64,000 bases of DNA. Origin: Microbacterium sp. zg-B96. GTDB taxonomy: Bacteria; Actinomycetota; Actinomycetes; Actinomycetales; Microbacteriaceae. Shown here in pieces: positions 1-64,000 of this stretch. The first letter of the stretch is position 1, and the number at the start of each line of letters is the position of its first letter. The DNA lies in the NCBI RefSeq assembly GCF_030246865.1, contig NZ_CP126738.1:1178001-1242000 (forward strand), in the 5' to 3' direction. The notes under the pieces are model-generated. The model was given only the letters and a program-made list of their open reading frames with translations. It was not told the origin of the DNA and did no database searches. Position numbers and translations under genes: made by a program.

Positions 1-476
1 CCACCACGATGGAGATGAACCCGGGTATGGGTATGAGCATTGATCTGATTGCTCGGGCGATGATCTCGGACTGGGCGAAGATCGGTGTCACGGTGGAGCT
101 GTTGGAGAAGGAAGCAGCCGTGTTCAACGAAGACTTCCGTAACAACAACTACGACCTGCACATTCAGCCGAACCAGGTCATCACCGGTGATGCGGCGTAT
201 GGGACGGACCGTTTGTATAACTGTGAGCGGGTTGCTGCGTCGATCAACCACTGCTACGAGGAGTTGGACAAGCTGATCAAGGAAGCGCGGGTTGAGATGG
301 ACCCGGCTGAGCGCAGCGCGATCTTTGAAGAAGCGAACCAGTTCTTGTGGGAGAACTATGTCGGTATCTACCCGGCTGATGTGAATTATGACTACGCGGT
401 GCGTACCAACGTGCAGGGGTTCGTGATGCCTCCGTCTGCTACCCCGCGTTTCGACCAGGTCTACCTCGCCGGCTAA
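1..476 (+). CDS. ABC transporter substrate-binding protein, C-terminal part (gene begins before the window)
   Basis: Only the last 158 codons are present; the reading frame is open from position 3 and stops with TAA at 474-476. The protein is the C-terminal lobe of a family 5 (Dpp/Opp-type) periplasmic-type binding lipoprotein. Its nucleotides are identical to the 3' end of the complete gene at 7733-9292, so the missing N-terminus is probably a lipoprotein signal as in that copy. It is 35 nt upstream of two permease genes and two ATPase genes, the classic order of a complete importer operon, so it is the cognate binding protein. Leu-TTG, Arg-CGT and Gly-GGT codons are much commoner here than in the permeases that follow. 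Confidence 0.93.
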   Translation, partial: TTMEMNPGMGMSIDLIARAMISDWAKIGVTVELLEKEAAVFNEDFRNNNYDLHIQPNQVITGDAAYGTDRLYNCERVAASINHCYEELDKLIKEARVEMDPAERSAIFEEANQFLWENYVGIYPADVNYDYAVRTNVQGFVMPPSATPRFDQVYLAG

Positions 477-479
477 TCG
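1..479 (+). repeat. Left copy of an identical direct repeat (right copy 8817-9295)
   Basis: Every base from 1 to 479 matches 8817-9295 at an offset of 8816, covering the SBP 3' end and three bases past the stop codon, after which the sequences diverge. The repeat certainly extends left of the window. The two copies flank the importer genes, the hotdog and hydratase-like genes and one CoA-transferase gene, about 8.8 kb. Confidence 0.97.
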
Positions 480-492
480 CGAACCCTTCGCG
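478..492 (+). promoter_or_regulatory. Small intergenic hairpin between SBP and permease genes
   Basis: CGCGAA, a 3-nt loop and TTCGCG form a 6-bp hairpin in the 35-nt gap after the SBP stop. In importer operons such a hairpin can stabilise the SBP part of the transcript against 3' decay and so raise SBP over permease. That role is inferred; there is no U-tract, so it is not a typical terminator. Confidence 0.35.
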
Positions 493-511
493 CAATCAAT
501 CGGATGTCTAA

Positions 512-1441
512 ATGTTGCGATATATAGCGAGCCGAGCACTGTTCGCCGCCGGCGTGGTAGCCGGCGTCCTGGCACTGCTCTTCGTGCTCATCAGACTTGT
601 GCCCGGCGACCCGGTCACTGCTGTTCTTGGTGGCGAAGCCACCGACTTCCAAATTCAACAGGTGCGGGAGCAATTGGGCCTCGATAAGCCCATGATCGTG
701 CAGCTGTTCTTGTACGGCCTTGCCGTGCTGCAGTTGGACTTCGGCAATTCGATCGTGTCGGGTATGGGGGCGATAGATCTTGTGATCCAGCGCGCCCCCA
801 CCACGGCAACGCTCGCGGCCGTGTCTATGGCGCTGGCGCTGGCGCTCAGCTTCCCGCTCGGAATTCTCTCCAGCCGCAAGCCCGGCGGGACGCTGGACCG
901 GGCCGTGTCGCTCTTCGTGCTGCTCGGTCAGTCGCTGCCGTCCTTCTGGTTCGGCACCATGCTGATCCTGATCTTCTCGAGGAACCTCGGGCTGCTACCG
1001 AGCTTCGGTATCTCGGACTGGCGTTCGTACATCCTTCCTGCGGTGACACTTGCGGTGCCGGTGGCGAGTGTGCTCACCCGAATGGTGCGCAGTGGCCTGC
1101 TGGAAGTAACGCAGGAGGACTACATCCGCACGGCACGCTCCAAGGGGCTTCGCTCGGGGCTGATCGTGCGCGATCACGAGGTGCGCAACATGCTCATCCC
1201 CGTGCTGACCCTGGCCTCGCTGCAGTTCGGGCACCTGCTCGGTGGCGCGATCGTTGTGGAGTCGGTGTTCTCGATCCCGGGCGTCGGCCGCGTGCTGGTG
1301 CAGGGGTTGCTGGATCGTGACTACCCGGTGGTGCAGGCAGCGGTGTTCTTCATCGCCGTCGCCATCGTCCTGCTGAACCTGCTGGTGGATGTGGCCTACG
1401 GCGTCATCGACCCCCGAGCGAGTGTGGTGGGAAAGAAATGA
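512..1441 (+). CDS. ABC transporter permease, DppB/OppB type
   Basis: 309-aa integral membrane protein, the usual length for the DppB family, forming one half of the membrane channel of a peptide/nickel/opine-class importer. The N-terminus has the family pattern of a first membrane helix followed by RLVPGDPV, then a large external loop and a block of helices. The cytoplasmic coupling loop is visible near residues 205-215 (YIRTARSKGL), the EAA-type motif that docks on the ATPase. The C-terminus has the family signature VESVFSIPGVGR. It overlaps the next permease by 4 nt (ATGA), so translation is coupled. The substrate is not evident from sequence; the neighbouring catabolic genes suggest a carboxylic acid or its conjugate rather than a nutritional peptide. 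Confidence 0.93.
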   Translation: MLRYIASRALFAAGVVAGVLALLFVLIRLVPGDPVTAVLGGEATDFQIQQVREQLGLDKPMIVQLFLYGLAVLQLDFGNSIVSGMGAIDLVIQRAPTTATLAAVSMALALALSFPLGILSSRKPGGTLDRAVSLFVLLGQSLPSFWFGTMLILIFSRNLGLLPSFGISDWRSYILPAVTLAVPVASVLTRMVRSGLLEVTQEDYIRTARSKGLRSGLIVRDHEVRNMLIPVLTLASLQFGHLLGGAIVVESVFSIPGVGRVLVQGLLDRDYPVVQAAVFFIAVAIVLLNLLVDVAYGVIDPRASVVGKK

Positions 1442-2319
1442 GTACAGATACTGTCACCATGGCGTTGAAGCCGCACAAGACGGCACGCAAGCGCCCCAAA
1501 TCTCTTTTCGCTTTGTTCTGCGCGTTCGTTTTGGGGCTGTACGTCCTCGTCGCGCTGGTCGGTCCGTTCTTCGTTGACTACGATCCGATGGCCGCAGACC
1601 TCTACAACCGTCTGCTTCCACCGGGAGCCGTGACCACGGACGGTACCGTTGCCGTCTTCGGCACCGACCAGATGGGTCAGAGCATCCTGGCGCAGGTGAT
1701 CGTGGGTGCGCGCACCTCGCTGATCGTCAGCCTGCTCGCTGTGCTGATGGCACTGGTCGTCGGATCGATCGTGGGCGTGCTCGCCGGATACGTCGGCGGC
1801 AAGCTGGACGCCATCCTGATGCGCATCGTCGACATGCAGATGGCCTTCCCCACGATCCTCCTCGCGATCCTGGTGGCGGGTGTCCTAGGTCAGAGCGTCC
1901 TGAACGTCGTGATCGCCCTGGCTGTCGCCAACTGGATCGTGTACGCGCGCGTGCTGCGCAGCCAAGTGCTTACGATCACCGGTCGTGAGTTCGTGGAATC
2001 GACCCGAGCGCTCGGAGCCGGTCACTGGCACATTCTCCGTCGTTGCGTTGTGCCGGGATGTACCTCCCCGATCCTCGTGATCGCCACAGTTGACATCGGC
2101 TCCATGATCCTGTCGGAGGCGTCGCTGAGCTTCCTTGGCTTGGGTGTTCCCGCGGGAACGGCCAGCTGGGGTCGAACGATCTTCAACGGTCAGAGCTACC
2201 TGGATTCGGCCTGGTGGATCTCGGCGATCCCCGGCCTGGCGTTGACCATCGTGGTCGTGGCCCTCGGTTTTGTCGGCGACTATCTGCGTGATCGTACGGA
2301 CCCTCGGACGGTGAAGTGA
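1438..2319 (+). CDS. ABC transporter permease, DppC/OppC type
   Basis: 293-aa second permease subunit. A cytoplasmic N-terminus precedes the first helix at about residues 25-45; the motif FGTDQMGQSILAQVIVGART is the DppC hallmark. The EAA loop is seen as EFVESTRALGAGHWHIL, and the C-terminal EASLSFLGLGVPAGTASWG segment is diagnostic of the family. The start ATG overlaps the stop of the upstream permease (ATGA) and the stop overlaps the following ATPase start, so the subunits are translated as a coupled set. It should form the heterodimeric channel with the 512-1441 product. Confidence 0.93.
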   Translation: MSTDTVTMALKPHKTARKRPKSLFALFCAFVLGLYVLVALVGPFFVDYDPMAADLYNRLLPPGAVTTDGTVAVFGTDQMGQSILAQVIVGARTSLIVSLLAVLMALVVGSIVGVLAGYVGGKLDAILMRIVDMQMAFPTILLAILVAGVLGQSVLNVVIALAVANWIVYARVLRSQVLTITGREFVESTRALGAGHWHILRRCVVPGCTSPILVIATVDIGSMILSEASLSFLGLGVPAGTASWGRTIFNGQSYLDSAWWISAIPGLALTIVVVALGFVGDYLRDRTDPRTVK

Positions 2320-3338
2320 TGAGTATGAGCAAGACAGCTGACTCGAACGTGAACGCAGCGGGCTCCGTGCTGGTCGTCCAAGACCTCGTGGTGGAGCTCA
2401 ACTCCAAGCAGGATGTCATCCGCGTCGTTGACGGGGTGTCCTTCGAAGTGGGCGCAGGCGAAACGCTTGCAATCCTCGGCGAGTCCGGGAGCGGCAAGTC
2501 CGTCACGGGTATGGCGCTGATGGGGTTGCTCCCCAAACGGGCCACTCACCACGTCGGGGGCTCGGTCACTCTCGACGGACTGGACCTACTGTCGTGCACC
2601 CCCGCCCAGGTCCGGGAGCTTCGGGCGCAGGGTATTGCCCTGGTTTTCCAGGATGCCCTCAGTGCGCTGAACCCGACCACGCGTGTCGGCGACCAGATCG
2701 GTGAGCTTTTCCGGCGTCGGCGTGGCTACTCTCGTGCGGATTCCCGGGCAGCGGCGGTGGAGCTGATGGAGAAGGTCGGAATCCCCGATGCGCGCACCCG
2801 GTCACGTGACTACCCGCACCAGCTCTCCGGGGGTATGCGACAGCGCGTGGTCATCGCCATGGCTGTGGCGCTGAACCCCCGCGTGCTGATCGCCGATGAA
2901 CCCACCACTGCGCTCGATGTCACCGTGCAGGCGCAGATCATGGACCTGCTCGCTGCCTTGCAGCAGGACTACGGCATGGCCATGCTGCTGGTCAGTCACG
3001 ACCTGGGAGTGGTGGCCGACGTGGCAGACCGCGTTGCGGTGATGTACGCAGGCAGAATCGTGGAGTACGGGCCATTGCGTGAGGTGTACGACACTCCTGG
3101 CCATCCGTACACCCGAGGTTTGCTGGAGAGCATCCCGCGGATGGATGTGAAAGCCGACGTTTTGCCGGCGATCCCTGGCACCCCGCCGTCGCCCATCGCG
3201 AAGCCCCCGGGGTGTGCATTTGCCCCGCGTTGCCCGATGGCGACCGACCTGTGTCGCGAAGAAGAACCGGCGCTGCGCGTCGTGACTGAGGGGCACACGA
3301 GTGCGTGCCACTTCACTGAGATTGTCCGAGGTCTGTGA
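2319..3338 (+). CDS. ABC transporter ATP-binding protein, DppD/OppD type
   Basis: About 339 aa. Walker A GESGSGKS lies near residues 54-61, the signature is LSGGMRQR, and Walker B with the adjacent glutamate is [12 protein letters not shown]. The C-terminal oligopeptide/dipeptide extension has the conserved cysteines of [14 protein letters not shown], which in this family can hold an iron-sulfur cluster. The start is either ATG 2319 (TGATG overlap with the permease stop) or GTG 2316, one codon earlier; ATG is preferred. It powers the importer together with the next ATPase. Confidence 0.92.
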
Positions 3339-4363
3339 TGGGGGACAACACGATGACCCAGCCTGCGCTGAACGTGCACGATCTTTCCATCACCTTCCGA
3401 GTCGGCGGCCAGGGCAAGCCCCGCGGTGAGGTTCGCGCTGTCGACCGCGTCTCGCTCGCGATCGCTCAGGGGGAGACCCTCGGTCTGGTGGGCGAGTCCG
3501 GTTCGGGCAAGTCCACGCTGGCCCGAGCAATCATGGGGCTGAACAAGCCGCGCAACGGTTCTATCCTTTTCGAAGGAAAGGACCTCGCCGCGCTGAGCTC
3601 CCGCGAGCGTCGTAAGTACTCGCGGCGGATCCAGATGATCTTTCAGGACCCTTATCGGTCGCTGAACCCGCGGCTGACCGTGGAGCAGCTCATTGCGGAG
3701 GTGTGGGAGGTCCACCCGGATCTCCTCCCTGCGAAGCAACGCCGTGGCCGCACGATGGAGCTTCTCGAGAGCGTAGGTCTCGGTGACCAGCATCTGAAGC
3801 GGTTCCCGCACGAGCTTTCGGGTGGTCAGTGTCAGCGCATCGCCATTGCGCGCGCTCTGGCGATGGACCCCTCGGTGATCGTGTGCGATGAGGCTGTCTC
3901 GGCGCTGGATGTGTCGGTGCAGGCACAGATCCTCAACCTGCTGGCGCGTCTGCAACGCGAAAAGGGGCTGACGTATCTCTTCATTTCTCACGACCTGTCG
4001 GTCGTGCAGCACGTGTCGGACCGGATAGCGGTGATGTACCTCGGCCGCATCGTCGAGACCGGGGCGGCAGACGAGATCCTCGAGGCTCCTCGCCACGCGT
4101 ACACGCAGGCGCTGCTGTCGGCGGTCCCTCACCCGAAGCCCTGGGAGATGCCGGAGCGCGACCGCATCATCCTCACAGGTGAGATCCCCTCGCCCCTGTC
4201 GCCCCCGACGGGCTGCGGGTTCCGCACCCGGTGCTGGGCGGCCGAGTCGATCTGCGCCGACAAGCGCCCCGAACTCGAGGGAGAGGGCGGGCACACTGTC
4301 GCCTGCCACCTGCCAGAGAAGGTGCTATTCAAGCGCATTCGTGCCACGAGCGAGGCGCCGTGA
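3338..4363 (+). CDS. ABC transporter ATP-binding protein, DppF/OppF type
   Basis: About 341 aa, the second nucleotide-binding subunit. Walker [10 protein letters not shown], signature LSGGQCQRIAIARAL and Walker B VIVCDEAVSALD are visible; the usual DEPVSALD has Ala in place of Pro, a mild deviation that leaves the catalytic Glu. The C-terminal tail has the family cysteines (CGFRTRCWAAESIC). ATG 3338 overlaps the previous stop (TGATG); ATG 3353, preceded by GGGGGA, is an alternative start. It closes the importer and overlaps the next gene, so transport and catabolic genes share a transcript. Confidence 0.9.
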   Translation: MGDNTMTQPALNVHDLSITFRVGGQGKPRGEVRAVDRVSLAIAQGETLGLVGESGSGKSTLARAIMGLNKPRNGSILFEGKDLAALSSRERRKYSRRIQMIFQDPYRSLNPRLTVEQLIAEVWEVHPDLLPAKQRRGRTMELLESVGLGDQHLKRFPHELSGGQCQRIAIARALAMDPSVIVCDEAVSALDVSVQAQILNLLARLQREKGLTYLFISHDLSVVQHVSDRIAVMYLGRIVETGAADEILEAPRHAYTQALLSAVPHPKPWEMPERDRIILTGEIPSPLSPPTGCGFRTRCWAAESICADKRPELEGEGGHTVACHLPEKVLFKRIRATSEAP

Positions 4364-5289
4364 CCTATTACGAACATGTCTCGAAGATCACTCGCGCCGA
4401 CGGCCTGCTGTCGGGTGAGGTGCGCCGCGCGGCGAACTTCGTGAAGTCGCGCACCGACGACGCCCACGGCGACTCCGTGGCGCAATCTATCGGGTACCGC
4501 GGAGGACTCGTCTCGGCACTGATCCACGAGGAGCAGTTCATGCCGCTCGCCCTGGAGGCGTTCGGCCAGGAGTGGTTCCAACGCGGAAGCTACTCGTTTT
4601 TCTCGCGCACCGCCACGGTCGATCAAGACGAAGTGCAGGCGTTCATCGTGGATCCGGGCTCTGAGCCGGGAGAAGCGGAGGTGGAGGCCTGGTCGGTCAA
4701 TGCCGCGGGAGACCGCGTCACGGAGGGCACGATCGGCATGGGCGAGGCGGGGCGGGCATCTGCCCTCCGCCGCCGAATGGAGGCGTACCCCCTGGGTCGA
4801 TCGGAACTCATCTATGAGGTGGTACCCGGGATGCCCCTCGGGCGCGAGTTGCGCTGGTTTCCTTTTGAAAAGCCGGATGACGCGGACGACACCCGCCCCT
4901 ACAAGCGGAAGGACTATCCGCGCGGGGAGTCGCAGATGCAGCGACGCGCGGACACAACCGAACCCCTCGATTGGTACTTCGGCGACTCGCCGTGGGGCGG
5001 CCCGATTGCGGGGCCGCTCGCGCTCGCACGGCTCGTACGTCCCGCGTTTCGGTGGCTCGACATCCAAGGCGCGCTGAGCATCGTGGGCGGCATGGAGGTG
5101 CAGTTCGTCAATGGTCCGCTCTTCCTCGACAAGGACTACGTGGTCAGCGGTCGAATTGTGGGGGCGAGCTCTTCGCCAAAGACCGAAGTGGTGTGGTTTG
5201 AGTCCTCCGTGAGGGATCCGCGCACCGGCGTCGAAATTGCCCGAGGCCTCCTGATGGAGCGCTACTTTCCCCAGCCTCCACGCGGCTGA
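4360..5289 (+). CDS. Double-hotdog protein, acyl-CoA hydratase/thioesterase-like
   Basis: 309 aa if GTG 4360 is the start; this overlaps the DppF stop by 4 nt (GTGA), whereas the open frame further upstream lies inside dppF. The two halves look like tandem hotdog folds: an N-terminal half containing GYRGGLVSALIHEEQFMPL and a C-terminal half with DSPWGGPIAGPLALARLVRP and GGMEVQFVNGPLFLDKDYVV. Such proteins are MaoC-like hydratases or acyl-CoA thioesterases acting on bulky acyl-CoAs. I do not see the strict MaoC catalytic Asp/His signature, so the reaction is uncertain. Operon position between importer and enoyl-CoA hydratase-like gene supports a role in acyl-CoA catabolism. Confidence 0.65.
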   Translation: MTYYEHVSKITRADGLLSGEVRRAANFVKSRTDDAHGDSVAQSIGYRGGLVSALIHEEQFMPLALEAFGQEWFQRGSYSFFSRTATVDQDEVQAFIVDPGSEPGEAEVEAWSVNAAGDRVTEGTIGMGEAGRASALRRRMEAYPLGRSELIYEVVPGMPLGRELRWFPFEKPDDADDTRPYKRKDYPRGESQMQRRADTTEPLDWYFGDSPWGGPIAGPLALARLVRPAFRWLDIQGALSIVGGMEVQFVNGPLFLDKDYVVSGRIVGASSSPKTEVVWFESSVRDPRTGVEIARGLLMERYFPQPPRG

Positions 5290-5310
5290 TCACTTTGGGG
5301 GCCGCTCTGT

Positions 5311-5352
5311 TGTGCGTCCCGATCCTCAAGAATGTGCGTCCCGATCCTCAAG
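5311..5352 (+). repeat. Two tandem 20-bp direct repeats (period 22)
   Basis: TGTGCGTCCCGATCCTCAAG occurs at 5311-5330 and exactly again at 5333-5352, filling most of the 75-nt gap upstream of the enoyl-CoA hydratase-like gene. A period of two helical turns would suit a protein-binding site, but slippage duplication of a leader is equally possible. Confidence 0.9.
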
Positions 5353-5364
5353 TAAAGGAACAAC

Positions 5365-6216
5365 ATGACTGAAAAACTCGTCATTGTCGACGAGCCGATG
5401 CCGCTGGTCCGGCGCATCACGCTCAATCGTCCCGAAAAGCGCAACGCCCTCTCGAACGAGCTGCGCGCCCAGCTGTTCGATGCCATGCGCGAGGCTGACC
5501 TCGACGCGGAGGTGCGGGTCATCATCATCCGGGGCGCCGGCCCGAGCTTCTCGTCGGGCTACGACCTGAAGCAGGCGATGGCAGATAACCGTCAGAACCT
5601 TCCGCGGCACGCGTCGAACATCGACGGGTATTGGGCACGCCACCTGGTCGAAGGCTGGTTTGAGGTGTGGGATTACACCACGCCGGTCATCGCGCAGGTA
5701 CACGGATACTGCCTCGCGGGAGGCTCTGAGCTGGCCGCAGCGTGCGACCTTGTCTACGTCGCTGAAGACGCGCAGATCGGCTACCCGCCGGTGCGACTGA
5801 TGGGCACCCCCGACATGATGTGGCAGCCCTGGCTCATGGGCATGCGTCGCGCCGCCGAGGCGCTCTTCACTGGAGATGCGATCTCTGGTGTGGAAGCAGC
5901 ACAGATGGGCGTTGCGAACCGTGCCTTCCCGGCTGACCAGCTCGAGGAGAATGTGCTCGCGGTAGCGGAGCGCATCTCAAAGGTGGACCGCGATCTGCTG
6001 GCGCTGAACAAGCGTGCCTTGCACCGCTCCATGGAAATTATGGGTATTCGCACGGCATTGCGTGCGAATACCGAGGCTCAGGCACTGAGTCGTGTGGCGG
6101 AGGGGCCGCTGAAGCACCGCGCAGAACTGCGGGAGAACGTGAAGGCCGCGTTGGTCAGCCGGGATAGCCAGTTTGGTGACTACACCGGAACGAAGCGTGA
6201 CACCAACGTGAGCTGA
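5365..6216 (+). CDS. Enoyl-CoA hydratase/isomerase (crotonase) family protein
   Basis: 283-aa crotonase fold protein with RBS AAAGGA 11 nt before ATG. The oxyanion-hole motifs are present: FSSGYDLK near residue 62 and HGYCLAGGSELA near 113-124. Glu122 corresponds to the first catalytic Glu of classical hydratases, but the second catalytic Glu is replaced (Pro142 in GYPPVRLMG). Family members lacking one Glu are often isomerases, hydrolases or decarboxylases, so simple hydration of an enoyl-CoA is not assured. It is likely to act on the CoA thioester made by the CoA-transferases nearby. Confidence 0.88.
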   Translation: MTEKLVIVDEPMPLVRRITLNRPEKRNALSNELRAQLFDAMREADLDAEVRVIIIRGAGPSFSSGYDLKQAMADNRQNLPRHASNIDGYWARHLVEGWFEVWDYTTPVIAQVHGYCLAGGSELAAACDLVYVAEDAQIGYPPVRLMGTPDMMWQPWLMGMRRAAEALFTGDAISGVEAAQMGVANRAFPADQLEENVLAVAERISKVDRDLLALNKRALHRSMEIMGIRTALRANTEAQALSRVAEGPLKHRAELRENVKAALVSRDSQFGDYTGTKRDTNVS

Positions 6217-6376
6217 GAATGCGGGCGCGGCGCTGACCGCGTCGCGGACCGGGAGGCCCCGCTGAGGGCTCCACATTCGATCTCTATCGCGGGCTGAGAG
6301 GCATGGGTCTCTCAGCTCTCATCAGGGTGCCCTAGCGCTCGGAAAACAACGAAGAAAACTCAGGGATCGGCACCTC

Positions 6377-6418
6377 GCTTACTGTTGCTTAATATTTGCC
6401 ACCCTTCTTAGGCTCCGA
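6377..6418 (+). promoter_or_regulatory. Promoter module shared with mmsA
   Basis: GCTTACTGTTGCTTAA at 6377-6392 and CCCTTCTTAGGCTCCGA at 6402-6418 recur, identically spaced, on the opposite strand upstream of mmsA (16204-16245). Read as a promoter it gives -35 TTGCTT (6385-6390), an 18-bp spacer and -10 TAGGCT (6409-6414), with a leader of about 58 nt to the CoA-transferase start. The part upstream of and overlapping -35 is more conserved than a promoter needs, suggesting an activator or repressor site. Function is inferred; the match is directly visible. Confidence 0.7.
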
Positions 6419-6478
6419 TTGACCCGTTTCTGCGCAGAGCTGCGCTGGGGCATACGAAAGAAAGTCGAAGGTGGTGTG

Positions 6479-7720
6479 ATGGGTGTGAGTACGGGTGCTG
6501 GTGTCAGCGATCCGAACGAATCGCGCCGTCCGTTGGCCGGCGTCAATGTCGTGGAGTTCGGGCAGTTCATCGCCGGTCCGGGAGCAGCCGCGCTGCTCGC
6601 AGACCTCGGCGCGAGCGTTGTGAAGGTGGAGTCGCTGGGGGGCGATTCCATGCGCTCGTCAGACCCGATTCAGTTCGGGGTCTACAACAAGGGCAAGCGT
6701 TCCCTGGCCCTCAACCTTCGGGACCCGCGGTGCGCCGCCGCCGCGGAAGAGTTGGCGCTGTCCGCCGACATCGTCATTCAGAACCTGCGTCCGGGGGCGA
6801 TGGAAAGGCTGGGGCTCGGCCCCCAGGCGTTGCGCGCAAAGCGCCCGTCGTTGATCTACGGATCGGTCTCGGGATTTGGTGACGCCGGCCCTTCGGCTGG
6901 CAAGCCCGGATTCGACATCGCAGCCCAGGCCAAGAGCGGCATGATGGCGATCAACGGTCAGCCCGACGGGCCTCCCACGCGCGTCGGGATCACCATCGTG
7001 GATGTCACGACCGCCCACGTACTCGCGCAGGGCGCTCTGGCGGCGCTGCTGCGCCGTGATCGGACGGGCGAGGGCACCACCCTCAACGTTTCGCTCTTGG
7101 ATGTGGCCCTGCATCTGCAGTCCCCCAAGTTCGCGAACTTCTTCGCATCCGATGTTGAGCCGGTGCCCTACGGTGACGGACAGCAGTCTGGCCAGGCGCC
7201 CTCCGGGATCATCCAGACCCGCGACGGCCGTATCGTGATGGCGGCTTACTTGCAGCCGCACTGGGAAAGCTTCTGCAAGGCCATCGGCCGCCCGGAGCTC
7301 ATCGCCGAGGAGCGCTTCGCCTCGAACGCGCTGCGCTTCCAGCACCGTTCCGAGTTGATGTCAGTGATCCAGCCGTTCTTCTCGTCGCATGCGACGAGTG
7401 ACGTGGTGGACATCCTCACCAAGGCGAATATCGTGGTTGCCCCGGTCAACGGCTACCGTGACGTCGTCAAGGATGCGGACGTGCTCGCCAGCGGAGCGCT
7501 GATTCAGATGCAAGACCTCGACGGGGCACTCATCGGCACGATCGCGAACCCCATCCGCTCTGCGGACTGGGGCACGCCGCCGACCGTCGCAATTGCGCGC
7601 GTCGGCCAGCACTCGGAAGAAGTGCTCTCAGAGATCTCCCTGTCATCCCTGGAGGTCCAGGAGATGCTGCAGGACGGTGTCGTCCGGCAGCCGGTATTCG
7701 AACCACATGTCGGTTATTGA
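6479..7720 (+). CDS. CaiB/BaiF-type (family III) acyl-CoA transferase
   Basis: 413 aa with ATG 6479 preceded by GAAAGAAAG/AAGG; the frame is open 60 nt further but that lies in the promoter leader. It transfers CoA from a donor thioester to a carboxylic acid. Family landmarks are VNVVEFGQFIAGPGAAALLADLGASVVKVE near the N-terminus, NLRPGAMERLGLG, and GFDIAAQAKSGMM, in which Asp146 is the expected nucleophilic aspartate. Length is normal for a single CaiB domain. It begins a second transcription unit (own promoter) and is followed 12 nt later by the full SBP gene, so acid uptake and activation are co-expressed. Confidence 0.9.
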   Translation: MGVSTGAGVSDPNESRRPLAGVNVVEFGQFIAGPGAAALLADLGASVVKVESLGGDSMRSSDPIQFGVYNKGKRSLALNLRDPRCAAAAEELALSADIVIQNLRPGAMERLGLGPQALRAKRPSLIYGSVSGFGDAGPSAGKPGFDIAAQAKSGMMAINGQPDGPPTRVGITIVDVTTAHVLAQGALAALLRRDRTGEGTTLNVSLLDVALHLQSPKFANFFASDVEPVPYGDGQQSGQAPSGIIQTRDGRIVMAAYLQPHWESFCKAIGRPELIAEERFASNALRFQHRSELMSVIQPFFSSHATSDVVDILTKANIVVAPVNGYRDVVKDADVLASGALIQMQDLDGALIGTIANPIRSADWGTPPTVAIARVGQHSEEVLSEISLSSLEVQEMLQDGVVRQPVFEPHVGY

Positions 7721-7732
7721 AGGGATGATGCG

Positions 7733-9292
7733 ATGAAGCATCTTGGTCGTGGTGGGCGTTCGCGTTTGTTTGCGGGTGTGAAGTTTGCGGGTGTGAGTGT
7801 CGTGGTTGCGGCGTTGCTCGCGGGTTGTGCGGGGGGTGGGCCGGCGGAGCCGGCTGCTTCGACGCCGGAGGGCCCGCAGGAGTTGCGTGTTGCGTTGTCG
7901 GCGTTGCCGACGTTGAACGTGATGGGCGCGACGGGCGCGGCTTATGGGTCGACGATCACGGTCGCGACGCAGTTGTTTGACACGCTGGTTGTCGAGACGG
8001 CGGATGGCGAGTATGCGCCGAGCCTGGCGACGGAGTGGGAGACCGTCGGCGACACGTGGACGTTCACGTTGCGTGATGACGCGGTGTTCCATGATGGGAC
8101 GCCGGTGACGGCTGCGGACGCGAAGGCGTCGCTGGAGCTGATTATTGCGAACAAGGGAACGTTGGCGAACTTGTTCTCGGGTGTCGCGTCGATCAACGCC
8201 CCGGATGAGACGACGTTGGAGATTGTCACGTCGCGTCCGACGCCGGATCTGATTCCGAACCTGACGCGTATTTATGTGGGTCCGGGCGATCGTATTGCGG
8301 ATGAGGCGTTCTGGGCGGCCCCGGTGGGTTCGGGTCCGTTCCAGTTCGAGTCCTACTCGCAGGGTGACCGGGTTGTGTTGACCGGTAACGAGGATTACTG
8401 GGGTGGTGCTCCGGAGCTGGATCGTCTGGAGCTGATCCAGATGCTGGAAGCGGCTCCGAAGGTCACTGCTTTGGAAGCGGGCGACATTGATGTGTTGTGG
8501 AACATTCCGGTGGACTTGACGGGTCGTTTGAAGACGAACCCGGATGTGGTTTATGACTCGGTCCCGAGCTATAACTACTACTTCATGTGGTTCAACAACA
8601 GTCGTGAGCCGTTCACGGACCCGCTGGTGCGTCAGGCGCTGGCTGAGGCTGTGGATGTCGACTCGATTGTGAAGAACGTGCTTGGCGAGTTGGGTAGCCC
8701 TGCGGTGTCGGCGATTCCTGCGACGATCCCGGGTGCGGGTGAGAACGAGGACATCCCGTTTGACCCGGAGAACGCGAAGAAGCTGCTCGCTGAGGCGGGG
8801 TTCCCGGATGGTTTCTCCACCACGATGGAGATGAACCCGGGTATGGGTATGAGCATTGATCTGATTGCTCGGGCGATGATCTCGGACTGGGCGAAGATCG
8901 GTGTCACGGTGGAGCTGTTGGAGAAGGAAGCAGCCGTGTTCAACGAAGACTTCCGTAACAACAACTACGACCTGCACATTCAGCCGAACCAGGTCATCAC
9001 CGGTGATGCGGCGTATGGGACGGACCGTTTGTATAACTGTGAGCGGGTTGCTGCGTCGATCAACCACTGCTACGAGGAGTTGGACAAGCTGATCAAGGAA
9101 GCGCGGGTTGAGATGGACCCGGCTGAGCGCAGCGCGATCTTTGAAGAAGCGAACCAGTTCTTGTGGGAGAACTATGTCGGTATCTACCCGGCTGATGTGA
9201 ATTATGACTACGCGGTGCGTACCAACGTGCAGGGGTTCGTGATGCCTCCGTCTGCTACCCCGCGTTTCGACCAGGTCTACCTCGCCGGCTAA
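7733..9292 (+). CDS. ABC transporter substrate-binding lipoprotein (family 5, Dpp/Opp type), complete copy
   Basis: 519 aa. The N-terminus is a lipoprotein signal: basic residues, a hydrophobic stretch and the lipobox LLAGC with Cys at about residue 33, so it is anchored outside the membrane. The SBP_bac_5 body includes SLATEWETVGDTWTFTLRDD and FNNSREPFTDPLVRQALAEA. RBS GAAGGGA lies 8 nt upstream. The gene is 12 nt behind a CoA-transferase and has no permease beside it, so it must share the permeases at 512-2319. Its 3' end is identical to positions 1-479. Codon use (TTG, CGT, GGT, GTT rich) differs from all surrounding genes. Confidence 0.95.
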   Translation: MKHLGRGGRSRLFAGVKFAGVSVVVAALLAGCAGGGPAEPAASTPEGPQELRVALSALPTLNVMGATGAAYGSTITVATQLFDTLVVETADGEYAPSLATEWETVGDTWTFTLRDDAVFHDGTPVTAADAKASLELIIANKGTLANLFSGVASINAPDETTLEIVTSRPTPDLIPNLTRIYVGPGDRIADEAFWAAPVGSGPFQFESYSQGDRVVLTGNEDYWGGAPELDRLELIQMLEAAPKVTALEAGDIDVLWNIPVDLTGRLKTNPDVVYDSVPSYNYYFMWFNNSREPFTDPLVRQALAEAVDVDSIVKNVLGELGSPAVSAIPATIPGAGENEDIPFDPENAKKLLAEAGFPDGFSTTMEMNPGMGMSIDLIARAMISDWAKIGVTVELLEKEAAVFNEDFRNNNYDLHIQPNQVITGDAAYGTDRLYNCERVAASINHCYEELDKLIKEARVEMDPAERSAIFEEANQFLWENYVGIYPADVNYDYAVRTNVQGFVMPPSATPRFDQVYLAG

Positions 9293-9295
9293 TCG
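8817..9295 (+). repeat. Right copy of the identical direct repeat (left copy 1-479)
   Basis: Identical to 1-479 base for base. On this side the similarity ends three bases after the SBP stop codon; downstream is a terminator hairpin rather than the permease gene. Confidence 0.97.
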
Positions 9296-9309
9296 GTGAC
9301 GTGACCACC

Positions 9310-9336
9310 GGGCCCGCCGTCGTCGACGGCGGGCCC
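9310..9336 (+). terminator. Perfect GC-rich hairpin after the SBP gene
   Basis: GGGCCCGCCGTCG at 9310-9322 and its exact complement at 9324-9336 form a very stable 13-bp inverted repeat 18 nt after the SBP stop. There is no U-tract, common for actinobacterial terminators; it may terminate fully or attenuate read-through into the SDR gene. Confidence 0.7.
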
Positions 9337-9441
9337 AATACCCGGACAGCGAGAAAATGGAGCGGCACGCCGACGCGGACCGCTCCTCAACGTCTGATTC
9401 GTTGGGCCGTCCGTCGACACGAGTTTTCAAGGAGCAGGAAA

Positions 9442-10359
9442 TTGAGTGGGATTTTGAATGGCCGCGTTGCGATCGTGACGGGCGCAGGTCGAGGAATCGG
9501 CCGTGGCCACGCGATCGAGTTCGCGCGTCAGGGAGCCAAGGTCGTGGTCAACGACATCGGCGCTGAGCGCGACGGCAGCGGATCCTCGAACGGACCAGCC
9601 GGCGAGGTCGTCGACGAAATTCGCGCGATGGGTGGCCAGGCTGTTGCCAACGGGGACGACGTATCGGACTGGGCCGGTGCTGGCCGTCTGGTCACGTCCG
9701 CAATCCAAGAGTTCGGTCAGCTCGACATCATCGTCAACAACGCGGGCATACTGCGTGACCGCATGCTCATCAACATGACTCCGGAGGACTGGGACGCCGT
9801 CGTCTCTGTCAACCTCCGTGGTACTGCCGCTGTCACCCACCACGCCGCGGTGTACTGGCGCGCTCGGGCGAAAGCCGGAGAGACCGTCGATGCTCGCGTC
9901 ATCTCAACCTCCTCCTCGTCGGGCATTTACGGCAACGTCGGCCAGACGAACTACGGTGCCGCCAAGGCCGGTGTGGCCTCCTTCACGGTCATCGCTGCGA
10001 AGGAACTCGCCAACTACGGCGTGACAGTCAACGCCATCAACCCCGGTGCACAGACGCGCCTCACGAGCCTGCGCACGACGGTCCCGGAGGGCGAGTTTGA
10101 CGCTCGCCACCCCGACAACGTGGGGCCCCTCGTCGCCTGGCTCGCCAGCAAGGAATCGGCCGGGATCACCGGACGCGTCTTCAACGTGCGCGGCGGTCAC
10201 ATCAGCGTCGCCGAAGGGTGGGCCATGGGCCCCCGCGTCGACAAGGACGGGCGCTGGGATGCAGCGGAGTTGGGTTCGGTCGTTCCAGACCTCGTTCGCG
10301 CGGCGCGCGGCAACGCCGAGATGTCGGGACTCGTTCCCGATGCCGAACTCTCCGAGTAA
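9442..10359 (+). CDS. SDR-family 3-hydroxyacyl-CoA dehydrogenase-like oxidoreductase
   Basis: 305 aa from TTG 9442, chosen because AAGGAGCAGG lies just upstream and the protein then begins directly with the Rossmann strand (GRVAIVTGAGRGIGRGHA). The cofactor loop TGAGRGIG, NNAG motif and active site with Ser in STSSSSG and YGAAK (Tyr-x3-Lys) are all present. The VVNDIGAERDGSG...VVDEIRAMGGQAVAN segment resembles HSD17B4/MFE-2 type beta-hydroxyacyl-CoA dehydrogenases rather than FabG. It would oxidise a 3-hydroxyacyl-CoA. It heads a run SDR, DUF35, thiolase, double CoA-transferase. Confidence 0.88.
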   Translation: MSGILNGRVAIVTGAGRGIGRGHAIEFARQGAKVVVNDIGAERDGSGSSNGPAGEVVDEIRAMGGQAVANGDDVSDWAGAGRLVTSAIQEFGQLDIIVNNAGILRDRMLINMTPEDWDAVVSVNLRGTAAVTHHAAVYWRARAKAGETVDARVISTSSSSGIYGNVGQTNYGAAKAGVASFTVIAAKELANYGVTVNAINPGAQTRLTSLRTTVPEGEFDARHPDNVGPLVAWLASKESAGITGRVFNVRGGHISVAEGWAMGPRVDKDGRWDAAELGSVVPDLVRAARGNAEMSGLVPDAELSE

Positions 10360-10384
10360 GCGCACCGGAGCTGAAGGAGTAACG

Positions 10385-10789
10385 ATGAGTCTTCCCCTGC
10401 CCACCCCGACGCCGGACACCCAGTTCTTCTGGGACGAAGTCGCCGAGAACCGTCTGAACGTGCAGTACTGCATGGACTGCGCGCGACACTACTTCTACCC
10501 CCGCTCGCACTGCCGGTTCTGCGGTTCCGGTGACGTCGAGTGGCGCCTGGCGAGTGGTCGCGCACACCTGGTGTCGTACATCATCAACCGCCGAGTGGCA
10601 CCCGCATTCGCCGACTACTCGCCGATCATCGCGCTCGTGGAGCTCGAAGAAGGAGTGACCATGATGTCGAACATCGTGGGCGTGGAGGCCGACCCGGCCG
10701 CACTCACCCTGGATATGCCGCTGACGGCCGTTTTTGAAGAGCGTGAGGGCCGTGTGCTGCCTGTCTTCACCCCGGCGGAGGCGCGCTGA
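10385..10789 (+). CDS. DUF35 / OB-fold zinc-ribbon protein partnering a thiolase-like enzyme
   Basis: 134 aa from ATG 10385 with RBS GAAGGAG. An N-terminal zinc ribbon is formed by CMDC and CRFC near residues 30-50, followed by the OB-fold (DUF35) segment with SGRAHLVSYIINRR. These proteins bind and stabilise SCP2/Ltp-type thiolases; in bacterial steroid degradation the ChsH2 DUF35 domain with Ltp2 makes a retro-aldolase. The gene overlaps the thiolase-like gene by one base (TGATG), supporting an obligate complex. Confidence 0.9.
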   Translation: MSLPLPTPTPDTQFFWDEVAENRLNVQYCMDCARHYFYPRSHCRFCGSGDVEWRLASGRAHLVSYIINRRVAPAFADYSPIIALVELEEGVTMMSNIVGVEADPAALTLDMPLTAVFEEREGRVLPVFTPAEAR

Positions 10790-11943
10790 TGGCTTTGCAC
10801 GATGGCCGTGTTGTTATCGCGGGGGCAGCAGAGACCACCACAGTGGGGGTGCGTCCGGACATCTCGGTGCTGGAATTGCACGCCGAGGCGGCGCGCAACG
10901 CGCTGGATGACGCTGGTCTGACCGTTGCCGACATTGACGGTGTGTCCACCACGCGCCCCTCGCCGGTCGAGGTCGCTCATCACCTGGGCATCCAGGCGCG
11001 GTGGTTCGACGGCACGGCCATCGGTGGCTGCAGCTACATCGCTCATGTGCGTCACGCCGCCGCCGCTGTCGCCAGCGGTGCCGCGAACGCGGTCCTGGTC
11101 GTGCACGGCGAGTCGGGTCGCTCCCGGGTCGGTGCCGAGGTGCGCATGAAGGACACCTCCAGCCCAGCGGGTCAGTTCGAGCACCCGTTCGGTGCGGTGT
11201 ACCCCTACGCCACCTTCACCCTTCCGGTGATGCGCTTCCTCCACGACCGCGGCTACGACCAGGAGTCGCTTGCCCGGGTGGTCGTTGCTCAGCGCAAGTG
11301 GGCGATCGACAACCCCCGCGCGTTCCGTCGTAAGCCCATCACGGTAGAGGACGTCCTCAGCGGCCCCGAGATCGCGTACCCCTTCACCAAGGACATGTGC
11401 TGCGTCGTCACAGACGGCGGTGGCGCCCTCATCGTGACAACCGAAGAGCGCGCCCGCGACATGCGTACTGCGAACAACCTCGTGCACATCCTGGGTGCAG
11501 GTGAGGCAGCTCAGGCAAGTATGGTGTCGCAGATGGGTGACCCTGGCTCGTTCGGTGCTTTCAAGCGCTCGAGCGCCGAGGCCTTTGCCACGGCGGGGCT
11601 CACCCCGAAGGACATCGATCACCTTATGGTGTACGACGCTTTCGCGCACCTGCCGCTGTACGGACTGGAGGACCTCGGCTTCGTCGGGTTCGGTGAGTCC
11701 GCCGACTTCATCGCTGCGGGGCACACGGAGCCTGGCGGCAGTCTGCCGATGAACACCAACGGCGGCGGCATGAGCTACACACACACCGGCATGTACGGCA
11801 TGTTCGCCATGCAGGAGTCGATCCGCCAGTTGCGTGGCGAAGCGGCGGTGCAAGCACCCGACGTCGAGGTGAGCTTTGTGCAGGGCGTCGGGCTGTTCTT
11901 CAGCGCGGCGGCGAGTTTGGTTCTCTCCAACGCTCGTCCTTGA
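10789..11943 (+). CDS. Thiolase-superfamily protein, SCP2/Ltp2-like (possible acyl-CoA retro-aldolase)
   Basis: 384 aa, the normal length for lipid-transfer-protein thiolases. It carries VYDAF near Tyr282 and NGGGMSYTHTGMYG near 324-337, where classical thiolases have the GHPxGATG histidine loop. Ala/Thr replaced by Met-Tyr and the tyrosine-rich pocket resemble Ltp2, which performs retro-aldol cleavage of a beta-hydroxyacyl-CoA instead of thiolysis. A Cys (Cys81, GGCSY) sits near the thiolase nucleophile region, but the CxSG pattern is absent. Partner is the DUF35 protein immediately upstream. Either thiolysis or retro-aldol cleavage is possible; the second is favoured. Confidence 0.85.
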   Translation: MALHDGRVVIAGAAETTTVGVRPDISVLELHAEAARNALDDAGLTVADIDGVSTTRPSPVEVAHHLGIQARWFDGTAIGGCSYIAHVRHAAAAVASGAANAVLVVHGESGRSRVGAEVRMKDTSSPAGQFEHPFGAVYPYATFTLPVMRFLHDRGYDQESLARVVVAQRKWAIDNPRAFRRKPITVEDVLSGPEIAYPFTKDMCCVVTDGGGALIVTTEERARDMRTANNLVHILGAGEAAQASMVSQMGDPGSFGAFKRSSAEAFATAGLTPKDIDHLMVYDAFAHLPLYGLEDLGFVGFGESADFIAAGHTEPGGSLPMNTNGGGMSYTHTGMYGMFAMQESIRQLRGEAAVQAPDVEVSFVQGVGLFFSAAASLVLSNARP

Positions 11944-12024
11944 CGCTCGGTGAGGGCACGCGCGGTGCGTGTGTGCCCTCACCGGCCTCCCGGGACGCAG
12001 GAGAGAAATAAGCAAGGAGTGGTC

Positions 12025-14322
12025 ATGTCCCCAATGACGGGGTTTGCGGTAATCGAACTGACAACCGGGATCGCCGGGCCGATGGTGGGAATGCTGCTGT
12101 CGGACTTCGGTGCAGATGTCATCAAGGTGGAGCCGCCCGGCGGAGACCCGTTGCGGGGTACCGCTGCCTTCGCAGGTCTCAACAGGGGCAAGTCGAGCCT
12201 CGTGCTCGACGCCGACCAGCCGGCCGACGCACGTGTGCTGTGGGAACGCCTGCTCGTAGCAGATGTGTGTCTCATCAAGGACGCCGGGGACCTGTCAGCG
12301 TTCGGCATCGATGCCGACGAGTTGCGTCAGGCCGCTCCCCGTCTCGTGCTCGCGGAGATGCCCCCGTACGGATCGGAGGGGGCGACGCCGTGGCAGGGTG
12401 GGCACGAGTCGAACGCCCTGTTGGCTGCCTACTCAGGCCTCGCATGGCGCCAGGCGTCCTTTGACGGCACCCCCGTCGAGTGGGTGCGTCCGCAGTTCCT
12501 CTACGCGCAGGCCATCTGGGCGACCGCCTGCACGGTGGCCGCCCTCACCGAGCGAGAGCGCTCGGGCTGGGGCCAGCATGTGGAGGTCACCGGCCTGCAC
12601 GGTGTGATGGTGATGTCGTCTGGTCAGTTCGCGACCTTCACGGATGCACCGGATCCGATCACCGCCGTGGGTGTGGCCGGGCGCCACCCCACCTACAGTC
12701 GGTTCCGGGCCTCGGATGGCAAGTGGTTCGTCGTGGGCGGGCTGGGGCCGAAGTTCGAGCCGCTGCTGCTGAACGCGCTCGGCCTCATCGACATCCTCGA
12801 TGACCCGCGCGTCGGCCACCTCTCGAAGCTGCTGGAACCCAGCAACTACGGGTGGGTCTCCGAGCGGATCCGTGGGGTCTTCGCCACGAAGCCACGCGCC
12901 GAGTGGCTTGACATGCTGGAGCGCCTCGGGATTGCCGGAGGTGCCATCGAATCCTCGGACAAGTGGCTGGATCACCCGCAGATCGAAGCGAACGGACTGC
13001 ACGTCCGGGTGCAGGACCCCACGCTCGGCGAGGTATCGATGCCCGGCATTCCGCTGGTGCTGCACGGCTCGCCCGGAGACATCCGCGGCGCCGCCCCCGC
13101 GCTCGGTGAGGACCGCACCTCACCGCGCACGCCGGCCAGCGGGCCGGGGGACATTCCCATGCCTGCTGCAGTCCGACCTGGTCCGCTGAGCGGCTTCACG
13201 GTGCTCGACATGGGCACGTTCGTCGCTGGGCCCTACACCGGCAGTCTGCTGGCAGAGCTGGGCGCGGACGTCATCAAGGTGGAGCCCTCTCGCGGTGACC
13301 CCTTCCGGCAGAGTGGCTTCACCTACAACCGGGGGATGCGCAGCCTCGCCCTGGATCTGAAGGGTGATGGCGGCGTTGAGGCTCTGCATACGGTGGTGCG
13401 GAATGCCGATGCGGTCGTCAGCTCCAACCGCCCCGGCACCGCGGCCGCGCTGGGTGTCGACTACGCGTCGCTGTCGCGCGTCAACCCGAAGATCGTGCTG
13501 ATGACCCTCTCCGGCTACGGAGAGAAGGGCCCGCTCGCCGGTCAGCCCGGTGTGGACATGGTGCTTCAAGGGATGTCGGGCATGATGACAGGTCAGGGCG
13601 GTGACTCCGAACCGGTGTGCAACACGCTCGCCAGCATCGACACCGCATCCGGCGCGATCGGGGCGCTGGGCGTCGCGCTCGCGCTGTTGCACCGGGAGCG
13701 CACAGGGGAAGGTCAGCAGGGATCCTTCTCACTGGCAGCCACAGCAACCGCCCTGCAGTTCTGCGAGCTCGTGCGTTTCGAGGGCAAACCCCCCGCCGTG
13801 CCCGGGGGCCAGGACTTCAAGGGCGCACGCCCCGACGATCGCTTCTACGCGGCCGCAGACGGTTGGGTCCGGCTGCAGGCCATCGGCGCGCAGAGTGACC
13901 TCGACGCTATGGCGGGAACATCGCCTGACGCCTCTTCTGACGACATCCAGGAGGCAATCGCTACGCGGATGAAGACGATGAGCGCTCAGGCCGCGGTGGC
14001 GTGGGCGCAATCCCACGGGTTCGCCGCCGTGGTCACCCGAAAGATCTCCCAGGCCCAGCGCGACGAGCAGCTGCTGGAGTCGGAGTTCGTGCACGTGCGG
14101 CCTGCCGCTGCCGGGCGCACGATGTTCGCTCCGGGCCGTTTTGCGCGGTTCAGCCGGACCTCTCGGCGCGGACCGATGTCGGTCGCGGGCGTCGGCGAAA
14201 GCACGGTCGCGATCCTGCGTGACGCGGGAGTGGCGCGGGAGCAGATCGAGGCGCTGCTGTCGTCGGGCGTCGCGACGCAGGGTGATCCTGCCCCGCAGAC
14301 CCTCGGCTATATCTATCGCTGA
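12025..14322 (+). CDS. Fused double CaiB/BaiF-type CoA-transferase, N-terminal half degenerate
   Basis: 765 aa, about twice the family length. ATG 12025 follows AAGGAG; the upstream open frame lacks family similarity. Domain 1 (about 1-360) starts with FAVIELTTGIAGPMVGMLLSDFGADVIKVE; domain 2 (about 385-765) starts with FTVLDMGTFVAGPYTGSLLAELGADVIKVE. In domain 2 the nucleophile Asp511 lies in PGVDMVLQGMSG. In domain 1 the equivalent place reads GHESNALLAA, with Glu128 for Asp and without the Gln. Family III transferases work as interlaced dimers, so one polypeptide may form the whole ring-linked dimer with one active site. It ends the plus-strand operon. Confidence 0.88.
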   Translation: MSPMTGFAVIELTTGIAGPMVGMLLSDFGADVIKVEPPGGDPLRGTAAFAGLNRGKSSLVLDADQPADARVLWERLLVADVCLIKDAGDLSAFGIDADELRQAAPRLVLAEMPPYGSEGATPWQGGHESNALLAAYSGLAWRQASFDGTPVEWVRPQFLYAQAIWATACTVAALTERERSGWGQHVEVTGLHGVMVMSSGQFATFTDAPDPITAVGVAGRHPTYSRFRASDGKWFVVGGLGPKFEPLLLNALGLIDILDDPRVGHLSKLLEPSNYGWVSERIRGVFATKPRAEWLDMLERLGIAGGAIESSDKWLDHPQIEANGLHVRVQDPTLGEVSMPGIPLVLHGSPGDIRGAAPALGEDRTSPRTPASGPGDIPMPAAVRPGPLSGFTVLDMGTFVAGPYTGSLLAELGADVIKVEPSRGDPFRQSGFTYNRGMRSLALDLKGDGGVEALHTVVRNADAVVSSNRPGTAAALGVDYASLSRVNPKIVLMTLSGYGEKGPLAGQPGVDMVLQGMSGMMTGQGGDSEPVCNTLASIDTASGAIGALGVALALLHRERTGEGQQGSFSLAATATALQFCELVRFEGKPPAVPGGQDFKGARPDDRFYAAADGWVRLQAIGAQSDLDAMAGTSPDASSDDIQEAIATRMKTMSAQAAVAWAQSHGFAAVVTRKISQAQRDEQLLESEFVHVRPAAAGRTMFAPGRFARFSRTSRRGPMSVAGVGESTVAILRDAGVAREQIEALLSSGVATQGDPAPQTLGYIYR

Positions 14323-14334
14323 GTAGCAGGCACG

Positions 14335-14372
14335 AAGGGGGCATACGGCACACGCCGGTTGCCCCCTTTCTC
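14335..14372 (+). terminator. Intrinsic terminator of the catabolic operon
   Basis: AAGGGGGCA (14335-14343) pairs perfectly with TGCCCCCTT (14360-14368), 13 nt after the CoA-transferase stop, followed by a short T-rich tail (TCT). Confidence 0.8.
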
Positions 14373-14541
14373 GTCAGAGTAAGCGGGGGAATCTCCGTCG
14401 TGGCGCGCCGGCCTACGCGGCGGCGACGTAGCGCCGGATCGAGGGCTCAGCAGATTGGCGCTGAGCGTGCGTTCGGGCTCGAGGATGCTGTCGCGCGGCT
14501 GGACACCCCGAAGGTGGCCGCACGGCGCTTGCGCTCCACGA

Positions 14542-14593
14542 GTGAAAGACACATCCGCACCAACGCGAGCGTCGGTGCGGATGTGTCTTTCAC
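14542..14593. terminator. 20-bp perfect inverted repeat between convergent units
   Basis: GTGAAAGACACATCCGCACC at 14542-14561 is exactly complemented at 14574-14593 with a 12-nt loop. It lies 33 nt beyond the mmsA stop (minus strand) and 170 nt beyond the plus-strand terminator, so a bidirectional or mmsA terminator is most likely. Neither side has a U-run. The rest of the 303-nt gap 14323-14625 holds no recognisable gene. Confidence 0.6.
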
Positions 14594-14625
14594 GAGGAAG
14601 AAACTGGCGACGTCTGTCGCTCCGA

Positions 14626-16113
14626 TCAGTGGTTGCTGGGGAAGCCGAGGTCGATCTGCGAAGGAGTGTTGTCGGGCCAGCGCGTGGTGACGACCTTCGA
14701 CTTGGTGTAAAAGTGAATCGACTCCGGGCCGTAGATGTGCGAGTCGCCGAAGAGCGACTTCTTCCAGCCGCCGAACGAGAACGCACCGATCGGCACAGGT
14801 ACGGGCACGTTGATGCCGACCATGCCGACCTCCACGTCATACTCGAACTGACGGGCCGTACCGCCGTCGCGAGTGAAGATGGCGGTACCGTTGGCGAACG
14901 CGTTTGCGTTCACCAGGTTGAGAGCATCCGTGTACGACTCGGCACGCGCGACCGCGAGCACCGGGCCGAAGATCTCCTCGTCATACACGCGCATGCCGGG
15001 CTTGACGTGATCGATGAGGCTGACGCCCACGAAGAAGCCGTCGTTGTCGAACTGCTGTGCGGTGCCGTCCACCACGACGGTGGCGCCTTCGCCCGCCGCC
15101 CCCGAAACGTAGCTGACTACCTTGTCGCGGTGCTCCCGGGTGATCAGTGGGCCCATGTCGCTCTGCGGATCCGTTCCGGGACCAATGCGCAGGCCCGCCA
15201 GACGCTCGGCCACCTTTGCCACCAGCGTGTCAGCGGTCTCGTCGCCCACGGGCACCAGGACCGACACCGCCATGCAGCGCTCACCAGCCGAGCCGTACGC
15301 GGCCGAGACGGCCGCGTCGGCTGCGGCGTCGAGGTCGGCGTCCGGCATCACGATCATGTGGTTCTTCGCGCCGCCCAGAGCCTGCACTCGCTTACCCTTG
15401 TCGCTCGCGTTGCGGTAGATCGACGCGGCAATCGGAGTCGATCCAACGAAGCTCACGGCCTCGACGTCGGGGGAGTTCAGCAGGGCATCCACGGCTTCCT
15501 TGTCGCCGTTGACGACGTTCAAGACGCCTGCCGGGAGGCCGGCCTCTTCGAACAGGCGCACGAGCATGAGCGCGGGGGACGGGTCTTTCTCGCTCGGCTT
15601 CAGCACGACGGTGTTGCCGCAGGCGATGGCTGAGGACACCATCCACAGCGGAACCATCAGCGGGAAGTTGAACGGTGTGATCGCGGCCACCACACCTACG
15701 GGCTGCTTGACGGAGTGAACGTCCACGCCACGCGCAACCTGCTCAGCGTGCTCACCCTTAAGCAGGTGCACCAGACCGGCAGCGAACTCAACGTTCTCGA
15801 CCGCGCGGCTGATCTCGCCCTTCGCATCCGAGAGCACCTTGCCGTGCTCGTCGGTGATGAGAGCGGCCAGTTCGTCTTGGCGGTCCATGATCAGCTGGCG
15901 CAGGCGGAAGAAGACGCCCGCGCGCTTGATAAGACCGGTGCTCCGCCACCCGGGCAGGGCGGCCTTCGCTACCGCGATAGCACTGTTGACCTCACTCACC
16001 GAAGCGAGTGCGACCTGGCGGGCAACCTCGCCGGTGGCCGGGTTGTAAACCGGTGCGGTGCGCTCGGCGCTTCCGATCGGCTCCCCATTGATGTGGTGAA
16101 GAACAATGCTCAT
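14626..16113 (-). CDS. mmsA: Methylmalonate-semialdehyde dehydrogenase (CoA-acylating)
   Basis: 495 aa, full length for MmsA. It oxidises methylmalonate semialdehyde (and malonate semialdehyde) with NAD+ and CoA to propionyl-CoA (acetyl-CoA) and CO2. ALDH landmarks include TPFNFPLMVPLWM, LKPSEKDP, FVGSTPIA and catalytic Cys280 in SAGERCMA. The usual ALDH general base (ELGGK) is replaced by ALGGAKNH, the recognised hallmark of this CoA-dependent subfamily. RBS GAAAGGA precedes ATG. It is divergent from nothing intact upstream but has the same promoter module as the CoA-transferase at 6479, so it likely completes that pathway. Confidence 0.95.
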   Translation of the reverse strand: MSIVLHHINGEPIGSAERTAPVYNPATGEVARQVALASVSEVNSAIAVAKAALPGWRSTGLIKRAGVFFRLRQLIMDRQDELAALITDEHGKVLSDAKGEISRAVENVEFAAGLVHLLKGEHAEQVARGVDVHSVKQPVGVVAAITPFNFPLMVPLWMVSSAIACGNTVVLKPSEKDPSPALMLVRLFEEAGLPAGVLNVVNGDKEAVDALLNSPDVEAVSFVGSTPIAASIYRNASDKGKRVQALGGAKNHMIVMPDADLDAAADAAVSAAYGSAGERCMAVSVLVPVGDETADTLVAKVAERLAGLRIGPGTDPQSDMGPLITREHRDKVVSYVSGAAGEGATVVVDGTAQQFDNDGFFVGVSLIDHVKPGMRVYDEEIFGPVLAVARAESYTDALNLVNANAFANGTAIFTRDGGTARQFEYDVEVGMVGINVPVPVPIGAFSFGGWKKSLFGDSHIYGPESIHFYTKSKVVTTRWPDNTPSQIDLGFPSNH

Positions 16114-16203
16114 GTCGGAGCTTTCCTTTCAAGAGGACGGATTGTCCTGCGCTGTCCGAGCCGACGTTCATCGTCAGTCTGCGGACGCTCGCTTCCTCCT
16201 ATC

Positions 16204-16245
16204 TCGGAGCCTAAGAAGGGCGCCCAAGCTTAAGCAACAGTAAGC
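16204..16245 (-). promoter_or_regulatory. mmsA promoter module, shared with the 6479 CoA-transferase
   Basis: On the minus strand GCTTACTGTTGCTTAA (16245-16230) and CCCTTCTTAGGCTCCGA (16220-16204) match 6377-6392 and 6402-6418 exactly with the same 9-nt separation. -35 TTGCTT is 16237-16232, spacer 18 bp, -10 TAGGCT 16213-16208, leader about 88 nt to mmsA. The spacer centre differs between copies, so conservation is selective. Confidence 0.7.
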
Positions 16246-16249
16246 GCGT

Positions 16250-16440
16250 GGCCTTGGGGAGCGAGCGCGAGCGGCGAAGCCGGATCTCGAACTTACCCTC
16301 GAGAACGCGGGTGACGTCCTTGCAGTGATGCGGACGCTGGACAACATGCCGCTGGCGCTTGAGCTTGCCGCGGCGCGCATTCGGTGCTCACCCGGCGACG
16401 CTCGTCGAGCGACTTGACCAGGCCGTCGTCGGCGCTCTTC
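16250..16440 (+). pseudogene. Remnant of an AfsR/LuxR-type ATPase-domain regulator
   Basis: The frame read from about 16254 to 16380 encodes a fragment including LENAGDVLAVMRTLDNMPLA and then LELAAARI. This matches the end of the NB-ARC-like ATPase of large actinobacterial regulators (pattern RRLDGLPLALELAAAR). After 16380 similarity continues (VLT, then ATLVERLDQAVVGALLDA) only after two single-base shifts, at about 16381 and 16391. No start codon, no rest of the gene: clearly a decayed internal fragment. Confidence 0.65.
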
Positions 16441-16474
16441 TCGATGCCAGCGCGGTGCACCCCGGGCGCAGCGC

Positions 16475-16601
16475 CCAGCCATCTCCTCGATGAGCGAGAT
16501 GGCGCTCACGGCCGACAACCTCATCATCTTCGGCCGTGGACGGATCGTCGCCGACGCCCCGGTGAGCGATATCCTCGCCGGCGCGGGGGAAGATGCGGTC
16601 T
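16475..16601 (+). pseudogene. Remnant of the C-terminus of an ABC transporter ATPase
   Basis: From 16488 the frame reads MSEMALTADNLIIFGRGRIV and on to a TGA at 16599-16601, the typical end of BcrA/CcmA-type exporter ATPases after the Walker B region (SSHLMSEMALTAD...). The preceding Ser-His-Leu (16475-16483) is one base out of frame with it. Everything upstream, including Walker A and B, is missing. Confidence 0.65.
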
Positions 16602-16632
16602 GAAGCATCGCGATGCGTGAGGAGGGCGTGAG

Positions 16633-17493
16633 TCAGAACCCGCTGCGCCAATCGCGGATGACCTTCACCACATCGTCAAGGTTCGACTCGAGGAGGAAGT
16701 GGCCCCCGTCGAGGAGCTCGACCCGGGCGCTCGGCACGTCGCGACGGAAGGCCTCCGCGCCGGCGGAGGCGAAGATCTCGTCGTTGCGACCCCAGACGGC
16801 CAGGACCGGAACCTGCGTTTCGCGCAGCCACTCGTGAAGGCGCGGGTAGAGATCGCGATTGGTGACGTAGTCGCCGAAGAGGTGGAGCTGGGCTCGGTCG
16901 ACACCCGGCCTGCTCAGGAGGGTGAGGTCATGCTCCCAGGCATCCGGATCGATCGTCGTCGGATCAGGTACGCCGTGGGTGTACTGCCATTCGACGGCTT
17001 CCCGCTCGAGCGCCGGGCGGAGCGCGCTCTCGTTCTCGGGCGACGGGTCGGCTCCATACGCCCAGATGGGCGCCCAGAAGTCGTCGACGAAGCCCTCCTC
17101 GTAGGCGTTGCCGTTCTGCGAGATGACGCCCTCGACCGCGGTCGGATGCCGCAGCGCCAGGCGCCACGCGATGGGTGCGCCGTAGTCCTGCACGTAGACG
17201 GTGTAGCGGGTGACGCCGACCTGCTCGAGGAATCGGGTGGTGACGTCGGCGAGCGCGTCGAAGGTGTAGGGAAACTCGTCGACGGACGGAGCCGATGATC
17301 GCCCGAAGCCGATGTGGTCGGGCGCAATGACGTGGTATCGGTCGGCCAGGGCGGGAATGAGGTGACGGAACATGTGCGAGCTCGTCGGGTAGCCGTGCAG
17401 CAGGAGAAGCACGGGGGCGTCGGCGGCGCCCGCTTCCCGGTAGAAGACGTCGAGGCCGTCGACGGGGAGGGTGCGGTGGTGGACGGTGGGCAT
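16633..17493 (-). CDS. Alpha/beta hydrolase, haloalkane dehalogenase/epoxide hydrolase-like
   Basis: 286 aa. The HGYPTSSHMFRHL oxyanion region and the nucleophile elbow VQDYGAPIAWR show an Asp nucleophile (not Ser), as in epoxide hydrolases and haloalkane/fluoroacetate dehalogenases. The acid is likely Asp in GRNDEIF and the base His in DGGHFLLE near the C-terminus. A helical cap lies between about 140 and 215. It lies 93 nt after a flavin monooxygenase-like gene on the same strand. The real substrate cannot be read from sequence. Confidence 0.85.
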   Translation of the reverse strand: MPTVHHRTLPVDGLDVFYREAGAADAPVLLLLHGYPTSSHMFRHLIPALADRYHVIAPDHIGFGRSSAPSVDEFPYTFDALADVTTRFLEQVGVTRYTVYVQDYGAPIAWRLALRHPTAVEGVISQNGNAYEEGFVDDFWAPIWAYGADPSPENESALRPALEREAVEWQYTHGVPDPTTIDPDAWEHDLTLLSRPGVDRAQLHLFGDYVTNRDLYPRLHEWLRETQVPVLAVWGRNDEIFASAGAEAFRRDVPSARVELLDGGHFLLESNLDDVVKVIRDWRSGF

Positions 17494-17586
17494 GATTCCC
17501 TCTGGGGTCGGTTCGGAACTTCTGAGAGAAGTGGAAACCCTGTTCCTGCAACCGGGTCAAGCCGGCGGTCCGTCGTGTCGCGCTTC

Positions 17587-18699
17587 TCACCCCGGCGCGG
17601 CTGCGGCGTGCAGCCCCGCCGTCAGAGCGCGCACGGCGTCACGCCCCGCGCGGTTCGCGCCCACGGTGGACTGTGAAGGTCCGAACCCGATGAGATGCAC
17701 ACGGGGGTCCGCAGCGACCTGAGTGCCTCGCATCTCGATCCCGCCCCGGGCGTTGCGTAGCGACAGGGGGTCGAGGTGCGCGAGCGCCGGTCGGAACCCC
17801 GTCGCCCAGAGGATCGTGTCGACGGGAGTGAATGTGCCGTCCGCTTCTCGCACGCCCGCCGGTTCGATACGCGTGAACATCGGCCGTCGCACCAGGGCGC
17901 CGCGTCGCTGCGCGGCGAGCACGTAGGCAGTCCAGGCGAGATCCGTGTACGAGACGACGCTCCCGGCGGGGTTTCCTGCCTCGATGTCGGCTGTCACCTT
18001 CGCGATCACCTCGCGTCCCTCCACCTCCGGGGTGAAGCCGCCGTCGCGGAAGACCGGTTCCCGACGCGTGTACCAGGCCACCTGCGCCACCCGCGATATC
18101 TCTTCGAGTTGCTGAACGGCTGAGATCCCCCCTCCGACGACTGCGACGCGCTCACCGGTGAAATCGTCCAGAGTCGTGTAGTCACGGGTGTGGAGCTGGC
18201 GTCCCGCGAATGTCTCCTGCCCGGGATACGCAGGGATCATCGGATTGGTCCAGGTTCCGGTCGCGTTGATGATCGCTCGCGTGCGCCACGTCCCGGCGGT
18301 GGAATGCACCAGGAGATCACCGTCAGGGTCGTCGTCGGCGCGAGTGACCGACGGCACGGCGACGGGACGGAGGATCGGCAGGTGCATGTGCTGCTCGAAC
18401 GCGGAGAAGTACGCCGGCACCGCCACCCGGGCGGGGTCGGCGGGGTCGGGTGGCGCCTGCCGGAACCCGGGGAGGTCGAAGATGCCGTTGACCGTCGACA
18501 TCGTCAGGGACTCCCACCGATGCAGCCACGCACCGCCGGGCAACTCTTCGGCATCGAGCATCACGAAGCTGCGCGGGGCATCGGGGTCCTCCACGGCGCT
18601 GATGAATCCGCGCCGGGCCAGATGGAACCCGGCGGACAATCCGGCCTGCCCGGCACCGATCACAACCGTGTCTGCTCGGCGGATCTGCGCATCTCCCAC
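17587..18699 (-). CDS. FAD/NAD(P)-binding monooxygenase-like oxidoreductase
   Basis: 370 aa. N-terminal FAD Rossmann motif VVIGAGQAGLSAGFHL near residues 12-27 and a second nucleotide-binding motif RVAVVGGGISAVQQL near 185-199, the two-dinucleotide layout of class B flavoprotein monooxygenases and YpdA-like proteins. The C-terminal ATGFRP motif (DTILWATGFRPAL) is also characteristic. The Baeyer-Villiger fingerprint FxGxxxHxxxWP is not clearly present, so the protein may be an NAD(P)H oxidoreductase rather than a BVMO. Probably co-transcribed with the hydrolase at 16633. Confidence 0.82.
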   Translation of the reverse strand: MGDAQIRRADTVVIGAGQAGLSAGFHLARRGFISAVEDPDAPRSFVMLDAEELPGGAWLHRWESLTMSTVNGIFDLPGFRQAPPDPADPARVAVPAYFSAFEQHMHLPILRPVAVPSVTRADDDPDGDLLVHSTAGTWRTRAIINATGTWTNPMIPAYPGQETFAGRQLHTRDYTTLDDFTGERVAVVGGGISAVQQLEEISRVAQVAWYTRREPVFRDGGFTPEVEGREVIAKVTADIEAGNPAGSVVSYTDLAWTAYVLAAQRRGALVRRPMFTRIEPAGVREADGTFTPVDTILWATGFRPALAHLDPLSLRNARGGIEMRGTQVAADPRVHLIGFGPSQSTVGANRAGRDAVRALTAGLHAAAAPG

Positions 18700-18901
18700 G
18701 GGCGGACTCCTCTGTGTCTCGGACGCTGACTTCGGGCCGGTCTCGGGTGGCCCAGGTGCGGAACTACGTCAACTCGGGGTTGGGCGGCGCAGCTCCGTGA
18801 GGACCGGATATTCACGTGTCAACCAACGCGTGCCCCGTCGTGTTCCTGCCGAGGCGGGCGTCGGCGACGGATTGTGTCGCAGGCCAGCCACTCGACCTTG
18901 A

Positions 18902-19819
<918 letters not shown>

Positions 19820-19855
19820 GACAGCGACCGAACCGAAGTAGCGCAGTAGCGACGG

Positions 19856-20716
19856 TCACCCGGATGCCGGTGGCGCGCTGGGACTGACCGCGCCGAGGAT
19901 CTCGCGCGCCACCTGCGCGGCAGCGCGTTCGGGCAGCCAGTGATTCTCGTCGAGCTCGACGAACCGGTAGCCGGCGCTGACGTACCGGCGGGTCAACTCC
20001 GCCGCGCGGCGACCGAGCGCTTGATCGCGGTTGCCCCACACGTAGACCGTGTCTACCGCGACGGGCTCCCGCGCGGCAACCGCCCCGCGCCGGTCGGGCA
20101 GCCACATTCCGCGGTACCAGTTCAGTGCTGATCGCAGCGCCTGCGGCTCAGCGAGGAAACGCTGATACTCCCGCGCGACGGGGGAGGGAAGGCCCATCGC
20201 GATGAGCAGGCGAGCGAGGCGGGGCCGGAGCACGGCCTCGGGCAGCCGGGGGAGTTGGAAGAAACCGATGTAGAGCGACCGCAGCGCTTGCGCCGAAGAG
20301 AGGAGGGAGCGCAGCAGGGCGCGCGGATGGGGCGTGGAGAGCACCGTCATGCCGGTCAGCCGATGGGGGGCGACCGCAGCCATCCGCCAGGCGACAAACC
20401 CGCCCCAGTCGTGCCCGACCAGGTGCACGCGCTCCGCCTCGAGCGCATCGAGCAATGCCAGGACGTCGCCGGTGACGTCGGCGGCGCGGTAATCACGGCG
20501 CCGACGGGGCCGGGCCTGCCGCGAGTACCCGCGCTGGTCGAACGCCACGACCCGGGCGCCGCCCGCAACCAGATGGGGTGTGACCGCATCCCAGGTGCGG
20601 CGGGAGCCGGGAAAGCCGTGGAGGAGAACGATGACGGGGCCGTCGATCGGGCCGGTATCGGACACGTCGAAACGGAGGCGTCCGCGGTCGAAGTTGTGGA
20701 TGCGGGTCGTCAGCAT
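19856..20716 (-). CDS. Alpha/beta hydrolase, soluble epoxide hydrolase-like
   Basis: 286 aa with HGFPGSRRTWDAV and nucleophile elbow VGHDWGGFVAWRM (Asp nucleophile), GYSRQARPRRR loop, acid in VWGNRDQALG and base His in DENHWLPE. The H-D-W-G-G elbow is typical of epoxide hydrolases. It converges on the 18977 gene. Third hydrolase of this fold within 4 kb, none a recent duplicate of another. Confidence 0.87.
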   Translation of the reverse strand: MLTTRIHNFDRGRLRFDVSDTGPIDGPVIVLLHGFPGSRRTWDAVTPHLVAGGARVVAFDQRGYSRQARPRRRRDYRAADVTGDVLALLDALEAERVHLVGHDWGGFVAWRMAAVAPHRLTGMTVLSTPHPRALLRSLLSSAQALRSLYIGFFQLPRLPEAVLRPRLARLLIAMGLPSPVAREYQRFLAEPQALRSALNWYRGMWLPDRRGAVAAREPVAVDTVYVWGNRDQALGRRAAELTRRYVSAGYRFVELDENHWLPERAAAQVAREILGAVSPSAPPASG

Positions 20717-20818
20717 GCCCCATTTTGAGTCGGCCGTCGCGGCATGGCGAAGGGGGTTGCGCGGTGCCGGCTGCCGCCACGATGATCTCGCACGGGCCGG
20801 CCAACCACCGCCACGGGT

Positions 20819-20858
20819 ACGACGAAGGGCCGGCTCTCACGAACCGGCCCTTCGTCGT
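20819..20858 (-). terminator. Terminator of the asparaginase gene
   Basis: Perfect 15-bp stem (20819-20833 with 20844-20858; ACGACGAAGGGCCGG type) and 10-nt loop, 17 nt beyond the asparaginase stop. Confidence 0.8.
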
Positions 20859-20874
20859 TCCCGCGAACCGCGTG

Positions 20875-22362
20875 TCAGCTCTGGGAGACCACTTCCTGTC
20901 CCGTCAACCGGCGACGGTACTGCCAGTACATGGTGCTGCCGATCGCGATGGCGAACGCACCGATGAGGGCTGCGATTCCGCCGCCGCCGGTCCCGCCGGT
21001 GAACGGCAGCGATCCGACCAGAGCCGTGGGTGTCTCGGTGGGCGACGGCGTTTCCTCGGTCGGGTCCTCCGGAGTCGCCGGTGCCGAGGGCGATGCCTCC
21101 GGCTCGGGCTGCGCCGACGGCTCTGGCTCCGGCTCCGGCTCGGCGGGCGGGTCGGCGACGGGCGTCGGGCTGACGGTGGCGGCGAGCGCCGACGTGTCGA
21201 AGGTCGGGGTGCCGAGCGTCTCGAACCAGGTGCGGGCCTGCGCGACGTCACCCGTGAAGGTCCGCGAGAGCATCAGGAGCAGTCGCGCCTTCTGCGGCAG
21301 CAGGTCGCCACCGGCGATGGTGTTGCCCGAACCGCCCGAGACCGATCCGCTTCCGGTGCGGGTGGTGCTGGTGAACCACACCCCCTGGTCGCGGGCGGCG
21401 GCGGTGCGTGCTCGACCAGCGGCACCGGAGATGCCACCGGCGCCGGTGCCTGCGGTGACGATGCCCTTGACCCCTGCGGCCGCCCACGCGGCGATCGCTT
21501 CGCCGCCGACGTCCTGGGCGTTGTAGAAGATCTCGACACGGGGATACGCGTCGCGGGCGACGGTGCGCACATCGAACGGCGTGAACCACTCGTTCGTCTC
21601 GCAATCCAGCACACGCGCCGGGGCGCGGTTGATGATCACCTCGGAACCGTCGACCCACCCGAGCACTCCGGACATGCGCGTGACGAACGTGTCGTTGCGC
21701 GTTGCGTTGCCCTTGGTCACGTCCCGAGCAGCATGGATCTCGTCGTTGAGTGAGAGCACGGTGCCGAAGCAGTAGGTCTCCTGGCTTGCAGCGAGGCGGA
21801 TCGACTGCAACAGGTTCGCGGGGCCGTCGGCCCCGAAGACGCCCTCTTGCGACGCGGTGTCCCCGGCCGCCCACGGGCGCATCGCGCCGGTGATGACGAC
21901 GGGCTTCTTGCTCTGGACGGTGAGGTCGAGCCAGTAGGCGAACTCCTCCATCGTGTCGGTTCCGGTGGTCACGATGACGCCGTCGGCATCCTTCAGGGCG
22001 TCCTCCACGGCGATCGTGAGGTCGTGGTACTGCGGGATCGTGTAGCCGCCGGAGCCCGAGTTGCCGAACTGCACCACGCTCACGTCGGCGATGGCGGCGA
22101 CTTCGGGCTGGAGCACCGCAAGCATGTCCGCCATCGGGTAGGTGCCTGCGCGGTAGTCGGTGAAGGTATCGCGGCCGTCGGCCATGCCGGCGATGGTCCC
22201 GCCGGTGGCGACGATGACGATCTTCGGCTTCTCCGCAGCAGCGGCGGGTTCAGTGGTGGGCGGCAGGACGACGAGCCCGGCGCCGGCGAAGGCGGCGGCC
22301 GCGAGCGCGGCCAGCCAACGGGTGCGCCGCGAACGAGCAGGCGCAGCAGGAACTGATGACAC
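20875..22362 (-). CDS. Secreted type II-like asparaginase with LPXTG-type cell-wall anchor
   Basis: 495 aa from GTG 22362 (RBS GGAGAGGA). A longer open frame exists, but this start directly precedes an Arg-rich signal peptide with a hydrophobic core and AAAA cleavage region. The asparaginase domain shows both catalytic threonine motifs, VATGGTIAG and GTDTMEEFA, plus ITGAMRPW. A long Pro/Glu/Ser/Thr spacer follows, then sortase signal LPFTGG, a hydrophobic helix and RRR at the C-terminus. The enzyme should therefore be covalently displayed on the wall and hydrolyse extracellular Asn (or Gln). Wall anchoring is uncommon for this family. Confidence 0.9.
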   Translation of the reverse strand: MSSVPAAPARSRRTRWLAALAAAAFAGAGLVVLPPTTEPAAAAEKPKIVIVATGGTIAGMADGRDTFTDYRAGTYPMADMLAVLQPEVAAIADVSVVQFGNSGSGGYTIPQYHDLTIAVEDALKDADGVIVTTGTDTMEEFAYWLDLTVQSKKPVVITGAMRPWAAGDTASQEGVFGADGPANLLQSIRLAASQETYCFGTVLSLNDEIHAARDVTKGNATRNDTFVTRMSGVLGWVDGSEVIINRAPARVLDCETNEWFTPFDVRTVARDAYPRVEIFYNAQDVGGEAIAAWAAAGVKGIVTAGTGAGGISGAAGRARTAAARDQGVWFTSTTRTGSGSVSGGSGNTIAGGDLLPQKARLLLMLSRTFTGDVAQARTWFETLGTPTFDTSALAATVSPTPVADPPAEPEPEPEPSAQPEPEASPSAPATPEDPTEETPSPTETPTALVGSLPFTGGTGGGGIAALIGAFAIAIGSTMYWQYRRRLTGQEVVSQS

Positions 22363-22574
22363 AGGGGTCCTCTCCAGATTTCGGACACGCCAGAGCGCGC
22401 CGAGGGCGATCGGCTGAGATGAGCGAGGGGTCGGCTCCCGCGACACCCTGCCGCCGAGCACCTGCCTCTAGGTCAGGATGGTGGTGCGTCTTTTCGCGTT
22501 GCGCTCGTGCTCGTTTCGCGCGTGTTAATTCACCCTCGCGTCGCCGGATGGCGCCGGGTCGCGTCGGAGCAGGG

Positions 22575-22649
22575 TAGAGTTGTCCTCGATAGGCGAACTC
22601 TCATTCGTCTCGCCCCGGCCGCGTGGTAACGGTCGGGGCTTTTTCTTTG
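22575..22649 (+). ncRNA. Possible small RNA antisense to the tetR 3' end
   Basis: A classic plus-strand intrinsic terminator (10-bp stem GCCCCGGCCG/CGGTCGGGGC with one G-U, 22612-22639, then T5CT3) has no annotated plus-strand gene before it. A -10-like TAGAGT at 22575-22580 would start a transcript of about 60 nt that ends here, overlapping the last codons of tetR in antisense. No convincing -35 box is visible, so this is only a candidate. Confidence 0.3.
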
Positions 22650-23302
22650 CCCGCTGCCGTCATCGTGGACACGACCATGTCGCCGATCAGGCGCCGGTGG
22701 GAGTCCTGCAGCTTCGGGTCCAGCATGTCGCGATCGAAGATGGCGGCGAAGGTGTGCCGGTTGGCGACGTGGAAGCACGCGTACGCACTGATGATCATGT
22801 GCACGTCGAGCGCGTCGACGTCATCGCGGAACGTGCCCTCGTGCACGCCGCGTTCGATCACCTCCTGCAGGAGCGTGATCGCGGTGACGTTCTCCCGCAG
22901 GATCGTGGGGGAGTGGCGCACGTTCTCGGCCCGGTGGATGTTCTCGATGCTCACCAGCTGGATGAACGCCTCGTGCGTGGTGTGATGCACGTAGGTCGCT
23001 TCCGCCAGCTTCCGAAGCCCCTCTTCGGGCGACAGCTCGTCGATCTGGATGCCGCGCTCCACGCGCCGGATCTGCGCGTACACGCGCTCCAGAACGGCCA
23101 GGTAGAGCCCCTCCTTCGATTCGAAGTAGTAGTAGAGCATGCGCTTGGTGGTGCGGGTGCGCGCGGCGATCTCGTCCACCCGCGCTCCGGCGTATCCGTG
23201 CGCGGCGAATTCGGCTGTCGCCACGTCGAGGATGTCCTCCCGCGCCCGCGCGGCGCGGTCCGTTTCCCCGGCGGTGCGCACCTCACGCACCTCATCGGTC
23301 AT
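22601..23302 (-). CDS. TetR-family transcriptional regulator
   Basis: 233 aa. The N-terminal HTH (about residues 20-66) contains ILDVATAEFAAHGYAGARVD, then EIAARTRTTKRMLYYYFESK, the standard TetR recognition helix and Tyr-Tyr-Phe anchor. The C-terminal ligand/dimer domain resembles the TetR_C group of RutR-like and aromatic-catabolism regulators. ATG overlaps the stop of the shikimate dehydrogenase-like gene (ATGA), so it is the last gene of the quiC operon and probably responds to a pathway intermediate. Confidence 0.9.
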   Translation of the reverse strand: MTDEVREVRTAGETDRAARAREDILDVATAEFAAHGYAGARVDEIAARTRTTKRMLYYYFESKEGLYLAVLERVYAQIRRVERGIQIDELSPEEGLRKLAEATYVHHTTHEAFIQLVSIENIHRAENVRHSPTILRENVTAITLLQEVIERGVHEGTFRDDVDALDVHMIISAYACFHVANRHTFAAIFDRDMLDPKLQDSHRRLIGDMVVSTMTAAGKEKAPTVTTRPGRDE

Positions 23303-24231
23303 CCCGCTCCTCCCGCGGCACCATCGGCGGCTTCACGGCGGATGAGGTCGGCGAAATGGCGCGCCATCCGCTCTCGGTCGGGCCGCTGCCCGGTGATGAT
23401 CTCGAGGCTGGCATACGCCTGACCGACAGCCATCCGTCCCCCGTCCAGCACGGCGTGCCCCCGCTGCGCCGCCTGACGCAGCAACTCCGTCTGCAGCGGA
23501 CGGTACACGACATCGGAGACCCAGGCACTAGGCCGGAGACGGTCCAGGTCGATGGGGACGCCGGGCATGTGGCGCATCCCCATCGGCGTGGCGTGCACGA
23601 CACCCGTGGCCAGCGCGATCGCCTCGCCGAGCACCTCCGGTGCGACAGTCGCGATCACCTGCGACGGGAAGTGTGCGCGCATGCGCTCCGCCAACTCCTC
23701 GGCGCGGGCCGCATCGACATCCGACAGCGCGAGGCGGGCGGTCCCGCAGGACAGGAGGGCGTACGCGGTCGCCGCGCCCGCTCCGCCGCACCCCACCTGC
23801 ACGACACGTTCGAAGGACGCGCCGGGCAGACCCGCCGCGAGCGCGTCGCGGTATCCCATCCAATCGGTGTTGTAGCCGACGAGACGCCCGTCCCGGAACA
23901 CCACAAGGTTGACGGCACCGAGCCGTTCGGCATCCGGATCCAACTCGTCGACGACCCCGAGCACCCGCTGTTTGCAGGGGTGCGTGATGTTCATCGCCGC
24001 GTAGCCGAGACCGCGCGCTTCGGCGAGGAGCTCGCCGACATCGTCGGCGCTCTTGCCGAGTTCAAGCAGATCGAGGATGCGGTACTCGTAGTCCAGCCCC
24101 AGTGCGGCTGCCTCCGCTTCGTGCATCGGCGGAGTGAGTGACGCCGTGATGCCTTCGCCGATCAGCCCGACCAGGTACTCGGCCCGCGGTGCGTGCGCGC
24201 GGGGCCTGATGGGTGAGGTGGGTTCGGTCAT
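23299..24231 (-). CDS. Quinate/shikimate dehydrogenase (AroE superfamily)
   Basis: 310 aa. Substrate pocket GITASLTPPMHEAE (Ser-x-Thr-Pro form typical of catabolic quinate/shikimate dehydrogenases), catalytic Lys in NITHPCKQ, and YNTDWMGY. The nucleotide loop is VGCGGAG, and the acidic SDVD after the next strand favours NAD+ over NADP+, as expected for a catabolic enzyme. It would oxidise shikimate to 3-dehydroshikimate and/or quinate to 3-dehydroquinate. Overlaps both neighbours by 4 nt; the next step enzyme (quiC-like) is in the same operon. Confidence 0.88.
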   Translation of the reverse strand: MTEPTSPIRPRAHAPRAEYLVGLIGEGITASLTPPMHEAEAAALGLDYEYRILDLLELGKSADDVGELLAEARGLGYAAMNITHPCKQRVLGVVDELDPDAERLGAVNLVVFRDGRLVGYNTDWMGYRDALAAGLPGASFERVVQVGCGGAGAATAYALLSCGTARLALSDVDAARAEELAERMRAHFPSQVIATVAPEVLGEAIALATGVVHATPMGMRHMPGVPIDLDRLRPSAWVSDVVYRPLQTELLRQAAQRGHAVLDGGRMAVGQAYASLEIITGQRPDRERMARHFADLIRREAADGAAGGAG

Positions 24232-24530
24232 GAGATGTCGGGAAGCTCGAAGTCGACGGTGGCGAGGGACACCTTGACGGGGGCGGACACTCGGAGCACC
24301 TCGGCATGCGCCGGATGCCGGTTATAGGCGGCGAGCCCTTCGAGGTCGTCGAAGTCCGCGACCAGCGCGAGGTCGTGCGAGAACTCGCCACCGAGGACAT
24401 CCGAGCCCACGGTCAGGGCCCGAAGCTCCGGAATCTGGGCCGGCAGCGCCCGCAGCAGGGACATCCAGTCTTCCCGCTGCTGCGCGGTGAAGGTGGGAAC
24501 GAATCGGAAGACGGCGACGTGGCGGATCAC
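24228..24530 (-). CDS. Dabb (stress-responsive A/B barrel) domain protein
   Basis: 100 aa from GTG 24530. MIRHVAVFRFVPTFTAQQRE and LVADFDDLEGLAAYNRHPAH are the two halves of the Dabb ferredoxin-like barrel. Members are small dimeric proteins, some of them cyclases or decarboxylases acting on aromatic/polyketide compounds, most of unknown function. Four-nt overlaps with the quiC-like gene and the dehydrogenase imply a role in the same pathway. Confidence 0.85.
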   Translation of the reverse strand: MIRHVAVFRFVPTFTAQQREDWMSLLRALPAQIPELRALTVGSDVLGGEFSHDLALVADFDDLEGLAAYNRHPAHAEVLRVSAPVKVSLATVDFELPDIS

Positions 24531-26371
24531 GCCGGCACCCCCTCCGGCGCGTCACGGCGCTGTTGATACTGGGCGGCCAGTCGCACCGGGGCGTTGAGCG
24601 CGCCGTAGCCGGCGTAGTCGTCTCGCCGTTCGACGACTTCGAGGAACACCGTCCCGATCGGATGGGTGTAGAAGTGCAGGAACTCGCCGGATTCGTCGCG
24701 GTCGTACATCACGTTCAGCTCCTGCAGGTCGGCGAGCAGCTCAGGGGCGATGTCGAACCGCGCCTGGATGTCGTCGTAGTAGTTGGTCGGGATGTCCAGT
24801 GGCCGGAAGCCGCGGTCGCGTGCCGCGCGCGCCAGCGCGAGCACATCGGATGCCGCGAACGCGATGTGCTGCGGCAGGATGGCGTCGGCGTCCGCGGCCG
24901 ACGGCACCAGGTTCAGCGCGACGCGCAGCACGCCGTCGGCACTGGCCAGAACCTGGCTGCGCACCAGCCCCACGGGGGCGGCGACTTCCATTGACGGCTG
25001 CGTATGCAGGTCGAGCACGGAGTGCAGGAACAGCACGCCCGCGTCGAAGTGCTGCCATGGCTGCGCGAGGTTGATGTGGTCGACGCATTCGATGTGGGCG
25101 GCATCGCCGCCGGCGGGCGGACCGAACTCGCGCACCCAGCCGGGTTCGCCGGCGCTCTCGGCGCCGAAGAAGACCTCCGAGCCATCCGGGGCGCGCACAC
25201 CCACCAGGGTCTCGTCGTCCGGGTCCTCCACGCGATACACCCGCGGTGCCAGCAGGTCGGTGGCCCGTCGCAGCGCCGCTTCGGGGTCCCGCACCGACAG
25301 CCCCATGCCGGCGACCGTCGGCTGATGCCGGTCGGTCTCGGGGCGTCCCAGCACCATGCGCGCGGCGCCCTGCGACCACAGCTCGACGCTCTTGGTGCGG
25401 TGCCGGCCGTGCGCTCGGAAGCCCAGCTGGGTCAGCAGGTCCCGCATCTGATCGATCGCGTCGGTGCGCAGCTCCACGTAGTTCACGTCGGAGGGCGGCG
25501 CGACGGCGGGCAGCGCCGCCGTGGACATGCGGGCGGCCCGGCCTCCCGATCCGCCGAGCCAGATGGCCGTCTCGTGCTCGAGCCAGCGCAGCGAGCGTCG
25601 GGCGTCGATCGCGGTGTCGCGGGGATCGGACTGGCGGAACGTGTCGTTGAAGATCTCCAGCGAGACCGGGCCGTCGTATCCGGTGCGAACCAGGTGGCCC
25701 ATGAACGCGCCGAGGGCGAAGCCGCCCTCGCCGGGGAACAACCGGTGATGACGACTCCACGACAGCACGTCCATCGACAGCAGCGGGGCATCGGCCATCT
25801 GCACGAAGAAGATCTTCTCGGCCGGGATCGTCTCGATCGCCTCGGGGTTGTGACCCTTCGACAGGATGTGGAAGCTGTCCAGGCACACCCCGATGCGCGG
25901 GTGGTCGGCCAGGCGTACGATGCGCGCGGCGACTTCGTAGCTGTCCACGAATCTCCCCCACGCGAGCGCCTCGTAGGCCACGCGGACCCCGTACCGTTCG
26001 GCCAGATCTCCGAGCTGGCGCAGCTGGGCGGCGGCCAGCTGCTCATCCCCGCTGCGTGCCGTCGCGACGTTGCTGCACAGCAGCATCGTGTCGATCCCCA
26101 GCCGGTTCATGAGTGTGAACTTTGCCTCGGCGCGCCGCAGATTCTGTTCCAGCAGGTCGGGGCCGACGCCTTCGAAGTCGCGGAACGGCTGGTAAAGGTC
26201 CAGAGTGAGCCCGAGCTCCTGCGCTCGTGCCCGGATCGCTTCGGGGGAGTGCGGGGAGGCGACCAGGTCCGGCTCGAAGATCTCCACGCCGTCGAAGCCC
26301 GCCTCCTTCGCGGCGACGAATTTCTCATCGAGCGTGCCGCTGAGGCAGACCGTGGCGATCGACGTGCGCAT
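24527..26371 (-). CDS. quiC: 3-dehydroshikimate dehydratase, QuiC-type fusion with an HPPD-like domain
   Basis: 614 aa from ATG 26371; the open frame extends further upstream but only through the divergent promoter region. The N-terminal half (1-about 280) is a xylose-isomerase-like TIM barrel (FDGVEIFEPDL, MLLCSNVAT, GVCLDSFHILSKG, FVQMADAPLL). The C-terminal half (from about 310) is a 4-hydroxyphenylpyruvate-dioxygenase-like VOC repeat, with CVDHINLAQPWQ and a terminal metal-ligand-style GTVFLEVVERRDDYAGYG. This two-domain arrangement is that of bacterial QuiC enzymes, which dehydrate 3-dehydroshikimate to protocatechuate using the barrel. First gene of a coupled four-gene operon. Confidence 0.9.
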   Translation of the reverse strand: MRTSIATVCLSGTLDEKFVAAKEAGFDGVEIFEPDLVASPHSPEAIRARAQELGLTLDLYQPFRDFEGVGPDLLEQNLRRAEAKFTLMNRLGIDTMLLCSNVATARSGDEQLAAAQLRQLGDLAERYGVRVAYEALAWGRFVDSYEVAARIVRLADHPRIGVCLDSFHILSKGHNPEAIETIPAEKIFFVQMADAPLLSMDVLSWSRHHRLFPGEGGFALGAFMGHLVRTGYDGPVSLEIFNDTFRQSDPRDTAIDARRSLRWLEHETAIWLGGSGGRAARMSTAALPAVAPPSDVNYVELRTDAIDQMRDLLTQLGFRAHGRHRTKSVELWSQGAARMVLGRPETDRHQPTVAGMGLSVRDPEAALRRATDLLAPRVYRVEDPDDETLVGVRAPDGSEVFFGAESAGEPGWVREFGPPAGGDAAHIECVDHINLAQPWQHFDAGVLFLHSVLDLHTQPSMEVAAPVGLVRSQVLASADGVLRVALNLVPSAADADAILPQHIAFAASDVLALARAARDRGFRPLDIPTNYYDDIQARFDIAPELLADLQELNVMYDRDESGEFLHFYTHPIGTVFLEVVERRDDYAGYGALNAPVRLAAQYQQRRDAPEGVPA

Positions 26372-26448
26372 GACACCTCCCGCGGCTACCGACGCTGGCA
26401 TCCGCTTTACTCTCAGATCAGCATTGCAGGAAAACGGACTAACTAGTA

Positions 26449-26458
26449 CGTTCGAACG
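26449..26458. promoter_or_regulatory. Palindrome in the quiC/iclR divergent region
   Basis: CGTTCGAACG is a perfect 10-bp palindrome, 78 nt before quiC and 49 nt before the first IclR gene. GTTCGxxC-type half sites occur in operators of PcaU/PobR-like IclR proteins, so this is a candidate operator; it is short enough to be chance. Confidence 0.4.
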
Positions 26459-26506
26459 CACCGGGGCAGTCGATGATGATTCAACCCCGCAAGAAGGGGA
26501 ACCTCG

Positions 26507-27265
26507 ATGGCGAGTCTCGCCGAATGGAACACACCGGCCGCGGCACCGGGCGGTTCTACCTCTGTCCTCGGTCGCATCATCTCGATCCTCGATGCCGTCA
26601 AGGAGTCGGGGGGATCGATTTCGATCACCGAGATCGCGGCGCACACGGCCATGCCCAAATCCACGGCATCGCGGCTCGTGGCTGAGCTGACCCGACAGCG
26701 CTACCTGCAGCGCACCGAGGACGGCGTGACCTTGGGGCTGCGCCTGTTCGAACTGGGAGCACGCGCGAACTTCCCCCGCCGGTTGATCGCGGCCGCGGCC
26801 CCGATCATCCAGGACCTGTGTGACGTCACCGGTGAGCGCGTCGGGCTGTGGGTGCACCAGGGGACCGACATGATCTCGCTCGCGGCGGTCGCAGGGAGGC
26901 TCCCGATGCTCCCTGCCCGCGCCGGCATGAGATCGCCCGCCCTGACAACGGCCAGCGGCAAGGCCTACCTCGCGTTCTGCGCGGACCAGGGCGTGGTCGA
27001 TCGGGTGAGTGCGCCGCTCGTCGACGATGCGGCTGATCAGTTCCGCAGTGAGCTGCGTGAAGTGCGCTCGGCGGTGGTGGCGGTGGACCGGGGCGTCGCC
27101 TATCCGGGCATCCTCGCCGTGGCGAGCCCCGTGCTGGCCGGCGATCGCACCGTGCTCGGTGCGATCTCCATCGCCGGCCCCAGCGGGGGAATGGACCCGG
27201 ACCGAGCCGCCCCGCTGGTGCGCGCTGCCGGCATCGCGTTGAGCCGTCGGCTCACGGCGGCGTAG
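26507..27265 (+). CDS. IclR-family transcriptional regulator 1
   Basis: 252 aa, RBS AAGAAGGGGA. The winged HTH (about 18-75) reads VLGRIISILDAVKESGG, ISITEIAAHTAMPKSTASRL and ends YLQRTEDGVTLGLRLFELG. The C-terminal GAF-like effector domain contains MRSPALTTASGKAYLAF and DRGVAYPGILAVASPV. IclR proteins commonly control protocatechuate, quinate and shikimate genes. Divergent from quiC. Codons 3-9 contain a copy of the motif found at both TRAP promoters. Confidence 0.92.
   Translation: MASLAEWNTPAAAPGGSTSVLGRIISILDAVKESGGSISITEIAAHTAMPKSTASRLVAELTRQRYLQRTEDGVTLGLRLFELGARANFPRRLIAAAAPIIQDLCDVTGERVGLWVHQGTDMISLAAVAGRLPMLPARAGMRSPALTTASGKAYLAFCADQGVVDRVSAPLVDDAADQFRSELREVRSAVVAVDRGVAYPGILAVASPVLAGDRTVLGAISIAGPSGGMDPDRAAPLVRAAGIALSRRLTAA
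26513..26531. promoter_or_regulatory. IclR-like operator motif, copy C (inside the iclR1 start)
   Basis: AGTCTCGCCGAATGGAACA differs from the TRAP-promoter copies at only a few positions. It lies about 150 nt upstream of quiC, a distance similar to copies A and B from their genes, and inside codons 3-9 of iclR1, so it could serve autoregulation. It lacks the conserved CGCAAAGC flank of A and B. Confidence 0.5.
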
Positions 27266-27271
27266 GCAGCC

Positions 27272-28039
27272 GTGCGCACAGCGGATTGGACGGATTCGGT
27301 CAGCGTGCTGGACCGCTTGACGGCAGTGTTCGAGGCGTTCACCGAAGACGACGAGGGGCTCGGGATCTCGGAGCTCGCGCGCCGCGCCAACCTGCCGAAG
27401 TCGACGGTGTCGCGGATCTCGGCCGAGCTCGTCGCGCAGCGGCTGCTGGATCGCGAGGGAGACAAGCTCTATCTGGGTGTCCGGCTGTTCGAACTCGGCC
27501 AGACCGTGGTTGAACCCCGCCGGTTGCGCCGAGCGGCGCTACCGGTGATGACCGACTTGCGCAACATGACGGGGTACACCGTCAATCTCGCCGTCCTCGA
27601 CGTCACCGATGTCGTCTGCATCGCTACCGTCCTCGGAGTCCCGGCGACGCCTCCAGTTCTGCGGGTCGGTGGGCGGCTACCGGCGCACGCGACCGCGTTG
27701 GGCAAGGCGATTCTCGCCTTCTCGCCGCCCGAGGCCGTGCACGCCCTCGCAAGCGACGGCGTGCTGGGCAGGCGGACACCTCAGACGGTGGGGGACCTGG
27801 ATGCACTGGTGCAAGAGCTGGGAGAGGCCAGGCGGCTGGGGACTGCGGTCGAGCGCGAGCAGTGCGTGGTCGGGCGCGCGTGTGTGGCCAGTCCGATCAT
27901 GGGTCGTGCGGGAGTCCCGCTGGCGGCGATCTCGGTCGCCGGTTCGGTCGACGACGTCGAACCCGAGCGGGTCGCTGCCGCCGTTCACGCGGCGGCGATG
28001 ACGTTGACCCGTCGCGTCGGGGCGCACCGCAACCCCTGA
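27272..28039 (+). CDS. IclR-family transcriptional regulator 2
   Basis: 255 aa from GTG 27272, 6 nt after the first IclR gene. HTH region: SVLDRLTAVFEAF, LGISELARRANLPKSTVSRI; effector domain: LPAHATALGKAILAF and EREQCVVGRACVASPI. It is clearly paralogous to its neighbour but well diverged (no long identical blocks), so an old duplication or acquisition. Same operon as regulator 1; the two may form heterodimers or separately control the quiC and TRAP operons. Confidence 0.92.
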   Translation: MRTADWTDSVSVLDRLTAVFEAFTEDDEGLGISELARRANLPKSTVSRISAELVAQRLLDREGDKLYLGVRLFELGQTVVEPRRLRRAALPVMTDLRNMTGYTVNLAVLDVTDVVCIATVLGVPATPPVLRVGGRLPAHATALGKAILAFSPPEAVHALASDGVLGRRTPQTVGDLDALVQELGEARRLGTAVEREQCVVGRACVASPIMGRAGVPLAAISVAGSVDDVEPERVAAAVHAAAMTLTRRVGAHRNP

Positions 28040-28057
28040 ACAGTCCCCGGAAAGAGG

Positions 28058-28093
28058 AGAGGGGGTGGGTGCGAAGTCGCACCCACCCCCTCT
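28058..28093. terminator. Bidirectional terminator between iclR2 and dctP
   Basis: Perfect 16-bp stem AGAGGGGGTGGGTGCG (28058-28073) with its complement at 28078-28093 and a 4-nt loop, centred in the 69-nt gap between two convergent genes. Confidence 0.85.
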
Positions 28094-28108
28094 GGTTCGA
28101 ACCGACGG

Positions 28109-29164
28109 TCAGCCGGCCATCTCGCGAATGGCCTGGTACGCCTCGAGGTTCTCGCCCGAGAAGTAGCCGCCGAAGAACTCCTCCGCCTGGCTGATGAAGG
28201 CATCCATGTCGATGTCCTCCTTCTCGATCACGGTGAACGCGTCGTTCGCGCGGTACTCGTCGAGAATCTCCTCCGTTGCCTCGTCGACGCACGTGGCGTT
28301 CTCGGGGCGGATCTCGTGGATGGTCTCGTCCAGCAGGGTGGCCTGTTCTTCGCTCAGCTTGTCGTAGGTCATGTCGCTGACGAGGATCCAGTGGATGCCG
28401 ATGTTGTGGTCGTTGAGGACCGCGACGTTGAGCACCTCGTCGTAGCTGGAGGACCGGGTGGCCACGATCGGGTTCTCCTGGCCGACGGCGATTCCCTGCT
28501 GCAACGCGGTGTAGACCTCTTCCACTGCGACCGAGACCGGGTTCGTCACGCCCAGCGCCTCGGCGTTCGCGAGGAAGGCCGGCGAGTTCGGGAACCGGAT
28601 CGGCACGCCCGCGAGGTCATCGGGGCTGCGGACTTCGACGTCCTTGGTGGTGAAGGTGCGGTTGCCGAAGTACCAGCCGTCGACGATGCTCACGCCGGTG
28701 GCCTCCTGGAAGCCGGCGAACAGACCCTCCGACCCGTTGTCGATCCAGTCGAACGCGTGGTCGACATCGTCGAACGCGTAGGCGGCATCGACGACGCCGA
28801 TGGGCTCATACGTCGAGCTGAGCGCCGAGGCGCCCTGCAGGTCGATGTCGATGTCGCCGGCCTGGACGAGCGGGAACCGGTCCGCGTCGGGGCCGAGCTG
28901 GCTGGCGGGGTAGAGCTCCACGGTGAAGCCGATATCGGCATCCTCGAGGCGCTCCTTGAGCAGTTCGACACCGCAGTAGTAGTTCGGCGTCTGTTCGTTC
29001 TGGCTGGTGGCGACGGTGATGGTGACATCTTCGTTCGCCGAGGCCGCTTCGGTCTCCGTTTCTTCGGGTGTGCCCCCACCGGCGCAGCCGGTGGCGACGA
29101 GGGCTGCTGCTGCGAGCACCGACGCGGCAGCCATGCCCCGGCGTGTCGAGCGGACTGTGCTCAT
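28109..29164 (-). CDS. dctP: TRAP transporter solute-binding lipoprotein, DctP family
   Basis: 351 aa from ATG 29164. Signal peptide with lipobox VATGC at about residue 30, so lipid-anchored, as usual for Gram-positive TRAP binding proteins. DctP landmarks: FPLVQAGDIDIDLQGASALS, GVPIRFPNSPAFLANAEALG with the substrate-carboxylate Arg, and QQGIAVGQENPIV. It binds an organic acid (quinate or shikimate are the inferred ligands). Divergent from a Gfo/Idh gene and separated from the membrane subunits by 1.7 kb and two genes, but with a matching promoter. Confidence 0.92.
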   Translation of the reverse strand: MSTVRSTRRGMAAASVLAAAALVATGCAGGGTPEETETEAASANEDVTITVATSQNEQTPNYYCGVELLKERLEDADIGFTVELYPASQLGPDADRFPLVQAGDIDIDLQGASALSSTYEPIGVVDAAYAFDDVDHAFDWIDNGSEGLFAGFQEATGVSIVDGWYFGNRTFTTKDVEVRSPDDLAGVPIRFPNSPAFLANAEALGVTNPVSVAVEEVYTALQQGIAVGQENPIVATRSSSYDEVLNVAVLNDHNIGIHWILVSDMTYDKLSEEQATLLDETIHEIRPENATCVDEATEEILDEYRANDAFTVIEKEDIDMDAFISQAEEFFGGYFSGENLEAYQAIREMAG

Positions 29165-29249
29165 GTGACTCTCCTCTTGTGTACGCACGTCTTCGTGGTT
29201 GAGGTGACCTGTTTTCGGTTGCCGAGACGGCAGCATCGGGTCGTGGCCG

Positions 29250-29301
29250 ACTCTGGCCGACTCCCTGCAGTTCGCAAAGCGATGTCCCGTCGAATGGAAC
29301 A
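29250..29301 (-). promoter_or_regulatory. dctP promoter with IclR-like operator, copy A
   Basis: Minus-strand -35 TTGCGA (29277-29272), 16-bp spacer, -10 CAGAGT (29255-29250). Immediately upstream is the imperfect palindrome TGTCCCGTCGAATGGAACA (29283-29301). The block CGCAAAGC, two bases, TGTCYCGYCGAATGGRAC is shared with the dctQ promoter at 32871-32899. The site centre is about -49 relative to the expected start, an activator position. Confidence 0.65.
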
Positions 29302-29372
29302 TCGCCGACAGCGGCCCGATCGTCGCATACGCTGACCGCGACCGGTGGCTGTGCCGAGACGGGGGAGTGCCC

Positions 29373-30458
29373 ATGAACAAGCTTGAGACCGCGCCCGTCC
29401 GCGTCGGAGTCATCGGCGTCGGGTTCATGGGCCGGCAGCATGTCGATTTCATTCGAGCGAATCCGGATGCCGAGCTGGCGGCGGTCGCCGATCCCGTCGC
29501 GGCGTCGGACGCGTTCGCGTGTCCGACGTACCCCGAGGCCGGCGCGATGCTGGAATCGGCCGACCTCGACGCCGTGATCATCGCCAACCCCAACGCGCTC
29601 CACGTCGACACCGCGATCGAGTGCCTCACCGCCGGCGTGGCAGTGCTGCTGGAGAAGCCGGTCGCTGTCGATTACGCGGAGGCACTGCGGCTGGTCGACG
29701 CGGTCGACCGGCTGCACGGGCGTCTGCTGGTCGGGCACCACCGGCGCCACCATCCGGCGGTCGCGCGTGCCCGCGCCGCGATCGGCGCAGGGGAGATCGG
29801 TCCCCTCGTCGCCGTGAGCGGGCTATGGTCCGCGCGCAAGGAGGACGCCTACTTCACCGACACCCCGTGGCACCGCCAACGCGGCGCCGGGGTGATGCTC
29901 ATCAATCTCGTGCACGACCTCGATCTGCTGCGTCACCTGTGCGGCGAGGTCACCGAGGTCCACGCGATGGTGAGTTCGCACACCCGCAACCTCGACGTCG
30001 AAGACACCGCGTCGGTGAACCTGCGGTTCGACAACGGCGCCGTCGGCAGCTTCCTCGCGTCCGATGCGGGTGTCTCACCGTGGGGCTGGGATCAGTCCAC
30101 CGAGGACACCCTGGAGTTCCCGTTCCTGCCGGACGGCTCTGCGTACCAGTTCGTCGGCACGCGGGGTGCGCTGTCGGTGCCGAACCTCGCGAAGTACTCA
30201 TACGACCCGTCGGTGTCCGCCGACTGGCATTCGCCGCTGTCGCGCTCGTACCTGCAGGTGCCGCCGGCCGGGTCTTTCCGCCGTCAGCTCGCGCACTTCG
30301 TCGAGGTCGTGCGGGGGAACGCGGCCCCTCTCGTTTCGGCGGCGGATGCCGCTGGCACGCTGGCGCTCGTCGAGGCGGCGGCGCTGTCGGCACAGCGGGG
30401 CGAGACGGTGGACGTCGCGCGCTTCCGCGTCAGCCGGTCAGGCGATCTGCCGCTCTGA
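29373..30458 (+). CDS. Gfo/Idh/MocA-family oxidoreductase
   Basis: 361 aa from ATG 29373 (GGGGGAG five nt upstream; GTG 29367 is an alternative). N-terminal Rossmann motif VGVIGVGFMGRQH, the EKPVA motif (LLEKPVAVDY) with the catalytic Lys, and the C-terminal sheet domain with NLRFDNGAVGSFLASDAG. Such enzymes oxidise polyols such as inositol or sugars with NAD(P)+; here it might oxidise quinate or a related cyclitol. Divergent from dctP. Its last 29 nt overlap the 3' end of the aroQ-like gene on the other strand. Confidence 0.9.
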   Translation: MNKLETAPVRVGVIGVGFMGRQHVDFIRANPDAELAAVADPVAASDAFACPTYPEAGAMLESADLDAVIIANPNALHVDTAIECLTAGVAVLLEKPVAVDYAEALRLVDAVDRLHGRLLVGHHRRHHPAVARARAAIGAGEIGPLVAVSGLWSARKEDAYFTDTPWHRQRGAGVMLINLVHDLDLLRHLCGEVTEVHAMVSSHTRNLDVEDTASVNLRFDNGAVGSFLASDAGVSPWGWDQSTEDTLEFPFLPDGSAYQFVGTRGALSVPNLAKYSYDPSVSADWHSPLSRSYLQVPPAGSFRRQLAHFVEVVRGNAAPLVSAADAAGTLALVEAAALSAQRGETVDVARFRVSRSGDLPL

Positions 30459-30864
30459 TCGCCAGCTCGTACCCGAACACCCCTGCGCCGGCGATCACTG
30501 TGGTCGCGACGGTCGATACCAGCGAGTTCTGGTGCGCGGTGTCCCGGGCGTGGATGTTCGTGATGTGGATCTCCACGATCGGGGTGCGGAGCATCCGCAG
30601 GGCGTCGAGCACCGGGATCGACCGGAAGCTCAACCCTGCAGGGTTGATCACCACCGTGGCCCGCTCGTGGTAGGCATCCTGCAGCCAGTCGACCATCTGG
30701 TACTCGGCGTTGGTCTGCGCGAAGAAGAGGTCGAATCCCAGCTCGTCCGCGAGGCGGGTGCAGTCGTTGCGCACGTCGTCGAGGGTCGCGCTCCCGTACA
30801 GCTCGGGTTCGCGCTGGCCGAGCATGTTGAGGTTCGGGCCGTTCAGGACGAAGAGTTTCCTCAT
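30430..30864 (-). CDS. aroQ: Type II 3-dehydroquinate dehydratase-like protein
   Basis: 144 aa, normal for type II DHQases. Landmarks LNGPNLNMLGQREPELYG (with the lid Arg and catalytic Tyr), NPAG and the catalytic His in VEIHITN are present. Two substrate-binding segments deviate: the usual THTS becomes SFRS and the usual RExFRxHS becomes RDTAHQNS. It therefore may be a catabolic or divergent paralogue with altered substrate. It is the last gene of the TRAP membrane operon (28 nt after dctM), which fits use of imported quinate via dehydroquinate. Confidence 0.85.
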   Translation of the reverse strand: MRKLFVLNGPNLNMLGQREPELYGSATLDDVRNDCTRLADELGFDLFFAQTNAEYQMVDWLQDAYHERATVVINPAGLSFRSIPVLDALRMLRTPIVEIHITNIHARDTAHQNSLVSTVATTVIAGAGVFGYELAIRAADRLTG

Positions 30865-30892
30865 CGACGAGTCCTTTCAGGGAGACGGCGGG

Positions 30893-32173
30893 TCACATCA
30901 GCCCCAGCCACGTGGGCACGATCGTGACGATCGCAGGGAACAGCGTGAGCAGCAGCAGCACGACCCCGAGCGGAATCAGGAAGGGGAGGATGCCGCGGAA
31001 GAGCTCGCCCATGGGCCTGCGCGTGATGGAACCGACGACGAACAGCACAGCCCCCACCGGTGGTGTCAGCGACCCGATCATGAGGTTGAGGATCATGATG
31101 ACGCCGAGGTGGACCGGGTCGATCCCGAAGGACGCGGCGATGGGCATGAGGATCGGGACGAGCACGAGGATCACCGGGGGTGCCTCGAGGAAGATGCCGA
31201 GGAGGATCAGCAGCACGTTCAGCAGCAGCAGGAAGACCACAGGGTTGTCGGTCAGGTTGCTGAGCCATTCGCCCAGGTTGCGTGAGACCTGCTCGCGGGC
31301 CAGGACCTGTCCCATGAGGTTGGAGGCGCCGAGGATCAGCAGGATGCCGCCGGAGATGATGACGGTCTCTTTCGACGCCCGCCAGAACACCTTGAAGGTG
31401 AGCGTGCGGTAGAACACTCCGAGCACCAGCATGTAGGCCGCGGCGATCCCGGCGCTTTCGGTGGGGGTGAACCAGCCGCTGAAGATGCCGCCCAGGATGA
31501 TCACCGGCAGCATCATCGGCCCGAGCACTCTGACGACGGCCTTGCCCAGCATGGCACCGTCGAACGACCGGCTGACGGCTACCGCCGGGTGCAGCTTGAC
31601 CCAGATGAAGACGTAGATGGCAAGTCCCAGCGCCATCAGCATCGCCGGCAGGATGGAGCCGGCGAACAGCGCACCGGTGGAGATCGTGGCGGTGGCGGCG
31701 AAGAGCACGGCGGGGATGCTCGGCGGCATGACCGTGCTCATGAGCGAGCCGGATGCCGTCAGCCCCGCGGAGAACCCGTAGGGGTAGCCGGCCTTGAGCA
31801 TCTGCGGGATCTGCACCTTGCTGGTGGAGGCGGCGTCGGCGAGTGCGGAACCACTGATCCACGAGAAGCCGATCGCGGTGGCGAGGTTGACGTAGGCGAG
31901 GTTGCCGGGAAGCCGGGGGAGCAGCGCCCGGGCGAAGTCGTAGAGCCGGGTCGCGATGCCGAGGTGGTTTGCGACCGTCCCGACGAAGATGAACAGCGGC
32001 ACGGCCAGCAGGGGGAAGCTGTTGATGCCGTTCACGATCGACGACATCGCGTAACCGGGGGACAGCCCCTGCGTGTAGAAGTACAGCATGCTCGCGGCGA
32101 TCATCGCGAAGGCGACGGGCACGCGCAGCAGCAGGAAGACGACGAGAACGACGATGTACAGCCAGAGTTCCAA
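30893..32173 (-). CDS. dctM: TRAP transporter large permease, DctM family
   Basis: 426 aa, about twelve hydrophobic segments, with the DctM signatures VPLFIFVGTVANHLGIATRLYDF near residues 57-79 and PPSIPAVLFAATATISTGALFAGSILPA. It is the ion-coupled translocation subunit. Three nt after dctQ. Works with the lipoprotein at 28109. Confidence 0.94.
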   Translation of the reverse strand: MELWLYIVVLVVFLLLRVPVAFAMIAASMLYFYTQGLSPGYAMSSIVNGINSFPLLAVPLFIFVGTVANHLGIATRLYDFARALLPRLPGNLAYVNLATAIGFSWISGSALADAASTSKVQIPQMLKAGYPYGFSAGLTASGSLMSTVMPPSIPAVLFAATATISTGALFAGSILPAMLMALGLAIYVFIWVKLHPAVAVSRSFDGAMLGKAVVRVLGPMMLPVIILGGIFSGWFTPTESAGIAAAYMLVLGVFYRTLTFKVFWRASKETVIISGGILLILGASNLMGQVLAREQVSRNLGEWLSNLTDNPVVFLLLLNVLLILLGIFLEAPPVILVLVPILMPIAASFGIDPVHLGVIMILNLMIGSLTPPVGAVLFVVGSITRRPMGELFRGILPFLIPLGVVLLLLTLFPAIVTIVPTWLGLM

Positions 32174-32176
32174 GGA

Positions 32177-32761
32177 TCAGCCTTCCATCTCGGAGATGTT
32201 GAGCTGTCGCTCTGGGCGGTGGGCGTAGGGGATCTTCATGATCGAGTGGAATGCCGCCGACAGGAACCCGATGAGGGCGAAGACGTACAGCATGCCCAGC
32301 GGGATGTGCATCGCAGCGCTGGCGCGCGCCCACTCGATCTCGATCTTCACGAACGCCTCATAGGCGAGGGCGAGACTGGTGGCGGCCATGATGACGGCCG
32401 ACACGATGCGCAGCGCGGTGAAGAGCTTCTTGCCGGCGAGCATCTGGTCGAACACCTCGATCACGATGTGACCGTTGCGCCCGACGAGGTAGCCGGTCGT
32501 GATGAACGTCATCGCGACCATGGCCAGCAGCGCCAGTTCACCGGCGCCGACCCAGCCGACCGCCGGGAAGTAGCGCCCCAGCACCTGGTACATCACACCG
32601 AAGAAGAGCAGGGCGAACAGTGTCACACCGATCGTGACCTCGACCGTGGAGAGGATCCGCATGAACCGAGGGTCCGGCGGCACCCCCTGATTCAGCTTCG
32701 GGATCGTGTAATAGGTGTTGGTGTTCCCGTAGATCGACTCTTCGGGCTCGTTCTGGGTCAT
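32177..32761 (-). CDS. dctQ: TRAP transporter small permease, DctQ family
   Basis: 194 aa with four hydrophobic segments (about 45-65, 75-95, 110-135, 150-175) and a 40-residue cytoplasmic N-terminus. Typical DctQ arrangement next to DctM. First gene of dctQ-dctM-aroQ; promoter and operator lie 90-140 nt upstream. Confidence 0.9.
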   Translation of the reverse strand: MTQNEPEESIYGNTNTYYTIPKLNQGVPPDPRFMRILSTVEVTIGVTLFALLFFGVMYQVLGRYFPAVGWVGAGELALLAMVAMTFITTGYLVGRNGHIVIEVFDQMLAGKKLFTALRIVSAVIMAATSLALAYEAFVKIEIEWARASAAMHIPLGMLYVFALIGFLSAAFHSIMKIPYAHRPERQLNISEMEG

Positions 32762-32846
32762 TGCGTCACCGACGCGGTGTCAGGGAGCATTGCCAACCTC
32801 TCTGTTGGGGCGGTGGCGACGCTCACGCAGACGCGGCCACAACAGC

Positions 32847-32899
32847 ACTCTGGATCCTTCGGTGTCGGCGCGCAAAGCCCTGTCTCGCCGAATGGGACG
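32847..32899 (-). promoter_or_regulatory. dctQ promoter with IclR-like operator, copy B
   Basis: Minus-strand -35 TTGCGC (32875-32870), 17-bp spacer, -10 CAGAGT (32852-32847), preceded by TGTCTCGCCGAATGGGACG (32881-32899). Organisation and distance to the gene (motif centre about 130 nt upstream) match copy A almost exactly. The remaining part of the 227-nt gap to the divergent gene holds nothing else I recognise. Confidence 0.65.
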
Positions 32900-32988
32900 T
32901 TTCCCCGCCGGCCATCGACGCGGGATGTCCGGATCGCTCCGTTCGTTGGCGGCATTACGGCTTTCCGGGTCGGGCCGGTGACGCCAGG

Positions 32989-33576
32989 ATGAGCCGCATG
33001 ACACGCGAAACTGGCACCGCCCTCCTGGTGATCGACGCCCAGGAGTCCTTCCGGCAGCGGCCCGACGACTGGGCGGCGACGGCCAATCCGCTGCTACTGG
33101 CGAACATCGCACGGCTTGTCGACCATGCCCGCGCGGCGGGCGACATCGTCGCGTGGGTCACCCACTCCGAACCCGGCACGGGCGGGGTGTTCGACCCCAG
33201 CTCGGGATTCGTCCGGGTTTTCGCCGAACTCGACCCCCGCGACGACGAGATCCAGGTCACCAAGACGACCGTCAATGCCTTCACCTCGACGGACCTGCAG
33301 CACCAGCTCACGGCGCGGGGTGTGCGGCGGGTGGTGATCTGCGGCATCCGCACCGAGCAGTGCTGCGAGACCACGGCGCGGGTGGCCGGCGACCTCGGAT
33401 TCGACGTGGAGTTCGTCACGGATGCCACGACGACCTCCGCGATCGGGGCCGGGCCGGGCTACGGCGCGGTGTCCGGTGAGGAACTGATGCGCCGCACCGA
33501 GAGCGTCCTGGGAGCGCGGGGGTTCGCGACCATCGTGACGACGGCCGAGCGGACGGCACGCTCGGTCGCGGCCTGA
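32989..33576 (+). CDS. Isochorismatase-family cysteine hydrolase
   Basis: 195 aa from ATG 32989 (ATG 32998 possible). Catalytic triad residues are visible: Asp in LLVIDAQESF, Lys in VTKTTVNAF and Cys in CGIRTEQCCETT. The Cys identifies it as an amidase/nicotinamidase-like hydrolase rather than true isochorismatase, which lacks it. The promoter region is shared with dctQ, so it may be induced by the same substrate; its place in the pathway is unclear. Confidence 0.88.
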   Translation: MSRMTRETGTALLVIDAQESFRQRPDDWAATANPLLLANIARLVDHARAAGDIVAWVTHSEPGTGGVFDPSSGFVRVFAELDPRDDEIQVTKTTVNAFTSTDLQHQLTARGVRRVVICGIRTEQCCETTARVAGDLGFDVEFVTDATTTSAIGAGPGYGAVSGEELMRRTESVLGARGFATIVTTAERTARSVAA

Positions 33577-33588
33577 ACAGAAACTCTG

Positions 33589-33618
33589 TTGACAGTGTGG
33601 TCTGACCATACGTATTCT
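33589..33618 (+). promoter_or_regulatory. Consensus promoter with GntR-type operator
   Basis: -35 TTGACA (33589-33594), 18-bp spacer, -10 TATTCT (33613-33618). The palindrome TGGTCTGACCA occupies the spacer at 33598-33608 and matches the TGGTnnnACCA class bound by FadR-type GntR repressors. It controls the class II aldolase gene 38 nt downstream. No GntR gene is in the window. Confidence 0.7.
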
Positions 33619-33655
33619 TGAAACGATTCATTTCCGATCGTCACGAGGAGTCAGC

Positions 33656-34477
33656 ATGGGCATCGATCGTCCGACCATCGAGGAATACCTCGCCAACGTG
33701 GGCGCGGCCGGACACCGGATCTGCGAGATCGACGCCAGCGAAGCGGGTGCGGGCAACATCTCCCTCTGCCTGGACGAGCTGCCGCGCGTGCGGCAGATCT
33801 TTCCGATCTCGGAGCGGATCGAGCTGCCCTTGCCGGCACCCGCGCTGGCTGGTCGGACGCTCCTGGTCACCGGATCAGGCCGGCGCCTGCGGCAGATCGC
33901 CGAGAACCCGCTCGCGGCCATCGCCGCGGTGATCGTGGAGCCCGGCGGTACCCACGCCGAGATGCTCACGTCCCCGCAGCGTCAGTTCGCGGCCCTCACC
34001 AGTGAGTTCAACTCGCACCTGGCCGTGCACGATGACCAGGTCGGCCGGCGCAACCTGCCCTTCCACGCGGTCGTGCACGCGCAGCCGCCGCACCTGACCT
34101 ACCTCAGCCACATCCCGCTGTACCGGGACACCGAGGCGATGAACCGCCGCATCCTGCGGTGGGAGCCCGAGTCGATCGTCGCCCTTCCGGACGGCATCGG
34201 CGTGCTGGAGTTCATGGTCCCGGGGTCGGCAGAGCTGATGGATGCCAATGTCCGGGGGCTGCGCGACTTCGAGATCGTGCTGTGGAGCAAGCACGGCGTG
34301 ATGGCCCGCTCGGACCTGTCGGTCACGCGCGCGGTCGACCGGGTCGAGTACGCCGAGACCGGCGCCAAGTACGAGTACATGAACCTCACCGGCGGAGGTC
34401 AGGCAGAAGGACTCAGCACAGCAGAGATCCGCGCGGTGGCGGACGCGTTCGGTGTGGCATCCCGCTGGATCTCCTAG
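33656..34477 (+). CDS. Class II aldolase, rhamnulose-1-phosphate aldolase-like
   Basis: 273 aa, RBS GAGGAG. GAGNISLCLDE near residues 31-41, the metal-binding pattern HAVVHAQPPH (His-x3-His) and a third His in WSKHGVMA, with the E of the N-terminal VTGSG region, correspond to zinc-dependent class II aldolases/RhaD. The likely reaction is retro-aldol cleavage of a phosphorylated ketose; the natural substrate is not certain because no rhamnose genes are nearby. Confidence 0.85.
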   Translation: MGIDRPTIEEYLANVGAAGHRICEIDASEAGAGNISLCLDELPRVRQIFPISERIELPLPAPALAGRTLLVTGSGRRLRQIAENPLAAIAAVIVEPGGTHAEMLTSPQRQFAALTSEFNSHLAVHDDQVGRRNLPFHAVVHAQPPHLTYLSHIPLYRDTEAMNRRILRWEPESIVALPDGIGVLEFMVPGSAELMDANVRGLRDFEIVLWSKHGVMARSDLSVTRAVDRVEYAETGAKYEYMNLTGGGQAEGLSTAEIRAVADAFGVASRWIS

Positions 34478-34514
34478 TCACCCGCACCGCTGGGACGGCC
34501 GGCGCGCTCCTTCG

Positions 34515-36155
34515 CTACCGGCGACGCCGCGCCGTCCACAGCAGGTAGCCGCTCAGGGTCGTGAACGTCGCGATGCCGGTGCCCGTCAGCGCGCCCTTCC
34601 AGGTGCGCAGCCTGCTGTCCCGGGCGATCACCTGACCGAGACCGTTGATGAGTGCGGCCGTGATGATTCCGGCGACCAGCCGATTCCCGATCCGCTCCGC
34701 GCGTCCGACCAGCGGATCCAGCTCTGCCGCCCGGAGGTGCACTTCGATGCCGTTGTGATCCATCACTTCCAGCAGCCGTCGCAGCCGCGTCGGCAGCTCG
34801 AGCAGCAGTTCGCCCGCGTCGATCGAGGCGCGCCCGATCCGCTTGGTCACCGCGGCCAGGGACAATCGGCGTTGGATGAGGCGCCGAGCGAACGGGGTGA
34901 GCACCGAGTTCAACTCGAAGGTCGGGTCCAGTTGCACGCCCACGCCTTCGATCACCAGCAGCGCCCGGACGACAAGGGAGACCTCCTGCGGGAGCTGCAG
35001 ATGGTGCTCCCGCAGCACCCGAAGCAGATCGGTCGCCAGCGTCGTGAAGTGGATCTCGCCGAGCGTTCGGTCCGAGAACTCGCCGAACAGTGATGACATT
35101 GCAGCGCGAAGCGCGCGTCGGTCCACCGAGCCCTGCGCGACCGAGAGGTTGATGACGGCGCTCGCGAGGCCGTCTGAATTCCGGGTGGCGGCGGCGATGA
35201 AGACGTCGGCGAGCCCGTCCTGCAGTTCTTCCGTGATCTCGCCCACCATGCCGAAGTCGATGAGCGCGACCGAGTCCGGACGGACGAATGCGTTGCCGGG
35301 ATGCAGATCGGCGTGGAAGAAGCGGTGCTCGAAGATCATCGACAGCACGATGTCCGCCCCGGTGACGGCCACTTCCCGACGGTCGATCCCTGCGGCATCC
35401 AGCGCTTCTCGGTCGCTGACCTTGATGCCGGTCATCCGTTCCATCGTCAGGACGCGGGAGGTCGTGGTCTCCCAGTAGACGCGCGGGATGACCACGTCGG
35501 ACCGGTCGGCGAAGTCGGCCGCGAACCGTTCGGCGTTGCGCGCCTCGCGCAGGTAGTCCAGCTCCGCGCGCAGCGTCTCGGAGAACTCCCTCGCGATCCC
35601 GGGAACGTCATAGGTGCGCGCGGGCTCCCACGCACGGGCCGCGCGTGCGGCGAGGTTGTTCAAGATCTCGAGGTCCTCCTGCACCTGCCGCACGACCTCG
35701 GGGCGGCGCACCTTCACCACGACGGACGTGCCGTCGGCGAGCGTCGCGGCATGCACCTGACCGATCGACGCGGATGCCATCGGCGTCCACTCGAACGAGG
35801 CGAAGAGGTCTTCGGGGTCGGCACCGAGTTCCTGCCGGATCGTCTCGCGGATCTGCTCGTCGGGAACCGGAGGGGCGGCATCCTGCAGCTTCGACAGCTC
35901 CGAGATGTAGGCCGGCGGCAGCAGGTCGGGGCGAGTGGAGAGCAACTGCCCGAGCTTGATGAACGTGGGGCCGAGATCCTCGAGCACCAGGCGCACCCGC
36001 TCGGCGGTGTTGGCCGGCTCGTCGGCGCTGCCTGGCGCTGTGCGGTAGCGGGCGGGCAGCCACCGCGTGACCCCGATCTGCGCGCCGAGGAAACCCAGCC
36101 CGTGCCGAGCAAGCGTGTCGGCGATCTCCTGGTACCTGCCGAGAGGTGGCTGCAT
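34515..36155 (-). CDS. ABC1/UbiB/AarF-family atypical kinase
   Basis: 546 aa from ATG 36155; the longer frame upstream runs across the divergent gene start and is not credible. Family motifs: KLGQLLSTRPDLLP (KxGQ), the alanine-type nucleotide loop ASASIGQVHAA, invariant Lys in VVVKVRRPEV, HADLHPGN catalytic loop and IDFGMVGE metal motif. Two C-terminal hydrophobic segments are expected to anchor it in the membrane. In quinone-making bacteria these ATPases help isoprenoid quinone metabolism; here a menaquinone or lipid role is inferred. Confidence 0.92.
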   Translation of the reverse strand: MQPPLGRYQEIADTLARHGLGFLGAQIGVTRWLPARYRTAPGSADEPANTAERVRLVLEDLGPTFIKLGQLLSTRPDLLPPAYISELSKLQDAAPPVPDEQIRETIRQELGADPEDLFASFEWTPMASASIGQVHAATLADGTSVVVKVRRPEVVRQVQEDLEILNNLAARAARAWEPARTYDVPGIAREFSETLRAELDYLREARNAERFAADFADRSDVVIPRVYWETTTSRVLTMERMTGIKVSDREALDAAGIDRREVAVTGADIVLSMIFEHRFFHADLHPGNAFVRPDSVALIDFGMVGEITEELQDGLADVFIAAATRNSDGLASAVINLSVAQGSVDRRALRAAMSSLFGEFSDRTLGEIHFTTLATDLLRVLREHHLQLPQEVSLVVRALLVIEGVGVQLDPTFELNSVLTPFARRLIQRRLSLAAVTKRIGRASIDAGELLLELPTRLRRLLEVMDHNGIEVHLRAAELDPLVGRAERIGNRLVAGIITAALINGLGQVIARDSRLRTWKGALTGTGIATFTTLSGYLLWTARRRR

Positions 36156-36278
36156 CGCCCCATCATCCCGACCGCCGTGGGAGCGGACAAGGGCGGGCGC
36201 GCCCCGGGCATGCCGTGGCGCCGCGCCGCGATGCTCGCGATGATGATCTCGACCCGGATGGGGCAGGAGGCCGTGACC

Positions 36279-37085
36279 GTGACGAGGATCTCGAAGACCG
36301 ACGAGGGGGCGTGGCCGCCGGGGCTGGCCTACTTTCGGGTCGGTGCCGGGGCGCCGCTGCTGTTCCTGCCGGGCCTGTCCGGCGAGCCCGATACGCCGAG
36401 CGGACTGGATCTGACCCTGCAGCTGCATCTGCTCACGCCGTTTGCACGCAGCCGTGAGGTGATCTGGGTCAATCGTCGGCGGGGACTGGCGCCCCCCGCG
36501 ACGATGGCGCCGATCGCTGCCGACTTCGCCACGGTCATCCGCGAGCGGCTGCCCCCACCGGTGGACGTCATCGGAGTGTCCACCGGCGGCAGCGTCGCCC
36601 TGCAGCTCGCCGTGGACCACCCGGAACTCGTCCGCCGGCTCGTGGTCGTCTCCGCCGCCCATCGGCTGAGCGATAACGGCCTGCGGGTGCAGCGCGAGAT
36701 CGCGGCCGCCGTGCGCTCAGGCCGGCCCCGGCGGGCGGGGGCCGTCGGCGTCGCCGCGATGGCCGCGACCGGGCTGGGCGCTCTCGTGCTGGGCGCAGGG
36801 GGCTGGGTGATGGGGCGGCGCACTTTCGGGAACGCCGGCCCAGATCTGCTGGCCATGCTCGACGCCGAAGACGATTTCGACCTCCAGCCGCAGCTCGGCA
36901 GGATCACCGCTTCCAGCCTCGTGATCGGTGCCGAGAAGGACCGGTACTACACGCCCCGGTTGTTCCGCGACACCGCCGCTGGCATCCCGGACGCCCGATT
37001 GATCCTGTACCCGCGGATCGGGCACATGGGAACGACGCTGCAGCGGCGCTTCCCCCGCGACGTGCTGTCGTTTCTGGAAGCGTGA
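36279..37085 (+). CDS. Alpha/beta hydrolase
   Basis: 268 aa from GTG 36279, selected by AGGAGG eight nt upstream; ATG 36210 would add 23 residues overlapping the region divergent from ubiB. LPGLSGEPDTP, nucleophile elbow GVSTGGSVALQ (Ser), acid Asp in GAEKDRYYTP and His in RIGHMGTT form the triad. A hydrophobic stretch around 150-175 (AMAATGLGALVLGAGGWV) may be a membrane-touching lid. Substrate unknown. Confidence 0.84.
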   Translation: MTRISKTDEGAWPPGLAYFRVGAGAPLLFLPGLSGEPDTPSGLDLTLQLHLLTPFARSREVIWVNRRRGLAPPATMAPIAADFATVIRERLPPPVDVIGVSTGGSVALQLAVDHPELVRRLVVVSAAHRLSDNGLRVQREIAAAVRSGRPRRAGAVGVAAMAATGLGALVLGAGGWVMGRRTFGNAGPDLLAMLDAEDDFDLQPQLGRITASSLVIGAEKDRYYTPRLFRDTAAGIPDARLILYPRIGHMGTTLQRRFPRDVLSFLEA

Positions 37086-37137
37086 GGGTGCCGGGCGGGC
37101 GGATGCCGGCATCCGTCGCCTGAGGCAGAGTGGTGTC

Positions 37138-37434
37138 ATGCACATCGAGTTCGAGTCGGTCGTGTTCCGATGGACGGCGCGGCCCGAGGCATGGTTGTTC
37201 GCGGACGTACCCGAGGAGCTGAGTGAGGACATCAGCGAGCTCACGGCGCCCTTCGCGCGCGGGTTCGGCTCGGTGCGCGTCGAGGCGTCGGTCGGTGGGA
37301 CGACCTGGCGCACCTCGATCTTCCCCAGTTCGTCGGGCCGGTACTGGTTGCCGCTCAAGCGCGCCGTTCGTGAGGCCGAAGCCCTCGTCGAGGGCGGCCC
37401 CGTGACGGTGAGTCTGCGGGTGCTCGACGTCTGA
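37138..37434 (+). CDS. DUF1905 domain protein
   Basis: 98 aa. The whole protein is the DUF1905 beta-barrel: FESVVFRWTARPEAWLFADVP, GFGSVRVEASVGGTTWRTSI and FPSSSGRYWLPLKRAVR. Function of the family is unknown. It follows the hydrolase by 52 nt and converges on the GH13 gene. Confidence 0.88.
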   Translation: MHIEFESVVFRWTARPEAWLFADVPEELSEDISELTAPFARGFGSVRVEASVGGTTWRTSIFPSSSGRYWLPLKRAVREAEALVEGGPVTVSLRVLDV

Positions 37435-37442
37435 GGCCGGTG

Positions 37443-38771
37443 CTACTCGGCGATGACCCACCCCTGCGGGGGGAGCGTCAGCGTCGAGTCGCCGAGGTCC
37501 CCTTGACCGATCAGCACGGTGCGAGCGCCGGCCGCCGAGACGGTGACGGGAGTGGCTGCGAGATTGAGCGCGCACACCACGGAACCATCAGGTGTCGCGG
37601 TCCGCAGCACGATCGACCCGTTGTCGACCTCCACCACGTCGGTGGCGGCCTCATGCAACCACGGTCGCTGTCGGCGCAGCGCAATCATCGCCTCGGTGAG
37701 ATGCAGCGTGTCCGCGGCCCACGGGTCGAGCGTCTCGACCGCGGGCGGAGACGCGGGGAACTCGGGCCGGATCGCGTCATCGCCGCCGAAGCGCTCCTCC
37801 TTCACGGCGTGATACCCGTACTCGTCGCCGGCATAGATCGCCGGGGTGCCGGCGACCGTGAAGAGCACAGCGAGCGCATGCGGGACGAACGCGTCGCCGA
37901 CCGCCGTGGCCACTCGGGTCACGTCGTGATTGCCGACGAAGGTGCTCGGGACCATGGTGGTGAGCAGAGCGGTGTGACGGCGGACCGCGTGCGCGAGTTC
38001 GTGGAGGTTGCGGTCGGCGATGCTGTGCCAGATGCCCTGCCACAGTTCGTACTGGGTGAGCGAATTGATCGTCGATTCTCGGACTATCGCGGCCTGATCG
38101 CCGTGAATGACCTCGCCGGTGAACCACGCATCGGGGTGGCGTTCGCGCACTCGCGGCAGAACCGCGGCCCAGAACGACGGGGGAACGGCGTATGCGGCGT
38201 CCAGGCGCCACCCGTCGATGCCGCGGTCCAGCCAGTAGGTCATGACATCCACGACGAGGTCGACGACGCGGGGCGAGTCGTGCCGCAGCGCCACGAGTTG
38301 TTCATGGCCCTCGAAGACATCGGCATCCACGGTGTCGCCCTCGTGCCAACCGTCCCAGTTCACTCGGAACAGGTCCGCGCTGTCGGCATCCGGTCCCTGC
38401 TCCTGAAGCGCCCGGAAGAGCGGGTGCTCTCGCCCGACATGGTTGAACACGCCGTCCAGAAGCACGCGGATGCCGCGGTCGCGTGCGTGCCCGATGAGTC
38501 GCACGAGGTCGTTCTCGTCGCCGAGGCGAGGGTCGATGCGGAAGTAGTCGACGGTGTCGTACCCGTGGGTGGATGAGGCGAAGACCGGCCCGAGCTGCAG
38601 GCCGTTGAGGCCGAGCTGCTGCACGTGGTCGAGCCACGCTTCTATGCGGTCGATCCGGTGAATCACCGGCTGCTCGGCCGGCGGCAGGGTCTGGGGCGCG
38701 CCGACGAATCCGAGGGGATAAACGTGCCACCACATGGCATGACGGACCCAGAGGGGATCGATGGAACGCAT
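37443..38771 (-). CDS. GH13-family glycosidase (alpha-amylase superfamily)
   Basis: 442 aa cytoplasmic protein without signal peptide. The four GH13 conserved regions are seen: DGVFNHVG, GWRLDAAYAV (nucleophile Asp), FTGEVIHG (acid/base Glu) and FVGNHDVTRV (transition-state Asp). A short C-terminal beta domain follows from about residue 360. Likely acts on small alpha-glucans or maltooligosaccharides. Confidence 0.92.
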   Translation of the reverse strand: MRSIDPLWVRHAMWWHVYPLGFVGAPQTLPPAEQPVIHRIDRIEAWLDHVQQLGLNGLQLGPVFASSTHGYDTVDYFRIDPRLGDENDLVRLIGHARDRGIRVLLDGVFNHVGREHPLFRALQEQGPDADSADLFRVNWDGWHEGDTVDADVFEGHEQLVALRHDSPRVVDLVVDVMTYWLDRGIDGWRLDAAYAVPPSFWAAVLPRVRERHPDAWFTGEVIHGDQAAIVRESTINSLTQYELWQGIWHSIADRNLHELAHAVRRHTALLTTMVPSTFVGNHDVTRVATAVGDAFVPHALAVLFTVAGTPAIYAGDEYGYHAVKEERFGGDDAIRPEFPASPPAVETLDPWAADTLHLTEAMIALRRQRPWLHEAATDVVEVDNGSIVLRTATPDGSVVCALNLAATPVTVSAAGARTVLIGQGDLGDSTLTLPPQGWVIAE

Positions 38772-38801
38772 ACTTCCACGCTACCCGCGGCGCTCGGCCA
38801 C

Positions 38802-39257
38802 TCAGCGCCGGGCGTCCACCTCGCGGGCGATGATCAGCGCCGCCGGGATGTGGCCGGCCGCCAGGATCACGGCGCTCAACGCGAGCCACCCGTTGCTCAG
38901 CCACACGGACGCGGCGAGGAACACCGTCACCGGAAAGAAGGCCATCGGCACGGGCAGACCCCACAGCGGCCGGTACAGCGCGGTACCCGAGCGGCCGCCC
39001 GCGAGGTAGCGGCCCCACAGCGCGTAGTAGGCGGCGAGCGCGGCAAGCGCCGGCACGACCCAGCCCCAGCGCAACGCCCCGGGCTCGGTGATCGCCGGCA
39101 CCACGAGGCACAGCGCCTGTCCCGCGCGCTCGAGCCACTCGAGCGCACGCGGCACCCTCACCGGTGTGAGCGGCGGGTGCGGCGGGAGCCACAGCATCAG
39201 CAGATTCGGTGCGAGCACGGCGACGGCGACGATCAACCCCAGCGGCGAGAACCCCAC
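38802..39257 (-). CDS. Small four-helix membrane protein of unknown function
   Basis: 151 aa with hydrophobic segments at about 7-25, 47-63, 66-84 and 105-135. I do not recognise a family. It is 30 nt upstream of the GH13 gene on the same strand and may be co-transcribed. Confidence 0.75.
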   Translation of the reverse strand: MGFSPLGLIVAVAVLAPNLLMLWLPPHPPLTPVRVPRALEWLERAGQALCLVVPAITEPGALRWGWVVPALAALAAYYALWGRYLAGGRSGTALYRPLWGLPVPMAFFPVTVFLAASVWLSNGWLALSAVILAAGHIPAALIIAREVDARR

Positions 39258-39403
39258 TCTCGAACGCTATCGAGGTTGAAGCTGTGAGGCATCCAGAATC
39301 TGCGCGTAGCCTGCCAATATCAACTGGACCGCACGGATGCGCAACGCCGGCTGGATGAAGGCGCCCACCGCGACCGGAGCATTGCTGCGAGAGCAGGTAG
39401 GCC

Positions 39404-40507
39404 ATGAACGAGATCCGCGCCACCGGACCCGCCCGTTCACCGTCCGGGGTGAAGCGTGAGGGTCCGAGCGAGTTCACCGGCCTGGCGCAGATCATCCGCG
39501 ACAGTGGCCTGCTGCGACGACGGTACGGCTACTACTGGGCGAAACTCATCGCGGCGCCGGTCGTGCTGGGTCTGTGCCTGACCGCCTTCGTCTGGATCGG
39601 TGACACCTGGTGGCAGATGTTCACCGCCGCCGTGCTCGGGATCGTGCTGACCCAGATCGCGTTTCTCGGACACGATGCCGCGCACCGCCAGATCTTCGTC
39701 TCGGGCAAGTGGAACGACTGGGCATGCCTGGTGATCGGCGACCTGCTCGTCGGCATGAGCTACGGGTGGTGGCAGCACAAGCACACCCGGCATCACGCCA
39801 ACCCGAACAAGCTGGGCGCCGACCCTGACATCGAGCTGCCCGTCATCGTCGTGACAGCCGAAGCGGCCGCGGTGCCGCGCCCGGCGGTCATCTCCTGGCT
39901 GCGCAGCCACCAGGGCCTGTTCTTCTTCCCGATCCTGCTGCTGGAGGGCATCTCGCTGCACGCCTCCGGGGTGCGCCGCGTCTTCGTGCGCGAGCACTTG
40001 AACCGTCGCTGGGTGGAGATCGGCTTCATCGGCATCCGGCTGATCGGCTACGGGGTCCTGGTGTTCTTCGTGCTGTCGCCGGGGGTCGCGGTGGCGTTCC
40101 TTGCCGTGCAACTGGGGGTGTTCGGGTTCTACATGGGCGCGTCGTTCGCCCCGAACCACAAGGGCATGCCGATCGTCCCCCGCGACATGACCCTGGACTT
40201 CCTCCACCGCCAGGTGACGATGAGCCGCAACATCCGCGGCAGCCGGGTGCTGGACACCGTGATGGGCGGGCTCAACTACCAGATCGAGCATCACCTGTTC
40301 CCGTCGATGCCCCGCCCCCACCTGCGGGCCGCCGCCCCGATGATCGCCGCGTACTGCCGGGAGCACGACATCCCCTACACGCAGACCGGCCTGTTCAGCT
40401 CGTACGCGATCATCGTCCGCTACATCAATCGCGTCGGGCTGGGGGAGCGGGATGTGTTCACCTGCCCGCTCGTGGACCAGCGCCGCCACCTCACCGCCGG
40501 CGGCTGA
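39404..40507 (+). CDS. Membrane fatty acid desaturase
   Basis: 367 aa. The three histidine boxes of membrane di-iron desaturases are present: HDAAH near residue 88, HKHTRHH near 125 and QIEHHLF near 290. Hydrophobic pairs between them give a four-helix topology. It would introduce a double bond into an acyl chain with O2 and reduced electron donor. The GTG/ATG start region is acceptable as given; the upstream gap 39258-39403 shows no clear promoter. Confidence 0.92.
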   Translation: MNEIRATGPARSPSGVKREGPSEFTGLAQIIRDSGLLRRRYGYYWAKLIAAPVVLGLCLTAFVWIGDTWWQMFTAAVLGIVLTQIAFLGHDAAHRQIFVSGKWNDWACLVIGDLLVGMSYGWWQHKHTRHHANPNKLGADPDIELPVIVVTAEAAAVPRPAVISWLRSHQGLFFFPILLLEGISLHASGVRRVFVREHLNRRWVEIGFIGIRLIGYGVLVFFVLSPGVAVAFLAVQLGVFGFYMGASFAPNHKGMPIVPRDMTLDFLHRQVTMSRNIRGSRVLDTVMGGLNYQIEHHLFPSMPRPHLRAAAPMIAAYCREHDIPYTQTGLFSSYAIIVRYINRVGLGERDVFTCPLVDQRRHLTAGG

Positions 40508-40511
40508 GCGT

Positions 40512-41210
40512 GTGGCGATGGTCGCACCGGTGCTGATGACACTGCCCTTCGCGGGCCGGTGGCTCGTGCAGAACAGCCCCGCCCGGCGCGACCCGAGCCA
40601 CGGGGTCGACGTGTTCGGGCAGCGGTACGCGATCGACTTCGTCGAGGTGGACGAGCGGGGACGTACCGCCGCGACGCAGGACTGGCGGACGCTTCTCGCG
40701 ACCGAACCGCCCGAGCGGTTCTCTGCCTTCGGAACGCCACTGTCGGCACCGGTCGCCGGAGTTGTCGTCGCCGTCCACGACGGCGAGCCCGACCACGAGG
40801 CCCGGCGGTCGCAGTTCGCGCTGATCCGGTATGCCGCCGGTCAGGCCGGGCGGCTGCGCGAGGGGCCGCACGCGGTGGCGGGAAACCACGTGATCCTGCG
40901 CGACCGGGTGAGCGGAATGCTCGTGGCGATGGTGCACCTGCGGGCCGGATCGCTGCGCGTCGGTGCCGGCGACGAGGTGGCGGTGGGGGACCCGGTCGCG
41001 CAGTGCGGCAACTCCGGCAACTCGACCCAGCCGCACCTGCACGTGCAGGCCATGGACAGTGCCGACCTCCGCGTCGCCCGCGGGGTGCCGATCGCGTTCA
41101 CCGGGTACCGCCAGTGGGGCCCGGGCCGGCGCGGTGTCGTGCGAGAGGTGGATGCCGGCATCCCCGACGAGGGTGCGGTCGTCGCTGCCAGCGGCATCCA
41201 CCCGGTGTGA
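40512..41210 (+). CDS. M23-like (LytM/DUF) peptidase-domain protein
   Basis: 232 aa from GTG 40512, 4 nt after the desaturase stop; ATG 40518 is the alternative. SHGVDVFGQRYAIDF, FGTPLSAPVAGVV, GNHVILRD and QPHLHVQ are the LytM/M23 beta-sheet motifs, with His/Asp zinc ligands in HGVD and HLH. There is no signal peptide, so it may not reach the wall, or the start lies elsewhere. Possibly coupled to the desaturase. Confidence 0.8.
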   Translation: MAMVAPVLMTLPFAGRWLVQNSPARRDPSHGVDVFGQRYAIDFVEVDERGRTAATQDWRTLLATEPPERFSAFGTPLSAPVAGVVVAVHDGEPDHEARRSQFALIRYAAGQAGRLREGPHAVAGNHVILRDRVSGMLVAMVHLRAGSLRVGAGDEVAVGDPVAQCGNSGNSTQPHLHVQAMDSADLRVARGVPIAFTGYRQWGPGRRGVVREVDAGIPDEGAVVAASGIHPV

Positions 41211-41224
41211 CCGCGCGCGCGGGC

Positions 41225-42025
41225 TCATCGCGATGAGGAGAGGAACTCGACGCCCGCCTGGCGGAACGCCCGCGACCCGGGCGCGTTGATGTGGTTTCGG
41301 CCGGGAATCTCCACGAACGTGCCGTGCGGCGCGACGCCCGCCAGGCGCCGCGACTGCTCCAGGATCGGGTCCTCGGTGCCGGTGGCGAACAGCACCGGCT
41401 GCGCGGGCGGCGACGCCGGGTCGGGATCGCTCTCGCCCAGTCGCATGCCTTCGGCCAGTGCGACCAGTGCGCGCAGGTCGTTCGTCGGCACTCGCTCGGC
41501 CAGCGCGACGTACCGCTGGGTGACGGCATCCTCCACCGGGCGACCCTCGTCGAGGTAGGCCCGCACCTGCGCGATCTGCATGCGCGCGAGTGGCCGGCCA
41601 TCGGGGATGCCGCCCAGCACCGCCCGCTCGATGCGCGTCGGCGCGTCGACCGCGGTCTGCCAGCCGACGCGCCCGCCGAGTGAATAGCCGACGTAGCGCA
41701 CCGTGTCGAGCAGGTAGGTGTCGAGCACGTTGAGGAGGTCGGAGACGAGGCTCGTCATCTCGTACGCGGTGGCCAGGTGCGGCTTGTCGCTGGCGCCGTG
41801 TCCGCGCTGATCGACCGCGAGCACGTGCAGCCCCGCCTGCAGCAGATCCCGCACCCACCCGGTGTTCACCCAGTTGTCGCGGGTGCTGGAGCCGAACCCG
41901 TGCACGCACAGCACCGTCGGCGCCGCCTCGTCGCCCCACGTGTAGGTGGCGAGCCGGTCGCCGTCGGCGGTCATGACGAACTGCGGCTCGGGCATGCGGG
42001 TCAGTGCGTTGAGCGCGGCATCCAT
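41225..42025 (-). CDS. Alpha/beta hydrolase
   Basis: 266 aa from ATG 42025. HGFGSSTRDNWVN, DQRGHGASDKP, nucleophile elbow VGYSLGGRVGW (Ser), acid Asp in GTEDPILEQ and His in GRNHINAPG. Typical serine-hydrolase triad; substrate not predictable. Divergent from the DUF2809 gene, 37 nt apart. Confidence 0.87.
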   Translation of the reverse strand: MDAALNALTRMPEPQFVMTADGDRLATYTWGDEAAPTVLCVHGFGSSTRDNWVNTGWVRDLLQAGLHVLAVDQRGHGASDKPHLATAYEMTSLVSDLLNVLDTYLLDTVRYVGYSLGGRVGWQTAVDAPTRIERAVLGGIPDGRPLARMQIAQVRAYLDEGRPVEDAVTQRYVALAERVPTNDLRALVALAEGMRLGESDPDPASPPAQPVLFATGTEDPILEQSRRLAGVAPHGTFVEIPGRNHINAPGSRAFRQAGVEFLSSSR

Positions 42026-42062
42026 GCTCCGATCCTCTCGCATCGGCCGATACAGTGACCGG

Positions 42063-42461
42063 ATGCCGCGCCCCGCCCGCCGTCGCCTCGTCGCCGCCGT
42101 CCTGCTCGCAGCGACCATCGCCGCGGGCCTGGCGGTGCACCGCTGGGCACCGGACGTCGCGGCATCCGACATCGCCGGCGATGTGCTCTACGCGCTCGCC
42201 GCCTACGTCGGACTGGTGCTGCTGTTCCCGAAGCCGCGCCCGTGGGTCGTGGGGTTCGTCGCGGTGACGTGGTGCGTGGCGGTGGAGTTGTTCCAGCTCA
42301 CCGGCGTGCCCGAGCGCATCGGGGCGGCGCTGCCGCCCGCGATGCTGCTGCTGGGAACCGTGTTCGACGTGCGCGACCTGGTGGCATATGTGCTCGCGAT
42401 CATCGTCGCCGCCGCTGTGGACACCGCGCTGGTCGGGCGTGTGGCGACGCGGGCGACGTGA
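42063..42461 (+). CDS. DUF2809 membrane protein
   Basis: 132 aa, four predicted helices. VELFQLTGVPERIG and the C-terminal GTVFDVRDLVAYVLAI are characteristic of DUF2809, a VanZ-like fold family of unknown role. Twenty-eight nt upstream of the aldo/keto reductase. Confidence 0.85.
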   Translation: MPRPARRRLVAAVLLAATIAAGLAVHRWAPDVAASDIAGDVLYALAAYVGLVLLFPKPRPWVVGFVAVTWCVAVELFQLTGVPERIGAALPPAMLLLGTVFDVRDLVAYVLAIIVAAAVDTALVGRVATRAT

Positions 42462-42489
42462 CATCCTGGATTCCTACGAAGGAGTCCCC

Positions 42490-43485
42490 ATGCAACACCG
42501 TCCCCTCGGACGCACCGGACGCGCAGTCTCGGCGATCGGTCTCGGTACCTGGCAGCTCGGCGCCGATTGGGGCGATGTCTCCGAAGCCGACGCGCGCGCT
42601 GTGCTCGCGGCATCCGCCGACAGCGGTGTCACGCTCTTCGATACCGCCGACGTCTACGGCGATGGCCGCAGCGAGACGATCATCGGCGGGTTTCTCGCCG
42701 AGCGTGCCGGCCACGGCATCACCGTGGCCACCAAGATGGGCCGGCGCATGGCGCAGGAACCCGCCAACTACACGCCGGAGAACTTCCGCGCCTGGACCGA
42801 ACGCTCGCGTCGCAACCTCGGCGTCGACACGCTTGACCTCGTGCAGCTGCACTGCCCGCCCACAGAAGTGATCGAGGCGGATGCCACGTACGACGCGCTC
42901 GACGCGCTGGTGGCATCCGGTGCCATTGCCGCCTACGGCGTGTCGGTGGAGACGTGCGCGCAGGCGCTCGCCGCGATCGCGCGGCCGCACGTGACGAACG
43001 TGCAGATCATCGTCAATCCGTTCCGGTTGAAGCCGCTCGACGAGGTTCTGCCGGCGGCGGCGGATGCCGGTGTCGCGATCTTCGCCCGCGTGCCGCTGGC
43101 ATCGGGTCTGCTCAGCGGCAAGTACACCGCCACGACGGCGTTCGCCGCCGACGACCACCGTTCGTTCAACCGCCACGGCGAGGCCTTCGACCGCGGTGAG
43201 ACGTTCTCCGGCGTCGACTACGAAACCGGCATCGCCGCTGCCGCCGAGCTGGCTGCCGCCCTGCCCGAGGGCGTCTCGCTGCCGGCGGCCTCGCTGGCGT
43301 GGGTCGCGTCGCGCCGCGGCGTGACGAGCGTCATCCCCGGCGCCCGCACCGTGGCGCAGGCCACCGCGAACGCCGATGCGGCGGCGCTCCTCGAGCCCGG
43401 CGCCTTCGACCTGGACGCGTTCGACGCCGTCGTGCGGGACGTCTACGACCGGAGCCTGCGGGCAGACATCCACCCGCTCTGGTAG
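42490..43485 (+). CDS. Aldo/keto reductase
   Basis: 331 aa from ATG 42490, RBS GAAGGAG. Catalytic tetrad: Asp in LFDTADVYGDG, Tyr in the same motif, Lys in VATKMGR and His in DLVQLHCPP. C-terminal NADPH-binding motif SVIPGARTVAQATANADA. A YajO/YhdN-type cytosolic NADPH-dependent carbonyl reductase. Confidence 0.92.
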   Translation: MQHRPLGRTGRAVSAIGLGTWQLGADWGDVSEADARAVLAASADSGVTLFDTADVYGDGRSETIIGGFLAERAGHGITVATKMGRRMAQEPANYTPENFRAWTERSRRNLGVDTLDLVQLHCPPTEVIEADATYDALDALVASGAIAAYGVSVETCAQALAAIARPHVTNVQIIVNPFRLKPLDEVLPAAADAGVAIFARVPLASGLLSGKYTATTAFAADDHRSFNRHGEAFDRGETFSGVDYETGIAAAAELAAALPEGVSLPAASLAWVASRRGVTSVIPGARTVAQATANADAAALLEPGAFDLDAFDAVVRDVYDRSLRADIHPLW

Positions 43486-43525
43486 CCCGCCGCGCGCGGG
43501 GCTCGGCGCCCCGCGGCATCCTTCG

Positions 43526-43651
43526 GTCGTCGCAAACATCCCCTGCGCCCGGGTTCCGGGGCCCTTTGCGACGACTGAGCGCGCGCCGCGGGGATTCGGT
43601 CGTCGCAAACGACCCCTGAACCACGCGCGCAGGGGCATGTGCGACGACCGA
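43526..43651. repeat. Two tandem REP-like palindromic units
   Basis: Unit 1 pairs GTCGTCGCAAA (43526-43536) with TTTGCGACGAC (43565-43575). Unit 2 pairs TCGGTCGTCGCA (43596-43607) with TGCGACGACCGA (43640-43651) and has an inner CCCCTG/CAGGGG stem. The units begin with the same TTCGGTCGTCGCAAAC, 71 bp apart, like a head-to-tail REP/BIME element. Confidence 0.8.
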
Positions 43652-43678
43652 GCGAGGTGGATGCCGAGCCCGCGCTTG

Positions 43679-43698
43679 ACCTGGAGCGCGCTCCAGGT
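43679..43698 (+). promoter_or_regulatory. MerR-type operator-like palindrome
   Basis: ACCTGGAGCGCGCTCCAGGT is a perfect 20-bp palindrome overlapping a -35-like TTGACC (43676-43681), the geometry of MerR-activated promoters with a 19-bp spacer. The expected -10 (about 43701-43706, AAACCT) is poor and no good gene follows, so it may be a promoter remnant. Confidence 0.5.
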
Positions 43699-44186
43699 GG
43701 AAACCTCGCGGGCATGGAAACGACGAGGACCCCCGCTGCTGCGGGGCAGCGGCCCGGGTGGCGGGCAGCGGGCCCTGCCATCGGTGCCGCCCTCACCGTT
43801 CTCGCCGACAAGATCGCGTCCTACTGCGCGCCGGGATGAGATCGTCGCTGGTGCTGGAGGACCCTCGTCCCCCATAGTGGGTCTTGTACGCGGTTCGCCG
43901 GTCCGACACACCCGAGTCGGCACGAACCACCGCGTTACGTTTCGAGTCATCCCCCCGATATATCCGCTCGAACGGAATCCGCGATGGTCGCAATTGTTCC
44001 GGCACCCGCTGTGCGCAGCACGGTGGTGACCGTGGCTCGGCGCGCGTCGCGACGGTTTTCGTGGACCGGATGCCTGACGACGCGCACACCGTCGCGCTGG
44101 GGAACTCGCGACGTGAACCGGCGAGCAGCCGCGGTCGGGGGCACTGACCGCATGCGCGCCGGCTGAGGGAGCTGGGGAAGAGGACG

Positions 44187-46405
44187 ATGGTGTTCCGGCC
44201 ACATGAATCGGCACAAGCGGCCCACGACGACGCGACGGGCGCAGCGGGGGTGCTGCCGTCGCAGAGCGACCCGATCTGGCACGCCGTGCTCAGCGGTCGG
44301 CCTCCCGATATCGAACAGAACCAACGACAGGATGCTCGTCCGGGCGCGACGCCGGACACCGCGCCGCCCGCGCTTCGGACCCGGCGGCGAGAGCGTCTGA
44401 GAGCGGACACGCGCAGCGAGCCGGTCGAGCCGGTCGAGCCGGTCGAGCCCGCGCGCCGGGACTGGACCGGGCTGGCGGCGCCGTCTGTGGTCGCGGTTCC
44501 CGTTCCGGCGCACGCGTTTGCTCCGCCGTCGCCGCTGCCTCGCGAGCCCGCGCCCGAGCCCGCACCCGAGCCGGCTCCCGAGGCCGCCCCGGCCCCGCCG
44601 CCCGCCCCGGCTCCGGCCCCGCCGCCCGCCCCGGCTCCGGCTCCGGCTCCGGCGTCTGCTCCCGGTGAGCGCGACGGCGCCCTCGCGGTGCTCGAGGCGT
44701 TCGCGGCGATGTCGCGCCTGGACGCTCCGGTGCACCTGGCGGCATCCTCTCTGCGCACACTGCCAACGCATCCCCACCCCAGCCCGCCCCCGCACCGCCG
44801 CCCGAGCCCGAGCCCGACCCCGAACCGGAACCCGAACCCGAGCCGGAACCGGAGCCGCAGACCTCACAGGAGAGGGCCGTCGCGCTGGCCGCCCGCCTGG
44901 GCCTGGCCTACGTCGACCTCTCCGAGTTCACGGTCGACCTGGCGGTCGTCAACCTCATCCCCGACCAGATGTGCCGCCGGCACATCGTGCTCCCGATCTC
45001 GCGCGTCGGCGACCGGCTGATGGTCGTCGTCTCCGATCCGACGAACGTCGTCGTCCTCGACGACGTCGCCGCCGTCGTGCGGGCGCCGATCGTGGCGGCT
45101 GTCGCCGAGCCTGAGGCGATCCTCGCGGCCATCGACCGCTACCACCGGGTCGACTCCGAGATGGACGAGCTGACCTCCTCCTTCGAAGGGACGAACGACC
45201 AAGAGGCCGCGTGGGGTCAGGACGTCGGCGAGGCCGCCGTTGACGAGGGCCCCATCATCCGCTTCGTCAACGTCCTCATCAGCCAGGCGATCATGGACCG
45301 CGCCTCCGATATTCACATCGAGCCGGGCCGTGAAGAGCTGCGGGTGCGTTACCGCATCGACGGCGTGCTCACGACCGTCCAGCGCGTGCCGCGGTCGATG
45401 ATCCCGGGAGTGATCAGCCGGCTCAAGGTCATGGCCGAACTCGACATCGGGGAGCGGCGAAAGCCGCAGGACGGTCGCATCTCCGTCGTCCACGCCGGGC
45501 GCTCCATCGACCTGCGCGTCGCGACCATGCCGACCGTGTGGGGCGAGAAGGTCGTCGCGCGTGTGCTCGACTCCCCGGTCGCGAGCCTCAACCTCAGCGA
45601 CCTGGGCATGCTCGAACGGAACATGGGCGTCTTCCAGTCGAGCTTCTCCAAGCCCTACGGGATGATCCTCGTCACCGGCCCCACCGGGTCGGGCAAGTCG
45701 ACGACCCTGTACACGACGCTCGCGACGATCTCGAAGCCGACGGTCAATGTGATCACGGTGGAGGATCCGGTCGAGTACCGGATGCCGGGGATCAATCAGG
45801 TGCAGGTGAACGTGAAAGCCGGCCTGACCTTCGCTGCGGCGCTGCGGTCGATCCTGCGCTCCGACCCCGACGTCATCCTGATCGGTGAGATCCGCGACGA
45901 GGAAACGGCCAAGATCGCCATCGAGTCGTCGCTGACCGGTCACCTCGTGCTGTCGACGCTGCACACGAACGACGCCCCGAGCTCGGTGACCCGTCTCATC
46001 GAGATGGGCGTCGAACCGTTCCTGGTCGGATCGGCCCTGGACTCCGTGGTCGCGCAGCGACTGGCTCGCCGGCTGTGCGAAAAGTGCAAGACCGCGTCGG
46101 TGGCGACCGCGCTGGAACTGGCGATCCTCGGGGTGCCGGTCGATCCCGACGTCGGGCCGCCGCGGATCTTCCGGGCGGCCGGCTGCTCGCAGTGCTCGAA
46201 CACCGGGTACCGCGGCCGCATCGCGCTGCATGAGGTGATGGCCGTCGACGACGAGATCGAACGCCTCGCGGTCGCGAACGCCCCGACGGCCCAGATCGCG
46301 GCGCACGCCGAGGCGAACGGCATGACGCGACTGCGCATGGACGGCTGGGCGAAGGCGCTGCTCGGGCACACCACGGTCGATGAGATTCTGCGGGTGACCG
46401 TCTAG
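44187..46405 (+). CDS. pilB: Type IV pilus assembly ATPase PilB, apparent frameshift
   Basis: Translation from ATG 44187 (RBS GGGGAAGAGG) gives a Pro/Ala/Glu-rich N-terminal region in one frame. From about 44770 the clearly coding frame is the -1 frame, starting with Pro-Glu repeats, then an MshEN domain (RAVALAARLGLAYVDLSEFT) and the ATPase core to 46405. The core has Walker A GPTGSGKSTT, the Asp/His boxes, Walker B LIGEIRDEETA and a zinc motif CEKCKT...CSQCSNTGYRG. The first start codon in the second frame (ATG 44969) is in mid-domain, so one frameshift within about 44745-44800 (C-runs) is required. PilB powers pilus extension. First gene of the pil operon. Confidence 0.88.
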
Positions 46406-46445
46406 CGGTCGCACCCGACAACGAAGACGACAAGAGAAGGCAGGC

Positions 46446-47825
46446 ATGGTGGCGGACGACGACGGTGTGATGTCCACGGCGGCTGGTTCGCGTTTCGACG
46501 CGCTGATGCGGGCAGACGAGGTCGATCCGGAGCTGCGGTCGTTCCTCGACGGCGTGCCGGGGGTGACCCTTCCCGGTACGGCGCCGGTGGCAGCACCAAC
46601 CACGCGCCGCGCCGCACAGCCGCAGGCGCCGATCGATCCGGCACCCCGCGCAGGCGATATCCCGCACGTGCTGCGTGCGCAGCACCCCGAGGTCGACCCG
46701 GAGTTCATCGCCTCGATCAAGGCGGTGCTCGACCTCGGCGCCTCCGATCTGCACCTCGTGGCCGAGTCGACCCCGGTCATCCGCGTGGATGGGGAACTCC
46801 AGACGGTGCCCGGTACCACGACGTGGGATCGTGCGCGCGTGCGCCGGGTCATCGAGGGGTTCGTCTCGGTCGAGCAGATGCAGACGTTCGAGAAGGCGCT
46901 GGAGCTCGACCTCGCGTACTCGGTGGGTGACATCGCCCGCTTCCGCGTGAACATCTTCCAGGACCAGCGCGGACTCGGCGCGGCCCTGCGTATCATCCCG
47001 ACCCAGATCAAGTCGGTCGTGCACCTGGGCCTGCCCCCGCAGCTAGTCGATCTGGCGCACCTGCCGCGCGGACTGGTCCTGGTGTGCGGGCCCACCGGCT
47101 CGGGAAAGTCGACCACGCTCGCCGCGATCATCGACAAGGCCAACTCCTCGCGCGCCGCGCACATCGTCACCGTCGAGGACCCCATCGAGTTTCTGCACCA
47201 CCACAAGCGCGGCATCATCAACCAGCGTGAAGTGGGCGCCGACACGCACAGCTTCTCCGAGGCGCTCAAGCACTCACTGCGCCAGGACCCCGACATCATC
47301 CTCGTGGGGGAGATGCGGGACCTCGAGACCATCTCCACCGCCCTCACCGCTGCCGAGACCGGTCACCTCGTGTTCGCGACGCTGCACACGCAGGATGCCG
47401 GGCAGACGATCGACCGCATCATCGACGTCTATCCGTCTCATCAGCAGTCACAGGTGCGCACACAGCTCGCCGCGACGCTGCGCGCGGTCGTCGTGCAGAC
47501 GCTCATCCGCCGCTCCAGCGGCAAGGGGCGCGCCGTGGCGACCGAGGTCATGTTCTCCACGCCGGCGATCCAGGCGCTGATCCGCGCGGGTAAGACCCAT
47601 CAGATGCGCACCGCGATCCAGGCCGGCGAGTCGATCGGCATGCATACGCTCGACCAGGATCTGGCCCGTCTCGTGCTGTCGGGGCAGATCGAACACTCGC
47701 AGGCGATCGAGCTGGCGCAGGATGCCGCCGAGTTCGAGCAGCTGGTGCGCAACCGCGGCCTTTCGCGCACCGCGGTGGATGCCGTCGTGCCCGAAGGTAC
47801 CCGCCAGGTCGCGGGAGGGCTCTGA
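46446..47825 (+). CDS. pilT: Type IV pilus retraction ATPase PilT
   Basis: 459 aa; a disordered 75-residue N-terminal extension precedes the PilT domain (about 80-430). Motifs: GASDLHLVAES, Walker A GPTGSGKSTTLAA, VTVEDPIEFLH, LVGEMRDLETI and the His box TGHLVFATLHTQ. PilT disassembles pilin to retract the fibre, so the pilus can probably power twitching-type movement or DNA uptake rather than only adhesion. No stop or frameshift. Confidence 0.94.
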   Translation: MVADDDGVMSTAAGSRFDALMRADEVDPELRSFLDGVPGVTLPGTAPVAAPTTRRAAQPQAPIDPAPRAGDIPHVLRAQHPEVDPEFIASIKAVLDLGASDLHLVAESTPVIRVDGELQTVPGTTTWDRARVRRVIEGFVSVEQMQTFEKALELDLAYSVGDIARFRVNIFQDQRGLGAALRIIPTQIKSVVHLGLPPQLVDLAHLPRGLVLVCGPTGSGKSTTLAAIIDKANSSRAAHIVTVEDPIEFLHHHKRGIINQREVGADTHSFSEALKHSLRQDPDIILVGEMRDLETISTALTAAETGHLVFATLHTQDAGQTIDRIIDVYPSHQQSQVRTQLAATLRAVVVQTLIRRSSGKGRAVATEVMFSTPAIQALIRAGKTHQMRTAIQAGESIGMHTLDQDLARLVLSGQIEHSQAIELAQDAAEFEQLVRNRGLSRTAVDAVVPEGTRQVAGGL

Positions 47826-47827
47826 GT

Positions 47828-49072
47828 ATGGCGACCAAGGCGAAGTCCGCCCAGTGGAGCTTCAAAGGGCTGGACCGTACCGGAAAGTCGGTCAAGGGCG
47901 TGCTGGAGGCCTCCAGCGAGGCGCAGGCGATCCAGCAGTTGAAGGCGCGCGGCGTCATGCCCGACAAGCTGGCCCAGAAGGGCGGTGGCACCGGTCTGCA
48001 GCAGGAGATCAACATCCCCGGCCTGGAGCGCAGCCCGTCGCTCAAGGACCTGGCGATCCTCACCCGTCAGCTGGCCACGATGGTCAACGCCGGTGTCTCG
48101 ATACTGCGCGCGCTGTCGATCGTGACGGCGCAGACCGACAACGCGAAGCTGCGGCGCACGCTCGAGGAGGCATCCACCAAAGTCGAGAGCGGCACCGCGC
48201 TGTCGGCGGCGCTGGAGGAGTTCCCGCGCATCATCCCGCCGATCATGGTGCACCTGATCCGTGCGGGGGAGACCGGCGGGTTCCTCGACCGGTCGCTCTT
48301 GATGGTCGCCGACAACTTCGAGTCGGAGAACAAGCTGCGCAGCAAAGTGAAGGCGGCGCTGACCTATCCCGCCGTCGTGCTCGTCATCGCGCTGGTGGCG
48401 GTCGCCGCGATGCTGATCTTCATCGTGCCGGTGTTCGACGCCATGTTCACCGACCTGGGCGGCGAGTTGCCCGCCGTCACCCAATTGCTCGTCGACATGT
48501 CCAACGCCATGCCGATCGCCGGCCCCATCATCCTCGTCGTAGGCGTCGTCTCCGCGATCTGGTGGGGAAGGAACAAGAACACCGAGGCGGTGCGCCGGGT
48601 CGTTGACCCCCTCAAGCTCAAGGTCCCGGTCTTCGGACAGCTCAACACGAAGATCGCGCTCACGCGCTTCACGCGGAACTTCTCCACGATGCTCGCCTCC
48701 GGCGTGCCGATCCTGCAGTCGCTCGCGATCGTGGGTGCCACCAGCGGCAACCACGTCATCGCTTCGTCCCTGGAGGGCGTGCAGGAGGGCGTACGCCAGG
48801 GGCGCCCCATTGCCGAGTCGCTGGCCGAGGTGGACATCTTCCCGGAAATGCTCATCCAGATGGTGGGCATCGGCGAGGAATCCGGCGCAATCGACACAAT
48901 GCTGGAAAAGACGGCCGACTTCTATGACGACGAAGTCGAGACCATGAGTTCGCAACTGACCGCGATGCTCGAGCCGCTGATGATCGTCTTCATGGGCGGA
49001 TTGCTGGGATTCATGATCGTCGCGCTGTACCTGCCGATGTTCACGATCTTCCAGTCGATTCAATCCATGTAA
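47828..49072 (+). CDS. pilC: Type IV pilus inner-membrane platform protein PilC
   Basis: 414 aa with two T2SSF domains (about 75-200 and 280-400) containing LTRQLATMVNAGVSILRALS and FTRNFSTMLASGVPILQSLA, and three main membrane segments near 175-200, 225-245 and 385-405. It is the platform on which PilB and PilT act. Two nt after pilT. Confidence 0.94.
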   Translation: MATKAKSAQWSFKGLDRTGKSVKGVLEASSEAQAIQQLKARGVMPDKLAQKGGGTGLQQEINIPGLERSPSLKDLAILTRQLATMVNAGVSILRALSIVTAQTDNAKLRRTLEEASTKVESGTALSAALEEFPRIIPPIMVHLIRAGETGGFLDRSLLMVADNFESENKLRSKVKAALTYPAVVLVIALVAVAAMLIFIVPVFDAMFTDLGGELPAVTQLLVDMSNAMPIAGPIILVVGVVSAIWWGRNKNTEAVRRVVDPLKLKVPVFGQLNTKIALTRFTRNFSTMLASGVPILQSLAIVGATSGNHVIASSLEGVQEGVRQGRPIAESLAEVDIFPEMLIQMVGIGEESGAIDTMLEKTADFYDDEVETMSSQLTAMLEPLMIVFMGGLLGFMIVALYLPMFTIFQSIQSM

Positions 49073-49185
49073 CGACTGGGGAATTCTTTACATTAGAGTC
49101 TTCTCATTTTTTCGGCGGACTGCTAGCGTCAGCCTCGTCGACGACGACTCCGGAGTTGACTCCCCCCAATTAAAAGGAATTCAGC

Positions 49186-49707
49186 ATGATCAACTCTGTC
49201 TCGCGTGCACTCGCGAAGAAGGAAGAGGGCGAAAAGGGCTTCACCCTGATCGAGCTCCTCGTCGTCGTCATCATCATCGGCATTCTCGCCGCCGTCGCCA
49301 TTCCGGTGTTCTTGAACATGCGCGAGGGCGCGTGGAAGTCGTCGGTCGAGAGCGACCTGTCCAACGCAGCGCTCGCGATCGAGAGCGCCATCACGGATAA
49401 CAACGGCTCGCTTGAGGGAATCACGTTCCCCGCGGCTTCCACCGCAGACGAGATCCAGATCATGAAGGGGGCCGACGTGGTCGGAACCATCACGATCTCC
49501 GACGGCAACGAGCTGCTGGTTGAGCCCGACGAGAATGCGTACGTGATCACTGGCAACAACGAGAACATCGACGACCAGAACCTGCAGTACAACAGCGCCA
49601 CCGGCGGACTCGGCGACTGGACGGCCGTTGCCGGCGAAGGCGAAGGCGAAGGCGAAGGCGAAGGCGAAGGCGAAGGCGAAGGCGAAGGCGAAGGCGAGAA
49701 CCCGTAA
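49186..49707 (+). CDS. pilA: Major type IV pilin with Gly-Glu repeat tail
   Basis: 173 aa, RBS AAAAGGA. The class III-like leader ends KEEGEKG, and PilD cleavage before Phe would yield the classic N-terminus FTLIELLVVVIIIGILAAVA with Glu5. A beta domain follows to about residue 145, and the last 24 residues are eleven Gly-Glu units plus Asn-Pro. No cysteines, so no disulfide-bounded D-loop. Preceded by a 113-nt gap with AT-rich stretches (possible own promoter) and followed by a strong hairpin, fitting high expression of the major subunit. Confidence 0.93.
   Translation: MINSVSRALAKKEEGEKGFTLIELLVVVIIIGILAAVAIPVFLNMREGAWKSSVESDLSNAALAIESAITDNNGSLEGITFPAASTADEIQIMKGADVVGTITISDGNELLVEPDENAYVITGNNENIDDQNLQYNSATGGLGDWTAVAGEGEGEGEGEGEGEGEGEGEGENP
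49633..49698 (+). repeat. Perfect hexanucleotide repeat GGCGAA x10 plus GGCGAG
   Basis: Ten exact GGCGAA units (49633-49692) and one GGCGAG unit encode the Gly-Glu tail of the pilin. Slippage changes tail length by two residues per unit without breaking the frame. Confidence 0.97.
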
Positions 49708-49725
49708 CCGTTCAGCAACACCCGA

Positions 49726-49762
49726 ACGTTGTGCCTGCGCGGCTTCCGCGCAGGCACAACGT
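49726..49762 (+). terminator. Hairpin after pilA
   Basis: 16-bp perfect stem ACGTTGTGCCTGCGCG (49726-49741) with its complement 49747-49762, 5-nt loop, 18 nt after the pilA stop. No U-run; likely partial termination or 3' stabilisation so that pilA exceeds the downstream minor pilins. Confidence 0.75.
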
Positions 49763-49790
49763 GTCAGAAGCGAGCGGACGGAGGGAGTGG

Positions 49791-51137
49791 ATGCCAGTGC
49801 GCGCGCAATCGTCCGTGGACGACGACGGATTCACCCTCATCGAAGTGATCGTCGCCATGCTCATCTTCACGATCATCCTCACAGGCTTCCTTTACACGAT
49901 GACCGCGAGCCTCACCGCGACGCGCGACACCCGGGCTCGGATCGTCGCGGCGAACCTCGCGTCGCAGCAGATCGACGTGCTCCGCTCCGCGGCCGATGCC
50001 TTCGGTGTGACCACCGCCCCGCCATTCGACATCGAACTCAACGGCGACACCTTCCATGTCCGGGTGGAGACCGAGTGGGTGACCACCACCGGAGCGGCCG
50101 CGAGCTGTGAAGCAGGACTCCCCATCGCCTCACTGGCCTACAACCATGTCACGGTCAAGGTCACCTGGGACAACATGCGCGAAGGTGCCCAGCCCGTCTA
50201 CAGCGACACGAGCCTCACCCCGCGCACGAAGATCAATGACCCCGCGCTCGGCACCGTGCTCGTGGGCGTGGTCAACGCCGCCGGCACGGCCGTCGCCGGC
50301 GCCACGGTGAGCTTGACCCCCGCGGGGGTCGCCGCTGTCACCACCGGCAGCGACGGGTGCGCTTACCTCCTCAAGGTGCCGCCCGGCGACTACACCGTCA
50401 CCGTATCCAAGGCCGGGCACGTCAGCGAGCAGCAGATCGCCGAACCGACCGCGACGGTCCCGGTCACAGCCGGGGGATCGTCCCGAGTCAGTTTCGCCTA
50501 CGACCGTGCGACCAGCTACATCGTCTCCTACGGATCCGGGCTTCCCGCCGGCGTGCGCATCCCGAACAATCTGACCACCACGTTCGTGTCGACCTACGGC
50601 AACTTTCAGATGGCAGCCATCACCAACGCGAGGACGAAGACGTTCTCGCTCTACCCCGTTTCGGCGGGATACAGCATCATGGCGGGAGCCTACGCAGAGA
50701 CACCCGAGAACCCCGCCACTAGTTGCCTTACACCGGATCCCGGCGAGTGGATCCCGGAGCCGAGCAAGGTGGGAACGCGTCCCGGTGCAGTCGGGGGCGA
50801 AGCGGGGAGCGCCGTGCCTGCGGCGGTGCCGATGGGTGAAGTCCGCCTGGATGGCGCCAACGGCGCCGGCACCAGTTCGGCGCCTCGTAACCATCTCAAA
50901 GCCGTGTATGTCGGCGGCGGCGCCGGGGATCCCGGATGCCCCGCGGGGATGACCTACACGTTCGGCGACGTCATCAGTTCCAATAAGGCCACTATTCTTC
51001 TGCCGTACGGCACGTGGAAGCTGTACCGCGGCAACGCCTCGTCGCAAACCACCCAGATCACGACCGGCATCATCGTCCCCTCCAGTGGCAGTGTGGCGCC
51101 GGGGGTCGTGGTGCTCGACCCGCGGGTGGCGCCATGA
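49791..51137 (+). CDS. Large minor prepilin (PilV-like) with carboxypeptidase-regulatory-like domain
   Basis: 448 aa from ATG 49791 (RBS GGGAG). Prepilin leader with processing site DDDG/FTLIEVIVAMLIF and a hydrophobic helix to about residue 38. Residues about 165-240 form a carboxypeptidase-regulatory (CarboxypepD_reg) beta-sandwich: VLVGVVNAAGTAVAGATVSL and PPGDYTVTVSKAGHV. The rest is a long Gly/Ser/Thr-rich beta region. Much larger than a normal minor pilin; suited to a tip adhesin or initiation complex. Confidence 0.88.
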   Translation: MPVRAQSSVDDDGFTLIEVIVAMLIFTIILTGFLYTMTASLTATRDTRARIVAANLASQQIDVLRSAADAFGVTTAPPFDIELNGDTFHVRVETEWVTTTGAAASCEAGLPIASLAYNHVTVKVTWDNMREGAQPVYSDTSLTPRTKINDPALGTVLVGVVNAAGTAVAGATVSLTPAGVAAVTTGSDGCAYLLKVPPGDYTVTVSKAGHVSEQQIAEPTATVPVTAGGSSRVSFAYDRATSYIVSYGSGLPAGVRIPNNLTTTFVSTYGNFQMAAITNARTKTFSLYPVSAGYSIMAGAYAETPENPATSCLTPDPGEWIPEPSKVGTRPGAVGGEAGSAVPAAVPMGEVRLDGANGAGTSSAPRNHLKAVYVGGGAGDPGCPAGMTYTFGDVISSNKATILLPYGTWKLYRGNASSQTTQITTGIIVPSSGSVAPGVVVLDPRVAP

Positions 51138-51859
51138 CGCCCGCGGCGCTGCGTCGCCCGCGTGTGCGTCGTCGTCATGGCGACATTGCGGATGCGGGTA
51201 TGACGCTCATCGAACTCGTCGTGGCGATGGGCGTCTTCGGCATCCTGCTTACGCTCGTGGTGTCGATGTTCGTCGGCGCGGCGCGCTTGTTCAGCGATCA
51301 GCAGGGGGCAATCGACAACAGCCGCCTGGCGTCCACTTCGATGAACGAGGTGACCCGCATCATCCGCGCTGGCACCGAGATCCCGGTGCCCGGCAGCACC
51401 GTCAAGAAGCCCGTCTTCGCCTATGCGGGCGCGGAGAAGATCATCATCCATTCGTTCATCGACGCGGGAACCTCGGCGGACCCGCCGCCGGTAAGAGTGG
51501 AGTTCGCGCGCAACTCCGGGAACGAATTGATTGAGACCCGCTGGGCCGCGCACCACGAGCCTGTGGGCAGTACGTACTGGGCCTTCGCGTCCGCCGCGAC
51601 GTCCTCGCGTCCGATCGCGCGATCGCTCACCCCCGTCACAGCCGGCGCACCGCTCTTTCGTTACTACGACCAGAATGGCGGGGTGCTCTCGCCGCCCGCC
51701 GGTGCCAGCCTTACGATCGATCAGATCCGCACCATCGCGAGTGTGCAGGTGACGATGCGGGTGCAGGCCGACGCGAGCGGGCGCGTCGAACCCGTCTCGA
51801 TCCAGAACATGGTCGGCATTCCCAACCTCGGCGTCGCACGCGTGGATGTGCACGGATGA
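51134..51859 (+). CDS. Minor prepilin (PilW-like)
   Basis: 241 aa from ATG 51134 overlapping the previous stop (ATGA). The Arg-rich leader ends IADAG, followed by MTLIELVVAMGVFGILLTLV; Met replaces the usual Phe after Gly, which PilD tolerates. The body is a soluble domain of no further identifiable family. Overlaps the next gene by 4 nt. Confidence 0.86.
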   Translation: MTPAALRRPRVRRRHGDIADAGMTLIELVVAMGVFGILLTLVVSMFVGAARLFSDQQGAIDNSRLASTSMNEVTRIIRAGTEIPVPGSTVKKPVFAYAGAEKIIIHSFIDAGTSADPPPVRVEFARNSGNELIETRWAAHHEPVGSTYWAFASAATSSRPIARSLTPVTAGAPLFRYYDQNGGVLSPPAGASLTIDQIRTIASVQVTMRVQADASGRVEPVSIQNMVGIPNLGVARVDVHG

Positions 51860-53661
51860 TCGCCACCACGACACGTACGCAGCGCGACGAGGGCGCTGCC
51901 CTGGTCATCGTCATCGCGGTCGGCGCGGTGGTGGCGCTGCTCATGACCCTGCTCGTGACTGTTTCTGTCAACGGCACGAAGCAAGCCAGAGGCGATGCGA
52001 ACTGGAACGCAGCGCTGGCGGCCGCCTATGCCGGAGTGGATGAGTACCAGAGCAGGCTTTCCGCCGACACGAGCTACTGGCGCTACGGCAACTCGACCTC
52101 CGCCTTCAGCAGCACGAGCACGGTGAATCCGCCTCCCGTGCCGAACCCGGCCTTTGGCGTCGGCGCGGCTGGCAGTTGGGCCACGGTCGCGTTGAGCGGC
52201 GACCGTGCCATGTTCCGCTATGAGGTGGACAACTCCCATTACGCCAACTCCGGCCGCATCAGGGTGCGCGCCACAGGAAAGGTGGGCGAGGCGACGCGCA
52301 CCGTGGTCGCCGACCTCAAGCAGGAGGGTTTCATCGACTTCCTGTACTTCACCGACTACGAGGTGCAGGACCCGAGCCTGACCGGCACGACGAATTCTGG
52401 CTGCTTCACCGACAGCACGAAGACGACGCTCAAGTACAGCTGGCAGGGCCGCACGACAGCCAACGATTCTGCTGGTCGGAGCGTGTGCAAAGACCTCGCC
52501 TTCGGCGAACAGGACCTCAATGACGGCCCCGTGCACTCGAACGATACGATCCGGGCATGCGGCACGACCTTCACCGGCATCGTCACGACGGGCAATGCGA
52601 CCAGCCCGTATTACCGGAAACGCAACTCGAACAACTCGACCGACTGCGACGACCCAAGCTTCGCACCCGGCTATCCGGCGTATAGCGGGGGGGTGAAGAA
52701 GTTCCCCGCCACGAACTCCCAGCTGAAGAAGGAGGCCCGCACCGACCTGACCGCCGACGTGCCGCGGCCAGGATGCCTCTACACCGGGCCCACGCAGTTC
52801 ACCTTCACCGACGACGGCAAGGTCAACATCAAGTCGCCCTTCACGAAGTTCACCCGCATCGGAAACGAGGCGGCCACCGTCGGCTCCGCGCCAGTGGCGT
52901 GCGGGCTGATCGCGCAGCTGCAATCGCCCGCGGGCGCAACGATCGTCGTGCCCGACAACAACGTGCTGTATGTGCAGAACGTGCCGGCCGTGAGCAGCGA
53001 CGTCAACTTCTGGGCGTCCAACCCGACGGGTTTCTCCTGCAAGAGCAGCGGTGCCAGCGGCGAGCGGGGCTGGTCCATCGGCACTGATACGGCCAAGAGC
53101 GGCTACCCTGTCAGGACCTCGACGACATCGACGACCGAGGTGGCACCCACGGCCACGACGTACGGCTGCCGGGCCGGGGACATCTTCGTCAAGGGCCGGT
53201 TCAGCGGCGCCGCGACGATTGCGGCCGAGAACTATGTCTTCATCGTGGGCGACATCACTTACGTCGACATCGTGGAGGACATTCTGGGGATCGTCGGGAA
53301 CAACGCCGTCTGGGTATGGAACCCGGTCAACAGCAGCAACAACACCCTCCTCGGCAACAACCGCACGATTCACGCGGCGATCCTCTCCGTCGCGCACACC
53401 TTTCAAGTGCAGAACTACGACAAGGGGGGAACGCAAGGCACGCTCAACGTCAGGGGTGCCATCGCGCAGAAGTTCCGCGGGACGGTGGCGATGTCAAGTG
53501 GCGGCACCATTACCCACGGGTACGCAAAGAACTACCTCTACGACGACCGATTCAAAGTGGAGGCGCCGCCCAAGTTCCTCAACCCCGTCACGACGACGTA
53601 CGGAGTGACCACTTGGGTGGAGATCGGCGCCGTCTGGGCAGCGGACGGGGCGGCGCGATGA
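51856..53661 (+). CDS. Large PilX-like pilus-associated membrane-anchored protein
   Basis: 601 aa. N-terminal RDEGAALVIVIAVGAVVALL is a PilX-type hydrophobic segment with Glu-Gly-Ala at the place of the pilin cleavage site but no FTLIE, so it may be a non-canonical pilin or simple type II membrane anchor. The extracellular body is Ser/Thr/Asn-rich with several Cys pairs. Position and coupling make it part of the minor pilin set; large size suggests a surface tip role. Confidence 0.82.
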   Translation: MIATTTRTQRDEGAALVIVIAVGAVVALLMTLLVTVSVNGTKQARGDANWNAALAAAYAGVDEYQSRLSADTSYWRYGNSTSAFSSTSTVNPPPVPNPAFGVGAAGSWATVALSGDRAMFRYEVDNSHYANSGRIRVRATGKVGEATRTVVADLKQEGFIDFLYFTDYEVQDPSLTGTTNSGCFTDSTKTTLKYSWQGRTTANDSAGRSVCKDLAFGEQDLNDGPVHSNDTIRACGTTFTGIVTTGNATSPYYRKRNSNNSTDCDDPSFAPGYPAYSGGVKKFPATNSQLKKEARTDLTADVPRPGCLYTGPTQFTFTDDGKVNIKSPFTKFTRIGNEAATVGSAPVACGLIAQLQSPAGATIVVPDNNVLYVQNVPAVSSDVNFWASNPTGFSCKSSGASGERGWSIGTDTAKSGYPVRTSTTSTTEVAPTATTYGCRAGDIFVKGRFSGAATIAAENYVFIVGDITYVDIVEDILGIVGNNAVWVWNPVNSSNNTLLGNNRTIHAAILSVAHTFQVQNYDKGGTQGTLNVRGAIAQKFRGTVAMSSGGTITHGYAKNYLYDDRFKVEAPPKFLNPVTTTYGVTTWVEIGAVWAADGAAR

Positions 53662-54464
53662 CCGTGGAGACCACCGCCATCCTGATCCTCGCCGGGGTGT
53701 TCGGCACCGTGATCGGCTCGTTCCTCAACGTCGTCATCTGGCGGGTGCCGCGCGGCGAGAGCATCGTGCGACCCGGCAGCGCGTGCCCGCAGTGCGGGCG
53801 GCCGATCGCCTGGTACGACAACCTGCCGATCATCTCCTACCTCGTGCTGCGCGGCCGCTGCCGCCACTGCTCGGCGCGCATCTCCGTGCGCTACCCGCTC
53901 GTGGAACTCGGCACCGGACTCGGCTTCGCGATCGTCGTGTGGGGGGCGATCGCGGGGAGGTACCCGATCGCGATCGTGCCGCTGCTGCTGTACTGGGTCG
54001 CAATCGGCATCGCCTTGGCGCTCATCGACCTCGATCACCACCGACTGCCGAACGTGCTCACGCTGCCGGCCTATCCCGTCACCGCGGTCCTGCTCGTGCT
54101 GGCATCCGTGCTCACGGGCGAACACGGGAGGTTGCTGATCGCGGCGGCCGGCCTTGCCATCCTCGGCGTGTTCTACCTTTCCCTCGCCCTCGGCTCTCGC
54201 GGTGGGATGGGATTCGGCGATGTCAAGCTTGCCGGCTCGCTGGGGCTCCTGCTCGGCTGGCTGGGCTGGTCGCAGCTGCTCGTCGGCGCATTCAGCGCCT
54301 TCGTCATCGGCGGACTTGTCGGCGTGGTGCTCATGATCGCCAGGCGGGCGGGCCGCAAGTCACGGCTGCCGTTCGGGCCCTTCATGCTCGTCGGCGCCTG
54401 GGTCGGCGTCTTCGCCGGCCCGGCGATCGCTGACGTCTACCTCACCGCGACGGGACTCGCATGA
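53658..54464 (+). CDS. pilD: Prepilin peptidase
   Basis: 268 aa from ATG 53658 (ATGA overlap). The two catalytic aspartates are in ALIDLDHHRLPN and GMGFGDVKL (GxGD-type). The N-terminal methylase domain has the zinc cysteines CPQC and CRHC. Several membrane helices. Cleaves and possibly N-methylates the prepilins above. Confidence 0.94.
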   Translation: MTVETTAILILAGVFGTVIGSFLNVVIWRVPRGESIVRPGSACPQCGRPIAWYDNLPIISYLVLRGRCRHCSARISVRYPLVELGTGLGFAIVVWGAIAGRYPIAIVPLLLYWVAIGIALALIDLDHHRLPNVLTLPAYPVTAVLLVLASVLTGEHGRLLIAAAGLAILGVFYLSLALGSRGGMGFGDVKLAGSLGLLLGWLGWSQLLVGAFSAFVIGGLVGVVLMIARRAGRKSRLPFGPFMLVGAWVGVFAGPAIADVYLTATGLA

Positions 54465-54483
54465 CACCCCACGGAGGACACAC

Positions 54484-55653
54484 ATGGCAGCAGTAGTCGC
54501 GCTCGACCTCAGCAGAGGCGGGCTGCGCGGCGTGCAGGTGGACGCCCCCTACACCGCCCGCCCCAAGCTCACCCGGTTCGCCGCGGTCGAGGTGCCGGAG
54601 GGGACCATCTTCGATGGCGAGATCATCGATCAGCGCCGCGGCGTCGCCGCGATCAAGCAGCTGTGGAAAGCGGGCGGCTTCACGACGAAGAAAGTGGTGT
54701 TCGGTCTCAGTAATCGCAAGGTCGTGGTGCGCGAGGTGACGCTGCCGATGCTGACCGGTCCGCGCCGCAAGGCCGGCCTGCGGTTCGTCGTCGAAGGTCA
54801 GGTCCCCATCGACCTCGACGACGCGATCTTGGACTTCCTGCCGCTGCGCGATGTCCACGACAAGGACGGGGACGAGATGCGGCAGGAGGGACTGCTGGTG
54901 GCGACCGTGCGCAGCAGCCTGGAATCCACCGTCAACGCGATCGAGCGCTCCGGCCGGTTCGTCGACGCGGTGGACTTCGCGGGGTTCTCCCTGCTCCGCC
55001 TGCTGCCGGGACCCCTGCGTGGCATCCAGGCCATCGTGAACGTGGGCGCCTCCTGCACCACCGTGGTCATCGCTGCCGCCGCGAGCCCGCAGTTCGTCCG
55101 CATCGTCCCCAGCGGCGGCGACGATGTCACGCGCAGCCTCGAGCGCGCCCTCGGGGTCAGTTTCGTCGAAGCCGAGCAGAACAAGATCGCCCGTGGGCTG
55201 CAGGGCGGAGCGACTACGACCCGCGACATCGAGGCCGAGACCGTGCTCCGGGAGAACGTCGCCAACCTCATCGACAGCATCCGCAACACGCTGAACTTCT
55301 GGGCGAACGCGCACCCGGAGCACCCCGTCTCAAGCGTCGTGCTCACCGGCGGCGGGAGCCGGCTGACCGGGCTCGCGCCGGTGCTCACGAGCGCGCTCGG
55401 CGTGCCCACGAGCCATGGCGATCCGTTTGCCGGGTTCACCGTCTCGCCGAAACTGCGCGAATCCGGCCTGGACAACTGGGCGCTGGAGCTGGCGGCGCCG
55501 CTGGGGGTCGCCGTCGGCGCGAAGACCGGCGCGCACATAGAGGACAAGACGCGAACGAAGGCGAAGGCGAAGACGAAGACCGAGGCCGAGGCTGGAAAGG
55601 CGGCCAAGGGCCGCCGCACCGCGGAGGTCAAGGCGAAGGGGGCACGGAAATGA
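54484..55653 (+). CDS. pilM: Type IV pilus assembly protein PilM
   Basis: 389 aa actin-like ATPase (ALDLSRGGLRGVQV, phosphate-1 region; IVNVGASCTTVV; VLTGGGSRLTGL). It forms the cytoplasmic ring that binds PilN. Its C-terminal 35 residues are a Lys/Ala/Thr-rich tail (TKAKAKTKTEAEAGKAAKG) not usual for PilM and probably disordered. Overlaps pilN by 4 nt. Confidence 0.92.
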   Translation: MAAVVALDLSRGGLRGVQVDAPYTARPKLTRFAAVEVPEGTIFDGEIIDQRRGVAAIKQLWKAGGFTTKKVVFGLSNRKVVVREVTLPMLTGPRRKAGLRFVVEGQVPIDLDDAILDFLPLRDVHDKDGDEMRQEGLLVATVRSSLESTVNAIERSGRFVDAVDFAGFSLLRLLPGPLRGIQAIVNVGASCTTVVIAAAASPQFVRIVPSGGDDVTRSLERALGVSFVEAEQNKIARGLQGGATTTRDIEAETVLRENVANLIDSIRNTLNFWANAHPEHPVSSVVLTGGGSRLTGLAPVLTSALGVPTSHGDPFAGFTVSPKLRESGLDNWALELAAPLGVAVGAKTGAHIEDKTRTKAKAKTKTEAEAGKAAKGRRTAEVKAKGARK

Positions 55654-56471
55654 CCGAGGTGCTGGAACGCCGCCAGCGCAGCCACGCCGAGCCGCCGATG
55701 ACCTGGCCGACCGGTTCCACGCTCTCGGTGGCGCGGGTCGATCTGGTGCCACCGATCGTCGAAGCCCGGCGCCGACAGGGACGGACCATCCGGCTGCTCG
55801 CGCTCGGCCTCGTCGGACTCGTCATCATCGTCGCGATGGCCGGTGTCGCCGTGTCATTTCTGGCCGTCACAGCTGAGCAAAAGCTCGCCGCGGAACGTAC
55901 GCGCAGTCAACTGCTTCTCATCGAGCAGCGGGAGTACAGCCTGCTCTCGAGCGTCAAGTCCCAGCTCGACGACGCCGCGGTCGCCGAGGTAGCTGCGCTC
56001 TACCCCGAGGCGGACTGGTCCCGGCTCATGACTGAACTCGACAACGCTCTGCCCGATGACTTCGCTCTCAGATCGGAATCGATCACGATCAAGGGCGTGG
56101 ACGCCGCGGGCGCCGTGGAGAGCACTGGCCTCGATGCGCCAGGTGTCATCGAGATCGCATTCACCGCCACGGCAGACCGCTTCGACTCGCCTACGCCACT
56201 GCTGAACGCCCTGCGGGACCTCACCGGATATGTCAGCGCGACCGTTGACGCCGTGTCTGCGACAGGCGAGGGCGGGTACGTCGTCACCGGCGCCATCCAG
56301 CTGGGGTCCGATGCGCTCGGCGGCACCGCGCGTGTGGAGGCGCTCGAGGCTGAACTGATCGCCCGGCTGCAGGCCGAGCTCGAAGGGGCCGCAACCGGCG
56401 CGCCGCCGGAAGCAGCAGACGAGGCGGCCGACACGGCCGACGCCACAGACGCCACCGAGACCGGGGAGTGA
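55650..56471 (+). CDS. pilN: Type IV pilus assembly protein PilN-like
   Basis: 273 aa. An N-terminal cytoplasmic segment containing RVDLVPPIVEARR (the PilM-binding INLLP-like motif), one membrane helix at about 47-72, a coiled coil (about 75-110) and a ferredoxin-like periplasmic-type domain. The tail is Ala/Asp/Thr-rich. Identified chiefly by position and topology. Confidence 0.85.
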   Translation: MTEVLERRQRSHAEPPMTWPTGSTLSVARVDLVPPIVEARRRQGRTIRLLALGLVGLVIIVAMAGVAVSFLAVTAEQKLAAERTRSQLLLIEQREYSLLSSVKSQLDDAAVAEVAALYPEADWSRLMTELDNALPDDFALRSESITIKGVDAAGAVESTGLDAPGVIEIAFTATADRFDSPTPLLNALRDLTGYVSATVDAVSATGEGGYVVTGAIQLGSDALGGTARVEALEAELIARLQAELEGAATGAPPEAADEAADTADATDATETGE

Positions 56472-56474
56472 CGG

Positions 56475-57041
56475 ATGGACAAGCACCGGCTCAGCCTCAT
56501 CGTCATCGGCGTGCTCGCCGTCGCCATCGTCTTCGGTGGGTTCTTCATCGGCGTGCAGCCGCAGCTCGATCGCTCCGCTCGAGCGAGCGAGCAGACCGAA
56601 TCGCTCCGGCAGACGAACGACGTCCAGCAGGAGCGGAACGTGGCGCTGGCCGCGGACAATCTGAACCTCGGGGCCTACGAACAGCAGCTCGCCGCGAAGC
56701 AGGAGCGGATTCCGCCCGCTCGCGCGCAACAGGAGCTCATCAACCAGATCGATGCCGCAGCCGCCGGCGCAGGAGTGACGATCCGTACGTTGACGTTCGA
56801 CGCGGCCCTCGGCTTCAGCGCGCCCGAAGGGGTCACCGCCGACGCACCTGCCGGTGGCACCCTCATCGGGGTTCCGCTGAATCTCACCGCAGAGGGCGAT
56901 CGGGCGAACCTCGAGGCGTTCACCGCGAACCTGCAGAACTCCGCGCGCATCATCACGATCGTGACGAGTCAGTTCACTGCGGGCGACGTGGCGTCGCTGG
57001 TGATCTCCGGCGTGACCTGGGTGCTGATGCCGGGGTCCTGA
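56475..57041 (+). CDS. pilO: Type IV pilus assembly protein PilO-like
   Basis: 188 aa: one N-terminal helix (about 7-28), a coiled coil (about 35-85) with QQERNVALAADNLNLGAYEQ, and a C-terminal ferredoxin-like domain. Last gene of the pil operon. No pilP or pilQ is present, as expected in the absence of an outer membrane. Confidence 0.84.
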   Translation: MDKHRLSLIVIGVLAVAIVFGGFFIGVQPQLDRSARASEQTESLRQTNDVQQERNVALAADNLNLGAYEQQLAAKQERIPPARAQQELINQIDAAAAGAGVTIRTLTFDAALGFSAPEGVTADAPAGGTLIGVPLNLTAEGDRANLEAFTANLQNSARIITIVTSQFTAGDVASLVISGVTWVLMPGS

Positions 57042-57049
57042 CATGAGCC

Positions 57050-57082
57050 GGGGTGGGCGGCGACCCGAACGCCGCCCACCCC
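57050..57082 (+). terminator. Terminator of the pilus operon
   Basis: GGGGTGGGCGGC (57050-57061) pairs perfectly with 57071-57082 (9-nt loop), just after the pilO stop. This supports starting the next gene at 57130 rather than at ATG 57043 inside the hairpin region. Confidence 0.82.
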
Positions 57083-57129
57083 CTGTCAAGCCCCGCGGGG
57101 GTAGTCGGCCCGCCCGATACGCTGGCGCG

Positions 57130-58191
57130 ATGAACCTGCAACGGATCACGGCCTGGGCTCTGTCGACCAAACCCGTGCGAGCGTTGCTGCTCTACAGCGA
57201 GCACCGTGGACCGGTGCTGGCCGACAGTGTCACCTACCGCACGCTGTTCAGTGTGTTCGCCGCCGTGCTGCTGGGGTTCTCGATGGCCGGTCTCTGGCTC
57301 GCCGGCAACCCTGCCGCATTCGATGCCCTCATCGCCGCCGTCGACAACACCATCCCCGGCATCGTCGGCGAGGACGGCATCATCGAGGACCCGCAGTCGG
57401 TCGCCGTGCCCACCGGCTTCACCGTCGCCGGCATCGTCTCGCTCGTCGGTCTGGTCGGCGCCGCGATCGGTGCGATCGGCAGCCTCCGCACGGCCATGCG
57501 CATGATCGCCGACCGCATCACGGAAGACGTCATGATCGTGTGGGTGCTGCTGCGCAACCTGGCGCTGGCGATCGGCATCGGCGTGGGCCTGGCTGCCTCC
57601 GCCGCCATCACCTTCCTCGGCACTGCCGGGCTCGGCATCGTGGGCGGCTGGCTCGGGATGTCGGCGTCCTCTCCCGTGCTGGAGATCGGCGGTCGAGTGC
57701 TGACGATCGTCGTGGTCTTCGCACTGGATGCCGCGATCATCGCGGGGGCCTTCCGGGTGCTGTCCGGGGTCCGTGCCTCCGCCCGGGCGCTGTGGAGCGG
57801 AGCGCTGCTGGGCGCCGTGGGCCTCACCGTACTGCAGCTGCTGTCGGGCCTGTTCGTCGGCGGTGCGTCGTCCAACCCGCTGCTCGCGTCATTCGCCTCG
57901 CTCATCGCGCTGCTGCTGTGGTTCAACCTGTCCGCGCAGGTCATCCTCATCGCCAGCGCCTACATCGTCACCGGCGTCGAAGAGGAATCCGACCGGGTGC
58001 GCGCCCGCTACGGCGCCAAGACGTTCGCGCAGCGCCGGGTGCGCCGGGCCGAGAACGCCGTCATGGTCGCCTCCGACGAGCTCACCCACGCCCGGGACGC
58101 CGAAGCCGCCGAGCGCGAGAAGGCCCAGGACAAGGCCCAGGAAAAGGCCGAGGAAAAGGCCGAGGAGAAGTCCGAGAAGGTCAACGCATGA
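57130..58191 (+). CDS. YihY/virulence factor BrkB-family membrane protein
   Basis: 353 aa from ATG 57130. Six hydrophobic segments and the family patterns DSVTYRTLFSVFAAVLLGFS and FASLIALLLWFNLSAQVIL. The C-terminus is a Lys/Glu/Ala-rich charged tail (AQDKAQEKAEEKAEEKSEK). Function in the family is not established (not an RNase BN). Overlaps the following gene by 4 nt. Confidence 0.9.
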   Translation: MNLQRITAWALSTKPVRALLLYSEHRGPVLADSVTYRTLFSVFAAVLLGFSMAGLWLAGNPAAFDALIAAVDNTIPGIVGEDGIIEDPQSVAVPTGFTVAGIVSLVGLVGAAIGAIGSLRTAMRMIADRITEDVMIVWVLLRNLALAIGIGVGLAASAAITFLGTAGLGIVGGWLGMSASSPVLEIGGRVLTIVVVFALDAAIIAGAFRVLSGVRASARALWSGALLGAVGLTVLQLLSGLFVGGASSNPLLASFASLIALLLWFNLSAQVILIASAYIVTGVEEESDRVRARYGAKTFAQRRVRRAENAVMVASDELTHARDAEAAEREKAQDKAQEKAEEKAEEKSEKVNA

Positions 58192-58874
58192 CCCAAGCCC
58201 CCGCCTACACCGCAGCGCAGGTGCGCGCCGCCGAGGCGCCGCTGCTGGCGGCGGGGGAGCCGCTGATGGATCGCGCTGCGGCCGCGCTGGCCGCGGTTCT
58301 GCGGCGTGAACTGGATGCGGGTGGGCGGGTGCTGGTCGTCGCCGGGCGCGGCGACAACGGCGGCGACGCGCTGCTGGCCGGTGCCGCTCTCGCGGCGGAC
58401 GGCACGGCGGTCGACGTGCTGCAGACGGCGGATGCCGCGCACGAACGAGGGCTGCGCACCGCTCGCGCCGCCGGAGCGCGCGACGTCACCCTCGACGAGG
58501 CCGCCACGGCCGATCCCGCCTATGCCCTGATCGTCGACGGCATCGTCGGCATCGGCGCCTCTCACAACCCCGCGTTAAGGGGAGGCGCGCGCGACGCCGT
58601 CGCCGCGCTGCTGCCGTCGGTGCGCGCGGGGCGCAGCCGCGTCGTTGCCGTCGACGTTCCCAGTGGTCTGCAGCCCGACGACGGCACCGTCGCCGACGAC
58701 CTGGTGCTGCCGGCATTCGTCACCGTCACGTTCGGCGCGGTGAAGGCGGGCCTGGTGCGCGCATCGGGCGTCGGGCTTGCCGGCCGCGTCGTGCTCGTCG
58801 ACCTCGGGCTCGATCTTTCTCACGTGCCGCCGGTGGCGGCGGGTGAGGTGGAGACGTTCCGCGCTGGTGCGTGA
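58188..58874 (+). CDS. NAD(P)HX epimerase domain protein (YjeF N-terminal type)
   Basis: 228 aa from ATG 58188 (ATGA overlap with yihY). YTAAQVRAAEAPLL, GRGDNGGDALLAGA and DGIVGIGASHNPALRGG are the YjeF_N motifs; Asp in VVAVDVPSGLQPDDG completes the site. It repairs hydrated nicotinamide nucleotides by epimerisation. The usual fused ADP/ATP-dependent dehydratase domain is absent here. Confidence 0.88.
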   Translation: MTQAPAYTAAQVRAAEAPLLAAGEPLMDRAAAALAAVLRRELDAGGRVLVVAGRGDNGGDALLAGAALAADGTAVDVLQTADAAHERGLRTARAAGARDVTLDEAATADPAYALIVDGIVGIGASHNPALRGGARDAVAALLPSVRAGRSRVVAVDVPSGLQPDDGTVADDLVLPAFVTVTFGAVKAGLVRASGVGLAGRVVLVDLGLDLSHVPPVAAGEVETFRAGA

Positions 58875-58969
58875 CGCGCGAGTGACGTTCTGATTGCGTT
58901 CCGCCGCGCAGACGTTGCGAATCGGGCACCGTGGTATTCGCGCCCTGCCGCAGTCGGTAGCGTCGTACT

Positions 58970-61483
58970 GTGGCCAGTCAGCTCGAAAACGAATCCGTCC
59001 CGAACCACCCGCTTGCAGCGACGCATCCGCTCGCCCTTGCCCCGGTTGCGGCGCCCGCCAGCACCGTGGACGGGTTCGTGGCGGAGTTCCTGCAGAACCT
59101 CAACCTCGAGCGGGGGGTGACGCTTTCGGCATCCACCCCCAACGACCGATACGTGGCCCTGGCGTACACGGTGCGCGACTACCTCATCGCGCGCTGGCTG
59201 GAAGACCGCCGGCACCTACGTGAGACGCAGGCCAAGACCGTCTGCTACCTGTCGGCGGAGTACCTGCTGGGCAGGCAACTGGACAACAACCTGCTCGCAA
59301 CCGACCTGACCGATGTCGCCACAGAGGCGCTCGCACAGTGCGGGATCGACATCAACGAGCTGCGCGACCTCGAGGTCGAGCCGGGCCTCGGCAACGGTGG
59401 CCTCGGACGCCTGGCGGCGTGCTTCATCGACTCGCTCGCCACTATGAGCGTCCCCAACACCGGCTACGGCATCCGCTACGAATACGGCATCTTCCGCCAG
59501 ACGTTCGAGGACGGCCAGCAGAGCGAACAGCCCGACGCGTGGCTCGCGCTGGGATCGCCGTGGGAGTTCCCGCACCCCGAGGCCGCACAGACGATCGCGT
59601 TCGGCGGACACACCGAGACCTACGACGACGACGGCGTCACCCGTTCGCGCTGGGTTCCGGGCTGGAACGTGCGCGCAGTGCCGTACAACTACATGGTTCC
59701 CGGCTACCACAACGGCCGCGTCAATACGCTCCGGCTGTGGAGCGCGGTCGCCACCGACGCGTTCGACCTCCGCATCTTCAACTCCGGCGACTACGAAGAG
59801 GCCGTCCGGGCGCAGACCTACGCCGAGAACATCTCCAAGGTGCTGTATCCGGAGGACTCCACGCCGCAGGGCAAGGAGTTGCGCCTGCAGCAGCAGTACT
59901 TCTTCGTCGCGGCATCCATCGCCGACTTCATCGACCAGCTGCCCGACGATGTGGACCTCGGCACCCTGCCCGAGCGGGTCATCTTCCAGCTCAACGACAC
60001 GCATCCCGTCATCGCCGTGCCGGAGCTCATGCGCGTGCTCGTGGACGAGAAGGGCATGGCGTGGGATGCCGCGTGGCAGATCACCCGCCAGTGCTTCGCG
60101 TACACGTGTCATACCCTGCTGCCCGAGGCGCTGGAAGTGTGGTCGGTGGAACTGCTGGGACGGCTGCTGCCGCGTCACCTGGAAATCATCTACCGCATCA
60201 ACGACGAGTTCCTCGCCGAGGTGCGCGAGCGGTTCGGCGACGACGAGATGCGCATCCGCGACATGTCGATCATCGGCGAGTTCCCGGAGCGCTCGGTGCG
60301 GATGGCGTATCTCGCAACCGTCGCCGCGGCGAAGGTCAACGGTGTGGCGGAGCTTCACTCGCAGCTGCTGCGCACGAAGGTGCTGCCGGATTTCGACGAG
60401 TTCTTCCCCGGCAAGTTCATCAACGTCACCAACGGCGTGACGCCGCGACGCTTCCTGCGCCTGGCCAATCCCGACCTGTCCGCCCTCATCACCGAGGCGC
60501 TCGGCCGCGGCTGGGTCACCAACCTGGAGCGTCTGCGGGAACTCGAGCCGTTCGCCGAGGACCCCGAGTTCCGCAGCGCCTTCGCCCAGGTGAAGGCGGG
60601 GAACAAACGCCGGCTGAACGAAGTGCTGCGTGCCCGCGACGGATTCGAGCTGGGTGAGGACCACATGCTCGACGTGATGGTCAAGCGGCTGCACGAGTAC
60701 AAGCGCCAGATGCTGAAGCTCCTGCACATCGTGACGACGTACGAGCACATCGTGTCGGGGCGGATCGCCGCCGCCGACGTGCAGCCGCGCACGTTCATCT
60801 TCGGCGCGAAAGCAGCGCCCGGCTACGTCATGGCCAAGCGCATCATCCACCTCATCAACTCCGTCGGCTCGGTCGTCAACAACGACCCGCGCATCGAGGG
60901 GCGCCTGCAGGTGCTGTTCCCGCCGAACTACAACGTCACGCTCGCCGAACGAGTGGTTCCTGCCGCCGACCTGTCGGAGCAGATCTCCCTGGCAGGCAAG
61001 GAGGCTTCGGGCACCGGCAACATGAAGTTCGCGCTCAACGGTGCACTCACCATCGGCACCGACGACGGCGCGAACGTGGAGATCCGCGAGCTCGTCGGCG
61101 ACGACAACTTCTTCCTGTTCGGCATGACCGAGCCCGAGGTCGAGGCGCTGTGGGCGCGCGGCTACCGTCCCAGCGAGTTCTACAGCGCCGACGACGATCT
61201 GCGTCGCACGATCGACCTCATCGCCTCGGGGGCGTTCTCCGGCGGCGACCGCTCGGTGTTCGAGCCGATCGTGTCGAACCTGCTCTACGACGACCGCTTC
61301 ATGGTGCTGGCCGACTACCGGTCGTACATCGACACGCAGGCGAAGGTGGATGCCGCCTACGCGGACCGCGACGCCTGGACGCGATCGGCGATCCTCAACG
61401 TCGCACGCTGCGGGTACTTCTCCTCGGACCGCTCGATGCGCGACTACATCGACCGCATCTGGCACACGCCGCCGGCGTTCTGA
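58970..61483 (+). CDS. glgP: Glycogen phosphorylase
   Basis: 837 aa from GTG 58970, full length for GT35 phosphorylases. Motifs: TVCYLSAEYLLGRQL, EPGLGNGGLGRLAACFIDSL, LNDTHPVIAVPELMR and the PLP-lysine block EASGTGNMKFALNGALTIGT. It releases glucose-1-phosphate from glycogen or maltodextrin. RBS is weak; the 95-nt gap upstream contains no distinct promoter. Confidence 0.96.
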   Translation: MASQLENESVPNHPLAATHPLALAPVAAPASTVDGFVAEFLQNLNLERGVTLSASTPNDRYVALAYTVRDYLIARWLEDRRHLRETQAKTVCYLSAEYLLGRQLDNNLLATDLTDVATEALAQCGIDINELRDLEVEPGLGNGGLGRLAACFIDSLATMSVPNTGYGIRYEYGIFRQTFEDGQQSEQPDAWLALGSPWEFPHPEAAQTIAFGGHTETYDDDGVTRSRWVPGWNVRAVPYNYMVPGYHNGRVNTLRLWSAVATDAFDLRIFNSGDYEEAVRAQTYAENISKVLYPEDSTPQGKELRLQQQYFFVAASIADFIDQLPDDVDLGTLPERVIFQLNDTHPVIAVPELMRVLVDEKGMAWDAAWQITRQCFAYTCHTLLPEALEVWSVELLGRLLPRHLEIIYRINDEFLAEVRERFGDDEMRIRDMSIIGEFPERSVRMAYLATVAAAKVNGVAELHSQLLRTKVLPDFDEFFPGKFINVTNGVTPRRFLRLANPDLSALITEALGRGWVTNLERLRELEPFAEDPEFRSAFAQVKAGNKRRLNEVLRARDGFELGEDHMLDVMVKRLHEYKRQMLKLLHIVTTYEHIVSGRIAAADVQPRTFIFGAKAAPGYVMAKRIIHLINSVGSVVNNDPRIEGRLQVLFPPNYNVTLAERVVPAADLSEQISLAGKEASGTGNMKFALNGALTIGTDDGANVEIRELVGDDNFFLFGMTEPEVEALWARGYRPSEFYSADDDLRRTIDLIASGAFSGGDRSVFEPIVSNLLYDDRFMVLADYRSYIDTQAKVDAAYADRDAWTRSAILNVARCGYFSSDRSMRDYIDRIWHTPPAF

Positions 61484-61493
61484 TCAGCGGGCG

Positions 61494-62225
61494 TCAGCGG
61501 GCGTAGCGCTCGACGAACGCGCGCAGGATGCTGCCGGGGTGGGTCACCGGCAGACGCCTGACGGCGTCGAGGGTGAGATCCAGTTCGTCGGGGGCGAAGT
61601 ACCCGTGGCCGGCGTACGTGCGGATGCGGGTGGACATGCCTTCCACGTCGCACTCCGGGTGGAACTGGGTCGCGTAGACATTCCGACCCACGCGGAACAT
61701 CTGCACCGGGCACGCCGCTGACGTCGCCAGCAGCGTGGCCGATGCCGGCAGCTGGGTGATCGCCTCCTTGTGGCCGACGAACGCGGCGAACTCGTCGGGC
61801 AGCCCGGCCAGCAGCGGATCGGCGGCGCCGGCCTCGGTGCGTTGCACCGTCACGACGCTGATCGGTTCGCGGTAGGTGCTGTCGATGACCGCACCCTGGT
61901 GCGCCCCGAGCGTGCCGATGCCGTAGCAGGCGCCCAGGAAAGGGAAGTCCCGCGCCACGACCTCATCGAGCACGCGGGCGAAGTCGGCTTCGGCGCGGCG
62001 TTGCACGGCCGACTTCTTCGCCGGGGGATCGGAGGCGTTGAACGGCCCGCCGCCGACGAAGATCCCCGAGATCGAGTCGAGGTCGACATCCCCCAGCGGG
62101 CCGGCTTCGAGCCGCACGCGCACGAGGTCGCGCTCGTCCAGACCGGTGTATCGGAGGAACAGTGCGTACTCATCGTCGGCGGGGACATCTTCGGGTCGCG
62201 TGGCCAACAGCAGAAAGGGCTTCAT
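61494..62225 (-). CDS. Class I glutamine amidotransferase-like protein
   Basis: 243 aa. Nucleophile Cys in FLGACYGIG, His and Glu in ATQFHPECD; GIFVGGGPFNASD N-terminal loop. A GMP-synthase-type amidotransferase domain without a synthetase partner; such stand-alone proteins are probably glutaminases with an unknown acceptor. Converges on glgP with 10 nt between stops. Confidence 0.88.
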   Translation of the reverse strand: MKPFLLLATRPEDVPADDEYALFLRYTGLDERDLVRVRLEAGPLGDVDLDSISGIFVGGGPFNASDPPAKKSAVQRRAEADFARVLDEVVARDFPFLGACYGIGTLGAHQGAVIDSTYREPISVVTVQRTEAGAADPLLAGLPDEFAAFVGHKEAITQLPASATLLATSAACPVQMFRVGRNVYATQFHPECDVEGMSTRIRTYAGHGYFAPDELDLTLDAVRRLPVTHPGSILRAFVERYAR

Positions 62226-62343
62226 CGCGCCCGAGTCTATTGCCCGGTCGTGGTCTTGCCGGAACGGGACACCCGCGGCCTATCCTGACTGGTGACGGCC
62301 GCTCGCCTCGCGGCCGCGACAGCGACGTCGCAGGGAGAACCCC

Positions 62344-63264
62344 ATGTCCACCATCGCCTTCATCGGCCTCGGCCACATGGGCGCGCCGATGGCCGCCCAC
62401 CTGGTCTCGGCCGGGCACACCGTGCGCGGCGTCGACCCCGTGCCCGCCGCGCGCGAGGCGGCGGCCGGTCGCGGCATCCAGGTCGTCGACACCGTCGCAG
62501 ACGCGCTGGCGGGCGCGGATGCCTGCCTGACGTCGCTGCCCGGACCCGGTCAGGTGCGCGAGGTGTATGGGGGAGCGGGCGGAATCTTCGCCCTGGCGGC
62601 ATCCGGCACGCTGCTGCTGGACACCTCCACCGTCGACGTCGGCACGTCGCGGTGGTGCCACGACGAAGCCGACGCGCGCGGACTCCCCTTCGTCGACTCG
62701 CCGATCTCCGGCGGTACCGCCGGAGCCGAAGCCGGAACCCTGGCGGTCATGCTGGGCGGTCACCCCGACCACATCGAGCGTGCGCGCGCCGTCGTGGAGC
62801 CGATGGCACGGGCGGTGATCGCCTGCGGCGAGGCCACCAGCGGCATCGCCGCGAAGCTGGCGAACAACATGATGCTGTTCATCAGCGTGATGGCGATGTC
62901 GGAGGGCTCGCAGCTGGCCGAACGGCTGGGGCTGGACCCGCAGGTGTTCTGGCAGGTGGTGGATGCCTCGTCGGGGCAGTCGTGGGCGCAGCGCACCTGG
63001 TATCCCGTGCCCGGCGTCGTGCCCACCGCCGCGGCCAACCACGACTTCGATGCCACATTCTCCGCCGACCTGGCCCGCAAGGACTGCGGGCTTGCAGTAC
63101 AGGCGGCGGAGGCCACCGGCGTCAACCTGCCCGCCGCCCGGCTGGCGCTGGCCCAGCTGGACCGCCTCGCCGCCGAAGGGCTCGGCCACAAGGACTGCAC
63201 GCTCGTGGCGAAGTTCGCCTCGCCCGACGGCACCCTGCGCGGGTGGGGCGGTGAGTCGGCCTAG
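62344..63264 (+). CDS. mmsB: 3-hydroxyisobutyrate dehydrogenase-like beta-hydroxyacid dehydrogenase
   Basis: 306 aa, RBS GGAGAA. N-terminal FIGLGHMGAPMAAHLVSAGH dinucleotide loop, substrate motif DSPISGGTAGAEAG, and catalytic Lys in GIAAKLANNMM, with C-terminal DLARKDCGLAVQAA. These match MmsB, which oxidises 3-hydroxyisobutyrate to methylmalonate semialdehyde, the substrate of MmsA at 14626. The gene is far from mmsA and does not share its promoter, so general valine catabolism or another hydroxyacid substrate is equally possible. Confidence 0.86.
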   Translation: MSTIAFIGLGHMGAPMAAHLVSAGHTVRGVDPVPAAREAAAGRGIQVVDTVADALAGADACLTSLPGPGQVREVYGGAGGIFALAASGTLLLDTSTVDVGTSRWCHDEADARGLPFVDSPISGGTAGAEAGTLAVMLGGHPDHIERARAVVEPMARAVIACGEATSGIAAKLANNMMLFISVMAMSEGSQLAERLGLDPQVFWQVVDASSGQSWAQRTWYPVPGVVPTAAANHDFDATFSADLARKDCGLAVQAAEATGVNLPAARLALAQLDRLAAEGLGHKDCTLVAKFASPDGTLRGWGGESA

Positions 63265-63339
63265 CATCCGCGGCGACTGGGGGCAACGGCGGGGGAGAGT
63301 CCCGCGGGGCGGGTTAGGGTCGGATCAGGAGGTCATTTC

Positions 63340-63570
63340 ATGGCTATTGCACGAATGCACGGAGGTCCGCTGGACGGGCAGATTCTTCCCCTGGAAGATC
63401 CCGCACTGGACCAGTTGATCCTGCCGTACAGCGAGACGCAGGTCGTCTACGCGCGCGAAGGATCGCTCGACAAGACCGGTGACGACGACGGCCCTACCGA
63501 GGCCGCGTTCCGTTACGTCGAGGCGCAGGACGACATCGACCCCGACCGCGACGACCAGGACGAGCCGTAA
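63340..63570 (+). CDS. Small acidic protein of unknown function
   Basis: 76 aa, RBS AGGAGG. Contains MHGGPLDGQILPLEDPA, a motif pattern repeated in small actinobacterial proteins of unknown function; the second half is strongly acidic (DDIDPDRDDQDEP). Good start and RBS, and it precedes the CYTH gene by 3 nt, so real and probably co-transcribed. Confidence 0.75.
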   Translation: MAIARMHGGPLDGQILPLEDPALDQLILPYSETQVVYAREGSLDKTGDDDGPTEAAFRYVEAQDDIDPDRDDQDEP

Positions 63571-63573
63571 GGG

Positions 63574-64000
63574 GTGGCTTCCACCCCCGAATCCGGTAGC
63601 GCAGACGAACCGACCCGTTCCCTCGAGGTCGAGCGCACCTACGACGTCGACGAGAGCACCCCGCTTCCGGACTGGACGTCGCTACCCGGTGTCGCCACGA
63701 TCGGCGACGCCGAACGGCGAGATCTTGACGCGCGCTACCTCGACACCGCCGAGCGGCAGTTGGCCCTCGGCGGTGTCGCGGTACGCCGTCGCACCGGCGG
63801 GCCCGATGCCGGCTGGCATATCAAGATCTCGAGCCCCGAGGGCAAGCACGAGTGGGCGTGGCCCCTCGACGCCGAACCCGACGCCGACGCGATAGACGTG
63901 ACGGTTCCCGCGGCCGTGGTCGACGCTCTCGCGGCGTGGGCACATCCGCCGTTCACCGCGCTCGCCCGCATCCGCAACGCCCGGGTCGCCTATGCGTTGC
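63574..64000 (+). CDS. CYTH-domain protein, N-terminal part (runs off the window)
   Basis: 142 codons from GTG 63574, open to the end. LEVERTYDVDESTPLPDW near residues 18-35 is the conserved ExExK-like CYTH start (here EVERTY), followed by RYLDTAERQLALGGVAVRRR and GWHIKISS. CYTH proteins hydrolyse triphosphates or inorganic tripolyphosphate; in actinobacteria often fused with a CHAD domain, which would lie beyond the window. Confidence 0.82.
   Translation, partial: MASTPESGSADEPTRSLEVERTYDVDESTPLPDWTSLPGVATIGDAERRDLDARYLDTAERQLALGGVAVRRRTGGPDAGWHIKISSPEGKHEWAWPLDAEPDADAIDVTVPAAVVDALAAWAHPPFTALARIRNARVAYAL

Follow-up and report, generated by a model that had tools for sequence, protein, structure and literature searches.

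Microbacterium sp. zg-B96 carries three copies of a 17-bp motif within the window, by which we mean the whole 64,000-nucleotide stretch of contig NZ_CP126738.1 that was analysed. All three lie beside genes for the uptake and breakdown of quinate and shikimate, and one of them falls inside a regulator gene. Our preferred reading, to which we give a probability of about 0.75 on sequence evidence, is that the tandem genes iclR1 and iclR2 encode an IclR-family activator (one or both proteins) for which the three copies are predicted operators.

Three copies of a 17-bp motif and the genes behind them

Across the 3.41-Mb genome the 17-bp core, GTYYCGNCGAATGGRAC, is matched exactly three times against 0.016 expected, and each match falls within the window; a chance origin of the three copies is rejected. 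Genome-wide there are no matches with one mismatch (0.72 expected), and the 12 matches with two mismatches represent background, since 14.7 are expected. When the window was shuffled, three matches at ≤3 mismatches arose in 1 of 100 shuffles.

The preliminary description of this DNA had reported a repeated block before dctP and dctQ, and its sequence is indeed as given there: CGCAAAGC at 29273-29280 and 32871-32878, followed after a two-base gap by TGTCCCGTCGAATGGAAC (29283-29300) and TGTCTCGCCGAATGGGAC (32881-32898). The nearly equal spacing from the two genes also holds, with cores 120 bp (dctP) and 121 bp (dctQ) before the start codons (143 bp for quiC), and the minus-strand boxes were recovered as TTGCGA-16-CAGAGT on the dctP side and TTGCGC-17-CAGAGT on the dctQ side. 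The third copy, which had been placed some distance ahead of quiC, is present at 26513-26530 (one mismatch to the 18-base pattern), but it sits inside the iclR1 coding sequence (ATG at 26507) and not in a spacer; in place of the CGCAAAGC box, which it lacks, a TTGAAT hexamer stands at a similar distance. The two supposed TRAP operons encode a single TRAP transporter, divided between a lone dctP and dctQ-dctM-aroQ.

A dehydrogenase, a dehydroquinate dehydratase, a dehydroshikimate dehydratase and a transporter, that is, the quinate/shikimate catabolic set, are found together behind this one predicted operator (Table 1). The exact function of quiC is assigned by similarity, because its score falls under the NCBIfam cut-off. 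A pcaH gene occurs elsewhere in the genome.

Table 1. Genes and predicted regulatory elements of the locus, in window coordinates.
Feature	Position	Strand	Remarks
tetR, regulator of the quiC operon	22601..23302	-	PF00440, PF17938
aroE-like shikimate/quinate dehydrogenase	23299..24231	-	NF009201 over cut-off; PF08501
quiC-like 3-dehydroshikimate dehydratase	24527..26371	-	NF042435, 552 bits, under 1200-bit cut-off
Putative iclR1 promoter, TTGCAG-17-TACGTT	26424..26452	+	TTGC in 20/20, TACGTT in 19/20 aligned loci
Palindrome GGACTAACTAGTAC (most relatives GTACTAACTAGTAC)	26436..26449	+	between -35 and -10
-10-like TTGAAT of quiC promoter	26479..26484	-	offset 28-29 in 21/23 loci
iclR1 (pair A, first)	26507..27265	+	PF09339 (N-terminal HTH), PF01614 (C-terminal effector), over gathering scores
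Predicted operator I, GTTCCATTCGGCGAGAC	26514..26530	-	within iclR1 codons 3-8; assigned to quiC-aroE-tetR
iclR2 (pair A, second)	27272..28039	+	PF09339, PF01614, over gathering scores
dctP, TRAP solute-binding protein	28109..29164	-	
-10-like CAGAGT of dctP	29250..29255	-	NARAGT at offset 28 in 26/26 loci
Poor -35-like TTGCGA of dctP	29272..29277	-	within CGCTTTGCG box
Predicted operator P, GTTCCATTCGACGGGAC	29284..29300	-	upstream of dctP
aroQ, type II 3-dehydroquinate dehydratase	30430..30864	-	last gene of dctQ operon; PF01220, 161.6 bits
dctM, TRAP large permease	30893..32173	-	
dctQ, TRAP small permease	32177..32761	-	
-10-like CAGAGT of dctQ	32847..32852	-	NARAGT at offset 28-29 in 19/21 loci
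Predicted operator Q, GTCCCATTCGGCGAGAC	32882..32898	-	upstream of dctQ-dctM-aroQ

Conservation of the sites in relatives

The comparison set comprised 26 more loci that carry this iclR pair (pair A), from Microbacterium, Agromyces, Occultella and other members of the family; L131 (a 32% relative) was left out, as were L124, L125, L126 and L128, taken as the same contigs as G228, G168, G140 and G112. In these loci the motif recurs before dctP, dctQ-dctM-aroQ and quiC-aroE-tetR wherever the gene and its upstream DNA are in the locus sequence. The site is present at 26/26 dctP genes, at 21/21 dctQ genes and, where quiC or aroE runs divergently from iclR1, at 23/23 of these genes. A strict match to GTYYCGNCGARTGGRAC is seen at 64 of the 70 sites, a few copies being degenerate. 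Per-base conservation is inflated by the location of the relatives' sites by pattern (≤2 mismatches). Five pair-A family loci that were mapped after the motif had been defined also carry it, partly degenerate in L145 and L146. No quiC was matched in L119, where aroE-tetR stands behind dctQ-dctM-aroQ and one operator is left for that run.

A search with one mismatch allowed gave 85 matches in 53 of 98 genomes, close to the 72.6 expected from composition, so that single inexact matches mean little. Exact core matches in the 98 genomes number 12 against 1.6 expected; seven are in pair-A genomes, and the other five occur one per genome, in genomes for which pair A was either not detected or not looked for. 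The exact matches in the genome itself, the 26 further loci and the fit to the IclR group-1 layout (PMC8222616) strongly support the three-operon quinate/shikimate regulon proposed in the preliminary description.

The tandem IclR pair as predicted regulator

IclR1 and IclR2 both belong to the IclR family by their domains (Table 1). As had been suggested, the IclR pair fits best as the binder, because sites, some of them degenerate, are kept in L121, L145 and L146, in whose available sequence no tetR was matched, and because a paralogous IclR pair (pair B) goes with a site that is related yet distinct, its pattern having been chosen after inspecting the sites, with a stricter pattern matching only 5/19 loci. 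The pair very probably turns on quinate and shikimate uptake and breakdown in this Microbacterium via the three matching sites.

An iclR2-like gene follows iclR1 in 27/27 pair-A and 19/19 mapped pair-B loci, and the two genes appear to have been duplicated together, which makes a heteromeric IclR1-IclR2 activator possible. A and B labels given by identity threshold misname L117 at 5079, L146 iclR2 (49%) and L147 iclR2, which were counted by their neighbours; in the IclR tree the position of the L117 row at 5079 led to its reassignment from iclR2_A to iclR2_B, 4 of 78 rows (≤180 residues) were dropped and L142-L147 were not included. The indirect hints of a heteromer are the co-occurrence of the genes, the apparent duplication of the pair and the asymmetry of the operator, whose GTYCCA half is promoter-distal and whose GTYYCG half is promoter-proximal. 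The recognition helices of IclR1 and IclR2 are nearly alike, and they give no half-site assignment because the specificity positions (PMC8222616, mapped by eye) hardly differ among the four paralogue groups. No heteromeric IclR, nor this regulon, is reported among the literature matches listed, and in the available excerpt of PMC10470539 the heterodimers are enzymes, not IclR proteins.

One variant of our preferred reading, which we hold at somewhat below even odds, is that a single IclR protein occupies the 17-bp operators, as a homodimer or homotetramer, and its partner has a different target or inducer. Dimers or tetramers are the forms described for IclR proteins (PMC8222616), which together with the near-alike recognition helices speaks for this variant, as do 5 of 22 genomes with an iclR2 match (E ≤1e-40) and no iclR1 match at that limit, although these matches, at 37-48% identity, are probably other IclR proteins. 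The constant succession of the two genes in both pairs and their apparent joint duplication weigh against it. A fuller picture would have IclR1 and IclR2 as an obligate heteromer on an asymmetric operator in one fixed orientation, an ancestral pair duplicated as a unit, pair B with a mostly symmetric operator of its own, and a pair-A operator in coding sequence through which DNA recognition shapes the IclR1 N-terminus; taken as a whole, it is tentative and rather doubtful.

Promoter layout and the sense of regulation

A -10-like hexamer begins 28-29 bp past the operator at 66 of the 70 sites; TTAGAT replaces TTGAAT at I in L142 and L144, and no such hexamer was found at the Q site in L144 and L145. 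At P, Q and I the operator stands upstream of a weak -35, with near-fixed spacing to the -10, in an activator-type promoter layout. An operator lying wholly upstream of the -35 at a fixed distance is the usual layout for activation, and because the operator is fixed just upstream of a poor -35 box, we favour activation over repression.

The IclR pair could instead be a repressor that, in the absence of inducer, sits on these three sites and obstructs RNA polymerase until quinate or shikimate releases it. Many members of the IclR family are repressors (PMC8222616, PMC9582017), and repression would work at the I site, which is downstream of the putative iclR1 promoter. This alternative is nevertheless unlikely, given that the P, Q and I operators are wholly upstream of the -35, at a near-invariant distance, in one orientation and next to poor -35 boxes.

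As an activator, we infer, the IclR regulator would have its centre near -49, some 6 bp ahead of the weak -35 and in one orientation, and would recruit RNA polymerase at three minus-strand promoters, those of quiC-aroE-tetR, dctP and dctQ-dctM-aroQ. The inducer is probably quinate, shikimate or an early intermediate. Quinate and shikimate would be imported through the one TRAP transporter and converted by the regulon enzymes to dehydroquinate, then dehydroshikimate, then protocatechuate.

TetR and the iclR1 promoter

The TetR of the quiC operon is a very improbable binder of the three 17-bp sites. The regulated operon does include its gene, and TetR proteins too have palindromic operators, but L121, L145 and L146 have pair A and the P and Q sites (partly degenerate) with no tetR match, and tetR tracks a different palindrome: GTACTAACTAGTAC (≤1 mismatch) occurs in 23/24 loci with tetR and in 0/3 pair-A loci without it. 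TetR is rejected on these two grounds. In the zg-B96 genome this palindrome, GGACTAACTAGTAC, is the sole match at ≤2 mismatches, and it is a probable TetR operator. From its place in the iclR1 promoter, TetR would probably provide a second feedback.

A predicted operator within iclR1

The third copy coincides with iclR1 codons 3-8 (peptide SLAEWN), and its DNA is conserved beyond the protein level. For the codon test, 20 of the 23 loci that have the in-gene site were used, with four of the six site codons (3, 5, 6 and 8); the two omitted are Trp or not invariant. Ser3 is encoded by AGT in 20/20 loci against 38/386 serines in the same genes, and Glu6 by GAA in 18/20 against 51/202 glutamates (site codons included in both); random codon draws reached the observed conservation in 3 of 100,000 cases. 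Residue 4 is L, P or F, and CTC, CCC and TTC all suit the operator's YY, while residues 2 and 10-15 vary among loci. The in-gene copy is absent from L119, L121, L145 and L146, loci in which iclR1 has no divergent quiC or aroE.

That the I copy is a by-product of a well conserved peptide, with no regulatory role, is very improbable: the codon bias, the match of residue 4 to the operator between variable neighbours, the -10-like hexamer at the shared offset and the loss of the copy without divergent quiC or aroE all oppose it, and a purely protein-coding origin is rejected. Since the quiC operator doubles as iclR1 codons, its occupancy by the IclR regulator should also hinder iclR1 transcription.

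Significance and comparison with known systems

The type of circuit is known, and the paired regulators and a switch inside a gene are unusual. For Microbacterium and its relatives the locus offers a quinate/shikimate regulon that is complete and testable, including its predicted operators and promoters and a predicted TetR feedback site, and a clear bacterial example of a predicted operator in coding sequence, where an amino acid follows operator degeneracy. Tandem IclR pairs, occurring twice, make the question of IclR heteromers directly testable.

A close likeness is to the IclR group-1 operators, with the consensus GKTYCRYW3-4RYGRAMC (PMC8222616). Here too we find a 17-bp inverted repeat (7+3+7) with halves GTTCCAT and RCGRGAC, and GTTCCAT-TCG-ACGGGAC has the two inverted 7-bp halves and the 3-4 spacer of that group. 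Unlike the consensus, the spacer is mostly TCG instead of A/T, the fifth base of the right half-site, A in the consensus, is G (position 15) in 62/70 sites, the halves differ in a conserved way, and two adjacent IclR genes go with one operator. DctPQM and quinate/shikimate COGs are among the predicted IclR regulog content (PMC8222616; Suvorova and Gelfand 2021), and the string 'Microbacter' is absent from the main text of PMC8222616.

Activation of aromatic catabolism by IclR proteins is documented in PMC9582017. PcaU and PobR (PMC8222616) and Rhodococcus HbaR1 and VanR1 (PMC9582017) are likewise IclR activators of pathways into protocatechuate, each a single regulator in contrast to the pair found here. 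PcaU and PobR have three-box sites, unlike the present operators, beside which inspection by eye revealed no conserved third IclR box of the PcaU kind. QsuR of Corynebacterium glutamicum, in the accessible part of PMC11258901, is similarly an actinobacterial activator of quinate/shikimate genes, acting in a region divergent from its own gene, but it belongs to the LysR family and responds to chorismate.

Results

Operators in the window and in the genome

The repeated operator-promoter block reported in the preliminary description is present in the sequence as stated there, apart from the corrections made here. Searching the 3,409,839-bp genome for its 17-bp core, GTYYCGNCGAATGGRAC, returned three exact matches, all of them inside the window: putative operator I lies within iclR1 and would serve quiC-aroE-tetR, operator P precedes dctP, and operator Q precedes dctQ-dctM-aroQ. 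With 0.016 exact matches expected from base composition, this trio is far beyond chance. Elsewhere in the genome, a whole-genome search gave no match at one mismatch (0.72 expected) and 12 at two mismatches, which represent background since 14.7 are expected. The "two TRAP operons" described earlier are indeed two transcription units, but they encode a single TRAP transporter.

Features of the window around the three operators
Feature	Position	Strand
tetR	22601-23302	minus
aroE	23299-24231	minus
quiC	24527-26371	minus
Palindrome GGACTAACTAGTAC	26436-26449	
iclR1	26507-27265	plus
Operator I (core)	26514	
iclR2 (adjoining iclR1)	27272-28039	plus
dctP (standing alone)	28109-29164	minus
Operator P (core)	29284	
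Gfo/Idh/MocA oxidoreductase gene (gfo)	29373-30458	plus
aroQ	30430-30864	minus
dctM	30893-32173	minus
dctQ	32177-32761	minus
Operator Q (core)	32882	
Isochorismatase-like gene	32989-33576	
Class II aldolase-like gene	33656-34477	

The gene for the beta subunit of protocatechuate 3,4-dioxygenase, the step after QuiC, is found elsewhere on the contig, at 3170162. The isochorismatase-like and class II aldolase-like genes diverge from dctQ. Neither has a match in the 27 other mapped loci, many of which end soon after dctQ, and both are probably outside the regulon.

Conservation among relatives

IclR1, encoded by the first gene of the tandem iclR1-iclR2 (pair A), has matches at E<=1e-40 in 17 of 295 genus genomes, including that of the window, and at E<=1e-50 in 8 of 398 family genomes, two of which (the genome of the window and G045) were already counted in the genus. 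A contig scan yielded loci in Microbacterium, Agromyces and Occultella. After removal of duplicates, 27 pair-A loci were mapped (the window, L106-L121, L122, L123, L127, L129, L130 and L142-L146); L147, mapped in addition, carries only pair B, a second, paralogous tandem IclR pair.

The three predicted operators are real sequence features and well conserved. One precedes dctP in all 26 loci with DNA upstream of this gene (L112 was left out because its contig ends too early), another precedes dctQ in 21/21 loci with upstream DNA, and a third occupies iclR1 codons 3-8 in all 23 loci where quiC or aroE diverges from iclR1. The strict form GTYYCGNCGARTGGRAC is found in 24/26, 17/21 and 23/23 cases, respectively; the six remaining operators, from L121, L130, L145 and L146, either deviate at one or two bases or conform solely to a looser IclR pattern. 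Because operators were found by pattern search, per-base conservation is somewhat inflated, leaving gene context and spacing unaffected.

Across 98 genomes searched at up to one mismatch, the core gave 85 matches in 53 genomes, compared with 72.6 expected and 9 for the backwards control. Exact matches numbered 12 against 1.6 expected in all, and seven of them fall within pair-A clusters, in G000, G049 and G045. The other five, one each in G011, G017, G043, G073 and G079, lie outside mapped pair-A loci and are perhaps due to chance or sites of other IclR proteins.

A predicted operator within a coding region

In 20 aligned loci, the iclR1 ATG follows a purine-rich, Shine-Dalgarno-like stretch and the protein begins MxSLAEWN or a close form. 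Codon usage under the operator is restricted: Ser3 is AGT in 20/20 loci (versus 38 of 386 serines across the aligned genes, site codons counted in), Glu6 is GAA in 18/20 (versus 51 of 202 glutamates), and Ala5 and Asn8 are GCC and AAC in every case. Residue 4 varies among L, P and F, matching what the YY positions of the operator permit, and residues 2 and 10-15 are variable. Averaged over the four operator codons that could be tested, codon diversity is 0.045, versus 0.44 at other near-invariant residues, a value as low being reached in 3 of 100,000 random codon draws.

Rearranged loci separate the operator from this peptide. In L116, L118, L120 and L130 there is no quiC between aroE and iclR1, and the operator is still upstream of aroE. 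In L119, where no quiC was matched, tetR-aroE stands behind aroQ-dctM-dctQ, and the whole run has a single operator, outside iclR1; two adjoining tetR-like matches were seen at this locus. L121, L145 and L146, with no tetR, aroE or quiC matched in the DNA at hand, are without the in-gene operator and keep those of dctP and dctQ. The operator therefore follows the transporter and catabolic operons, not the iclR1 peptide.

Promoter geometry

In the direction of the operon, 28-29 bp past the operator, a hexamer begins: NARAGT in 26/26 loci at P and 19/21 at Q (nothing like it occurs there in L144 and L145), and TTGAAT in 21/23 at I, the other two reading TTAGAT. This offset places the operator centre at about -49, and a poor -35 box (TTGCGA at dctP) follows the operator some 6 bp downstream. 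From the nearly constant spacing, single orientation and poor -35 boxes, we infer an activator in contact with RNA polymerase.

Two IclR pairs

Pair B is also present in 17 of the 22 first-mapped loci, near the cluster in 16 and about 10 kb off in L120. Loci with pair B number 19 (L106-L117, L120, L122, L123, L127, L129, L143, L147), and the genome of the window has no second iclR1 match. Identity to IclR1 is 51-55% for the first genes of pair B and 43-44% for two iclR2 genes; the second genes of pair B share 41-58% identity with IclR2. A tree of 74 IclR rows, built by a quick method and with a tool warning that long branches meet, contains four one-sided clusters, A1 joined with B1 and A2 with B2, which would fit a duplication of both genes together.

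An iclR2-like gene follows the first gene in 27/27 pair-A and 19/19 mapped pair-B loci, some iclR2 copies aligning partially. A strictly obligate pairing is countered by the genus data: of 22 genomes matched by iclR2, five (37-48% identity) gave no match to iclR1 under the same E-value limit; the proteins matched in these five are probably other IclR proteins. Among pair-A operators, 70/70 have A at position 6 and 67/70 have C at position 12, its mirror image, so the asymmetry is conserved and the orientation toward the operon never flips. Pair B has a related site of its own in 18/19 loci (absent from L127, degenerate in L143), some 84-109 bp away from the point where the alignment of its first gene starts; 17 of these sites conform to the general pattern, and by hand count 12 of the 17 are symmetric at positions 6 and 12. 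These features would be compatible with a possible heteromer in pair A, but the recognition-helix positions tied to specificity, assigned by eye from PMC8222616, are almost the same in all four groups.

Of the 18 relatives that have gfo, 17 contain a B-like TTCCAYTSANYGG, a pattern defined post hoc, on the gfo side of the dctP operator and 23-37 bp beyond it. It is absent from 29301-29372 of the window, though gfo is present; the window also lacks pair B.

A candidate TetR operator

The putative iclR1 promoter has TTGC in 20/20 loci and TACGTT in 19/20, with the palindrome GTACTAACTAGTAC between them. The window form is its only match in the genome at up to two mismatches. Among the 24 loci that have tetR, 23 contain the palindrome with one mismatch at most and the last, L144, contains it with two; it has no match in the three pair-A loci where no tetR was matched. 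It is a probable TetR operator, and feedback of TetR onto iclR1-iclR2 would be the natural reading.

Discussion

The three operons very probably form a quinate/shikimate regulon activated by IclR, as proposed in the preliminary description, a prediction in keeping with the conserved operators and activator-like geometry. Group-1 IclR operators of this layout have been described, and IclR regulog contents include quinate/shikimate metabolism and DctPQM (PMC8222616); IclR activators are shown for aromatic catabolism in Rhodococcus (PMC9582017). The activator with the equivalent job in Corynebacterium, QsuR, is LysR-type (PMC11258901). The kind of system is therefore already known. New, as far as literature searches go, are the member in hand, its in-gene operator and its paired regulators.
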